From Deltaproteobacteria bacterium PRO3 (GTDB lineage Bacteria > UBA10199 > DSSB01): a DNA stretch of 43,450 nt. Below, one piece after another: positions 1 through 43,450 of the stretch. The DNA lies in contig SZOV01000017.1 of NCBI GenBank assembly GCA_030263375.1, positions 1 through 43,450 on the forward strand. Direction: 5' to 3'. Below the pieces are notes generated by a model. It was not told the DNA's origin, did no database searches, and was given only the letters and a program-made list of their open reading frames with translations. A program made the translations under genes and the position numbers. Positions within the stretch are counted from its first letter, which is position 1. Each line of letters opens with the position of its first letter.

Positions 1-899
1 AGGCGAAGGAATACTTCGACGGCCTGCTCAAGCAATTCACCCGCGAGAAAAACCAAAACCGCCTCTTCCTCGCCAAGATCTGCGAGCGCCTCGGGCTCAT
101 CGAGACGCGGCGCGGGCACCACGACAAGGCGCGCGAGTACTTCCGCGCCGGCCTGCGCTGCCTCGAGCCGGGGCGCGAGCCGCTCGAGCAATTCCTGGGG
201 CTGAAGAACTTCCTCGCGGGCCTGGACTTGATCGAGGGCCGCTACGCCGAGGCCATCGCGGCCTACCGCGAGACCCACGCCCTCGCCGCGACGCTGCCCT
301 GGGAGCGACGCCGCATCCTCACCAACAACGACCTGGGCGCGGCCCTCTTGCAGAGCGGGGATTTCGCGGCGGCGGTGGTCCACTGGGAGGCGCAGCTCGA
401 AGACCTGAAGCGCCGCGAAGACCCCAACCCCTACGTCCGCTGCCTCTACCAGCTGGGCCAGGCCCACCTCGACCGCGGCGACAAGGCCCAGGCCGAGCCC
501 TACCTCGAGCAGGCCTCGCGCGCCGCGCGCAACCTGCAAAATCCCGAGATGGAGCTGCGCCTGCGCAACGCGCTGGCCAATCTGTGGAAAGAATCGCGGC
601 CCGCCGACGCACTGGCGATGTACGAGGCCGCCCTCGACACGGCCTTCCAGGGCCACGAGCCGCTCTCGATCGCGGTGGTCCTGCTCAACATGGGATTTCT
701 CTTGGCCGAGATGGGGCAGGCGGCGCGGGCGCGGCACTGCCTGGACCAGGGCCTGCGCTTTTTGGGCGGCCTGCCCGACGCCGAGCGGCGCTTCGCCGAC
801 TATTATCAGGAAGCTCGGGAGGAGATCGCCCGGCTCGAGAGCGCCCTGCGCGCCGAGGCCGCGGGCGACCTGCAGCTAAACCCAGCGGAACAGGCCTAG
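1..899 (+). CDS. TPR-repeat protein, C-terminal part (5' end outside window)
   Basis: The frame is open from base 3 to the stop at 897-899 and gives 298 residues with no start needed inside the window, so the gene begins upstream. The protein is built of helical pairs spaced about 40 residues apart with TPR-type residues, for example GLIETRRGHHDKAREYF, AGLDLIEGRYAEAIAAY, YQLGQAHLDRGDKAQAEPYL and LLNMGFLLAEMGQAARARHC. TPR arrays serve as protein-binding scaffolds. The visible part has no catalytic domain, signal or membrane segment, and any effector domain would lie upstream. The last 24 bases overlap the end of the convergent phosphopantetheinyl transferase gene. The TPR call is sound; the function of the full protein cannot be given. 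Confidence 0.85.
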   Translation, partial: AKEYFDGLLKQFTREKNQNRLFLAKICERLGLIETRRGHHDKAREYFRAGLRCLEPGREPLEQFLGLKNFLAGLDLIEGRYAEAIAAYRETHALAATLPWERRRILTNNDLGAALLQSGDFAAAVVHWEAQLEDLKRREDPNPYVRCLYQLGQAHLDRGDKAQAEPYLEQASRAARNLQNPEMELRLRNALANLWKESRPADALAMYEAALDTAFQGHEPLSIAVVLLNMGFLLAEMGQAARARHCLDQGLRFLGGLPDAERRFADYYQEAREEIARLESALRAEAAGDLQLNPAEQA

Positions 900-1568
900 C
901 CGCGCCTCGGGCCGGCGGTAGGCCAGGGCCGCCGCGTAGCCCTCTTCCAGCTCGAGGGACATCGTCAAAAATTCCGGATCCGACTCGGGCGCGACCGCGA
1001 TGCCGCTCACGCCCAGGCCCTTCGCCTTGAGCAGGGCCTCCTTGCGCGTCCACAGGCGGAAGAACTCGCGGCGCCGCTGGGCCTCGGGCAGGGCGGCCAG
1101 GCGGGCGGACTCTTCGGGGCGAAAGTAGCGGCGGGCCAGGGCCGCCTCGTCCACCGGAGCGCGCAGGGCCTCGACGTCGACGCCCACCGCGCGGTCGCGG
1201 GCGAAGGCGATCAGGACGATTTCTCCGGAATGGGAGAGGTTGAAGCGCAGGCCGGCGCCGGGCGCCGGGCCGGCGAGCTCGGGGCGGCCCTGGGGGCCGT
1301 AGGCGAAGCGGATCTTCTGCGGCGGGGTTTGCAGGTACCAGCCCAAGAGCCGCCGCAGCAGGCCGCGCGCGGCGGTGAAGCGCAGGCGGTCCTCGGCGCG
1401 CAGGAAGCGGTCGGCCCGGGCGCGCTCGGCCTCGTCCAAAAGCTCGCGCAGCTCGGCCAGGGTCTTGGCGGCGACGTCGAGTTCGGCGCGCCAGACGTGG
1501 ACCTCGCCCGGCGGGAGGGTGAATTCCGGGGAGACGGAGGACCAGAGGGGCGTGGGCAGAGGGGTCAC
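876..1568 (-). CDS. 4'-phosphopantetheinyl transferase (Sfp/AcpT type)
   Basis: This enzyme would move 4'-phosphopantetheine from CoA to a serine of acyl, peptidyl or aryl carrier proteins. The family signatures are present in order: FNLSHSG (about residues 109-115), the Mg-binding GVDVE (129-133), and the FFRLWTRKEALLKAKG block (about 169-184) with its conserved WxxKEA core. At about 230 residues the length fits the Sfp class. The frame stays open to 1754, but the only ATG there lies beyond a palindromic repeat (1691-1718), so those 62 codons look like read-through of non-coding DNA. I prefer the GTG at 1568, although its ribosome binding site is weak. No polyketide, NRPS or fatty-acid gene is nearby, so the carrier substrate is unknown. 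The 3' end overlaps the TPR gene tail to tail. Confidence 0.88.
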   Translation of the reverse strand: MTPLPTPLWSSVSPEFTLPPGEVHVWRAELDVAAKTLAELRELLDEAERARADRFLRAEDRLRFTAARGLLRRLLGWYLQTPPQKIRFAYGPQGRPELAGPAPGAGLRFNLSHSGEIVLIAFARDRAVGVDVEALRAPVDEAALARRYFRPEESARLAALPEAQRRREFFRLWTRKEALLKAKGLGVSGIAVAPESDPEFLTMSLELEEGYAAALAYRRPEARLGLFRWV

Positions 1569-1690
1569 GACTCTTTGGTAAGGGATGTTGGGGTAAATTT
1601 CAATCAGTGAGGTGGGGTGGGTAGAACGGGGGAGCTTCGTGTGGGTTTTCTTAGAGCTTGATTTCGATATGCTGCATTTTTGCAGGCTCT

Positions 1691-1792
1691 GTAGGGGCCG
1701 TTCGCGAACGGCCTCTACGGGTTTTGCGTTATGACAAATTTCGTAGAATTGCAAAATCCCTGCATTGGGGCGAACACAAGGTTCGCCCCTAC
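1691..1792. repeat. Composite palindromic repeat, copy 1
   Basis: Two palindromes flank an AT-rich spacer. The first (1691-1718) is a nearly perfect 28-base palindrome centred on TTCGCGAA with GTAG/CTAC ends. The second (1767-1789) has arms GGGGCGAAC and GTTCGCCCC around a 5-base loop and is followed by TAC. The same arrangement, spacing and partly the same spacer recur at 5133-5233. It looks like a REP/MITE-like intergenic element sitting between the divergent transferase and ABC genes. Confidence 0.8.
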
Positions 1793-1860
1793 AAATCTTT
1801 ACCGCTTGCCTTCTCTAAGGAGTATCTGTTTCGATCTTCAACATGTCCGGAATCGAGGAT

Positions 1861-2535
1861 ATGACGCTCCTTCAAATCGAAAACTTGGATAAAAGCTACC
1901 GTGTCGCGGATCGCTCGGTGCCGATCTTGCGGAATCTCAGCCTCTCCCTCTCGGCCGGCGAGCGCGTCGCCTTGGTCGGCCCCTCCGGCTGCGGCAAGAG
2001 CACCTTGCTGCAAATCGTCGCCGGCCTCGACCGCGCCGACGGCGGCCGCGTCCGGCTGGGCGAGGTCGACCTGGGCGCGCTCGACGCCAGCGCCCTGGCC
2101 CTGCTGCGGCGCCGCGAGCTGGGCATCGTCTTTCAATTCTTCAACCTCTTCTCCTCGCTCACCCTGCTCGACAACGTCCTGCTGCCGGGCCTGCTGGAGC
2201 GCGCCCCCGCGCGGCCGCTGCGCGCGCGGGCCGAGGGCCTGCTGGAGCGCGTGGGACTTGCCGCCAAGCGCGGGGCGCGGACGGGCGAGCTCTCCGGCGG
2301 CGAGATGCAGCGGGCGGCGCTGTGCCGGGCCCTGCTGCTTAAGCCCAAGCTCCTGCTCGCCGACGAGCCCACCGGCAACCTCGACTCCGAGAATCGTCGT
2401 CGCGTCTACGCGCTGCTGCGCGACCTGAGCCGCGAGGAGGGCTGCGCGGTGCTGCTGGCCACGCACGACGCCGAGGCCGCCGCCTGGACCGACCGCGGCC
2501 TCGCGATGCGGGACGGAAGGGTGGCGCCCGCTTGA
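1861..2535 (+). CDS. ABC transporter ATP-binding protein (LolD/MacB/AttE-like)
   Basis: This is the nucleotide-binding subunit that powers the FtsX-type permease encoded next. All motifs are intact: Walker A GPSGCGKST (residues 40-48), Q-loop Gln92, signature LSGGE (144-148), Walker B LLLADEP (164-170) followed by TGNLD, and the H-loop in LLATHD (His202). The run ADEPTGNLD is characteristic of the LolD/MacB/FtsE branch, which acts on envelope lipids, lipoproteins or peptides from the inner face instead of importing solutes. Two in-frame ATGs exist, at 1843 and 1861. I chose 1861 because it matches the usual family N-terminus and has GAGG just upstream, but 1843 is possible. The stop codon overlaps the permease start (TTGA). 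Confidence 0.93.
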   Translation: MTLLQIENLDKSYRVADRSVPILRNLSLSLSAGERVALVGPSGCGKSTLLQIVAGLDRADGGRVRLGEVDLGALDASALALLRRRELGIVFQFFNLFSSLTLLDNVLLPGLLERAPARPLRARAEGLLERVGLAAKRGARTGELSGGEMQRAALCRALLLKPKLLLADEPTGNLDSENRRRVYALLRDLSREEGCAVLLATHDAEAAAWTDRGLAMRDGRVAPA

Positions 2536-5081
2536 AGCTCTTCCGGCTCATCACCCTCCCCTACTGGCGGCGCCGCGCGCTCAAGACCTTCCTGACCGTC
2601 CTCGGCATGGCCTCGGGGATCGCGGTCTATACGGCCATCGACCTCTCCAACCGCTCGGCGCTGCGCTCCTTCGAGGAGTCGGTGCGGCGCATCGGCGGCG
2701 ACGCGGACCTGGCCGTCGTCGGGCGGGAGCGCAAGGTCGCCGACGCGGACTACGCCGCCGTCCTGCTGCTGCCGGGCACCCGCGCCGCGACGCCGCAGCT
2801 GGAGGCGCAGGGGCTGTGCGGGGCCGACGCGAAAACTTCCTTCACCCTGCTCGGCGTCGACCCCTTGAGCCGCGGGGCCTTTTTCTCCGGCGCCGGCGCG
2901 CGGCCGCCGGGCGACGCGCGGCCCTGGCTGGAGCTGATGGCCGGGCCCGGCACGGCGCTGGTGCCGGCGACCCTCGCCGCCCGCTGCGGGATTCGCGACG
3001 GGGAGGCGTTCACGGTTTTGCTGCGCGGCCGGCCGGTCGCGCTTCGCGCGCGGCTGGGCGGCGGGGGCGACCCGGCCTTCGCCGACTCGGGGCTGATCTT
3101 CGCCGACGTCGCCACGGCGCAGGAGGCCTTGGGCGAGCTGGGACACCTGACGCGGATCGAGATTAAACTGGATCCCGGCTCGGAATCGGCCTGGCGCGCG
3201 GCGGCCGCGCGGGGGCTGGCGGCCGGCCTGGGCTTCGAGGGCCGCGAGGCGAGCCTCGGGCGCGGGAGGGATTTGCTCAAGGCCTTCCAGCTCAACCTGC
3301 TCTCGCTGGCCCTGGTCGCGGTCTTCGTCGCGGTCTTCATCGTCTACAACTCGGCGAGCCTCTCGGTGCTGCACCGGCGTGCCGACTTGGCGGTGCTGCG
3401 CGCCCTGGGCGCGACGCGGCGGCAGATCGCCTCGGCCTTCGCGATCGAGGTCCTGCTGCTGGGGGCCTTGAGCGGCCTCCTTGGCGTCGCGCTGGGCGCC
3501 GCGCTGGCCCGCGCGCTGTTCGGCGCCATCGCCCAAACCGTTCAAAATCTCTACCTCGCCGGCACCGAGCTGAGGCTCTTCGACGATTGGCGCAGCGCCG
3601 GAATCGCGCTGGGCCTGGCGCTGGGGGCCTCGGGCTTGGGCGCGCTGGTGCCACTGGCGGAGGTCTTTTCGACCGGCCCGGCCGAGGCGGTGCGGCGCCT
3701 CGGCTACGAGCGGCGGCTGCGGCGGCACCCCCTCCTGCTGGCGGGGGTCGCGGCGCTGATGTTCGCCGCCGCCTTCGCGAGTGCCGCCTTAAGCTCGATC
3801 CACCGTCCCGCTTGGGGTTTCGTGACCGCCTTCGCCGTCCTGCTGGGCTTCCTCACGCTCACGCCCGGCGTGATGCGCGGGGCCCTTTCCCTGCTGACCC
3901 GCGCGGCGGGGGCGCTGCGCCTGGGCTACGGCCAGGTCGCCAGCGCCCAGATCGCGGAAAATCCCTACCGCTACGGCGTCGTCACCGCCGCGCTGGCCCT
4001 GGGCGTCGCGCTGTGGCTGGGCGTGAGCCTGATGATCTCGTCGTTTCGCGGCACCGTCGTCGACTGGATCGGGACGACGATCCGCGGGGATCTCTACCTC
4101 ACGCTGAGCGACAATCCGGGGAACCGCTATGCGAGCTTTCTCTCCGAGGCGTTTATCCGGGACGCGGAGGCCCTGCCGGGGGTGGCGCGGCGCGACTTCC
4201 TGCGCGTCATCCCGGCGCGACTCGGCACGGAGGAGCTGACGCTTTCCGGCGTCGAGCTGCGTGACTTGCTCGCGCGGGGGCAATTCAAGATCCTCTCCGG
4301 AGAGTCGGCCGCCTTCGCAAGGCCGCCCGGAGATGCCGCTTGGGCGGCGGTCTCGGAGTCCTTCGCGCGGCGGCGGGGGCTAAAGCCGGGGGATGTCTTT
4401 CGGATCGCGACCGAGTGGGGGGCCTGGGATTTGCGCGTCGGTGCGGTTCTCTACGACTACACCTCCGAGCGCGGCATCGTCTACGTCGAGCGGGGCGACT
4501 TCGCCGCCTTCAGCGGCGACGGGCGGATCCACGGCATCGCGCTCTATCTGGAGGATCCCGCGCAGGCCGAGGCCTTGGCCGCGCGGGTCCGCGCCTTCCC
4601 TTCCGCCCCGCCCACCCTCGAGGCGCGGCCCAACCGCGAGGTGCGCGAGCGGGTGCTGCGGATCTTCGACGAAACCTTCCAAACGACCGAGGCCCTCAAG
4701 TTGGTCGCGCTCTTCGTCGCCTTCTTGGGCATCTTGACGACGCTGTCGATCCTGTTGGAGGAAAAGCGCCGCGAGGTGGGGCTGCTGCAGGCACTGGGCG
4801 CGACGCCCGCGCAACTGGCGGGCTACGCGCTCAGCCAGGGTGCGGCGCTGGGGCTTTGCGGGTGGCTGTTGGGGGCGTTCTGCGGCGTGGCGCTGTGTTG
4901 GGTGATCATTCGGGTCATCAACTACGATCACTTCGGTTGGACGATCTTCTTTCGGCCCGACTGGGGGCTGCTGGGGCAGAGCTTCGGGCTGACGATGCTG
5001 GTCGCGACGCTGGCGACGCTGTGGCCGATGAGGTATTTGAGGAAGATTCAGCCGGGCGAGGCGCTGCGGTTTGAAGAGTAG
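2532..5081 (+). CDS. ABC transporter permease, two FtsX/MacB modules
   Basis: This 849-residue inner-membrane protein has about ten hydrophobic segments: one near the N-terminus (FLTVLGMASGIAVYTA), three at about 255-375, three central ones at about 395-500, and three at the C-terminus. Each FtsX module carries the typical cytosolic coupling sequence, VLRALGATRRQIASAF in the first and VGLLQALGATPAQL in the second. A large periplasmic domain follows the first segment (about 36-250) and another lies before the last three. This is the YbbP/AttFG-like architecture, with two permeases in one chain. The start is a TTG overlapping the ATPase stop, so the two are translationally coupled. With the lipocalin-like gene downstream it most resembles an AttEFGH-type envelope system. 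The cargo is unknown. Confidence 0.9.
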   Translation: MKLFRLITLPYWRRRALKTFLTVLGMASGIAVYTAIDLSNRSALRSFEESVRRIGGDADLAVVGRERKVADADYAAVLLLPGTRAATPQLEAQGLCGADAKTSFTLLGVDPLSRGAFFSGAGARPPGDARPWLELMAGPGTALVPATLAARCGIRDGEAFTVLLRGRPVALRARLGGGGDPAFADSGLIFADVATAQEALGELGHLTRIEIKLDPGSESAWRAAAARGLAAGLGFEGREASLGRGRDLLKAFQLNLLSLALVAVFVAVFIVYNSASLSVLHRRADLAVLRALGATRRQIASAFAIEVLLLGALSGLLGVALGAALARALFGAIAQTVQNLYLAGTELRLFDDWRSAGIALGLALGASGLGALVPLAEVFSTGPAEAVRRLGYERRLRRHPLLLAGVAALMFAAAFASAALSSIHRPAWGFVTAFAVLLGFLTLTPGVMRGALSLLTRAAGALRLGYGQVASAQIAENPYRYGVVTAALALGVALWLGVSLMISSFRGTVVDWIGTTIRGDLYLTLSDNPGNRYASFLSEAFIRDAEALPGVARRDFLRVIPARLGTEELTLSGVELRDLLARGQFKILSGESAAFARPPGDAAWAAVSESFARRRGLKPGDVFRIATEWGAWDLRVGAVLYDYTSERGIVYVERGDFAAFSGDGRIHGIALYLEDPAQAEALAARVRAFPSAPPTLEARPNREVRERVLRIFDETFQTTEALKLVALFVAFLGILTTLSILLEEKRREVGLLQALGATPAQLAGYALSQGAALGLCGWLLGAFCGVALCWVIIRVINYDHFGWTIFFRPDWGLLGQSFGLTMLVATLATLWPMRYLRKIQPGEALRFEE

Positions 5082-5132
5082 GGGTTGAAGCTGGGAAATT
5101 AAGCTACGTTGCGTCGGAAAATTACGGGCGAC

Positions 5133-5233
5133 GTAGGGGCCGTTCGCGAACGGCCCCTAGGAATTTTGCAAATGGCAAAACACTTAAAATTAAGAAGGCC
5201 CTGCCCTGGGGCGGATACGAGGTTCGCGCCTAC
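5133..5233. repeat. Composite palindromic repeat, copy 2
   Basis: The first palindrome (5133-5160) matches copy 1 except at a few positions near its right end. The spacer shares short blocks with copy 1 (TTTTGC, then ATGNCAAA, then CCCTGC). The second palindrome (5208-5230) is degenerate: GGGGCGGAT versus GGTTCGCGCC. The copy lies across the 5' end of the downstream gene and contains its most likely ATG (5172), so part of that gene's start is repeat-derived. Confidence 0.78.
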
Positions 5234-6344
5234 CCTTCTACGAGCGGCGCTCGCCTTGATATTTTTTCTTCCGCTCGCCGTGGTGGTCCAGCCCTCGGTT
5301 GCCGCCGACTTTGCCCCCGTCGTGCCCGGCCGCGCCTGGGAATTTCCCCGAGACCATGGGGCCCATCCCGAGTTCAAGACGGAGTGGTGGTATTTTACGG
5401 GGCACCTGCGGTCGAAGGACGGGCGACGCTTCGGCTTCCAATGGACGGTGTTTCGCAGCGCCCTGCGGCCGCTTGGCGGTCGCCTCCCCGAAGGTTCGAG
5501 CGCCTGGCGGGCCGAACAGGTCTTTCTGGGCCACTTGGCCTTGAGCGATCTGGATAAAAAGTCCTTTATTTTCGAGGAGAACGCCGCTCGGTCGGCCCTG
5601 GGGCTGGCGGGGGCGGAGCTAGGGCGTTTCAAGGTCTGGCTGCCGGGCTTTTCGGCTGAAGCTGGAGAGGAAGACTGGCAGATCCGGGCGGAGGGCCGGG
5701 ACCTGGAAATTTTGCTCCGTCTTACTCCTTCGGCCGAGGTCTTGCTCCATGGGGATCAGGGTTATTCGCCCAAATCCCAGGAGACCGGGCGGGCCAGCTA
5801 CTATTATTCCTTAACGAAATTAAGCACTTCTGGGTTGCTCCGTCTTCAAGACCAAGCTCTCGAGGTGAACGGGGAGGCCTGGATGGACCACGAGTTCGGG
5901 TCGGGGCAGCTTGCCGAGACTCAGGGCGGCTGGGACTGGATGGGGCTGCCGCTGGGCGGGAAGTCGGCGCTGATGGTCTACCGCCTGCGCGACCGGGTCG
6001 ACTCGGCACGGGATTACCTCTCCGGCACCTACGTCGACGCCGAGGGACGAGCCCATCGCCTGGCCGCGGGAGATATTCAACTAAAACCTTTGGAATATTG
6101 GACAAGCCCCCGTTCCGGCGGGAAATATCCGATCGTCTGGCAAGTCGCCCTCCCCGCCCACCGCCTCGAGCTCCGCGTTACGGCCGCCTTTCCGGACCAG
6201 GAGCTGGACACGCGGAAGAGCACGCAGGTCGTCTATTGGGAAGGCAGCGTCGCCGTTCGCGGCAAGGCGGGGGACCAGGCCATCGACTCGCGGGGCTATC
6301 TGGAGATGACGGGCTACGCGGGGGACTTCGACAAGAAACTATAG
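5172..6344 (+). CDS. AttH/CrtC-family secreted lipocalin-like protein
   Basis: The product is about 390 residues with an N-terminal hydrophobic stretch (ALALIFFLPLAVVV) ending in VAA before the mature protein, consistent with a signal peptide. Family marks of the AttH / carotenoid 1,2-hydratase (CrtC) fold are FKTEWWYFTGHL near the mature N-terminus, then MDHEFGSGQL and WDWMGLPLGGKSALMVYRL. Proteins of this family next to a LolD-type ATPase and an FtsX permease are the periplasmic partner in AttEFGH operons. No carotenoid gene is present, so I would not call it a hydratase. The open frame begins at 5109, but its first 40 or so codons are a palindromic repeat. ATG 5172 inside the repeat is the best start, and a TTG just before the hydrophobic stretch is an alternative. 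Confidence 0.82.
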   Translation: MAKHLKLRRPCPGADTRFAPTLLRAALALIFFLPLAVVVQPSVAADFAPVVPGRAWEFPRDHGAHPEFKTEWWYFTGHLRSKDGRRFGFQWTVFRSALRPLGGRLPEGSSAWRAEQVFLGHLALSDLDKKSFIFEENAARSALGLAGAELGRFKVWLPGFSAEAGEEDWQIRAEGRDLEILLRLTPSAEVLLHGDQGYSPKSQETGRASYYYSLTKLSTSGLLRLQDQALEVNGEAWMDHEFGSGQLAETQGGWDWMGLPLGGKSALMVYRLRDRVDSARDYLSGTYVDAEGRAHRLAAGDIQLKPLEYWTSPRSGGKYPIVWQVALPAHRLELRVTAAFPDQELDTRKSTQVVYWEGSVAVRGKAGDQAIDSRGYLEMTGYAGDFDKKL

Positions 6345-6368
6345 GGCGGGTTCAAGCCTTCCCCGCTA

Positions 6369-7667
6369 CTATTCATCGACATTGATGAAGATCGACTCCA
6401 AGGCGGCCTCTTCCCGCTGGCGCGGGTCGTCGCCCAAGTCATCCTTGCGCTCGACGCGCTGGAAGGCGGGATCGTCGATCTTGAGCTCTTTGCGGCCCTG
6501 CTTGCGGCTGCGACGCTGCTCGGACTTCTTGTTGACGTCCCTCCCGGCGAAGGCGCCGAAGAGACTGCTGAGTTCGGCGAGCAGCCGCTCGTTGGGCACC
6601 GCCTGCGGCCACTGCTGCTGGGCCTGAAGCATCGCGCCGCCCATGAAGACGCGGATGAAGGCGTTGAAGATCTGCGTCAAACCCTGGCCGAAATTTTCCT
6701 GCACCAAGTGATTGAGCCCCAGCAGCTGGGGATTGTTGGCCGCCATCATCTTGGCCATCAACGCCTGCAGCTGATCGGCCGTGACCTCTTTGCCGATGCC
6801 TTGCTGCTTGGCCGCCTGGAGCAGGCTCATCAAGAGGTGTTGCACGTCCTGGACCGGCGTGCCGGCCAGGGTCAAGGCGCTCGCGACGGTTTGCAGGAAG
6901 TGCAGCGGGTTCCCGGCCGCGGCGCCGCCCGTCTGCAGCAGCGCCTGCAGGGCCCCTGCGATGGCGCGGTCGGGGATGTTTTGGATCAAGCCGGGAGGTA
7001 GGCCCTGCGCGACCAAAAGGGCCTTGGCGGCCTCGGGGTTGGCGGCCAACATGCTGGGCGGCAGCAAGATGCCGACCAGCTGCTGCGTGGTGAACATCTG
7101 CGCCGCGCCCTGCGTCATCTGCCCGCCCTGGAAGAGGGCCTGGAATTGCGGGCTGTTGAGCAGCGCCTTGAGCCCGTCTTGGGTGAGCTGCCCGCTCGGC
7201 GACAGCATGCGCGCGATGGCGTCCATGACCTGGCGGGCCGGTCCGCCCTCGGGCATGCGCACCCACACCGGCGGCGCGCTGCGCGCCTGCGCGGCCTGGG
7301 CCGTGCCGGACTCGGCGTTGGCCTGGGCCAGCGAGTGCAAGGAACCGTCGAGCATGTGATCGTCCGGGGTGATGGGGCTGTTCCCGCCTTCTCCGGAACC
7401 CGCGCCCAAGGTGAGGCGCCAAAAATTGCCGCGGCTGTCGCGAACGATCAACTGGATGTTGTCCGGAACCATCCCGAATTTGTCGGCGGCGTTCGCCAAT
7501 TCGCGCGCGATCTCCCGAGCCTGACGCGGGGTGATCGGCTCGGCGTGGATCCCTTCTCCTGGCGGCAAGGTCACTGGAGGGCCTTCGCCCGGGCGCCGAG
7601 GTCCCGGAGGGACGCGATAGCGAAGGTTTTCTTGGAAAAATTCTCGAATTTGGCGACGACGCTTCAC
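6369..7667 (-). CDS. Unrecognised Ala/Gln-rich helical protein
   Basis: I do not recognise this 432-residue protein. The start is a GTG at 7667 with a good GGGAG site seven or so bases upstream. A basic, proline-rich head (residues 1-50, RRRQIREFF then PPGPRRPGEGPP) is followed by a short region with a possible beta strand pair (NIQLIVRDSRGNFWRLTLG). Next comes a long Ala/Gln/Leu/Met-rich, probably all-helical middle (about 110-370), and then a charged tail rich in Lys, Arg, Asp and Glu. There is no signal peptide and no clear membrane segment, so it is probably cytosolic or a non-classical substrate. Neighbours are convergent (AttH-like) on one side and a terminator on the other, so it is monocistronic. 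Codon use resembles its neighbours. Confidence 0.8.
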   Translation of the reverse strand: MKRRRQIREFFQENLRYRVPPGPRRPGEGPPVTLPPGEGIHAEPITPRQAREIARELANAADKFGMVPDNIQLIVRDSRGNFWRLTLGAGSGEGGNSPITPDDHMLDGSLHSLAQANAESGTAQAAQARSAPPVWVRMPEGGPARQVMDAIARMLSPSGQLTQDGLKALLNSPQFQALFQGGQMTQGAAQMFTTQQLVGILLPPSMLAANPEAAKALLVAQGLPPGLIQNIPDRAIAGALQALLQTGGAAAGNPLHFLQTVASALTLAGTPVQDVQHLLMSLLQAAKQQGIGKEVTADQLQALMAKMMAANNPQLLGLNHLVQENFGQGLTQIFNAFIRVFMGGAMLQAQQQWPQAVPNERLLAELSSLFGAFAGRDVNKKSEQRRSRKQGRKELKIDDPAFQRVERKDDLGDDPRQREEAALESIFINVDE

Positions 7668-7685
7668 GGGGACTCCCTTGCGGCG

Positions 7686-7707
7686 GAGATATAATCAGGA
7701 TTATCTC
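7686..7707. promoter_or_regulatory. AT-rich dyad upstream of the 6369-7667 gene
   Basis: GAGATA (7686-7691) and TATCTC (7702-7707) are inverted, and AATC/GATT are inverted inside them. They form an imperfect dyad with a two-base bulge, about 20-40 bases before the GTG start at 7667. The surrounding stretch is unusually AT-rich and includes TATATATA (7709-7716). It may be an operator over the promoter or a 5'-UTR stem near the ribosome binding site. No regulator is identified. Confidence 0.4.
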
Positions 7708-7742
7708 TATATATAAACCCCTTTGCGCCGGGTTGAAACCGC

Positions 7743-7775
7743 AAAAAAAAGCCCCGCGGGAAATAGCCGCGGGGC
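7743..7775 (-). terminator. Intrinsic terminator after the dehydratase-like operon
   Basis: On the minus strand a perfect 9-bp GC stem (CCGCGGGGC/GCCCCGCGG, 7751-7759 with 7767-7775) with a 7-base loop is followed by eight Ts (7750-7743). It lies 30 bases after the stop of the gene ending at 7805. A run of As on the other side gives some capacity in the plus direction as well. Confidence 0.9.
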
Positions 7776-7804
7776 GTTAAAAAAAATGGATTGGGTCGAA
7801 GTAC

Positions 7805-9395
7805 TTAGGCCACCTCGGCGACCAAGTTGGCCGCCGTCCCCGCCACCACATGGGGGCTATAGTGGGTAGCCCGCTGCAGCTTGGCGCGCTTGGCCAGCTT
7901 GGTCCTCAGCTTTTCCACGGAGAGCCGCTTGTTTTTGAGCAGAGTTTCGTACTCTTCCTCGGCCGCGCGCTTGGCCTTGAAGAGCATCATCTGGATGCGG
8001 CTGTACACGTTGACCGCCCCGTCCCCGCTGGTCTCGATGGGGAGGAAGATGGCCTCGGGGTAGCGCTCGGTGATGACGCTCTGCACGCCGTCGCTGACGC
8101 CGCTCGAGGGCATGCAGCCGAAGGGCTTCACCGAGATGGTCATGTGCGCCTTCTTGTGGATCACGTTCTGGATGAGTTTGCCCACTTCCATGTGGCCCTC
8201 GCCGCCGCGCAGCTCGGTGTTGTAGTGCTCGGCCGCGACGCGGGCGTTTTCTTCCATGTCGGGGAGCTTGTAGTTTTTCAGGCCCAGGCAGGAGGCGAAG
8301 ATCTTGAAAGTCAGGCGCACCGCCTTCTCGGCCACCCACAGGGTGGCGAACTTCTTGGCCACCTGGGTGGTCTTCAGCCCCTTGCGCGCCTCGGCGTCGG
8401 AATGCTTCAGGACCATGCGCTGCCGGGTGTCGACGCGGGCCTGCCAGATGTTGTAGAGGATCCAGCCGGCGATCAACTGGATGTCGACCTCGGCGCCCTC
8501 CTCTTCCAAGAAGCGCTGCAGGCGGTAGTTGCCCTCGCCCTCGGTGGTCATCGCCCAAAACTCGCCGATCACGCTGACCTTGGGCTTGACCAGGGTGCGG
8601 TCGACCTGCACGGCCTGCAGGATCTTGCGGCAACGGCGCAGGCTTTTCAGCAGGCCCTTGCGCTCGCTCAAGGCCTTCATGATGATCTCGCGGCATTGCT
8701 CGACGGCCTTGTCGGTGGCGCCCTTCTCGACCTCGTAGGGACGGATGCGATACATGATCGCGTTGAGCGCGTCGCCGACGAAGATCGCCTTGGCAAGGGT
8801 GAGGAAGAAGTCCTTGTCCATCTTCAGGCCGACCTCTTGGCCGGTGGCCTGGTGCATGCCGCCGTTCGGCTCGAAGAGCATGACGCGGAAATTCGGGAAA
8901 CCCGCGTCGGTCAGGGCCTTGCGGTACTCGGTGACGTACATCCCGAAGCGGCAGGGACCGCAGCCGCCCGCGGTGAGAAAGACGTGCTTGTTGACGATGT
9001 CCTCGGTGGACATGCCTTCTTTGTCGCGGAGGTTGATCAGGTACTTCACCAGGTTGCCGACGGTGAAATACGTGGGGTTGCACTGCCCGCGGTTGCCGTA
9101 CTCTTTGCCGGTCTGCAGGGCCTCGTTGTCGGGGCAGTCCAGGGCCTTGATGGTATAGCCCAGACCGGTCAGGCCCGCCTTGACGAAGAGGTCGTGGGCC
9201 ATGGTGAGGCCCGAGACCAGGATGGTCGTGTGCGCGCGCTGGTCGGCGTAGAAGGCGCGGTTGACCGTGTCTTTCCACTGCTTCTGCTTGGGAGCCTGGT
9301 CGAGGCCCAGGCGCCTGCGCTCTTCCTCTTCAAACCGGGCCAGTTCGGCCTCGATGACGGAGAGGGGGGCTTGGGGCATGGCGTTCGTTTCGAGA

Positions 9396-9412
<17 letters not shown>
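7805..9412 (-). CDS. 2-hydroxyglutaryl-CoA dehydratase (HgdB)-like component
   Basis: This 535-residue protein belongs to the group of HgdB/D-component-related proteins encoded beside giant activases. Cys-rich spots that could hold an iron-sulfur cluster are GQCNPTYFTVGNL and the GGCGPCRFGMY block, followed by FEPNGGMHQATGQEVGL and, late in the protein, KPFGCMPSSGVSDGVQ. The frame is open to 9445, but the ATG at 9412 has a perfect AGGAGG six bases upstream, so I start there. It overlaps the activase stop by 17 bases, which implies translational coupling. Family members use electrons delivered by an ATP-driven activase to dehydrate 2-hydroxyacyl-CoAs or to reduce related thioesters. The substrate here is not predictable. 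A strong terminator follows. Confidence 0.82.
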
Positions 9413-12872
<3,460 letters not shown>

Positions 12873-12913
12873 GAATATTCCCTAAATGCTGCCTATTGAA
12901 TATTGAACAAAAA

Positions 12914-12986
12914 TAGACTCGCGTGTCATTTTTACACCGGAAAAAATTCGCGTCGGTACCGCGAACTAGACTCGTGTGTCATTTTT
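12914..12986. repeat. Two 20-base direct repeats upstream of the activase operon
   Basis: TAGACTCGCGTGTCATTTTT (12914-12933) recurs with one change as TAGACTCGTGTGTCATTTTT (12967-12986), 53 bases apart, about five helical turns. They lie between the activase start (12872) and the end of the GlsB-type gene (13043), a 170-base gap otherwise free of coding signals. They could be paired regulator sites for the activase operon or remnants of a dispersed repeat. Confidence 0.7.
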
Positions 12987-13042
12987 GTAGGGGAGAATTT
13001 GGTACAGGCGGCCCAAGAAGTCAAATCGAAATTTGACCTAAG

Positions 13043-13285
13043 TCAAACTCTCTTGAAGAGCTGAATCAGGAAGATCAGGACGAGGGCGCCGACCAAGGCA
13101 GTGACGAGGGATCCGATCGTCCCGCCCGCGGAAACGCCCAAGGTGCGAAAGAGAAAGCCGCCCACGAGGGCGCCGACGATCCCGACGACGACGTTGCCGA
13201 CCGCGCCGAAGCCGCGGCCGCGCATGATGAGGCCGGCGAGCCAGCCGGCGACAAGTCCGATGAGGATGAACCAGAACCAGTGCAT
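13043..13285 (-). CDS. GlsB/YeaQ/YmgE-family membrane protein
   Basis: This 80-residue, three-segment inner-membrane protein is typical of the transglycosylase-associated (PF04226) family. The family pattern is clear: WFILIGLVAGWLAGLIMRG, then a glycine-rich GNVVVGIVGALVGGFLF, then a last helix ending in LFKRV. The family is often stress-induced, but its biochemical role is not established and the word transglycosylase in its name is historical. AAGGAG lies five bases before the ATG and overlaps the end of the upstream thioredoxin-NHL gene (stop at 13295), so the two are probably co-transcribed. Confidence 0.92.
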   Translation of the reverse strand: MHWFWFILIGLVAGWLAGLIMRGRGFGAVGNVVVGIVGALVGGFLFRTLGVSAGGTIGSLVTALVGALVLIFLIQLFKRV

Positions 13286-13294
13286 GGGGACTCC

Positions 13295-15307
13295 TTACGG
13301 ATCAATCTTCCAACTCACCACCGCGGCGCCTTCCTTCGCGCCCGAGATCTCCGCCTCGGCGCTTTGCAGAAAACATAAGGCCTCTTTGCCCTCGCGACAA
13401 TAGTAAAAGGTGCCTTGCAGCAGGTAGCGGCCACCCGCTTGCAAGGCCGGCAGGGAGAGCTGCTTGGCCAAGAGCTCCGCGCGCGGATAGGCGCGCAGCA
13501 AGTTCGCCCCCTCCGGCTTGAGCTCGAAGAGCCGCAGGGCGCTGGGCGCCTCGGCGTTGAGCTTCCAGCCCTCGGGCAATTGCAGGGACCAGGGTATCGG
13601 GATCCCCGCAGCCAAGGCGAGCCGCTCGCGGGTCTTGAGATTGGGGAGCTTCTCGGCGGGCCGGGCGGAGGGAGCCGCCGAGGGCAGGCGCAGCTCCAGC
13701 GTCGAGACCGTCTTCGTCGCCGGATCCAGGACACGGATCGCGTGGTTATTGGTGTCGGCAACGTAGAATTTCTCGCCGACGCGGATGATCGCGTTGGGCT
13801 CGTTGAAGCGCGCCTGCTCGAAGGGACCGTCCTCGCGGCCGCGCGTCCCGTTTCCAGCCACCGTGGACAAAAGGCCGGTGCCGGGGTCGTAGCGACGGAT
13901 CGCGTGGTTGTAGCTGTCGGCGATGTAGACACCCGAGGCCTCGGCCCAGACGCCCAGCGGGTGCTGCAGCCGCGCCACGCCCTGCTTGCCGTCTTTAAAT
14001 CCGAAGTCGAAGAGGCCGGTGCCGATCAGGGTGCGGACCTTCGCCAGGAGCACCTTGTAGTCCGGCACGTAGGCAAGCTCGCGCAGCGAGCTGGTCTCGG
14101 AGTCGATAAAGTAGAGCTTACCGCCGAAGGCGCTCAGGCCGCTGGGCTGGGAGAGGGAATTGTCGGGATAGGCGCCGTCGTCGATGGACTCGCGGCCGTT
14201 GCCGGCGAGGACCGACAGGGTTTGCATCGCGAGGTCGTAGCTCCAGAGCTGGTGGACGCCGGCCATGGCGATGGCGATAGTGCTATTGTCCGGATAGAAG
14301 GCGAGATCCCAGGGGCTGGATAAGGGCGTCTGCAGCGCAGGCCAACGCTGGAGGGGCCGTTCGCGCTTGTCTCCTGTTAAGGGGGGAGCGGTCCCTACGG
14401 CTTGGGCGCCGGTACCGGCGATCGTGCTTACTTTTCCGGCCTCCAAATCCACGACGCGCAGCAGGTGATTTTCAGTGTCCGCTACGTAGAGCTTCTTACC
14501 CGCATACAACAAACCCTGCGGCCCGCGAAACCTTGCCTCCGCGAAGCTTCCGTCGCGCATTCCCGCCTCGCCGTCCTTGCCGATCTCCGTCACCACCGTG
14601 CCGTCCGGCTGCAGGCCCAAGATGCGATGCCGGTTGGAGTCGGAGACGAAGACCCGGTCCAAGTCGGGCGCGTAGGCCAGTTTGCCGGGAAAGCCGAGCA
14701 AGGCGGGCGGCGCCTTCTCCTTTTCCAGGGCCATCGGCAAGGGGTCGCTACGGAACTTCCCCGCATAGTCTTTCTTCAGCCGCAGGATGTCCTCGCGGAG
14801 CTCTCGATAGTGGCCTTCTCCGCTGTAGACGCGGTCCACCTCTCCTTCGGGATTGATGAGGAGGAAGGTCGGCCAGGCGCGGGTGCCGAAGGCGTTCCAG
14901 ATCTTGAACTCCGCGTCGTTCACCACGGGGTGCTCGATCTCGTAGCGCAGCACGGCGGCGCGGATGTTTTCCAGGTCGCGCTCGTTGTCGAACTTGCCCG
15001 AGTGGACGCCGATCACCGTCAGGTCGCGGCCGAACTCCTTCTCCAGCCGGTGCAGGTCGGGCATGACGTGCAGGCAGTTGATGCAGCAGTAGGTCCAGAA
15101 GTCGACGAGCAGGATGCGCCCGGCGAGGTCCTCGGGCTTCAGGGGGCGGGAGGTGTTGAGCCATTGCGTCTCCCTAGTCAGGGCCTGGTGGGCGGCAGAT
15201 ACCTGCCAGGCCTGTTTTGGAGCAGGCCTAGAGTTGGGGGGCGAGCAGGCGGTGGAAGCCAGCCCTAAAGTCAGGGTGAACAGTAACCCTATATTTTTAA
15301 AACGCAT
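13295..15307 (-). CDS. Thioredoxin-like/NHL-repeat lipoprotein (NHLRC2-like)
   Basis: The protein has 670 residues. The N-terminus is a signal with a probable lipobox (LASTAC, Cys21). A thioredoxin/TlpA-like domain follows (about 55-190) with the active-site CxxC as CINC (Cys75-Cys78, preceded by Cys74), and then NHL beta-propeller repeats (about 200-530), for example LYVADTENHLLRVVDL, VYIADSYNHAIRRYDP and FYVADTNNHAIRVLDP. A beta-rich C-terminal domain completes it. This is the NHLRC2 architecture found in bacteria and animals; a periplasmic thiol-disulfide role is likely but the partner is unknown. One inter-blade loop (VGTAPPLTGDKRERPLQ) is encoded by a palindromic repeat fragment at 14351-14398. 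GGAG precedes the ATG. Confidence 0.9.
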   Translation of the reverse strand: MRFKNIGLLFTLTLGLASTACSPPNSRPAPKQAWQVSAAHQALTRETQWLNTSRPLKPEDLAGRILLVDFWTYCCINCLHVMPDLHRLEKEFGRDLTVIGVHSGKFDNERDLENIRAAVLRYEIEHPVVNDAEFKIWNAFGTRAWPTFLLINPEGEVDRVYSGEGHYRELREDILRLKKDYAGKFRSDPLPMALEKEKAPPALLGFPGKLAYAPDLDRVFVSDSNRHRILGLQPDGTVVTEIGKDGEAGMRDGSFAEARFRGPQGLLYAGKKLYVADTENHLLRVVDLEAGKVSTIAGTGAQAVGTAPPLTGDKRERPLQRWPALQTPLSSPWDLAFYPDNSTIAIAMAGVHQLWSYDLAMQTLSVLAGNGRESIDDGAYPDNSLSQPSGLSAFGGKLYFIDSETSSLRELAYVPDYKVLLAKVRTLIGTGLFDFGFKDGKQGVARLQHPLGVWAEASGVYIADSYNHAIRRYDPGTGLLSTVAGNGTRGREDGPFEQARFNEPNAIIRVGEKFYVADTNNHAIRVLDPATKTVSTLELRLPSAAPSARPAEKLPNLKTRERLALAAGIPIPWSLQLPEGWKLNAEAPSALRLFELKPEGANLLRAYPRAELLAKQLSLPALQAGGRYLLQGTFYYCREGKEALCFLQSAEAEISGAKEGAAVVSWKIDP
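14351..14398. repeat. Palindromic repeat fragment inside the NHL gene
   Basis: Imperfect inverted ends (GAGGGGCCGTTCGCG at the left, GGAGCGGTCCCTAC at the right) enclose about 20 unrelated bases. The left end shares GGGGCCGTTCGCG with the intergenic repeats at 1691 and 5133. It lies in frame in the NHL gene and encodes the residues RERPLQ on the minus strand. A similar peptide is encoded by read-through of the other two copies. Confidence 0.65.
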
Positions 15308-15752
15308 TTTGGTTGCTCCGTCTTAATCTCTCTTAATCTCTCCAATCATTTACTTTCTTGGGATGGATTTCGATGCCTCTCTCCGCAAAAAGTATCCAGG
15401 CCACGCGGAATACCCGTTTCATATTCCATAATTTAGAATATTTTATTTTAATTTGTACGTATAAATTTTAGATATATTTCAAATATATAATAAAAAACAA
15501 AATAATTTCAATAACTTGGATTGATGCTTTCTTCTGGCCTCATGCTTGCATTTCCCATTCTTGAGGCCCTTGGCCCAAGGAGGAATCGATGTGGTTTTCA
15601 TCCCCATCGCCTGGCACCGGATCGTCCGGCGGCCCCTCCTATTAAATAATAGATACCTAAACCGCCGGGATCGGCCCCTAAGCGGTTCTCAATCCACGGT
15701 ATGAGGGTTAAAATGTCCTTCGACGCTTGACCCTCGGGAAACGGAGCAAAAC
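15308..15752. other. Intergenic region with AT-rich island and small ORF
   Basis: This 445-base divergent gap holds a doubled decamer (TCTTAATCTC at 15321 and 15331), a very AT-rich island (about 15420-15520) containing the dyad ATATATTT-c-AAATATAT (15472-15488), and an 18-codon ORF at 15589. The island contrasts strongly with the GC-rich surroundings and may carry promoters for both flanking genes. I cannot assign a -35/-10 pair with confidence. Confidence 0.5.
15589..15645 (+). CDS. Possible small protein or leader peptide, 18 residues
   Basis: The ATG at 15589 is preceded five bases upstream by a perfect AAGGAGG, the best ribosome binding site in this part of the window. It opens a frame for MWFSSPSPGTGSSGGPSY ending at TAA 15643-15645. 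The peptide is Ser/Gly/Pro-rich without a hydrophobic segment. It lies 107 bases before the coiled-coil gene, on the same strand. It may be a small protein, a translated leader, or a chance Shine-Dalgarno/ATG pair. Conservation would decide. Confidence 0.4.
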   Translation: MWFSSPSPGTGSSGGPSY

Positions 15753-16964
15753 ATGAATTCCGATCCGATTTCGAAAAAACAGGTCTACACCGATCGCTAC
15801 GGCGAGGTCCCCGCCCAAAACCAGCCCCAAGGCGACTACGAAGGTTTCGACGTCAACGGCGTCCAAGGCCGCCAACATCCCGACTCGATCAACCCCGAGG
15901 CCTACGTCGACATGGCCGCCGGCGAGTTGGGCGGGGGCGTGGAGGACGCGGACCTTTTTTCCGGGATGAGCGAGGAGGAGTACGTCGCCCACTATCGCAA
16001 CAACGTCGCTCCGGGCAACCGCCGGGAAGCGGAGGCGCTGATGGCGGAGATGGGGGAACGCGGCGAGGCCGTCTTCGATCCGCGCAAGGCGGTCTCCCGG
16101 CTCAAGGCCGAGCTGAACAAGTCCGAAAACGCCTTGTTCCTCGACGAGGACGCCAAGGAGCATTTCACGGGCAAGATCCGCGAGCTCGAGCGCCTCGTCG
16201 GCAAGCCGGGAACGGACCTCGGGGAGCTGCAAGACCGCATCGAAGGCTTGCAAGAGGAATTGATGGGCGCGATCGAGGAAGGCCGCGGCACCCGCCAGGA
16301 AAAGATCTCGACGATGAAGGGCATGACCGAGGACCTGCTCAAGGACGTGGAGAAATCGCGGATTCCCGAGGAGAGGAAGTCCGCGCTCGAAACGAGACTT
16401 GAAGCGCTGAAGTCCGACCTAAAAAAGCCGGACGTGGACGTCGAAGCGGCGCGAGAAGAGCTGGAGGCCATTCAAAAGGATTTCCGGAAGGAAAAGAAGA
16501 TCGACGAGATCAAGGACAAGCTGGAAACCCTGCCCTCGAAGATCCCGGGCGAAGGACACCACAAGGAGGAATCCGCCATCCTGGCCAGCAAGATCGCCCA
16601 GGCCGTGCGCACGGACAACTGGGACGAAGTCCGCAATTTCTTGACTTACTACCGAACCAACGACCTAAACAAGCCGAACAACTTCATCCCTCAGGTGATC
16701 GGCACCATCTTCATGGATCTAGCGAGCTCTGACGAGGCCAAGCTTGATGAGATCTTGTCGGTCTTCCCGGCCGAGATCCGGACCCTCATGGCCGACGTCG
16801 CTCCGGGCGACGACCCCAACAGCACAGAGCATCTCAACGAACCAACCAAGTATAGGTATTACGGCCGTCCGAACGCCACCGCCGAGCGCCTGCGCGCAAG
16901 CCGCATCGAGGAGACCGGCGAGCGTCTCGGCGAGGTCGAAGAATCCGCATTGTCGCGGGACTAA
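15753..16964 (+). CDS. Unrecognised acidic coiled-coil protein
   Basis: I do not recognise this 403-residue protein. The first 75 residues are polar and probably disordered (DRYGEVPAQNQPQGDYEGF). From about 110 to 270 it is dense in Glu, Lys, Arg and Leu with heptad-like spacing (IRELERLVGKPG, LQDRIEGLQEELMGAIEEG, LETRLEALKSDLKK, REELEAIQKDFRKEKK), which predicts a long coiled coil. A more globular part follows (about 275-360: NWDEVRNFLTYYRTND, IPQVIGTIFMDLASSD) and then a charged tail. There is no signal peptide or membrane segment. GGAG lies seven bases before the ATG. The stop overlaps the stop of the convergent AMMECR1 gene by a few bases. The composition would fit a cytosolic scaffold or a secretion-system substrate, but there is no direct evidence for either. 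Confidence 0.8.
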   Translation: MNSDPISKKQVYTDRYGEVPAQNQPQGDYEGFDVNGVQGRQHPDSINPEAYVDMAAGELGGGVEDADLFSGMSEEEYVAHYRNNVAPGNRREAEALMAEMGERGEAVFDPRKAVSRLKAELNKSENALFLDEDAKEHFTGKIRELERLVGKPGTDLGELQDRIEGLQEELMGAIEEGRGTRQEKISTMKGMTEDLLKDVEKSRIPEERKSALETRLEALKSDLKKPDVDVEAAREELEAIQKDFRKEKKIDEIKDKLETLPSKIPGEGHHKEESAILASKIAQAVRTDNWDEVRNFLTYYRTNDLNKPNNFIPQVIGTIFMDLASSDEAKLDEILSVFPAEIRTLMADVAPGDDPNSTEHLNEPTKYRYYGRPNATAERLRASRIEETGERLGEVEESALSRD

Positions 16965-17605
16965 GGCGCCGTCCAGTCCGCCTCGACCACCTCCACCGGC
17001 AATCGATACAAGCGAAAGGCCTCGTCTTTCTTGACGCCCGCCTTCGCCTTGGCAAAGGCCAGCAAATACCTTTGGGTCCGCGCCTCCCCTGGCAGCACCA
17101 CGGCCTCCTTGGCGCCCGACTTCAGCAAGATCGCGTCCCGCGCCGGGGAAACCGAGCCCCAGCGCTCGATCGGGGCCGGGGCCCCCGTCGCGCTGAGGTA
17201 GATTTTCATCCCCGCCAACTCCTCGCGGTGGATGGGCCGATGCCGGGGATCCCGAAAAAACGCCAACTGCAAATTGGCGGAGATCTCTTCCGCCAGGCTG
17301 CCCTTCTTCGGCGCGAGGCTGCCCATACAACCGCGCACCTCTTCCCCGCGCTTGGCGGTGACGAAGACTCCCATCGGCCCGAGAAACACACTATCCAAAC
17401 CTTCCGGCATTGCCACAGCCTCGCCGAAGGCGCGCCGGACGGCGACGTCGATGACCGCTGCCAATTGGGCTCGCAGTTGGGGCGAGGATCGAATCGCGCG
17501 AAGGCGCGAAAGCGGGTCTTCTTGGCCGAGGCAGGGCGCCGAGGAAAGGAGCAGGAAAATCCCCGAAAAAACTCCTACCAGATATTGAAAAAACAAGCTT
17601 CGCAT
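16961..17605 (-). CDS. AMMECR1-domain protein with signal peptide
   Basis: The C-terminal two thirds match the AMMECR1 (PF01871) domain: GVFVTAKRGEEVRGCMGSL carries the family's hallmark RGCxG, followed by RPIHREELAGMKIYLS and a C-terminal FRLYRLPVEVVE. The function of the family is unresolved. Here the domain follows a typical signal peptide (FFQYLVGVFSGIFLLLSSAP, with cleavage plausible after CLGQ), so the product should be exported. That is unusual for a family normally found in the cytosol. An ATG at 17638 is also in frame, but starting at 17605 gives the most normal signal peptide and has GGAAG upstream. The 3' end overlaps the convergent coiled-coil gene by 4 bases. Confidence 0.85.
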   Translation of the reverse strand: MRSLFFQYLVGVFSGIFLLLSSAPCLGQEDPLSRLRAIRSSPQLRAQLAAVIDVAVRRAFGEAVAMPEGLDSVFLGPMGVFVTAKRGEEVRGCMGSLAPKKGSLAEEISANLQLAFFRDPRHRPIHREELAGMKIYLSATGAPAPIERWGSVSPARDAILLKSGAKEAVVLPGEARTQRYLLAFAKAKAGVKKDEAFRLYRLPVEVVEADWTAP

Positions 17606-17853
17606 CGTCTTCCGCAATAGGACCGGTTTTCTATCCATCTCAAAGTTCCAGTCAATTTATCTAAAGACTGTTGAAAATATCATCTCGATTAACTTGCCTG
17701 AAAAACCCGGGCTCGGTGCACGGCAGACGAATAATCCCAGCCCTGTAAAGAAGAGGCTATCATAGACGCGAAATCAGGGTGGCGGGAAGGGTATTCCTGG
17801 AGGGGGCGGGGGCGCCCTGATCTCCCCACAAAAACTCGGCAGGGCAATGAGCA

Positions 17854-17994
17854 CCGAAGCCGAGGGATGCCCTCTTGAAAAGCCTCGTGAGGCCCTTCCC
17901 CTTGACGCCTTGGTGCCAAGGGACTCGCGCGGCAGGGGGCGATCCCGCGCAGGGATCGCCCCCGTTTTTTCAAGAGGGCATCCCTCGGCTTCGG
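17854..17994. repeat. 141-bp nested inverted-repeat element (MITE-like)
   Basis: Perfect 28-base inverted ends lie at 17854-17881 and 17967-17994 (beginning CCGAAGCCGAGGGATGCC). Near the right end is a second perfect palindrome, GGGGGCGATCCC (17935-17946) and its complement (17952-17963) around a 5-base loop. The element encodes nothing. It has the shape of a miniature inverted-repeat element, or of a structured RNA gene. Target-site duplications are not obvious. Confidence 0.8.
17935..17970 (+). terminator. Terminator-like hairpin inside the inverted-repeat element
   Basis: A perfect 12-bp stem (17935-17946 with 17952-17963), five-base loop, one G and then six Ts form an excellent plus-strand intrinsic terminator by shape. 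No plus-strand gene lies upstream for nearly 1 kb, so it belongs to the repeat element or to an unannotated small RNA instead of an operon. Confidence 0.6.
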
Positions 17995-18109
17995 GGCGCG
18001 GCGGCGACGTGCAAAGCCGGCGCGCAAGTTCTACGGAAAACCGAAAAAAGATGCCGGCGCTTATCTTAAAGCCTCCGGAGATTTGGCGTATAGAAGTTCG
18101 AAATTAACC

Positions 18110-19318
18110 TTAGGGGAGACGGCGAAGTTGGGCACCCGGGAAGTAATGACGAAGGATCTCGTCGAAGCGAGACCCGGAGAGGGCCATGCCACGCGCGCCC
18201 CATTGGCAGAGACCGACGCCGTGCCCCAATCCGCGGCCGTGAAAGACCGCGACGCCCTCCTCCACCGTAACGTCGAACCAATTGCTCTTCACCTGGTTCC
18301 ACCCCAAGGCCTTCCCGACGCGGGAGAGAAACTCCATCGTCGCGATCTCCCCCGAGCGCGGCCCCGGAAGCCGCATAGAAAAGACGCGTCCGCCCGGCTC
18401 GCGATCGCCGGCGGCGAGGCCGTGGAGCGGGATACTCGCCCGCAGCCGATCGTCCACGGCCAAGGCGGCGGAGATCTTCTCCAGCGGAATGCGGCCGGAC
18501 CAAACCGAATGCGGTGACGCGGCGCAATAGTCTCGATCGTCCACGCCTTGCAAATAGGGCAAGGGCCTCCCGCCGAAGACCCGTTGATTGGCGCTGGTAT
18601 GCCCGCCGCAGGTGGAGTGAAAGAGCCCCTCGATCGGCTTGCCGCCGTGACTCATCACCAGCGAGCGAGTGGCGCGCAGGGCCTCGTCGCGGATACCGGA
18701 TTCGGCCGCGAGTCCGCCGTAGGTCTGACAATGCGTGAGGTCGCAGAAGTCGAAACCCTCCGCCGCGTGCCGCCCGCGGTGGGCCAGCGCGTAGGAGCGG
18801 ATCAGGACCGCCTGGGCCTTTTGGGCCTCCATGGGGAAATCCTCCGACATCTCGCCGGCAAGCACACGCCGGACATAAGCTTCCAAAGGCAAACTTTCGA
18901 CAAAGCCGAGCCGCCCGTCCCTGGCCTCGACTCGCAGCTCGCCACCGAAGCGCCCAAACAAAACCTTCCCGTCGGTCACCGAGATCCGACCCGCGGTCGA
19001 GCGCACGCGCAGTTTTCGAAAAGGGACGTTTCCTCCCACCGCTACTCCGTTCCCGACGGCCCACAAGGCCACGGAATCTCGGGGAGCCTCCAAGAAACGC
19101 GATTCACCCTGGATCCCCTCTCCCCATACCTGCAGCCCGGCACCCTGCAAGACGACAGAGGTCAATCCATACCTGGAAAGAACACCCACCTTGACCTCGA
19201 GTTCGGCGGCGAAGAGACGGAACCCGCAAAGGTTGAGGGCCAAGCACAAGAGCCCCCAGACGCACAGGCGCCCGGCCAAGGCCAAGGCAACTTGAATATG
19301 AAGCCGGGACGCGTTCAT
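18110..19318 (-). CDS. SpoIID/LytB-domain lytic transglycosylase-like protein
   Basis: SpoIID enzymes cleave denuded glycan strands of peptidoglycan. The 402-residue product has an N-terminal hydrophobic export segment (about 10-37) and a divergent N-terminal half. The SpoIID core follows: LPLEAYVRRVLAGEM (with the catalytic-type Glu), AQKAQAVLIRSYALAH, CQTYGG, LFHSTCGGHTSAN and, near the C-terminus, GRGLGHGVGLCQWGARGMA. The ATG overlaps the TGA of the upstream nucleotidyltransferase gene (ATGA), so it is the last gene of a tightly packed run that also encodes a transpeptidase and a VanW protein. Location is probably periplasmic. No other wall-cleaving gene is in the window. Confidence 0.92.
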   Translation of the reverse strand: MNASRLHIQVALALAGRLCVWGLLCLALNLCGFRLFAAELEVKVGVLSRYGLTSVVLQGAGLQVWGEGIQGESRFLEAPRDSVALWAVGNGVAVGGNVPFRKLRVRSTAGRISVTDGKVLFGRFGGELRVEARDGRLGFVESLPLEAYVRRVLAGEMSEDFPMEAQKAQAVLIRSYALAHRGRHAAEGFDFCDLTHCQTYGGLAAESGIRDEALRATRSLVMSHGGKPIEGLFHSTCGGHTSANQRVFGGRPLPYLQGVDDRDYCAASPHSVWSGRIPLEKISAALAVDDRLRASIPLHGLAAGDREPGGRVFSMRLPGPRSGEIATMEFLSRVGKALGWNQVKSNWFDVTVEEGVAVFHGRGLGHGVGLCQWGARGMALSGSRFDEILRHYFPGAQLRRLP

Positions 19319-19806
19319 TTTTTCTTGAGGAATTGCCGAAGGCGTTCGATGTCGACTTTATCCTGCAAGCGATCGGTGCTTTTGGTTCGGATCAAGGTCT
19401 CCACGTCGACATAAGGCACGCGCACCCCGTCGATGACGACCTTCAACGCGGTCGGCGCCGCATCTTCGTAACGAACGCGGCCTCCTCCTTGGGTCAGAAG
19501 GTCGACGCGAGGCGTGTCGCCGACGATGGTAAAGGGTTTCCGAGCGACTTCCTCCGCGTCCAATTCGCGGGCGATCCCCCAGGTCAACCCACCCAAGGCG
19601 TCCAGTATCTTCTTGGTATTGGCGACGTCCCTAGGGATCAGCAGGTCGATATCCTTAGTGCCCCGGATCAAGCCGTGGAGATTGCAAGCCCAGCCGCCGA
19701 TCAAGAGGTATTTCGCGCGCTTGCGGTTGAGCAAGCGGCAGACGTCGAGGAGCTTGACCCGGTCAGACGAGCCAAGGGTTGTTTTGTTTTTTTCTCCAGG
19801 CCTCAT
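19315..19806 (-). CDS. Nucleotidyltransferase (AbiEii/MNT-like fold)
   Basis: This 163-residue soluble protein has a minimal nucleotidyltransferase core: YLLIGGWACNLHG with Gly37-Gly38, then KDIDLLI with the metal-binding Asp52 and Asp54, and a third acidic strand VDLL (Asp102). Stand-alone proteins of this type are common as AbiEii-like toxins or as partners of small proteins in toxin-antitoxin-like pairs. The gene overlaps the small gene upstream by 44 bases and its stop overlaps the SpoIID start by ATGA. The start at 19806 has no strong ribosome binding site, which is consistent with coupling to the upstream frame. The substrate (nucleotide, tRNA or protein) cannot be inferred. Confidence 0.8.
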   Translation of the reverse strand: MRPGEKNKTTLGSSDRVKLLDVCRLLNRKRAKYLLIGGWACNLHGLIRGTKDIDLLIPRDVANTKKILDALGGLTWGIARELDAEEVARKPFTIVGDTPRVDLLTQGGGRVRYEDAAPTALKVVIDGVRVPYVDVETLIRTKSTDRLQDKVDIERLRQFLKKK

Positions 19807-20008
19807 AAGCGCGGAAAGAGTCGAAGGACTTGACGAAAGGGCGATAACGAGCCTGAGGCACCAGGCGCTCCCCCAAAGCGACGATCTCTTCGGCGAGCTC
19901 CAAGCGCTGCCTTACCGACAAATGCGTCCCGTTCGCCGGGTCATCCTCCGGTTGGACCTTCCAAACATCGGAGGCTCTTTTGGATTTTTTTGCCTTGGCA
20001 CGCCTCAT
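19763..20008 (-). CDS. Small basic protein, putative partner of the nucleotidyltransferase
   Basis: This 81-residue protein is not assigned to a family. A lysine-rich head (RRAKAKKSKRASDVW) is followed by one predicted amphipathic helix (SVRQRLELAEEIVALGERL) and an aromatic segment (YRPFVKSFDSFRAYEAWRKK). AGGA lies about seven bases before the ATG. It overlaps the following nucleotidyltransferase gene by 44 bases in another frame. This arrangement, a short basic protein before an MNT-type gene, suggests an antitoxin/toxin or regulator/enzyme pair. That is an inference from layout only. It starts 36 bases after the transpeptidase gene. Confidence 0.65.
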   Translation of the reverse strand: MRRAKAKKSKRASDVWKVQPEDDPANGTHLSVRQRLELAEEIVALGERLVPQARYRPFVKSFDSFRAYEAWRKKQNNPWLV

Positions 20009-20044
20009 GAGATTTTCCTAAACAAAAAAAATCTATCACATAGT

Positions 20045-20932
20045 TCAAGGAAACACCTTAAATTCTTTCGCCGTCCGGAAGATCGCCTCCGCCAGCTCCG
20101 CAGCCTCGTCGAAGCCGTGTGCCTCGGTGAGAAAGACCAGCAGCGCCCAGCGTGGCCGGGCCGGCGGATAGGCGCCGAGGAACCAGCCGTTGGTCTTGTA
20201 GGCCGTGCGCAGGGCGTCGCCGGTGCCGGTCTTACCGAGGATCTCCAGATCCAGGATCCCCACCCGCTTGGCGGTCCCCTCGCGCACCGCGCGACGCAGG
20301 CCCTGGCGGATGGGCGCGAAATCCGGGCGGTCCAGCTTGTCCAGATAGCGCAGCCAAAAGGCCTTCACCTCCTCCGGCGTCGCCGCGAAGGCCGGCAGGT
20401 CGCCGATCGCGAGGTCGGCCACATCCTTGGCTTGCTCGGGCGCCTCGGGAAGCCGGGCGGCGCCCGAGAATCCCTCCGTCGCCAAGGCCTGCCGCAGGGC
20501 CGGATAGCCCAGCTGCATCCCCAGCCAAGAAAAATAGAGGTTGCAGGACTGCCCGAGGGCCTTGGCCAGGTCCATCTCGCCGTGGCCCTTTCGAGTCCAA
20601 CAGTACCGTCGCCTCCCGCCGAGGCGGTCACGGCCCGTGCAGCGATAATGCCACTCCCGGCCGGAGCGCAGGGCCAGCTCGGCGGTCAGGAGCTTGAGGA
20701 TGGATCCGGGGAGGAAGGGCTGGTGCAATAATGCCGGATTACCGAAGGTCTCGGTCTCGCCGCTCTCGCGGTCGATCCAGAGGACGAGGCCGTCCCGGCG
20801 CTTGAGGGCGCGCCGCGCCTCGCGTCGGACCTCTTGGACAAAGAGGGCATTGTCGGAAACGTCCGGTTCGGCGCGAAGCGCCGGCGCGGCGACCAGGGTG
20901 AAAAACAGGAAAATCCAGAAAGGACGGCTCAC
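20045..20932 (-). CDS. Penicillin-binding transpeptidase-domain protein
   Basis: All three active-site motifs of penicillin-binding/serine beta-lactamase folds are present in order: S77-ILK80 (SxxK, in PGSILK), S129-CN131 (SxN), and K234-TG236 (in LGKTGTGDA). The 295-residue chain has a signal peptide (FWIFLFFTLVAAPALRAEP) and no glycosyltransferase domain, so it would be a stand-alone periplasmic transpeptidase or carboxypeptidase; a class D-like beta-lactamase is the alternative. The surrounding genes (VanW, macroglobulin, SpoIID) favour peptidoglycan work over drug resistance. The start is a GTG overlapping the stop of the upstream membrane-protein gene (GTGA). Confidence 0.88.
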   Translation of the reverse strand: MSRPFWIFLFFTLVAAPALRAEPDVSDNALFVQEVRREARRALKRRDGLVLWIDRESGETETFGNPALLHQPFLPGSILKLLTAELALRSGREWHYRCTGRDRLGGRRRYCWTRKGHGEMDLAKALGQSCNLYFSWLGMQLGYPALRQALATEGFSGAARLPEAPEQAKDVADLAIGDLPAFAATPEEVKAFWLRYLDKLDRPDFAPIRQGLRRAVREGTAKRVGILDLEILGKTGTGDALRTAYKTNGWFLGAYPPARPRWALLVFLTEAHGFDEAAELAEAIFRTAKEFKVFP

Positions 20933-21978
20933 GCCTCTTTCTCTTGGGGCGGCCGCGAGGTCTCGCCGCGCGGGATGAGGAAGGCGAGGACCAGGAAGAG
21001 CACGACCGCGATCACGCCCAAAATCTCGAGGCGGGCGACGCGGCTTAAGTTGGAGAGCTTGGCGAAGAGCGGCAGGCCCAGCGTCGCGCCGGCCATCCCC
21101 AGGTAGGACAGCAGCCCCATCCCGTAGGTGCCGGTGAAAAGGATGCCGAGCAGAAAACTCGCCGTCACCAGGCCCAAGAGGAAACCTGCCATGGGCCTCA
21201 CGTGGACGAAGACGCCCAGGGCCAGCGGCAGGACGAGGCCCAGCAGGACCAGCGCCAGCGCGGGATGACAGAAGCGGTCACGCTGCGAGACCCAGTAGAG
21301 CGCGGGCAGGAAGACGCCGGCGAAGAGGGCGACATAAGTATAGGGATGCGTGATGACGACGCCCAAAGCGGCGTAGTTGCTCTGCAAGAGGTAGTACTGG
21401 ATCGCCGCCCGCCCCACGGCCAGAAGCGAGGCGAAGAACAGGGCCCGCTCCCAAATCTCCGCTTCGGCGCTCTCACGGCCCAGCCACTTGCCGCCCGGCA
21501 GGCAGCTGTTGAGCAGGGCCAAGCCGTAGACCAGGCCCGCCCAGACGCCGCCCAGGCGCAGCGCGATTACCAGGCCGCCGGCCAGGAAGGCCGCGGCCAG
21601 CAAGGCGCTCAGGCTCTGCGGGTAGCGACAGCTCAGCAGAGCGAAGACGATCCAGGCCACCGCCGCGCCGACGGGATAGGCCAGCGCGGTCTGCCAGTCG
21701 AGGTTGAAGGCGTAGCGCGCCAGGGCGTAGGCCACCGCGCCGTGGACCGCTGCGAAGATCAATGCCACGACCAGCTTGCCGGCGGAGCCGCCCTCGCCCT
21801 TCCCGCCCGCCATCGAGAAACCGGCGCCGATCGCCAGCCCCAGCAGGGCCAGGGCGGCGGCCAAGAGATAGGCGGAGTGCAGGACCGTGATCGATTTGGA
21901 AAAATACAGGGCCGCGGCCAAGTTCACCGCGTAGGCCCCGGCGAGCGCGAAGGAATTTTTAGAGAGGGCGTTCGACAT
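20929..21978 (-). CDS. Polytopic membrane protein of unknown function
   Basis: The chain has 349 residues and about 11-12 predicted transmembrane helices with short loops, rich in Ala, Leu and Gly, for example YLLAAALALLGLAIGAGF, VWAGLVYGLALLNSCLPG and YTYVALFAGVFLPALYWV. I recognise no transporter, SEDS or polymerase motif. A conserved-looking polar site is HPYTY in the loop before helix 8. AAGGAG lies seven bases before the ATG. It overlaps the VanW gene upstream by 20 bases and the transpeptidase downstream by four, so it is made together with two wall-related proteins. A glycosyltransferase or flippase role in wall assembly would fit the location but is not shown by the sequence. Confidence 0.85.
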   Translation of the reverse strand: MSNALSKNSFALAGAYAVNLAAALYFSKSITVLHSAYLLAAALALLGLAIGAGFSMAGGKGEGGSAGKLVVALIFAAVHGAVAYALARYAFNLDWQTALAYPVGAAVAWIVFALLSCRYPQSLSALLAAAFLAGGLVIALRLGGVWAGLVYGLALLNSCLPGGKWLGRESAEAEIWERALFFASLLAVGRAAIQYYLLQSNYAALGVVITHPYTYVALFAGVFLPALYWVSQRDRFCHPALALVLLGLVLPLALGVFVHVRPMAGFLLGLVTASFLLGILFTGTYGMGLLSYLGMAGATLGLPLFAKLSNLSRVARLEILGVIAVVLFLVLAFLIPRGETSRPPQEKEA

Positions 21979-22522
21979 CGTTCTTCTCCTTGCCCCATAT
22001 CTCGATGCGCAGCTGCTGCTGCGCGAGGCTCGAGACGATCTTGACGGGGTATGGATGGGGATTGCGGAATTTCAAATCGGCGTAGCCGTAGACCACCGTG
22101 GCGTCCTCGCCGCGGGGGACCGAGGCGACCGGGCCGGTGTGCGGGACGCGCTCGACGATCTCGAGGCCGGCGCGCCGCGCGGCCTGGTAGAGCGTGGAGG
22201 CCACCTGGCAGACGCCGCCGCCGGGGGTCTGAATTAGGCTCGCCTCGGCGAAACCGCGCTCGGACAGGAAACCGCGGACCTCGGTGTAGGGCCCCGCCGC
22301 GTCGTTGAGCGAGAAGACCTCGCCGGGCAGGAGGATTTTTCCCGAAAAGGCTTGGCTCGCCTGTTGAATATTGCGCTTCTGGGCGAAGCTGCGCGCGGAG
22401 AGATCCGTCACGTAGGCCGCCATCCGCGCGCGGAAGGGCCGCTGCGCGTAGAGCAGGCCCGCCGTCCCGAATGCCGCCATACAGGCCGAGGCCAAGGCGA
22501 GGTTTTTCCATCTGCTGCGCAT
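21959..22522 (-). CDS. VanW-family protein
   Basis: This 187-residue protein has an N-terminal membrane anchor (about 8-26) and one VanW domain (about 50-180). The family core is intact: FSLNDAAGPYTEVRGF, then TPGGGVCQVASTLYQAA and a following His in VERVPHTG. VanW is named from vancomycin-resistance clusters, but it is widespread outside resistance and its biochemical role is unknown. No van ligase or lactate dehydrogenase is present here. It starts seven bases after the macroglobulin stop and overlaps the polytopic membrane protein gene. The neighbours suggest an envelope or peptidoglycan-associated role on the outer side of the membrane. Confidence 0.92.
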   Translation of the reverse strand: MRSRWKNLALASACMAAFGTAGLLYAQRPFRARMAAYVTDLSARSFAQKRNIQQASQAFSGKILLPGEVFSLNDAAGPYTEVRGFLSERGFAEASLIQTPGGGVCQVASTLYQAARRAGLEIVERVPHTGPVASVPRGEDATVVYGYADLKFRNPHPYPVKIVSSLAQQQLRIEIWGKEKNDVERPL

Positions 22523-22529
22523 CGCAATC

Positions 22530-25500
22530 CTATTCCACCTCGAGCACCGCGCTTGCGCCCGAGCCGCGGGTCTCGGGCTCGTACATCTCGTAGGCGGTGG
22601 TCGGCATCGCGCCGAAGCGGCCGGTCAGCTCGGGCCGCAGCGCGTAGTTGAAAATATTCGTCCCCTTGTTCAGGTAGTTCGCGAAGAAGGCGATCTTCTC
22701 GTCGCGGCGCTCGAAGTCGGCGTAGTAGGCCGCGTTGGGATCGAAGCGGATCCCGTCGAGCATCTCGAAGCCCGCGGGGAAGGGGTCCTCAAGGATGAGG
22801 TAGCTCAAGTCCTGGCCCGACTCGACGGTGAGCCGTACGCCGACGGTCGCGCCCTTCTTCACCTTGCCCTTCAAGGGCGAGGCCTTGAAGAGCCGCGCCC
22901 CGCCGTTGTTCGCCCCCTGGTCTTCGAGGATGAAGTACTCGCGCTTCACGCGGATGCCCTTGTCGACGGGGGCCAGGCTCTCCTCCTGGCTGAAGGTCGC
23001 CAGGTCGCTTTGGTAGTAGAGGGGCGTCGTCAGCAAATTGCCGATGCCCAGCTGGTTGTCGCCGGTCTTGAGGGCCGGACTGACGACGTTGCGGACGAAG
23101 TGGGGCGAGGCCACGGCGATCTTCTCCAGCTCCTGCCCGTTCAGCGCCAAGGTCGCGTTGACGCCGGTCTTCACGCCGGGGAGGCCCTTGGCGTAGTCGG
23201 CCAAGGCGTAGAGCACCGTCGCGGTCGCGCGGGTCTGGTGCCACATGCCGCCCTGGCGCTGAGTCAAGAGCCAGCGCACCATCGAGTCGCGGAGGTTTTG
23301 GTTTTCGCCCCCGGCGGCGATCAGGGCCTGAAGCACCCAGGCGGTTAGCTCGGGATCGCGCCAGTAGTTCTCGTGGCCGAAGGTTTTCGTCTTGGTGTCG
23401 CCGTCGGAGTAGTAACAGAGGGCGTTCGCGCAGATCGCGGCGCGCTCGAGGTCGGCGACCCACTCCATCGCCGCCTCGCGCTTACCCTGGTTGATGAGGG
23501 TCATCACCAACAGGGCGCGGGAGAGCTTGGTCTTGATGCCCTCGGCCTTCGGGATCGGCGGGTTGCTTTTGATGCCGGCCAGCGAGGCCACGTAGTGCAG
23601 GTAGTAGAGCGTCGCCTCGGGCCCCAGCATATAAGTCTTGGTCAGCGTCCCTTGCTTGAGCAGGTTTTGCAGGGCCTCCTTGCCCTTGGTGATGGCGTCG
23701 GGCGGGACCTTCTGCCCCAGCTGCTCGGCGCGGATCAGGCCGTAGAGGGCGTAGGCGGTCATGAAGGGATCGGTCTCGTCGTCCTTCCACCAGCCCCAGC
23801 CCCCGTCCGCGTGCTGGTAGCGCAGGATGCGCTTGAGGCCCTTGGCGATGACGCGCGGGAGCTTCTTTTCGAGCATGGGATCGCTGAGCCCCAGGGAGCT
23901 GTAAAGGTTGGACACCGTGATCGCGGGAAGCAGGCGGCTCATCGTCTGCTCGACGCAGCCGTAGGGATAGTCGACCAGGTAGCCCAGCGGGCCCAGCAGC
24001 TGGGCGACGAAGCTGGTGTCGAGGGTCACCTTGAGCTTGCTGCGCTTGGGGTCGTTTTGCGGCGGGACGATGAGCTTCACCTGGGCCTGACCCGCCGCGG
24101 GGATTTCGCCCTGCGCGTATTGGTGGTCTTCGGTGCCGTGCGGCAGGACGGGAATCTTCAGCTCGACGCCGTCGGAGACCTGGTCGTTCTTCGCCAGGAG
24201 CTGGACCTTGGCGCTGCCCGCGACCTTGGGCAGGACGGTGAAGTCGAAGCTCGCCACGCCCTTAGGCTGAATGGTGATGCTGGTCGGCTCGCCGTCCTTC
24301 GGGTTGGCGAAATCGATGCCCTCGACGCCGAGGCTGACCCGCAGGGTCTGGGCCTTGTCGGTGTAATTATTGAGGATGGCCTTCAGCTTGACCTGGTCGC
24401 GCTCGGTGAAGAAGCGCGGCGTGGCGATGCGCGCGATCAATTCCTTCGAGGCGATCACCTTGTTGATCTGCTGCCCCACCTCGGTCGCCGGGCTGTGCGC
24501 CACGACGGTCGCCCGCCAGGTGGTCAGGTTGTCGGGCAGGGTGAAGGTGGCGCCGATGCTGCCGTCGGCCGCGGTTTGGATGGCGGGCAGCCAGAAGGCG
24601 GTGTCCTTGAAGTTGCGACGCAGGAGGTTGCGGTCTTCCTTCTCGATGCCGCCGGTGTAGTAGCCGGAGAAGGAATAGTTGGTGGAAACCCGATTGGTGC
24701 GCGGACCCCAGAAGAAATTTTTGATGTCCGTCGAATCGGCACGCAGGGCGTAGATGCTCTCGTCGACCACGCCCAGCGAGATCTCGGCGGGCACCGGCTT
24801 ACCCTGCATGTCCTTGGTCACGACCGTATAGGTGATGTTGCCGGCGGGGCGGTAGGTCTGGGCGTCAGGCTTGATCTCGACGTCGAGGTAGTGCTCTTTG
24901 GGCGAGATCGCCAGCTCGGCGCTGCCTTCGTAGTATTCTTTCTTACCGATCGTCGTCGCGCTGACGAAGACATTCGGCTCCCACTCGGCCTTCAGCGGAA
25001 TCTGGACCTCTTTGGAAAAGCCGTCGAGGGTCACGACTTGGTACTGATAGATGCGCATGCCCTCGACCGAGAGCAGGATGCGGCCGTTTTTATTGGGCCC
25101 GACCAGGAAGATCTTGGCGGTCTCGCCCGCCTCGTATTTCTTCTTGTCGGTGACGATCTTCAGCTCTTTTTGCAGGCCGAAATCCTCGCTGTCCTGCGCC
25201 GAGCCGCTCACCCAGACGAAGTCGTCGAAGCGCACCTTGCGCCCGCCCGAATCCTTGCCGCTCATCACGATGCGGTAGTAGCCGCCGCGGCTGAATTCGA
25301 GCTTGAGATCCGTCATGCCGTTGGCGCCCGTCTCGCCTTTGAGGGTACTTTCCTTCTTGTAATCGTAGCTGGAGGCGACGGGGTCCCAGACCTCGCGCTC
25401 GAGGCGGACCTCGAAGGAGCGGGAGACCGGCTTGCCTTCGTAGTCGCGGGTCGCGACAATGAGCGGGTAGGGCTTCTTGGGCAGGGCGAGGAACTCGGTG

Positions 25501-27242
25501 CGCTCGGCGCGGAAATAGAAGTCGCCCGCGGTGGCCACCGCGCTGTTCTCGGTGGTGACCTGGCGGTTGGTGATGTCGGTCGCGGTGACGCGCAGGGTGT
25601 AGCGCTGGTCCTGGTCGGAGGCCGCGGTCGGGACCTCGACGCTCAAGTGGCCCTGGCGGTCGGTCTTGCCCTTCCCTTCGCTGACGAACTCGCCGTAGCC
25701 GCCGTAGTACTCGCCCTCGCCCCAGACGTCGGGCAGGAAGTCCTCGCCGGGGGCGCTGTAATAGTAGGCGCTCTTGTAGACCGTATAGCCCACCTCGGCC
25801 TCGACCGGCGCGCCGAAGTAGTACTGCACGTCGATCAGGAACTGGATCTTGTCGCCGTTGAAATAGCGCGGCTTGTCGGGCCGGATCTCGACCTTGAACT
25901 CGGGCTTGCGGTACTCGTCGACCTCGAAGTCCTTCGAGAACTCCTGCCCTCCGACCTCCGCCTTGATTCGGTAGAAGCCCAGATCGGCCTCCTCGCCCAG
26001 GTCGAAGTCGCCCCAGAAGGAACCCATCGCGTTGCGCTGCTTGTCGTCTTCCCAGAGGATATTACCCTTGGGGTCTTCCACGCTCACGTGCACCGGGCCG
26101 GCGGGAGGGGTGGAATAATTGCCGTCGCGGTCCTGCCAGCGGGCAATGCCCTTGAAGTAGACCTTCTGCCCGGGGCGATACAGGGGACGCTCGGTGTAAA
26201 GGAAGGTCTGGAATTGGGTGCCGGCGGGCTGAGCCGCGGCGCCCTCCTCGCCCTCCCCTTCGCCTTCTCCCTCGCCGCCCTCCATCGCCCCCTCGTCGAA
26301 GCCGCCCGGGACGACGGCATAGGCGTAGGAACCTCCCTGGACCGCCAGCGCGAAGAGGTAGGCCGAACCCACCCCGGCGACGTCGAACTCGGCCACGCCC
26401 TCGGCGTTGGTCTGGGCGCGGCGCTGCGCGCCCCCATCCTCGAAGAGCGTCACCTCGACGCCCGCCGCGGACGCCGGGTTGCTCATCGTCGAGGCGAAGA
26501 CCAGGACCTTGGCGGAGTCGCGCTTGGTGATGAAACCCAGGTCGGTGCGGTTGATCAGCAGGCTGTTCGTGAAGACCTGGCTGCGATCGAGGCTGGCGGC
26601 CGTCGAGCGGATTAGGAAGAGGCCCGACCCATCGATGGGCCCCTTCACCTTGCGGTCGAACTCGGGGATGTCCTCCTCGGGGATCTTCTCGTCCCACTCC
26701 TTCACCAGGGAGGCCTCGGCCCACTGCTTGGGATCGGCCTCTCGGTTCTCGAGCTCCTCGAACTTCTTGCCCGAGGCCAGGAACTTGGCGAGGTCGATCC
26801 GGTAGGCCTCGAAATGGATGTTACCCACCTTGGCGCCGGAAACGGAGAAGACGATCTTCTCGTCGGGCAGCTTGGTGTTGTTCCAGACGCTGACGGAGAG
26901 GTTGGGCGTCAGCTCCTTGAGGGTGACGTTCCCCAAGTCGACGGCCTCGCCCTCGGTGATCTTGTAATTTTGGAGGTAGGCGCCCTGGTAGCCGCGGCGG
27001 CTGGCGGTGACGTAATAACTGCCGATGGGGAGCTGGTCGAAGCGAAAGAATCCCTCCGCGTCGCTGCGCGCCTTGCGGGCGACGGGATAGTCGTCGAGAC
27101 TGACCTGGGCGCCGGCAATGGGCCGCCCGTCCTCGCCGACGATCCGGCCTTGCAAGCTGCCGGTGGGCCTTTCGAGGATCAGGATGACGGCGGCGAATAC
27201 GAATAGGCCCGCCACGAAGAGCAGGCCGGTCAGTCGCTTCAT
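22530..27242 (-). CDS. Bacterial alpha-2-macroglobulin family protein with thioester
   Basis: The 1570-residue chain begins with a membrane anchor or signal (about 5-24, no lipobox). Next come a carboxypeptidase-regulatory-like beta sandwich (about 28-108, GRIVGEDGRPIAGAQVSLDD), macroglobulin domains with the MG2 mark LYTERPLYRPGQKVYFKG (about 345), and a Gly/Glu tract (GEGEGEGEEG). Further MG domains lead to the helical thioester domain with the intact YGCVEQTMS (Cys1096-Gln1099), then a receptor-domain-like C-terminus. Such proteins trap attacking proteases covalently after bait-region cleavage. The gene is coupled by ATGA to the ferritin-like gene and followed at seven bases by VanW. In E. 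coli the equivalent partner is PBP1C; here a stand-alone transpeptidase lies two genes on. Confidence 0.95.
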   Translation of the reverse strand: MKRLTGLLFVAGLFVFAAVILILERPTGSLQGRIVGEDGRPIAGAQVSLDDYPVARKARSDAEGFFRFDQLPIGSYYVTASRRGYQGAYLQNYKITEGEAVDLGNVTLKELTPNLSVSVWNNTKLPDEKIVFSVSGAKVGNIHFEAYRIDLAKFLASGKKFEELENREADPKQWAEASLVKEWDEKIPEEDIPEFDRKVKGPIDGSGLFLIRSTAASLDRSQVFTNSLLINRTDLGFITKRDSAKVLVFASTMSNPASAAGVEVTLFEDGGAQRRAQTNAEGVAEFDVAGVGSAYLFALAVQGGSYAYAVVPGGFDEGAMEGGEGEGEGEGEEGAAAQPAGTQFQTFLYTERPLYRPGQKVYFKGIARWQDRDGNYSTPPAGPVHVSVEDPKGNILWEDDKQRNAMGSFWGDFDLGEEADLGFYRIKAEVGGQEFSKDFEVDEYRKPEFKVEIRPDKPRYFNGDKIQFLIDVQYYFGAPVEAEVGYTVYKSAYYYSAPGEDFLPDVWGEGEYYGGYGEFVSEGKGKTDRQGHLSVEVPTAASDQDQRYTLRVTATDITNRQVTTENSAVATAGDFYFRAERTEFLALPKKPYPLIVATRDYEGKPVSRSFEVRLEREVWDPVASSYDYKKESTLKGETGANGMTDLKLEFSRGGYYRIVMSGKDSGGRKVRFDDFVWVSGSAQDSEDFGLQKELKIVTDKKKYEAGETAKIFLVGPNKNGRILLSVEGMRIYQYQVVTLDGFSKEVQIPLKAEWEPNVFVSATTIGKKEYYEGSAELAISPKEHYLDVEIKPDAQTYRPAGNITYTVVTKDMQGKPVPAEISLGVVDESIYALRADSTDIKNFFWGPRTNRVSTNYSFSGYYTGGIEKEDRNLLRRNFKDTAFWLPAIQTAADGSIGATFTLPDNLTTWRATVVAHSPATEVGQQINKVIASKELIARIATPRFFTERDQVKLKAILNNYTDKAQTLRVSLGVEGIDFANPKDGEPTSITIQPKGVASFDFTVLPKVAGSAKVQLLAKNDQVSDGVELKIPVLPHGTEDHQYAQGEIPAAGQAQVKLIVPPQNDPKRSKLKVTLDTSFVAQLLGPLGYLVDYPYGCVEQTMSRLLPAITVSNLYSSLGLSDPMLEKKLPRVIAKGLKRILRYQHADGGWGWWKDDETDPFMTAYALYGLIRAEQLGQKVPPDAITKGKEALQNLLKQGTLTKTYMLGPEATLYYLHYVASLAGIKSNPPIPKAEGIKTKLSRALLVMTLINQGKREAAMEWVADLERAAICANALCYYSDGDTKTKTFGHENYWRDPELTAWVLQALIAAGGENQNLRDSMVRWLLTQRQGGMWHQTRATATVLYALADYAKGLPGVKTGVNATLALNGQELEKIAVASPHFVRNVVSPALKTGDNQLGIGNLLTTPLYYQSDLATFSQEESLAPVDKGIRVKREYFILEDQGANNGGARLFKASPLKGKVKKGATVGVRLTVESGQDLSYLILEDPFPAGFEMLDGIRFDPNAAYYADFERRDEKIAFFANYLNKGTNIFNYALRPELTGRFGAMPTTAYEMYEPETRGSGASAVLEVE

Positions 27243-27679
27243 TTATTTTTCCGTAGCATCTTTTCGACTTCTTCGAGGTGCTCAGTCTCTTGGCGGACAA
27301 AATCGCGAGCCATTTCTTCCAAAGCGATGTCCTCCCCGGAGAGCTTGACCAATTGGATATAGTCTTCGAGGGCGTTTTGTTCGAATGCGAGGCTTTCTTT
27401 CAGGATATCGTCGATATTGTGCGACTTGGTCTCGGGGACCGGGGCGCTCTCGAGCGAGGGATGCCCGCCTAGGGCGGTGATCTTCTCGCCGATCTGAACG
27501 GCGTGAATCATGCCCTCGTTGGCCTTGTCGCGGAACCACTTTTGGATGGGGATGCGGTTATGGCCCATGATCATGAAGGAGTAATGGAGGTAGCGGTGAA
27601 TTCCGGACATCTCTTTTTGGAAGATGCGGTTGAGACAGTCCATGATCTTCTTGTTGGAGCCGGAATCGGGCTTGGGCAT
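27239..27679 (-). CDS. Bacterioferritin-like di-iron protein
   Basis: This 146-residue four-helix protein has ferritin-type spacing: helix 1 with IFQKEMSGIHRYLHYSF, helix 2 with ANEGMIHAVQIGEKITALGGHP, helix 3 with LAFEQNALEDYIQL, and helix 4 with RQETEHLEEVEKML. The fourth-helix ExxH is canonical, but helix 2 reads Glu-x-x-x-His with Gly at the usual Glu position, so the metal site may be altered. The frame is open to 27766. I start at the ATG 27679 because AGGAGG lies eight bases upstream. It is the first gene of the macroglobulin-VanW-transpeptidase run, joined to it by ATGA. Iron storage or peroxide detoxification is the family role; its link to the envelope genes is unclear. Confidence 0.82.
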   Translation of the reverse strand: MPKPDSGSNKKIMDCLNRIFQKEMSGIHRYLHYSFMIMGHNRIPIQKWFRDKANEGMIHAVQIGEKITALGGHPSLESAPVPETKSHNIDDILKESLAFEQNALEDYIQLVKLSGEDIALEEMARDFVRQETEHLEEVEKMLRKNK

Positions 27680-27737
27680 TGCAGCGTCCTCCTGGGGTTT
27701 TTCGACGGCGCCCCCGGATGGGGGATAAGGGTGTAAA

Positions 27738-27766
27738 ATCATGACTTCGAATCGCCGTTTAGGCAA
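27738..27766 (-). promoter_or_regulatory. Candidate promoter of the ferritin-macroglobulin operon
   Basis: On the minus strand TTGCCT (27766-27761) and CATGAT (27743-27738) are separated by 17 bases, a weak match to -35/-10. A promoter must lie in the roughly 90 bases between the terminator at 27768 and the ATG at 27679, because the upstream operon ends there. A CCCCC-4-GGGGG hairpin (27711-27724) would lie in the 5' UTR. Confidence 0.3.
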
Positions 27767-27767
27767 G

Positions 27768-27796
27768 AAAAAAGGCAGGGGGGATGACCCCCTGCC
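27768..27796 (-). terminator. Intrinsic terminator after the DUF4215 protein gene
   Basis: On the minus strand the stem GGCAGGGGG/CCCCCTGCC (27788-27796 with 27774-27782) with a five-base loop is followed by a T-rich run (TTTTTTCTT). It sits 26 bases beyond the stop of the gene ending at 27823. Confidence 0.9.
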
Positions 27797-27822
27797 CTTC
27801 TCGCCTCCCTGGAAGAGCTCGC

Positions 27823-29559
27823 TTAGATGCTGAGGCGCTTCCTTACCAGGAACCCCGCTCCGAAGAGCAAGGTACCGATTAGAGAAAGTCCGGACGCGCC
27901 TTGGCTGGAGGCGGTCAGGGAGCAGCCCCCGCCCTCCTCGACGGCGCCCCCGTCGTCGTTTCCGCCCGCGTCTTCTCCGCAGGCGGGATCCGGGTCGTTC
28001 TCGCAGCCCGGATTCTCGTCCTGATCCAAGATACCGTCGCCGTCGGTGTCGGTGTCGCCGCCTCCGCCCGGGGACTCGCCGCAGGCAGGGTCGGGATCGG
28101 TCGCGCAGCCGGGGTTTTCTTCTCCGTCCGGGATACCGTCGTTGTCGTCGTCGGCGTCGCAGGCGTCGCCGGCACCGTCACCGTCGGTGTCTTCCTGACC
28201 CGGGTTGGACACGCCCGGGCAATTGTCGTCGGAGTCCCCGGTGCCGTCGCCGTCACCGTCGGTTTCGCAGACGCTGGGCTCGCCGGAGCAGACGAAGCCG
28301 CCCTCGACGGTGCAGGTGTCCGAGCAGCCGTCGCCCGTAGCCAGGCCGCCGTCGTCGCAGGCCTCGCCGCTCAAGACCAGGCCGTCGCCGCAGAGTGGGC
28401 CGCAGACGCTGGGCTCGCCGGAGCAATCGAAGCCGGGCTCGACCTCGCAGGCGGAGGAACAACCGTCGCCGCCGGAGGTGTTGCCGTCGTCGCACAGCTC
28501 TTGGGCTTGAACGTCGCCGTCGCCGCAGGTGACGCCGCCGGTCGGCACGCAGACGCTGGGGGATCCGGAGCAGCTGAAGCCCGGCTCGACCGTGCAGGTG
28601 GAAGAGCAGCCGTCGGAGTTGTTGGCGTTCATGTCGTCGCAGGCCTCGGCCCCGGCCACCACGCCGTCGCCGCAGACCGCCGCCGCTTCCAGGGTGCAGG
28701 TCGAGGAGCAGCCGTCGCCGTTGGCGGTGCCACCGTCGTCGCACTCTTCCGCGCCCCCCTGGCCGATTTCAATGATGTTGTTGCCGCAGACCGCGCCGGG
28801 CGTCTCGTCGGCGCAAGAATTGGAGCAGCCGTCGCCGTCCGTCGTGTTGCCGTCGTCGCAGGACTCGGGCGGGACATCGATATTGCCGTCGCCGCAGGCG
28901 AAGCCGGCCGGGGCCGCGGTGTTCTTGGTGCAATTGTTCTTGCAGAGATCCTGCGAGAAGTTATTGCCGTCGTCGCATTCCTCGTCGCCTTCCTTCAGGC
29001 CGTTGCCGCAGGTGTCGGCTTCGAGTTGGCAACCGGCGTCGCAACCGTCGCCCGGATCCGTGTTGCCGTCCTCGCAGGCCTCGCCGGTCTCCATGATGCC
29101 GTTGCCGCAGACCGCACCGGCCACCTCATCGACGCAGGTGCTGGAGCAACCGTCGCCGTCGCGGGTGACGCAGACGTTGTCGCCGATGCCGGCGCAAGTC
29201 GCGTCACTGACGCAGGGGGTGCCGTCGCTGCAATGCCGCCCGTCGTCGCAGCCCTCGTTGGCCTGCTGGACGTGAGGCGCGAAAAACTGCGCATCGGCGA
29301 TCCCGTTGGCCGCGGTGTCGCTGTCGGCCGTCTTGAGGACGCGGTCGCCGCAGAAATTGAGCTTGCAGTCCGACTTGCAGCCGTCATGGTCGTTGCTGTT
29401 GTAGTCCTCGCATTGCTCGTTGGCGCCGTCTTGGTCGCCGTCGTTGCAGGTGAATGAAAAGGAATCCGCCTTGGCTACCTGGACATAACCCAAGGCAATA
29501 GTCCAAACGATCGAAGCCGCCAGGGCGAAAAGCCCCCGGCTCCGCTTGCTCTCCTTCAT
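27823..29559 (-). CDS. Secreted Cys-rich DUF4215 repeat protein with C-terminal sorting tail
   Basis: This 578-residue exported protein begins with a signal peptide (about 10-31) followed by roughly nine DUF4215 (Myxococcus-type disulfide) repeats of the form CGDG...E.CDDGN...GDGCS..C, each stabilised by disulfides. Two Asp-rich calcium-binding stretches of thrombospondin type 3 kind follow ([32 protein letters not shown]), then a Gly/Glu linker. The C-terminus has a MYXO-CTERM-like tail: GGGCSL, a hydrophobic helix ([15 protein letters not shown]) and RKRLSI. The tail predicts anchoring or release at the cell surface by a dedicated protease. AAGGAG precedes the ATG. It is divergent from a TIGR02147 regulator gene. 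Binding partners are unknown. Confidence 0.93.
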
Positions 29560-29896
29560 GTTTTTCTCCTTACCCGTTCCGCTCGCGCCTCGTGGAACCT
29601 AAGGCGCGGGCGGATCGATAAATGTTCAGAATTTACCCGTAGTCGCGATGTGTACGATTTCCCCGGCGTAAACAAGGGAAATGCCGCAGGACCGCCTTGC
29701 CAGGATTCCGTCGGCCGAACACCGACGGAACTGTCTTTTTAACTATTTGAAAATATTACGTATTTTTTAAAATTTCACGAAACGGAGCCGAGGAAGGGTG
29801 TTTTCTGAAGGAAACAAAATTTTTCTGGAAAGGAAATACTCCGTTCTCCGTACAAGATCTTGCCATGAATATTCCTTTTTGCCATACAAGCGCTTA
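29560..29896. other. Divergent intergenic region before the TIGR02147 gene
   Basis: This 337-base gap separates the DUF4215 gene from the regulator. It contains a hairpin with a T run (29706-29740) and a weak plus-strand promoter candidate, TTGAAA (29747-29752) and TAAAAT (29768-29773) with 15 bases between. An AT-rich stretch (29735-29780) stands out. The frame of the regulator is open upstream to a GTG at 29798, but those 33 residues do not resemble the family. Confidence 0.45.
29706..29740 (+). promoter_or_regulatory. Hairpin plus T run upstream of the regulator
   Basis: TTCCGTCGG (29706-29714) and CCGACGGAA (29722-29730) form a perfect 9-bp stem with a 7-base loop, followed five bases later by TTTTT. 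It may act as an attenuator on a leader transcript, or as an operator dyad for the divergent genes. The gap before the T run is longer than in a standard terminator. Confidence 0.45.
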
Positions 29897-30730
29897 ATGA
29901 CCTCCGTCTTTGACTTCACCAACTACCGGCGTTTTCTGAAACAGCGCTTTTCCGAGCTAAAAAAGAAAAATCCCCTGTTCAGCTACCGCTCCTTCAACCG
30001 CCTGGCGGGCTTAAGATCCTCCGGCTTCTTGAAATTGGTGATGGACGGCAAGCGCAACCTTGCCGAGCCGGGTATCGAAAAGATCGCCCGCGGCTTCAGG
30101 CTGAGCGAATCCGAGAAAAAATATTTCCGCGCCCTGGTGCGCTTCAACCAAGCCAAGACCAATGAAGAAAAGAACCAACTCTTCCTCGAGCTGAGCCGGC
30201 ACAAGAAATTCCTCGCGGCCAAGCCTTTGACCGCCGCGCAATACCGCCTCTTCTCGCATTGGTATTACGTGGCCATGCTCGAGCTGGTCCGGCTGGACGC
30301 CGCGGAAAAAAAGGACTTGGCCTGGCTGCATGCCCGGATGAATCCGCCCGTGGAGTGGAAATCGGCCAAGCAGGCCGTCCAGGAGCTGAAGGCGCTCGGG
30401 TTACTGGAAGAATCCTCCGGCAGGCTGAGCCGTCTCGAGGCCATGCTCACCACGCCCGACGAGGTCCAGTCCCTTTCGGTAGCCAACTTCCATCAACAGA
30501 TGTGCCGCCTGGCCGCCCGCGCGGTGATGCAGGAAGATTGCTCGGACCGCGAGTTCTCGGCGCTCACCATCGCCTCCTCCGAGAAGAGCTTCCAGAAGGC
30601 CAAACTCGAGATCCAGAAATTCCGCAAAAAGCTCCATTCCATCTTGGAACAAGACGGAGACGCGCCGCGCACCTTCGTCGCGCAAATCAACCTGCAACTT
30701 TTCAAACTCAGCCGTCCGGTGAAATCATGA
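29897..30730 (+). CDS. TIGR02147-family (DUF4423) regulator-like protein
   Basis: The 277-residue product matches the TIGR02147 pattern from its first residues: SVFDFTNYRRFLKQRF, then KKNPLFSYRSFNRLAGL, SGFLKLVMDGKRNLAEPGIEKIARGF (a helix-turn-helix-like segment), and ALVRFNQAKTNEEK. A C-terminal DUF4423-like half contains HWYYVAMLELVRL and later helices. Members are presumed DNA-binding regulators that are often paralogous and coupled to surface or lipoprotein genes. I start at ATG 29897, where family members begin, although the ribosome binding site is poor. An upstream GTG (29798) is in frame with AGGAAGG adjacent. The stop overlaps the lipoprotein start (ATGA), so the regulator and lipoprotein form one unit. 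Confidence 0.9.
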   Translation: MTSVFDFTNYRRFLKQRFSELKKKNPLFSYRSFNRLAGLRSSGFLKLVMDGKRNLAEPGIEKIARGFRLSESEKKYFRALVRFNQAKTNEEKNQLFLELSRHKKFLAAKPLTAAQYRLFSHWYYVAMLELVRLDAAEKKDLAWLHARMNPPVEWKSAKQAVQELKALGLLEESSGRLSRLEAMLTTPDEVQSLSVANFHQQMCRLAARAVMQEDCSDREFSALTIASSEKSFQKAKLEIQKFRKKLHSILEQDGDAPRTFVAQINLQLFKLSRPVKS

Positions 30731-31491
30731 AACACCTCCCCCACGCTTATTCTTACGCCCTCCGCCTCCTGATCGTCTGCCTGATCGCGGCCTGCGCCTC
30801 GAATCCGGGCGTGGAGGTCGGAAATCCCAAGCTGGGTGGACAGGTCGTCACGCTTACGCCCGTCGACCGACAGGACGTCTACGTGGTCCGTTTCGCCGAC
30901 GACGGCGGCGCCGAGGTGACCCAGGTCGTGGAGGAGGTCTTCGAATCGACGGCGGGCCAGGTCTCCGGCTCGGGCGCGGAGGTCCAGGTAACGGCCTTTT
31001 TCTCGGACGAGACCGATTTCGAGGCTAATTTCGAAGTGTCGGAGGCTGGGGAAATCCTGGCCGTCACCTTGATGTTGGACGGTGTACCCGTGGAAGCGAC
31101 CTTCACGGTGGAATTCGCCAAGCCTTCCCTGAAGGCCTTTTGGTCGAACGACGCGCTATTGGCCGTGGCGACGATCTGCCGGCGGGTCTCGGAATGCCAG
31201 CCTGAGACGCCCGCGACTGATTGCGAGGCAGATTTGAAGGAGGTGCCCGGCCTGGCGCAAAGTTTCGGTGGGGCCCCCGGCCGAAGTTTGGCGCAAATGG
31301 CCGAAGAAGTCGAGGCCGGCGCCATCGGCGGCGAGCCGGCCGAGCTGGATGCGTGCCTCGCTGACATCGCGATCCTGCCCTGCCGGCAGGTGGACAGGGG
31401 CCACGACCCGCTTGAGCCCGACGATTACAGCCAAGGGCACCGCTTGGTGCCCAAGCCCTCTTGCGCGCGAGCCTTTTCTCAGAAAAAATAG
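30727..31491 (+). CDS. Lipoprotein with GNP motif, partner of the TIGR02147 regulator
   Basis: The 254-residue product has a signal peptide ending in a good lipobox (LIAAC, Cys23), so it should be a lipidated envelope protein. Just after the Cys comes NPGVEVGNPKLGG; a VGNP-type motif is a recurrent mark of lipoproteins encoded beside TIGR02147 regulators. The rest is beta-rich (TPVDRQDVYVVRFADDGG, FTVEFAKPSLKAFW), with a Cys-containing C-terminal half (CRRVSECQPETPATDCEAD). No enzyme motif is visible. Translation is coupled to the regulator by ATGA. It ends five bases from the convergent elongation factor P gene. Confidence 0.85.
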   Translation: MKHLPHAYSYALRLLIVCLIAACASNPGVEVGNPKLGGQVVTLTPVDRQDVYVVRFADDGGAEVTQVVEEVFESTAGQVSGSGAEVQVTAFFSDETDFEANFEVSEAGEILAVTLMLDGVPVEATFTVEFAKPSLKAFWSNDALLAVATICRRVSECQPETPATDCEADLKEVPGLAQSFGGAPGRSLAQMAEEVEAGAIGGEPAELDACLADIAILPCRQVDRGHDPLEPDDYSQGHRLVPKPSCARAFSQKK

Positions 31492-31496
31492 AATGG

Positions 31497-32057
31497 CTAT
31501 TTGTTGACCCGCTCCATGTACTCGTGGGTCTCGGTGTCGATTCGGACGACGTCGCCCTCCTCCACGAAGGGCGGCACCTTGACGGTGAGGCCGGTCTCGA
31601 TCTTGGCGGTCTTGTAGCTGGAGGAGGCGGTCTGCTTCTTCACCGAGGGCTCGGCCTCGATGATCTTGAAGTCCATGGTCTTGGGCAGCTGGATGCCGAT
31701 GGGCTTGCCCTCGTAGCTCTGCACGTCGATGACGGTCTCGGGGAGCAGGAAATTCACCGCGTCGCCGAGCTCTTTGGCGTTCATCTGGGTCTGCTCGTAG
31801 TTCTCGACGTTCATGAAGTGGTAATCCTCGCCCTCTTGGTAGAGGAACTGCATCTTGGCGACGTCCAATTGGATCTTCTCGATGCGGTCCGAGGTGGCGA
31901 AGCGCTGTTCGATCTGGTTGCCGTTCTTGATGTTGCGCATCTTGATCTGCATGAAGGCGCGCAGATTGCCCGGCGTGCGGTGGATCGACTCCATCACATA
32001 ATAGGGTTGCCCTTCCCACTCCACGATCATGCCCGGGCGGACTTGGTTGGCGTTCAT
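31497..32057 (-). CDS. efp: Elongation factor P
   Basis: EF-P enters the ribosomal E site and relieves stalling at polyproline. The 186-residue sequence aligns along the whole family: N-terminal KOW-like domain (QVRPGMIVEWEGQPYYVMES), central OB domain, and C-terminal OB domain with the conserved GLTVKVPPFVEEGDVVRIDT. The residue at the tip of the domain I loop, Lys34 in E. coli, is Asn31 here (TPGN31LRAF), so neither lysylation nor arginine rhamnosylation can occur at that site. A perfect AGGAGG lies seven bases before the ATG. No epmA, epmB or earP gene is in view. It is single, flanked by a convergent lipoprotein gene. Confidence 0.97.
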   Translation of the reverse strand: MNANQVRPGMIVEWEGQPYYVMESIHRTPGNLRAFMQIKMRNIKNGNQIEQRFATSDRIEKIQLDVAKMQFLYQEGEDYHFMNVENYEQTQMNAKELGDAVNFLLPETVIDVQSYEGKPIGIQLPKTMDFKIIEAEPSVKKQTASSSYKTAKIETGLTVKVPPFVEEGDVVRIDTETHEYMERVNK

Positions 32058-32206
32058 CGAAAACCTCCTAATATCAGGCTCTTAGGCCCATGGTCCTGTA
32101 ATGATATGCGATTGGGCCCGAGGAACCCAAGGCCCTTTTTCAGGGCGCGGGGAGCTAATAGAAGTATCCCGGGGCCTCCGTCAAGCGCCCAGACCGGGCG
32201 ATTTTC

Positions 32207-32239
32207 AAAAAAAAGGCCGGGGGCTTGTGGCCCCCGGCC
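32207..32239 (-). terminator. Intrinsic terminator after the 32266-35433 gene
   Basis: On the minus strand a perfect 10-bp GC stem (32230-32239 with 32215-32224) with a five-base loop is followed by eight Ts (32214-32207). It lies 27 bases after the stop of the large surface-protein gene and separates it from efp. Confidence 0.92.
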
Positions 32240-32265
32240 GCTGGAAATGGAGATGGACCGGAAAC

Positions 32266-35200
32266 CTACCGGACCCGACGGCGTAGGGTCGCCGCGCCGG
32301 CCAAGGCCAGGCCGAAGAGCGCGAAGGCCGCTCCCGGGAGACGGCCTGGCGCCGCACCCAAGGAGCAACCGCCGCCCGTGGCGTCGCTGCGGGCGCTACC
32401 CAGCAGGACCAGGAAGGGCGTCCCGCTGGAATTGCTGGCGACCAGCAAGGTGGCGTTGAAATCGCCCACCACCGAGCTGGAGAAGGTCACCGTCGCCGTG
32501 CAGGAGTCGCCGGAGGCGAGGGTCTGCCCGTCGCAGTTATTCGTCTGGCTGAAGGCCCCGGCGTCGGTGCCGCCGAGCGACAACGAGGTGATCGTCAGGT
32601 TGCTCGTCCCGATATTGGTGATCGTCACGGTCTGCGCCTCGCTGGCGCTGCCGGTCTCCGGCAGGGTCAGGTCGTAGTCGAGAACGGTCGGGCTGAACTG
32701 CGCCAGGGCCACGCCCAGCACCGCGCCGGTGCCGCTCAGGGCGACCGCGAAATTCGGCGTCGCCGAGTCGTTGGGCACCAGGACGCTGTCGGTGAAGGAC
32801 CCGCCCGACGTGGGCAGGAATAGGGCCTGGAAGGTGCAGGTGTTGCCCGGTCCCGGGCTGGGCGCCAGGACGGCGTTGGAGCAGTTATCGTTCGCGATCG
32901 CGAATTGGTTGGGATTGGCGCCGACCTGCTGGAGGTTGCCGAGGTTCAACGAGGCGGTCGTGCTGGTGTTGGTGAGCGTGATCGTGTTCGGACCTCCCTG
33001 GGCGCCGACGTTGACGCTGCCGAAGGCGCCGGAACCGCTCGAGCTGATCGCCGACTGGATACCGGTGCCGCTGAAATCGACGGTCTCGGTCGCGACGTTG
33101 TCCGCCGAGATATCGAGGGAGTCGTTGAACAGGATGGCATCGTCCGGCGTGAAGGTCACCTGCAGCATGCAGGAGGCCCCCACCGCCAGGTCTTGGCCGT
33201 CGCAGTTGTCCTGCAGGACCGCGAAGTTGGTCCCCGTCGCCAGGGAGCTGACGGAGATATTGGTCAGCGGCGCCGTGCCGACGCTGCGCACCTCGACCAA
33301 GCGCGCCTCGCTGGTGCTGCCGACGAGCTGGTCGGGGAAGCTCATCGGGTCGGGGACGATGCTCATCGCCGGGCCGAGGATGCCCTCGCCGTCCAGGGTG
33401 ACCGATGCGAGACCTGCGTCGGTATCGAAGACCAGACTGCCCGAGGGCGAGGCAACGCCCAGGGAGCTTGGGGTATAGACCACCAAGGCCACGCAGTCCT
33501 CATGCGCACTTAAAACCGTACCGCTGAGGCAGGTCGTGCTGACGACGGAGAAATCGAGGTTGCTCAGCGGGTCGATCTCGGCATCGGCGTTCATCGTGAG
33601 GTCCGTCGTGCCGGTGTTGGTGAGCTGAACCACCTGGGCTTGGCTGCTTTGACCCACGCCGATTTGACCGAAGTCGATCGGGCCGGCGGGGTTGACGCTG
33701 ACAACCGGGTTGATGATCCCGTCGCCTTCGATGGGCCACGTGAATTGCCCATTGGAGGTGTTGGTCGCGTCGGTGGCGAAGATCACCTCGCCGGAGAAGG
33801 GTCCGTTGGTCATGGGGTTGAAGACGACGTCGACGTCGCAGCTGGAAGTCCCGCCTGAATTGAGAATCAGGCCGGTGCAATTATCGTCGACGATGGTGAA
33901 GTTCTGCTGGTCGGAGAGCGTCACCGAGAAGACCCGCATATCGAAACCGTTTTGTTCCTCGAGGGTGAAGGTCTGGACCGCCGAGGTCTCCAAAACATCG
34001 ACCGGGCCGAAGTCGAAGGGATTGGCCACCGGGGCGGTGATGGCCCCGGAGCCGCCGCCCGGCACGAAGGCCGCCGAGCTGCCGGTGTTGTTGGTCAGGT
34101 CGGGGTCGATGGAGGTCAAGCCCAGCACCGTATAGCTGGCGCTGATGACGCCGGTGTCTGCCGCGTCCGCCGTGAATTGGATGCTCTGCAGCAGGGCCAC
34201 GCTTCCGAGGAGGTCGCACTGGACGGAGGTGGCCAAGGGATTGATGGTGGTGACGGTGCATCCGCCGACTACGACGTTGGTGATCGCCCCAGAGATCAGC
34301 ACGGTGACGCGCACGTTGGTCGCGACACCGGGGCCGGCGTTCACGACGTCGACCTCGAAATTCAGGGTGTCCCCCACCGAGACCACGGACGGCGTGATGT
34401 TTCCCGAAATGGACAGGTCCGCATCGGTGGGCGAGCCGCCGATCTGGAACTCGTAGGCGCCCATATCGCAGTTCATTCCCTGGGGACGGGCCACGCCGCG
34501 CTGGTCGGTAGCCTCGCAGGTGCCGTTGTCGCCCGTGTCGAGGGCCGGGCTCCCGACGAGCAGGGCCATGGTGGACGTGGTGCCGCCGTTGTTCTGGATG
34601 GGACCCAAGAGCGGGTTTTGCCCCGTGATGTCGTTCGCGCCCAGGGTCACCGTGCAGCCGAGCGTGCTTTGGATGAGGTTGAAATCCGCGGAGGTCAGGG
34701 CGCCGGAGCAATCCGGGCTATTGCCGCCGTTGTTGCTGTTTCCGCCCAGGATGCTGTTGCTGACGGTCACCGTACCGCCGCCGATGCTGATGCCGCCGCC
34801 GTCGTCCGAGGCGCTGTTGCCGGCGATCGTGACGTTGTTGAGGGTCATCGTGCCGCCATTCTGCCGGATGGCGCCGCCGTCGTTGCCGGCCACGTTGCCG
34901 TTGAAGGTCGCGTTGGCGATATTCACCGTGCCGCCGTTGTTGAGCAGGGCCCCGCCGCTGCCGCCGACGATCAAGGTATTGGCCCGGTTGTTGAAAAGGG
35001 CCATATCAGTGAGATTCAAGGTGTCGCCCGTATCCACGGTAATGGCGCCGCCATCGGTGGCGGTCACCACGGCTCCTGTCAGGTTCAGCCCTGAGATGGC
35101 GACCGTCTGGTTATTTCCGGGGCTGTTGACATTGAAAATCCTATTGCCGTCGCCCGAGATGGTGATGCTCAAGGCGGGGGCGCTGATCGTCAGGTTCTTG

Positions 35201-35433
35201 GTAATCGTGGGCAAGGCGGAGCCCAGCACGATCACGCCGGTCAGTCCCGGATCGAAATTGATGGTATTGGACGCATCGGCGTTGCCGTTGGCCGTGGTGA
35301 TGGCCGCCCTAAGCGAGTCCGCGCCCGCGTTGTTGAGGTTCAGTACAGTGATGGTCGCCGCGTGGGCGAAATTGGAAGAAAAGAGCGCCGCAAAAGCCGC
35401 GCAAGCCAATACCAACGAACGCCTGGTTTTCAT
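32266..35433 (-). CDS. Surface protein: beta-helix, DUF11 and five ASH/choice-of-anchor D repeats
   Basis: This 1055-residue exported protein starts with a signal peptide (about 1-25, ending in AHAAT). A parallel beta-helix region follows (about 30-330; repeated GGA/GGG-I turns, ending RGVARPQGMNCDMGAYEF, a choice-of-anchor Q-type signature). Next come one DUF11 domain (about 333-445, VSVGDTLNFEVDVVNAGPG) and five Ig-like ASH/SPD-2/Hydin repeats (about 450-1015), each with a characteristic Cys pair. The C-terminal tail is GGGCSL, a hydrophobic stretch and RRRVR. It resembles adhesins or surface-layer fibres. The fourth ASH repeat (NLQQVGANPNQFAIANDNC) is closest to repeats of the 1803-residue protein nearby. 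AGGGA precedes the ATG; a terminator follows. Confidence 0.88.
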   Translation of the reverse strand: MKTRRSLVLACAAFAALFSSNFAHAATITVLNLNNAGADSLRAAITTANGNADASNTINFDPGLTGVIVLGSALPTITKNLTISAPALSITISGDGNRIFNVNSPGNNQTVAISGLNLTGAVVTATDGGAITVDTGDTLNLTDMALFNNRANTLIVGGSGGALLNNGGTVNIANATFNGNVAGNDGGAIRQNGGTMTLNNVTIAGNSASDDGGGISIGGGTVTVSNSILGGNSNNGGNSPDCSGALTSADFNLIQSTLGCTVTLGANDITGQNPLLGPIQNNGGTTSTMALLVGSPALDTGDNGTCEATDQRGVARPQGMNCDMGAYEFQIGGSPTDADLSISGNITPSVVSVGDTLNFEVDVVNAGPGVATNVRVTVLISGAITNVVVGGCTVTTINPLATSVQCDLLGSVALLQSIQFTADAADTGVISASYTVLGLTSIDPDLTNNTGSSAAFVPGGGSGAITAPVANPFDFGPVDVLETSAVQTFTLEEQNGFDMRVFSVTLSDQQNFTIVDDNCTGLILNSGGTSSCDVDVVFNPMTNGPFSGEVIFATDATNTSNGQFTWPIEGDGIINPVVSVNPAGPIDFGQIGVGQSSQAQVVQLTNTGTTDLTMNADAEIDPLSNLDFSVVSTTCLSGTVLSAHEDCVALVVYTPSSLGVASPSGSLVFDTDAGLASVTLDGEGILGPAMSIVPDPMSFPDQLVGSTSEARLVEVRSVGTAPLTNISVSSLATGTNFAVLQDNCDGQDLAVGASCMLQVTFTPDDAILFNDSLDISADNVATETVDFSGTGIQSAISSSGSGAFGSVNVGAQGGPNTITLTNTSTTASLNLGNLQQVGANPNQFAIANDNCSNAVLAPSPGPGNTCTFQALFLPTSGGSFTDSVLVPNDSATPNFAVALSGTGAVLGVALAQFSPTVLDYDLTLPETGSASEAQTVTITNIGTSNLTITSLSLGGTDAGAFSQTNNCDGQTLASGDSCTATVTFSSSVVGDFNATLLVASNSSGTPFLVLLGSARSDATGGGCSLGAAPGRLPGAAFALFGLALAGAATLRRRVR

Positions 35434-35760
35434 GGTTCCCTACCCGCCTTTCCAAGGATTCGAATTCGGATTTAGTTTTGAATTTAAGGAAGGGTGGGGA
35501 AAAACAGACGGGAAGGCGCCTTCAAGCTTAGGAGACCTCCCTTTTCCTAACCTTTCCTTACCCGTGCTTGGAAGTGGAACACCCCAGGAATGATTTGGCA
35601 AACAAATTTTTAATTTTGTGAAAAATACGGAAGGTTTTTTGACGCGGTATTTTCTGCCATGTCATTAAAATTTCATAATTTTTGACGCATCTTGAAAGAA
35701 TAAAAATATAATGCCTAAAAATTACGCGACCGAATGAGCGCGTCAAAAAAGGGGTGTTCG
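35434..35760. other. AT-rich divergent intergenic region
   Basis: The 327 bases between the surface-protein gene and arsC are AT-rich from about 35590 to 35730 and hold no convincing gene. Promoters for both divergent genes should lie here. I cannot pick a -35/-10 pair with confidence. An in-frame ATG at 35734 lies before the preferred arsC start. Confidence 0.5.
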
Positions 35761-36174
35761 ATGTCCCTTCCCCCACCTCAAAAAATCCTCTTCGTCTGCA
35801 TCGGCAACGCCTGCCGCAGCCAAATGGCCGAGGGCCTGGCCCGGCATCTCAGCGGAGCTTCCGTCGCAGCCTTCAGCGCGGGTTCGCGACCCGCGGGCTT
35901 CGTCGCCAACGGGGCAATCGAGACCATGAAGGAGATCGGCATCGATATCTCCAAACAGGCCTCCAAGTCGGTGGAGGCCTTCCGAGGTCAAGATTTCGAT
36001 GTCGTGGTCACGATGGGCTGCGGCGACGCCTGCCCCTGGGTCCCCGCCAAGCGCCGCCTGGACTGGAAGATCCCGGACCCCATCGGGCAGCCGCCCGAGT
36101 TCTTTCGCAAGGTCCGGGGCCAGATCGAGGCCTTGGTCCGCGACCTGCTCGCGGAAATAAAAAAGGGCGGGTGA
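35761..36174 (+). CDS. arsC: Arsenate reductase, low-molecular-weight phosphatase type
   Basis: The 137-residue product has the LMW-phosphatase P-loop C13-IGNAC-R19 (CX5R) followed by SQMAEG, and the redox Cys motif MGCGDACP (Cys87, Cys91) with RLDWKIPDP including the catalytic Asp. This is the thioredoxin-linked ArsC class, which reduces arsenate to arsenite using the P-loop Cys and a relay of further Cys residues. ATG 35761 has AAGGGG seven bases upstream; ATG 35734 is in frame but has no ribosome binding site. No arsB, acr3, arsR or arsM gene is nearby, so the arsenite exporter is encoded elsewhere. The last codons are part of a two-way terminator. Confidence 0.93.
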   Translation: MSLPPPQKILFVCIGNACRSQMAEGLARHLSGASVAAFSAGSRPAGFVANGAIETMKEIGIDISKQASKSVEAFRGQDFDVVVTMGCGDACPWVPAKRRLDWKIPDPIGQPPEFFRKVRGQIEALVRDLLAEIKKGG

Positions 36175-36189
36175 GATTCCCGCCCTTTT
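36161..36189. terminator. Bidirectional terminator between arsC and the giant ASH gene
   Basis: AAAAGGGCGGG (36161-36171) and CCCGCCCTTTT (36179-36189) pair perfectly over 11 bp with a seven-base loop. TTTT ends the plus-strand side and TTTTTTATTT the minus-strand side. It terminates both convergent genes, and its left arm encodes the final residues KKGG of ArsC. Confidence 0.88.
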
Positions 36190-36209
36190 CGCACTCCTCA
36201 ATATTGCGA

Positions 36210-39200
36210 TTATCGGTCCCGGGCCCAGCGACGATGCACGCCCGCCAGGGCCAGGCAAAGCAGCAGGAACCCGTAGCCGAGGGCCTTCCCACCACCCTGC
36301 GTGCCCGATCCTCCCAAGGCGCAGCCGCTGTTGTCGACCGCCGAGCTGCCGATCAACACCACGAAGGAAGGCTGCTGCGGGACGTTGGTCGTGAAGTTCA
36401 GCACCGCGTTGAAGTTTTCCTCGGTGCTCGGGGCGAAGGTCACCGCCTCGGTGCAGCTCTGTCCCGCGCCGAGATTGGCCCCCACGCAATCCCCCGAATT
36501 GCTGAAGGGCTGCGGGTTGCTCCCGCCCACCGCCACCGCGGAGACGGTCAAGGTACCCGTGCCGGTATTGGTGAGCGTGACGTTTTGGATGGTCGTCGTG
36601 TTGGGCTCGACGTTGTCGAAATCCAGCACCGTCGGGGCCAGCGAGACCAGGGGGGCGCCCGGCACGATGCCGGTGCCGGTCAAGGCCACCGAGAGGAAGG
36701 GATTGTCGGCGTCGTCGCTCAGCGCCAGCAGCGCGGCGCTCTTCGCACCGGCGGATTCGGGGCTGAAGACGGCCCGCACCTGGCAGGTGCCGGCGGGAAT
36801 CAACGTCTGGCCCGAGCAGGCGTCCTGGACGATCTCGAAGTCGTCGGGGTTGGTACCGACGAGGCTCACGTTGGCCACCGTCACGTCGGCCGCCCCGGTG
36901 TTGCTAAGCGTGACCGTCTGCGGCGCGCTGGACGAGGCGACGTCCTGATTGCCGAAGGCCAGGTTGGCGGGATTTGCGACCAAGCCCGGAATGATCCCGG
37001 TGCCCGTCACGGTGTAGCTGAAGGGCGAAGCGGGATCGTTGCTCGGGATGCTGACGGTGGCCGTATAGGAGACGTCGTCCTCCGGGAAGAAGGTGACGTC
37101 GTAGTCGCAGGTCGCCGCGGGCGCGAGGATCGTATTGGAGCAGGCGTCCGCGGTGATCGCGAAGTTGAAGGGATTAGCGCCGACCAGGGCCAATTGCCCC
37201 AAGTTCAACGGCGCCTGGCCGGTGTTCTCGACCGTGAAGGTCTGCGGGGCGCTGGCCGTATCAACCGGCACCGTCAGGAAGTCGAAGGGCGAGGCCGGCG
37301 TGACGGACACCGCCGAGGCAATGCCGGTGCCTTCGATGTCATGCACCAGGACCGGGTTGGCCGGGTCGTTGCTGGGGATGCTCAAGGCGGCCTGCTGCAG
37401 GCCCGTCGCGGTCGGCAGGAAGGCGACTTCCAAGGTGCAATTGGACCCGAAGGAGACGACCGTGTTGGAGCAGTCGTCCTCGACGATGGTGAACTGGTCG
37501 GGATTGCTTCCGACCAGGGAGATCGTCCCTAAGGTCAAATCGCCGCTGGGATCGGTGCTCGTGTTGTCGAGGGTGAAGGTCTGGGTGCCCGCCAGGACCG
37601 GATCGTTGATGGGGACATCGCCGTAGTCGAAGGACGAAGCCGGGCTGACGACTAGGGTCGGCGCCACGCCGGCGCCGGCGAGCGGGATATTCAAGGGCCC
37701 GCTCTGGGCATTGCTGGGGATGCTCAACGTCGCGCTGTAGGACTGGACGAGGTCGGGATCGAAGCCCACCGAGATCGTGCAGGAACCGCCGGCGGCGACG
37801 GTCGTATTCGAGCAGTTATCCTCGACGATGTGGAAGTTGTCGGCGTCCGTCCCCGTTATGGAGACCGTTCCGATCAAGGCCGGCGCGGCCGCGGCGCCGT
37901 TGCTCACCGTAACGACCTGCGGGGCGCTGGAGCTTTGGATCAGAGTGTCGGGGAAAATGGGCGTATTGGCGCTCAGTCCCGAGTCCAGGCCGTTGCAGGT
38001 CAGGGTGACCAGCAAGGGGCTGGCCGGGTCGTCGCTGGGGATCTGCACGGTGTCGTTGAAGGTCGCGGTCGAGCTGGGCGTGCAGGTGACGTCGAAGCTG
38101 CAGGTGCCCAAGGCCGCCACGACCTGGTTCGAGCAGGTGTCGTTGGCGATGTTGAAATTGGCCGTATCGGCGCCCACCCGGATCAATTCGCCGATGGAGA
38201 CGGCCGCGTCCGCGCTGGTATTGGTGATCGTGACGGTCTGCGGTGCGCTGGTCGTGCCCACGGGGACATCGGTGAAGGTCAGGTTCCCCGAGGAGCTCAG
38301 CGCCGGCGCGACGCCCGCTCCGTCCAAGTCGACCGTGAGATTCGGCGTGGAGGAGTCGTTAGGAATCAACACAATGTCGCTGAAGGCCGCGACGGCATCC
38401 GGGCTGAAGGTTACGTCGAAGGTGCAGGTGCCCAAGGGGGCGAGGACCTGATTGGAACAGGTGTCATTGAGCAAGTTGAAGTTGTCGGTGTCGGTTCCGA
38501 TCTGCTGGAGATTTCCGATCATCACCTCCGCGGTGGCGCTGGTATTGGTCAGGGTCACGGTCACCGGGCTCGCCATGGTCCCTACCGGGACGTTAAGGAA
38601 GTCCACGTCTCCCGAATCGGTCAAGGTGCCCAATTCTCCCGTCCCGCTCAACGCGAAGGTGGCGCTGGGGGTGGCGGAGTCGTTCGGGATCAGGACGGTG
38701 TCTGTATAGGCGACAGCGTCCGCGGGCGAGAAGGTCACCTCGAAGGTGCAGGTATTGGTTCCCCCCGCCGGGATGGTCTGGTTGCTGCAATTATCGTTCT
38801 GGATCGAGAAGACCATGGGGTCCGCGCCGATCTGTTGGAGATTGCCGATCTGCAAATCCGCCGTCATGCTGGTGTTGGTGACGGTGATCAGATTGGGCCC
38901 GGCGGTCGTGCCTACCGGGACGGTGCCGAAGGCGCCAGTACCCGTGACGCTAATCGCCGAGGCGTCTCCGGTGCCCGACAGACCTACCGTGAGATTGGGC
39001 GTCGAGGAATCGTTGGGCACCAGGACCGTATCTGTCACGGCAGTGGTCGTATTGGGCGTGAAGGTCACGTCGAAGGTGCAGCTTCCTCCGCCCGACGCCA
39101 CGACCTGGGCCGAACAAGTGTCGTTGAGAATCGTGAAGTTGGCGGGGCTGGCCCCCACCTGCTGGAGATTCCCGACCTGCACGTCCGCATCGGTGCTGGT

Positions 39201-41621
39201 GTTGGTCAAGGTGACCGTCTGCGGCGCGCTGGTCGTCCCCACCGGGACGCCGGTGAAGGTCAAGGGACCTGAAGAAACGAGCGTCCCGGAGACCCCATCG
39301 CCGCTCAGGCCGACGGTGAGATTGGGCGTCGAGGAGTCGTTCGGAATCAGGATCGAATCCGAGAAGCTCGCCGCCGCGTCCGGCGTGAAGGTCACGTCGA
39401 AGGTGCAGGTGCCGCCGCCCGACGCCACGACCTGGGCCGAACAAGTGTCGTTGAGAATCGCGAAGTTCGTGGGATTCGCCCCCACCTGTTGGAGGTTGCC
39501 GACCTGGACCGCCGTCGCACTGGCATTGGTCAGGATCACCGTGATCGCGTTCGCGGTAGCTCCGACCTGGGTGTCGGGGAAGGTCACGTTGCCCGAGCTG
39601 ACCAAGGTCCCCTGGACGCCGGTACCGCTCAGGGTCAGGGTGGCGTTGGGCGTGGCCGAGTCGTTGGGGATCAGGACCGAGCCGCTGAAGGCGACCGGCG
39701 CGTCGGGCGAAAAAGTCACGCCGAAGGTGCAGGTCCCGGCGGCCGCGACGACCTGGTTGGAACAGTTGTCGTTCACGATCGCGAAATGGGTCGTGTCGGC
39801 CCCCACCTGCTGTAAATTGCCGATCTGGAGGTCGGCGGTGGCGCTGGTGTTGGTCACGGTGATCAGGTTGGGGCCGGCCGTGGTCCCGACCGAGACGCTG
39901 CCGAAGGCACCGCTGCCCGTCACGGTCAGGGTGGAGTTCACGCCGGTACCGTCCAAGGCCACCGTGAAATTCGGCGTCGCCGAGTCGTTCGGGATCAGGA
40001 CGGTGTCGGTCGCGATGGCGGTCGAGGTCGCCGTGAAGGTGACGTCGAAGTCGCAGGTGCCCGACGGGGCCAGGGTCTGGTTGGAACAATTGTCGTTGAT
40101 AATGGTGAAAGTCGCGACATCGGCGCCGATCTGCTGGAGGTTGCCGATGTGCAGGTCATCCGTCGGACTGGTGTTTTCGATCGTTACCGTGGTGGCTGTC
40201 GAGGTGGTACCAACGGGGACGGCGGTGAAGCTGACCGCGGGCGGCGTGGCGCTGATCGCGCCCTGGATGCCGGTACCCGCGAGAGCCACGGTTGGATTGG
40301 AGACCGAGGTGGCGAATTCCAGCGTCACACCGACCGCCGGGCCGGTGGTCGAGGGCGTGAATTGGACCTCGGCGAGGCAGTCCTCGCCGGGCTGCAATGT
40401 CGCCGCGGCGGTGCAGGTCTCGTTGACCACGGCGAAGTCGGTGCTGCCCACCACCGTGGGCGCTCCGGTGATCCCCAAGGGCTGGTTGCCGGTGTTGGTC
40501 AATTGGGCCACGAGGGTCGAGGAAGAAGTGCCGACCTGCTGCATACCGAAATTCAAGGTGGCCGGGGAGGTCGAGGCAACGGGGCCGTTGAGGCCCGTGC
40601 CGCTCAAGGTCACGGTGTCGGGGCTGGTCGGGGCGTCGCTGGGGATGCTGAGGGTGTCGGGCAAGGGACCGGCCGCAGTCGGGTTGAAGACGACGTCGAC
40701 GGTGCAGGTATTGCCGACCGGGACGGTGGCGCCGCTGCAATTGTCGTTGGCGAGCGAGTAGTCCGCGGTCCCCACCGTGAGCGTGCCGATATTCAGGGTG
40801 GCCGTGCCGACATTCTCCACCGTCACGGTCTGGGGCACGGAAGAATTGCCGACGGCCAGGTTGCCGAAATTCAGCGATCCGGGGCTCACCAGGGTCGCGG
40901 GCTGGACGCCGGTGCCGTCCAGGGGAACGATATCCACGCTGCTCGGTGCGTCGCTGGTGATCTGGAGGTCGTCCGTCAAGAGGCCCGTCGTCGTCGGATT
41001 GAATTCGACATCGATGGTGCAGGTTCCGGTAGGCGCAATGGGGCTTAAGGTGGTGCAGTCCTCATTGGCGATCGTGAAATCCGTACCTGTGGCAAGATCC
41101 ACCAAGCTCACTGTCAAATCGGAGGTTCCGGTGTTCTCCACCGTGACGCTCTGGGTAGCCGAGGTCGTGCCCACCAATTGGTTCCCAAAGGAAAGGGAGG
41201 TGGGATTTAGGGTCACCTCCGGCTGCACCCCGTCGCCGTTCACCGGCACTAAGGTCGGTGACGAAGGATCGTTGCTCACGATGGAAACGTCGTCGGTAAG
41301 GGTACCTACCACGGTGGGCGCGAACTCGACGTCGAAGGTGCAAGTTTGATTTTGGTTGAGGTTGGCCCCAGTGCACGAATCGTTAAGGGTATTGAAATCG
41401 GTTCCCGCGACCATGGTCACGGAGGTGATGGTGAGGACGTTGGTATCCAGATTTTCCACCGTCACCGTCTGCGGCGCGCTCGTCTGCCCCACCACCGTAT
41501 CGGGAAAACTGAGGGAGACAGGACTGACGTCGATGATCTGGGCCAGGACCCGATTCGGAAGCAGCGAAGCCAAGAGAAGAAAAGAAGCCGCCAGCGCGGC
41601 GCGCAGCCCTCGAATTTTCAT
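36210..41621 (-). CDS. Giant surface protein of 16 ASH/choice-of-anchor D repeats
   Basis: This exported 1803-residue protein has a signal peptide (GLRAALAASFLLLASLL, ending VLAQ) and then 16 consecutive Ig-like ASH repeats of about 105-112 residues, and little else. Each repeat reads roughly LSFGNQxVGTTSAPQTVTV.NTG...C(S/T)...GTCTFDVTF.P. Repeats 5-10 form a closely related subfamily marked by IGNLQQ(I/V)GA. The tail is SGCAL, a Gly-rich spacer, a hydrophobic helix (ALGYGFLLLCLALAGV) and HRRWARDR. A rod-like, disulfide-stabilised surface fibre is likely; the ligand is unknown. The frame extends to 41711, but ATG 41621 has GAGG eight bases upstream and directly precedes the signal peptide. 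The terminator is shared with arsC. Confidence 0.9.
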   Translation of the reverse strand: MKIRGLRAALAASFLLLASLLPNRVLAQIIDVSPVSLSFPDTVVGQTSAPQTVTVENLDTNVLTITSVTMVAGTDFNTLNDSCTGANLNQNQTCTFDVEFAPTVVGTLTDDVSIVSNDPSSPTLVPVNGDGVQPEVTLNPTSLSFGNQLVGTTSATQSVTVENTGTSDLTVSLVDLATGTDFTIANEDCTTLSPIAPTGTCTIDVEFNPTTTGLLTDDLQITSDAPSSVDIVPLDGTGVQPATLVSPGSLNFGNLAVGNSSVPQTVTVENVGTATLNIGTLTVGTADYSLANDNCSGATVPVGNTCTVDVVFNPTAAGPLPDTLSIPSDAPTSPDTVTLSGTGLNGPVASTSPATLNFGMQQVGTSSSTLVAQLTNTGNQPLGITGAPTVVGSTDFAVVNETCTAAATLQPGEDCLAEVQFTPSTTGPAVGVTLEFATSVSNPTVALAGTGIQGAISATPPAVSFTAVPVGTTSTATTVTIENTSPTDDLHIGNLQQIGADVATFTIINDNCSNQTLAPSGTCDFDVTFTATSTAIATDTVLIPNDSATPNFTVALDGTGVNSTLTVTGSGAFGSVSVGTTAGPNLITVTNTSATADLQIGNLQQVGADTTHFAIVNDNCSNQVVAAAGTCTFGVTFSPDAPVAFSGSVLIPNDSATPNATLTLSGTGVQGTLVSSGNVTFPDTQVGATANAITVILTNASATAVQVGNLQQVGANPTNFAILNDTCSAQVVASGGGTCTFDVTFTPDAAASFSDSILIPNDSSTPNLTVGLSGDGVSGTLVSSGPLTFTGVPVGTTSAPQTVTLTNTSTDADVQVGNLQQVGASPANFTILNDTCSAQVVASGGGSCTFDVTFTPNTTTAVTDTVLVPNDSSTPNLTVGLSGTGDASAISVTGTGAFGTVPVGTTAGPNLITVTNTSMTADLQIGNLQQIGADPMVFSIQNDNCSNQTIPAGGTNTCTFEVTFSPADAVAYTDTVLIPNDSATPSATFALSGTGELGTLTDSGDVDFLNVPVGTMASPVTVTLTNTSATAEVMIGNLQQIGTDTDNFNLLNDTCSNQVLAPLGTCTFDVTFSPDAVAAFSDIVLIPNDSSTPNLTVDLDGAGVAPALSSSGNLTFTDVPVGTTSAPQTVTITNTSADAAVSIGELIRVGADTANFNIANDTCSNQVVAALGTCSFDVTCTPSSTATFNDTVQIPSDDPASPLLVTLTCNGLDSGLSANTPIFPDTLIQSSSAPQVVTVSNGAAAAPALIGTVSITGTDADNFHIVEDNCSNTTVAAGGSCTISVGFDPDLVQSYSATLSIPSNAQSGPLNIPLAGAGVAPTLVVSPASSFDYGDVPINDPVLAGTQTFTLDNTSTDPSGDLTLGTISLVGSNPDQFTIVEDDCSNTVVSFGSNCTLEVAFLPTATGLQQAALSIPSNDPANPVLVHDIEGTGIASAVSVTPASPFDFLTVPVDTASAPQTFTVENTGQAPLNLGQLALVGANPFNFAITADACSNTILAPAATCDYDVTFFPEDDVSYTATVSIPSNDPASPFSYTVTGTGIIPGLVANPANLAFGNQDVASSSAPQTVTLSNTGAADVTVANVSLVGTNPDDFEIVQDACSGQTLIPAGTCQVRAVFSPESAGAKSAALLALSDDADNPFLSVALTGTGIVPGAPLVSLAPTVLDFDNVEPNTTTIQNVTLTNTGTGTLTVSAVAVGGSNPQPFSNSGDCVGANLGAGQSCTEAVTFAPSTEENFNAVLNFTTNVPQQPSFVVLIGSSAVDNSGCALGGSGTQGGGKALGYGFLLLCLALAGVHRRWARDR
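39088..39460 (-). repeat. Recent tandem duplication within the ASH array
   Basis: A 46-base block at 39088-39133 recurs without change at 39415-39460, exactly 327 bases (109 codons) away, covering the same part of repeats 8 and 7 (encoding DTCSAQVVASGGG). Repeats elsewhere in the array are more diverged, so this pair was duplicated or homogenised recently. Confidence 0.8.
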
Positions 41622-41941
41622 AGAGATAACCTCATGTTGGATGATTTTTGCAAACACCGACCCCTCCGCGATTTGAAAAATTTTCAAATCGAGCCGCACG
41701 CACCACGACACCCGCCCCTTTCGCGAAACGCGAAGAGGATCAGCGTCGATTTTCCTGTACCCGGTGATGGATTGAGAGTTGAGGAATGAAAATTTCGCCT
41801 AACATCTTCCCCAAACGGTTTACGATAGTGAGCGCAATTTTATTTTTTGGCAAATAATTTTTTGAACGGAAAAAAAACAGGCGGGACGACTTGCGTCGCC
41901 CCGCCCGCATCCTTACCCCCATGTTTGACCATGGAGTATTA
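41622..41941. other. Intergenic region before the giant ASH gene
   Basis: The 320 bases hold the terminator of the upstream DUF11 gene (41870-41905), an AT-rich stretch (about 41830-41880) and the 5' leader of the giant ASH gene. I see no gene or clear promoter boxes. A minus-strand frame extends the ASH gene to 41711, but its first 30 residues look non-coding. Confidence 0.5.
41870..41905 (-). terminator. Intrinsic terminator after the DUF11-repeat gene
   Basis: On the minus strand an 11-bp stem with one mismatch (41895-41905 with 41880-41890) and a four-base loop TTGC/GCAA is followed, after CTG, by eight Ts (41877-41870). It lies 36 bases after the stop at 41942. Confidence 0.85.
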
Positions 41942-43450
41942 CTACTGGAACCTCTTTCCGCCGCGGAGCGCGAGGGCCGCAACCATCGCGATCGCCAGGA
42001 GGACGACCCACGGCGCGGATTGCGTCGGAGCCTCGCTCATCGAGCAACCGCCGGCATGGATGCCGCTCCCCTCGAGGATCGGCTGATTGGTCGGGCTCGG
42101 CCCCTCCAGCTGGATCGTGTCCGCCGTGGCGGCATTGTTGCCCAGCACGGGGTCGTGCGTGTCGCTGTAGGCCGAGGCCAGGTTGCTCAGGATCGAGAAC
42201 AGGCCGTCGCCCGTCACCGAGATGGTGATCGTGACTTCGGCCCCGCTCGTCATGTCGCCCAGCTCGCAGGTCACCGTGCTGGCGCCCGCCTGCGGCGAGG
42301 CTACCGTGCAGGAGCCCGCCGAGGCATTAGCCGTCACGTTGTCGAACTGACCCGAGATCTGGTCCACCGCGATGACGTTGCGGGCCGTGTCGGGTCCGGC
42401 GTTCCTCACCAACAAGGTGTAGGTGAAGGTGTCGCCGACCAAGCCCGGGTTCGGGTTGACGACCTTGCTGATGCTGACGTCGGCCGAGGCGTCGACCACG
42501 TTCACCTGATAGGCCGCGGAATTGTTCTCCTGGATCGGATCCGAGACCGCTCCGGCGACCACCGCCAGGTTGCTGATCGCGCCCGAGGCGTCGGTCGTCA
42601 CGGTGTAGGTCACGGTGAAGGTGTTGAAACCCGGAGTGCTCGGCACCGAGGGCACCGCGCAGGTCAGCAGGCCGTTCAGCTCGCTGCAAGTCCCGACCAG
42701 AGGATTGATCTGGATGTTGCTGACCGAGTCGAAAGGACCGGCGATGAAGTCGTTCAGCACCACGTCGGTCGCCTCGTCCGGACCGTTGTTGGTCACAGTG
42801 ATCGTGTAGTTCACGTCGCCGCCCTGGGTGATCTCGGTGACGTCGGCGGTCTTGGTGACTTCCAAGTCCGCGGTGTTGGCGAGGATGCCGACGCTGACGT
42901 TCGCCGAGGTGGTGTTGTTCGACATGATCCGGTCTTCGACGTCGCTGGAGACCGTCACGATATTGGACCAGAGGCCCGCGACGTTCGCGGTCGAGGTGTA
43001 GCTGACCGTGATCGTGCTTCCCGAAGTCAGCAGCGGCGTCACGTCGCAGGTCATGTTGTTCCCCGCGACCGCGCAGCCGGCCGGTGGCGCGTCGAAGGAC
43101 AGGCCGCCGAGCTGCATGTCGGTCAGGGTGACGTTGATCGCGTCGTTCGGACCGCGGTTCTCGATCTCGATGTCGAAGCTGACCGTATCGCCGATGTTGA
43201 AGATCGGCCCGTTGGTGACGGTCTTGGTCACCCGCAGGTCGGCCAGGGCGGCGCCGTTGACGCTGGAGACCGCCGTGTTGTTCGACTGATCGTTATCGTT
43301 GGTGATCGTGACGTCGGCCGAGACGGTATTGTCGATCTGTCCCTCGCCGGTGACGATCGCCGTCATGGTGATCTCGACGTCGCCGCCCGGCCCGATCTCT
43401 CCCGCCGTCGGGATACAGACGAAGGTGAGGAAGGGCATCGCCGAGGCCGG
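41942..43450 (-). CDS. DUF11-repeat surface protein (5' end outside window)
   Basis: The frame is open to the window edge, so the N-terminus and signal are missing; 502 residues are visible. They contain the end of one DUF11 domain and three complete ones, each opening with an Ala-Asp strand: ADLRVTKTVTNGPIFNIGD, ADLEVTKTADVTEITQGGD and ADVSISKVVNPNPGLVGD. Each continues with the family's NxGPD(A/T)xxV turn (IENRGPNDAINV, VTNNGPDEATDV, VRNAGPDTARNV). The C-terminus has AGGCSM, a hydrophobic helix (WVVLLAIAMVAALAL) and RGGKRFQ, like the other surface proteins in the window. DUF11 domains build extended stalks; an adhesive or structural surface role is likely but not shown. Confidence 0.92.
   Translation of the reverse strand, partial: PASAMPFLTFVCIPTAGEIGPGGDVEITMTAIVTGEGQIDNTVSADVTITNDNDQSNNTAVSSVNGAALADLRVTKTVTNGPIFNIGDTVSFDIEIENRGPNDAINVTLTDMQLGGLSFDAPPAGCAVAGNNMTCDVTPLLTSGSTITVSYTSTANVAGLWSNIVTVSSDVEDRIMSNNTTSANVSVGILANTADLEVTKTADVTEITQGGDVNYTITVTNNGPDEATDVVLNDFIAGPFDSVSNIQINPLVGTCSELNGLLTCAVPSVPSTPGFNTFTVTYTVTTDASGAISNLAVVAGAVSDPIQENNSAAYQVNVVDASADVSISKVVNPNPGLVGDTFTYTLLVRNAGPDTARNVIAVDQISGQFDNVTANASAGSCTVASPQAGASTVTCELGDMTSGAEVTITISVTGDGLFSILSNLASAYSDTHDPVLGNNAATADTIQLEGPSPTNQPILEGSGIHAGGCSMSEAPTQSAPWVVLLAIAMVAALALRGGKRFQ

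What the first reader, a model, noticed from the sequence alone, without database searches (positions are those of the whole stretch)
14351..14398. Palindromic repeat inserted in frame in a beta-propeller gene
The third, shorter copy lies inside the thioredoxin-NHL gene without breaking the frame and encodes a loop (VGTAPPLTGDKRERPLQ) just before PALQTPLSSPWDLAF, where NHLRC2-like proteins usually have a short Gly-rich loop. All three copies can encode RERPL. Protein-compatible palindromic insertions are rare (known for Rickettsia RPE elements).
Basis: partly seen in the sequence, partly recalled or inferred. Interest (0 to 1): 0.65.

Follow-up and report, generated by a model that had tools for sequence, protein, structure and literature searches.

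The report
In-frame REP palindrome in propeller gene
A small repetitive DNA palindrome sits in frame inside a thioredoxin-propeller gene and encodes an extra surface loop; the same genome has dozens of such in-frame palindromes, and their sequence forms differ between sister species at the same codon, so loops in many proteins are being rewritten by a non-coding repeat.

Summary
Confirmed and widened. Window 14350-14398 (-) is a 49-nt member of a GTAG-headed REP family. Its short form, GTAGGGGCCGTTCGCGAACGGCCCCTAC, has 60 copies in this genome and none in the reversed control. It lies in frame in a thioredoxin-NHL gene (NHLRC2/SOQ1-like) and encodes residues 304-320. About 85 homologues lack the loop. 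The sister species (90% identical gene) has a different 28-nt REP form between exactly the same bases, so the site was probably occupied before the two species split. AlphaFold places the peptide in a low-confidence loop between two strands; gene-wide dN/dS is 0.16.

The case is not isolated. In-frame REPs also lie in PheT, a HEAT-repeat protein and three positions of a roughly 94-member lineage-specific protein family, always in the same frame. All nine 49-nt copies found are coding; the 47/50-nt copies are not. Six or seven orthologue pairs carry different REP states at the same codon. In-frame REPs are already known (Rickettsia RPEs; intragenic GTAG REPs, PMC3733652), so this is a new variant of a known kind. 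The apparently coding-only forms and their turnover at fixed codons are the new part. The mechanism is inferred; RAYT involvement was not supported.

The parts
13295..15307 (-). Thioredoxin-NHL beta-propeller gene (670 aa, NHLRC2/SOQ1-like) that carries the REP in frame
   Evidence: Pfam Thioredoxin_8 and NHL; PDB SOQ1 7djj E=4e-122 and NHLRC2 6gc1 E=1e-103; fold match 6gc1/7djk; dN/dS 0.16 against the sister
14350..14398 (-). 49-nt long-form GTAG REP, frame 0, encoding VGTAPPLTGDKRERPLQ (residues 304-320; the last Q codon is completed by the two bases after the REP)
   Evidence: low-confidence loop in AlphaFold model
1691..1718 (+). Short-form REP (28 nt, 1 mismatch), intergenic
5133..5160 (+). 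Short-form REP (28 nt, 1 mismatch), intergenic
1768..1792 (-). Second REP family (GTAGGGGCGAACCTTGTGTTCGCCC), about 50 nt from the short-form REP
   Evidence: 45 + 50 matches in this genome, none in G001/G003/G004

Best explanation
The feature is a GTAG-type REP palindrome that entered the loop between two propeller strands of a thioredoxin-NHL protein in the common ancestor of this species and its sister, after their lineage split from the next member of the genus. It replaced about 6 codons and kept the frame. Because it lies in a surface loop it was tolerated and is now simply translated as VGA...RERPLQ-type sequence. Afterwards the REP at this codon changed form: it is now a long 49-nt form here and a 28-nt CTGGAC/GTCCAG form in the sister. 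The same REP-for-REP change at fixed codons occurs in a large paralogous protein family, so the most likely process is templated exchange (gene conversion or RAYT-type insertion into an existing REP) between REPs that share GTAGGGGC...GCCCCTAC ends, followed by selection for reading frame. Shown: the element, the frame, the identical boundaries in both species, absence elsewhere, the predicted loop position, purifying selection on the gene, and form differences at orthologous codons. Inferred: how the element arrived, how forms are exchanged, and that the peptide has no specific function.
For: 60 copies at up to 3 mismatches against 0 in the control. Sister gene has GTAGGGGCTGGACGTGTCCAGCCTCTAC between the same bases, CC|GTAG...|AGCG. 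Homologues lack the loop. AlphaFold pLDDT below 50 only at 1-28 and 308-318, between strands 292-297 and 331-337. dN/dS 0.16. In-frame copies elsewhere: 36 short copies at two loops of a paralogous family plus a HEAT protein; PheT and a third family position. Form switching in orthologue pairs with 83-94% identical flanks. REP DNA is 87% identical between paralogues whose flanks are 54% identical, and 84% against 44% at third codon positions (members were chosen for at most 4 mismatches, so this comparison is conditioned). All nine 49-nt copies are coding and all seven 47/50-nt copies are not.
Against: No RAYT link: three RAYT-like genes here have no palindromic REP beside them, and none was found in the 80%-complete sister, which is full of REPs. 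In the HEAT protein the REP aligns with the REP-free G001 orthologue without any indel and at ordinary identity (0.64), which an insertion does not predict. Both genomes are fragmented assemblies of metagenome type. No expression data.
Confidence: 0.72

Rival explanations
1. Two independent insertions: the window species and the sister each received a different REP form at the same loop, which is a hot spot, and there was no ancestral insertion.
For: The two forms differ strongly (49-nt long form against 28-nt CTGGAC form), and the same loops in the paralogous family also hold several REP families, including the GTAGGGGCGAAC family.
Against: The boundaries are identical to the base on both sides and both keep the frame; five or six other orthologue pairs also have both species occupied with different forms, more easily explained by exchange at an occupied site.
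Confidence: 0.15
2. The palindrome was born from coding sequence: some loops were already REP-like by protein homology and were converted into REPs in place, then copied into intergenic DNA.
For: HEAT orthologue in G001 aligns to the REP without indel (TCGACGGCCATTCTTGAACGTCCCCTTC, 10 mismatches); three of the five best REP-like 28-mers in sampled G001 DNA lie at family sites A/B. Intergenic copies are younger-looking (0.62 against 2.08 mismatches per copy).
Against: Total REP-like hits in G001 are within the range of shuffled palindromes (5 against mean 2.0, max 8). In the NHL gene the outgroup loop shows no resemblance. The same palindrome occurs in unrelated genomes.
Confidence: 0.1
3. The peptide VGA..RERPLQ is selected for a protein function (docking, processing or stability) and the DNA palindrome follows from it.
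For: The same reading (frame 0) in six positions of four unrelated protein families, although two of three frames are open.
Against: The palindrome is equally abundant outside genes; the peptide differs between sister species in the same gene (VGTAPPLTGDKRERPLQ against VGAGRVQPLQ); the loop is predicted unstructured.
Confidence: 0.05
4. Ordinary loop divergence that resembles the repeat by chance.
For: Within the window alone arm matches are close to chance, and the coding-strand hairpin is not more stable than shuffles.
Against: Close match over 49 nt to other long-form copies (2 mismatches in the 30-nt core) and a perfect-length REP at the same bases in the sister.
Confidence: 0.02

Closest known systems
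GTAG-tagged REP elements, including intragenic ones (PMC3733652; PMC2817692)
   Same: GTAG head, 20-50-nt palindrome, tens of copies, mostly intergenic with some in frame inside ORFs including tRNA synthetases; different REPs at about the same site of recB in two Xanthomonas species
   Different: Much larger in-frame share here (38 of 89 examined short copies, partly targeted sample), two fixed loops of one large paralogous family, coding-only 49-nt and CTGAAC forms, no REP beside the RAYT-like genes
Rickettsia palindromic elements (RPE)
   Same: Palindromes translated in frame inside conserved proteins, in tolerated positions
   Different: Shorter (28/49 nt), GTAG family, uncultured deltaproteobacterial lineage; sequence relation to RPE families not tested
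Coding palindromes of Nematomorpha mitochondria (PMC6649704)
   Same: Inverted repeats embedded in protein-coding genes (abstract seen)
   Different: There, long inverted repeats within mitochondrial genes; here a short dispersed repeat family shared with intergenic DNA

Membership tests
GTAG-type REP elements | 20-50-nt palindrome with a GTAG head | tested here: met
   GTAGGGGCCGTTCGCGAACGGCCCCTAC and the 49-nt form; the window copy itself keeps GTAG at one end only
GTAG-type REP elements | High copy number dispersed in one genome | tested here: met
   60 copies at up to 3 mismatches, 0 control; 38 in the sister
GTAG-type REP elements | Mostly extragenic (usual distribution, not a structural criterion) | tested here: inconclusive
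   Only a slight extragenic majority: 38 of 89 short copies examined lie in coding sequence (36 at two loops of a paralogous family; 2 in the HEAT gene). The sample was partly selected
REP-RAYT system (REPtron) | RAYT transposase gene flanked by the same REPs | tested here: not met
   Three Y1_Tnp/RAYT-like genes in this genome without a REP palindrome beside them; none found in the sister
Rickettsia palindromic element (RPE) | In-frame insertion in otherwise conserved proteins | tested here: met
   NHL, PheT, HEAT and family sites A-C
Rickettsia palindromic element (RPE) | Sequence belongs to an RPE family | not tested
   No RPE models in the tools; by anatomy it is a GTAG REP, so it is not filed as RPE
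NHLRC2/SOQ1-like thioredoxin-NHL proteins | Thioredoxin-like domain followed by an NHL propeller | tested here: met
   Pfam, PDB sequence and fold

The most novel reading that the evidence does not exclude
Some REP forms (the 49-nt form and the CTGAAC/GTTCAG form) live only in coding sequence and move from gene to gene in frame, including between unrelated proteins (a 94-member family, PheT, a thioredoxin-NHL protein). They replace one another at fixed codons, so a population of frame-adapted palindromes continually rewrites protein loops.
Probability: 0.35. Interest if true: 0.8.

Novelty: new variant of a known kind. Interest (0 to 1): 0.6.

Why it matters
Intragenic palindromes are usually treated as rare accidents. 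Here two sister species offer a natural series in which the same codons of many genes hold different REP forms while the flanks are nearly identical. This makes it testable whether REPs are exchanged by conversion or transposition, whether coding-adapted forms exist, and how non-coding repeats supply new loops to proteins, including an essential tRNA synthetase.

Tried and rejected
RAYT mobilisation as the demonstrated cause: RAYT-like genes exist but have no REP beside them and were not found in the sister. Known RNA motif: no Rfam match in 13000-16000. Hairpin kept by selection at this locus: rejected, the coding strand folds no better than shuffles. Decayed ancestral REPs in G001: weak signal only. 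MutY and shikimate kinase neighbours (L006, L143) first looked like in-frame hosts, but by inspection the REP lies upstream of the likely start.

Full report
Observation. The minus strand of 14350-14398 reads GTAGGGACCGCTCCCCCCTTAACAGGAGACAAGCGCGAACGGCCCCTCC inside the 670-aa ORF 13295-15307. The protein has an N-terminal thioredoxin-like domain and an NHL propeller. Its closest solved relatives are plant SOQ1 and human NHLRC2 by sequence and fold.

The repeat. The 28-bp palindrome GTAGGGGCCGTTCGCGAACGGCCCCTAC has 60 copies at up to 3 mismatches in this genome (G000), none in the reversed control, and 38 in the sister species G002, but none in the next congener G001 or in G003-G007. Among 385 genomes, 17 carry it at up to 2 mismatches, mostly as a CGGTTC/GAACCG variant, so the type is wider than this lineage. 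A long form has the same outer arms with 19-21 extra central bases. The window copy is a diverged member of it: in the 30-nt core it has 2 mismatches to the intact copy L142:11957. Intact long copies fold strongly (z -5.1); the window copy on its coding strand does not (z +0.3), while the sister's form does (z -4.7). The hairpin here is decaying while the frame is kept.

Lineage of the loop. In the segment around the loop, the window protein has 56 residues, the sister 49, and essentially all the roughly 85 other homologues 42-46. In DNA, the sister has a perfect-length REP, GTAGGGGCTGGACGTGTCCAGCCTCTAC, between the same bases, CC|...|AGCG. The two species therefore share an occupied site with different REP forms. 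The gene-wide dN/dS between them is 0.16. AlphaFold (mean pLDDT 87.5) puts pLDDT below 50 only at residues 1-28 and 308-318, the second inside the REP-encoded 304-320 and between strands 292-297 and 331-337.

Not an isolated case. Scanning sampled stretches of G000 showed REPs inside long ORFs, in frame 0, translated VGAVRERPLQ/R. Most belong to a family with a conserved N-terminal region of about 340 aa and variable C-terminal parts (HEAT, HTH, PAS or nothing known): 94 members in G000, 77 in G002, 69 in G001, 85 in G004, 29 in G003 and none in six more distant genomes searched. Two loops, A and B, hold REPs only in G000 and G002: short (VGAVRERPLQ), long (VGAVPPLTGDKRERPLQ), a CTGAAC form (VGTEHVQPLR) and a second REP family (VGANLVFA...RTQGSPLQ). 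Other in-frame hosts are a HEAT-repeat protein in both species, PheT (VGAGPPLSGDKREGPLQ), which gains about 9 residues against solved PheT, and a third position in one family protein. In all, 38 of 89 short copies examined are coding (36 at sites A/B; 2 in the HEAT gene); the sample was partly targeted, so this is not an unbiased fraction.

Form and frame. All nine 49-nt copies found (window NHL, PheT, L142, L230, L166 twice, L162 in G000; L239 and L249 in G002, the L239 copy with a small end deletion) are in coding frame 0; the six 47-nt copies and one 50-nt copy are not in coding-like frames. 49 and 28 are both 1 modulo 3; 47 and 50 are 2 modulo 3, so frame selection explains the split, though related copies are not independent events and the search patterns needed near-intact arms. 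The CTGAAC/CTGGAC form has three copies at up to 3 mismatches in G000 and G002 together, all coding: family site A, family site B and the sister's NHL gene.

Turnover at fixed codons. Reciprocal best pairs between G000 and G002 show different states at the same codon with 83-94% identical flanks: short/long (L158/L239), long/short (L142/L243), CTGAAC/short (L211/L231 site B), second family/short (L220/L239), degraded/short (L151/L241) and short/none (L211/L231 site A), plus the NHL gene. Among paralogues whose site-A flanks are only 54% identical (44% at third positions), REPs are 87% identical (84% at third positions) (members were chosen for at most 4 mismatches). A published parallel exists: different REPs at about the same site of recB in two Xanthomonas species (PMC3733652).

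Mechanism. The simplest account is an ancestral REP insertion-with-deletion in a tolerant loop, followed by REP-templated exchange using the common ends, with selection for frame. RAYT-type transposition into existing REPs is the alternative. RAYT-like genes are present in G000 but have no REP beside them and none was found in G002, so transposition by RAYT is not supported. Unresolved: in the HEAT gene the REP aligns with G001 without an indel at ordinary identity, and three of the five best REP-like 28-mers in sampled G001 DNA fall at family sites, which hints at older REPs or in-place conversion but is within the range of shuffled controls.

Comparison. Rickettsia RPEs and intragenic GTAG/CGTC REPs are established. 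This is a GTAG REP by anatomy; the extent of coding occupancy, the apparently coding-only forms and the turnover at fixed codons are the new features.

Noticed in passing
G000 and relatives, e.g. L166:4642-8589(-), L142:8055-11693(+), L156:579-3191(-): Lineage-specific family of about 70-94 proteins per genome with an undescribed N-terminal region of about 340 aa and variable C-terminal parts (HEAT, HTH, PAS or unknown); no Pfam or NCBIfam model for the shared region.
   Followed up: partly
window 1691-1718 with 1768-1792; 5133-5160 with about 5208-5236: Each intergenic short REP is followed about 50 nt later by a REP of the second family in opposite orientation, a BIME-like composite.
   Followed up: no
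L116:823-871 (G000:C1): 49-nt REP in frame inside pheT, and a separate short REP between pheS and pheT.
   Followed up: partly
L006:1501-1528 and L135:256-283: REP lies between an upstream coding-like segment and mutY in one continuous open frame in both species; possible translational fusion.
   Followed up: no
window 17851-17881 and 17967-17997: 31-nt inverted repeat, 97% complementary, 85 nt apart; a separate element.
   Followed up: no
L033:1081-1791(-), L034, L035: Three RAYT-like transposase genes in this genome without a palindromic REP next to them.
   Followed up: partly
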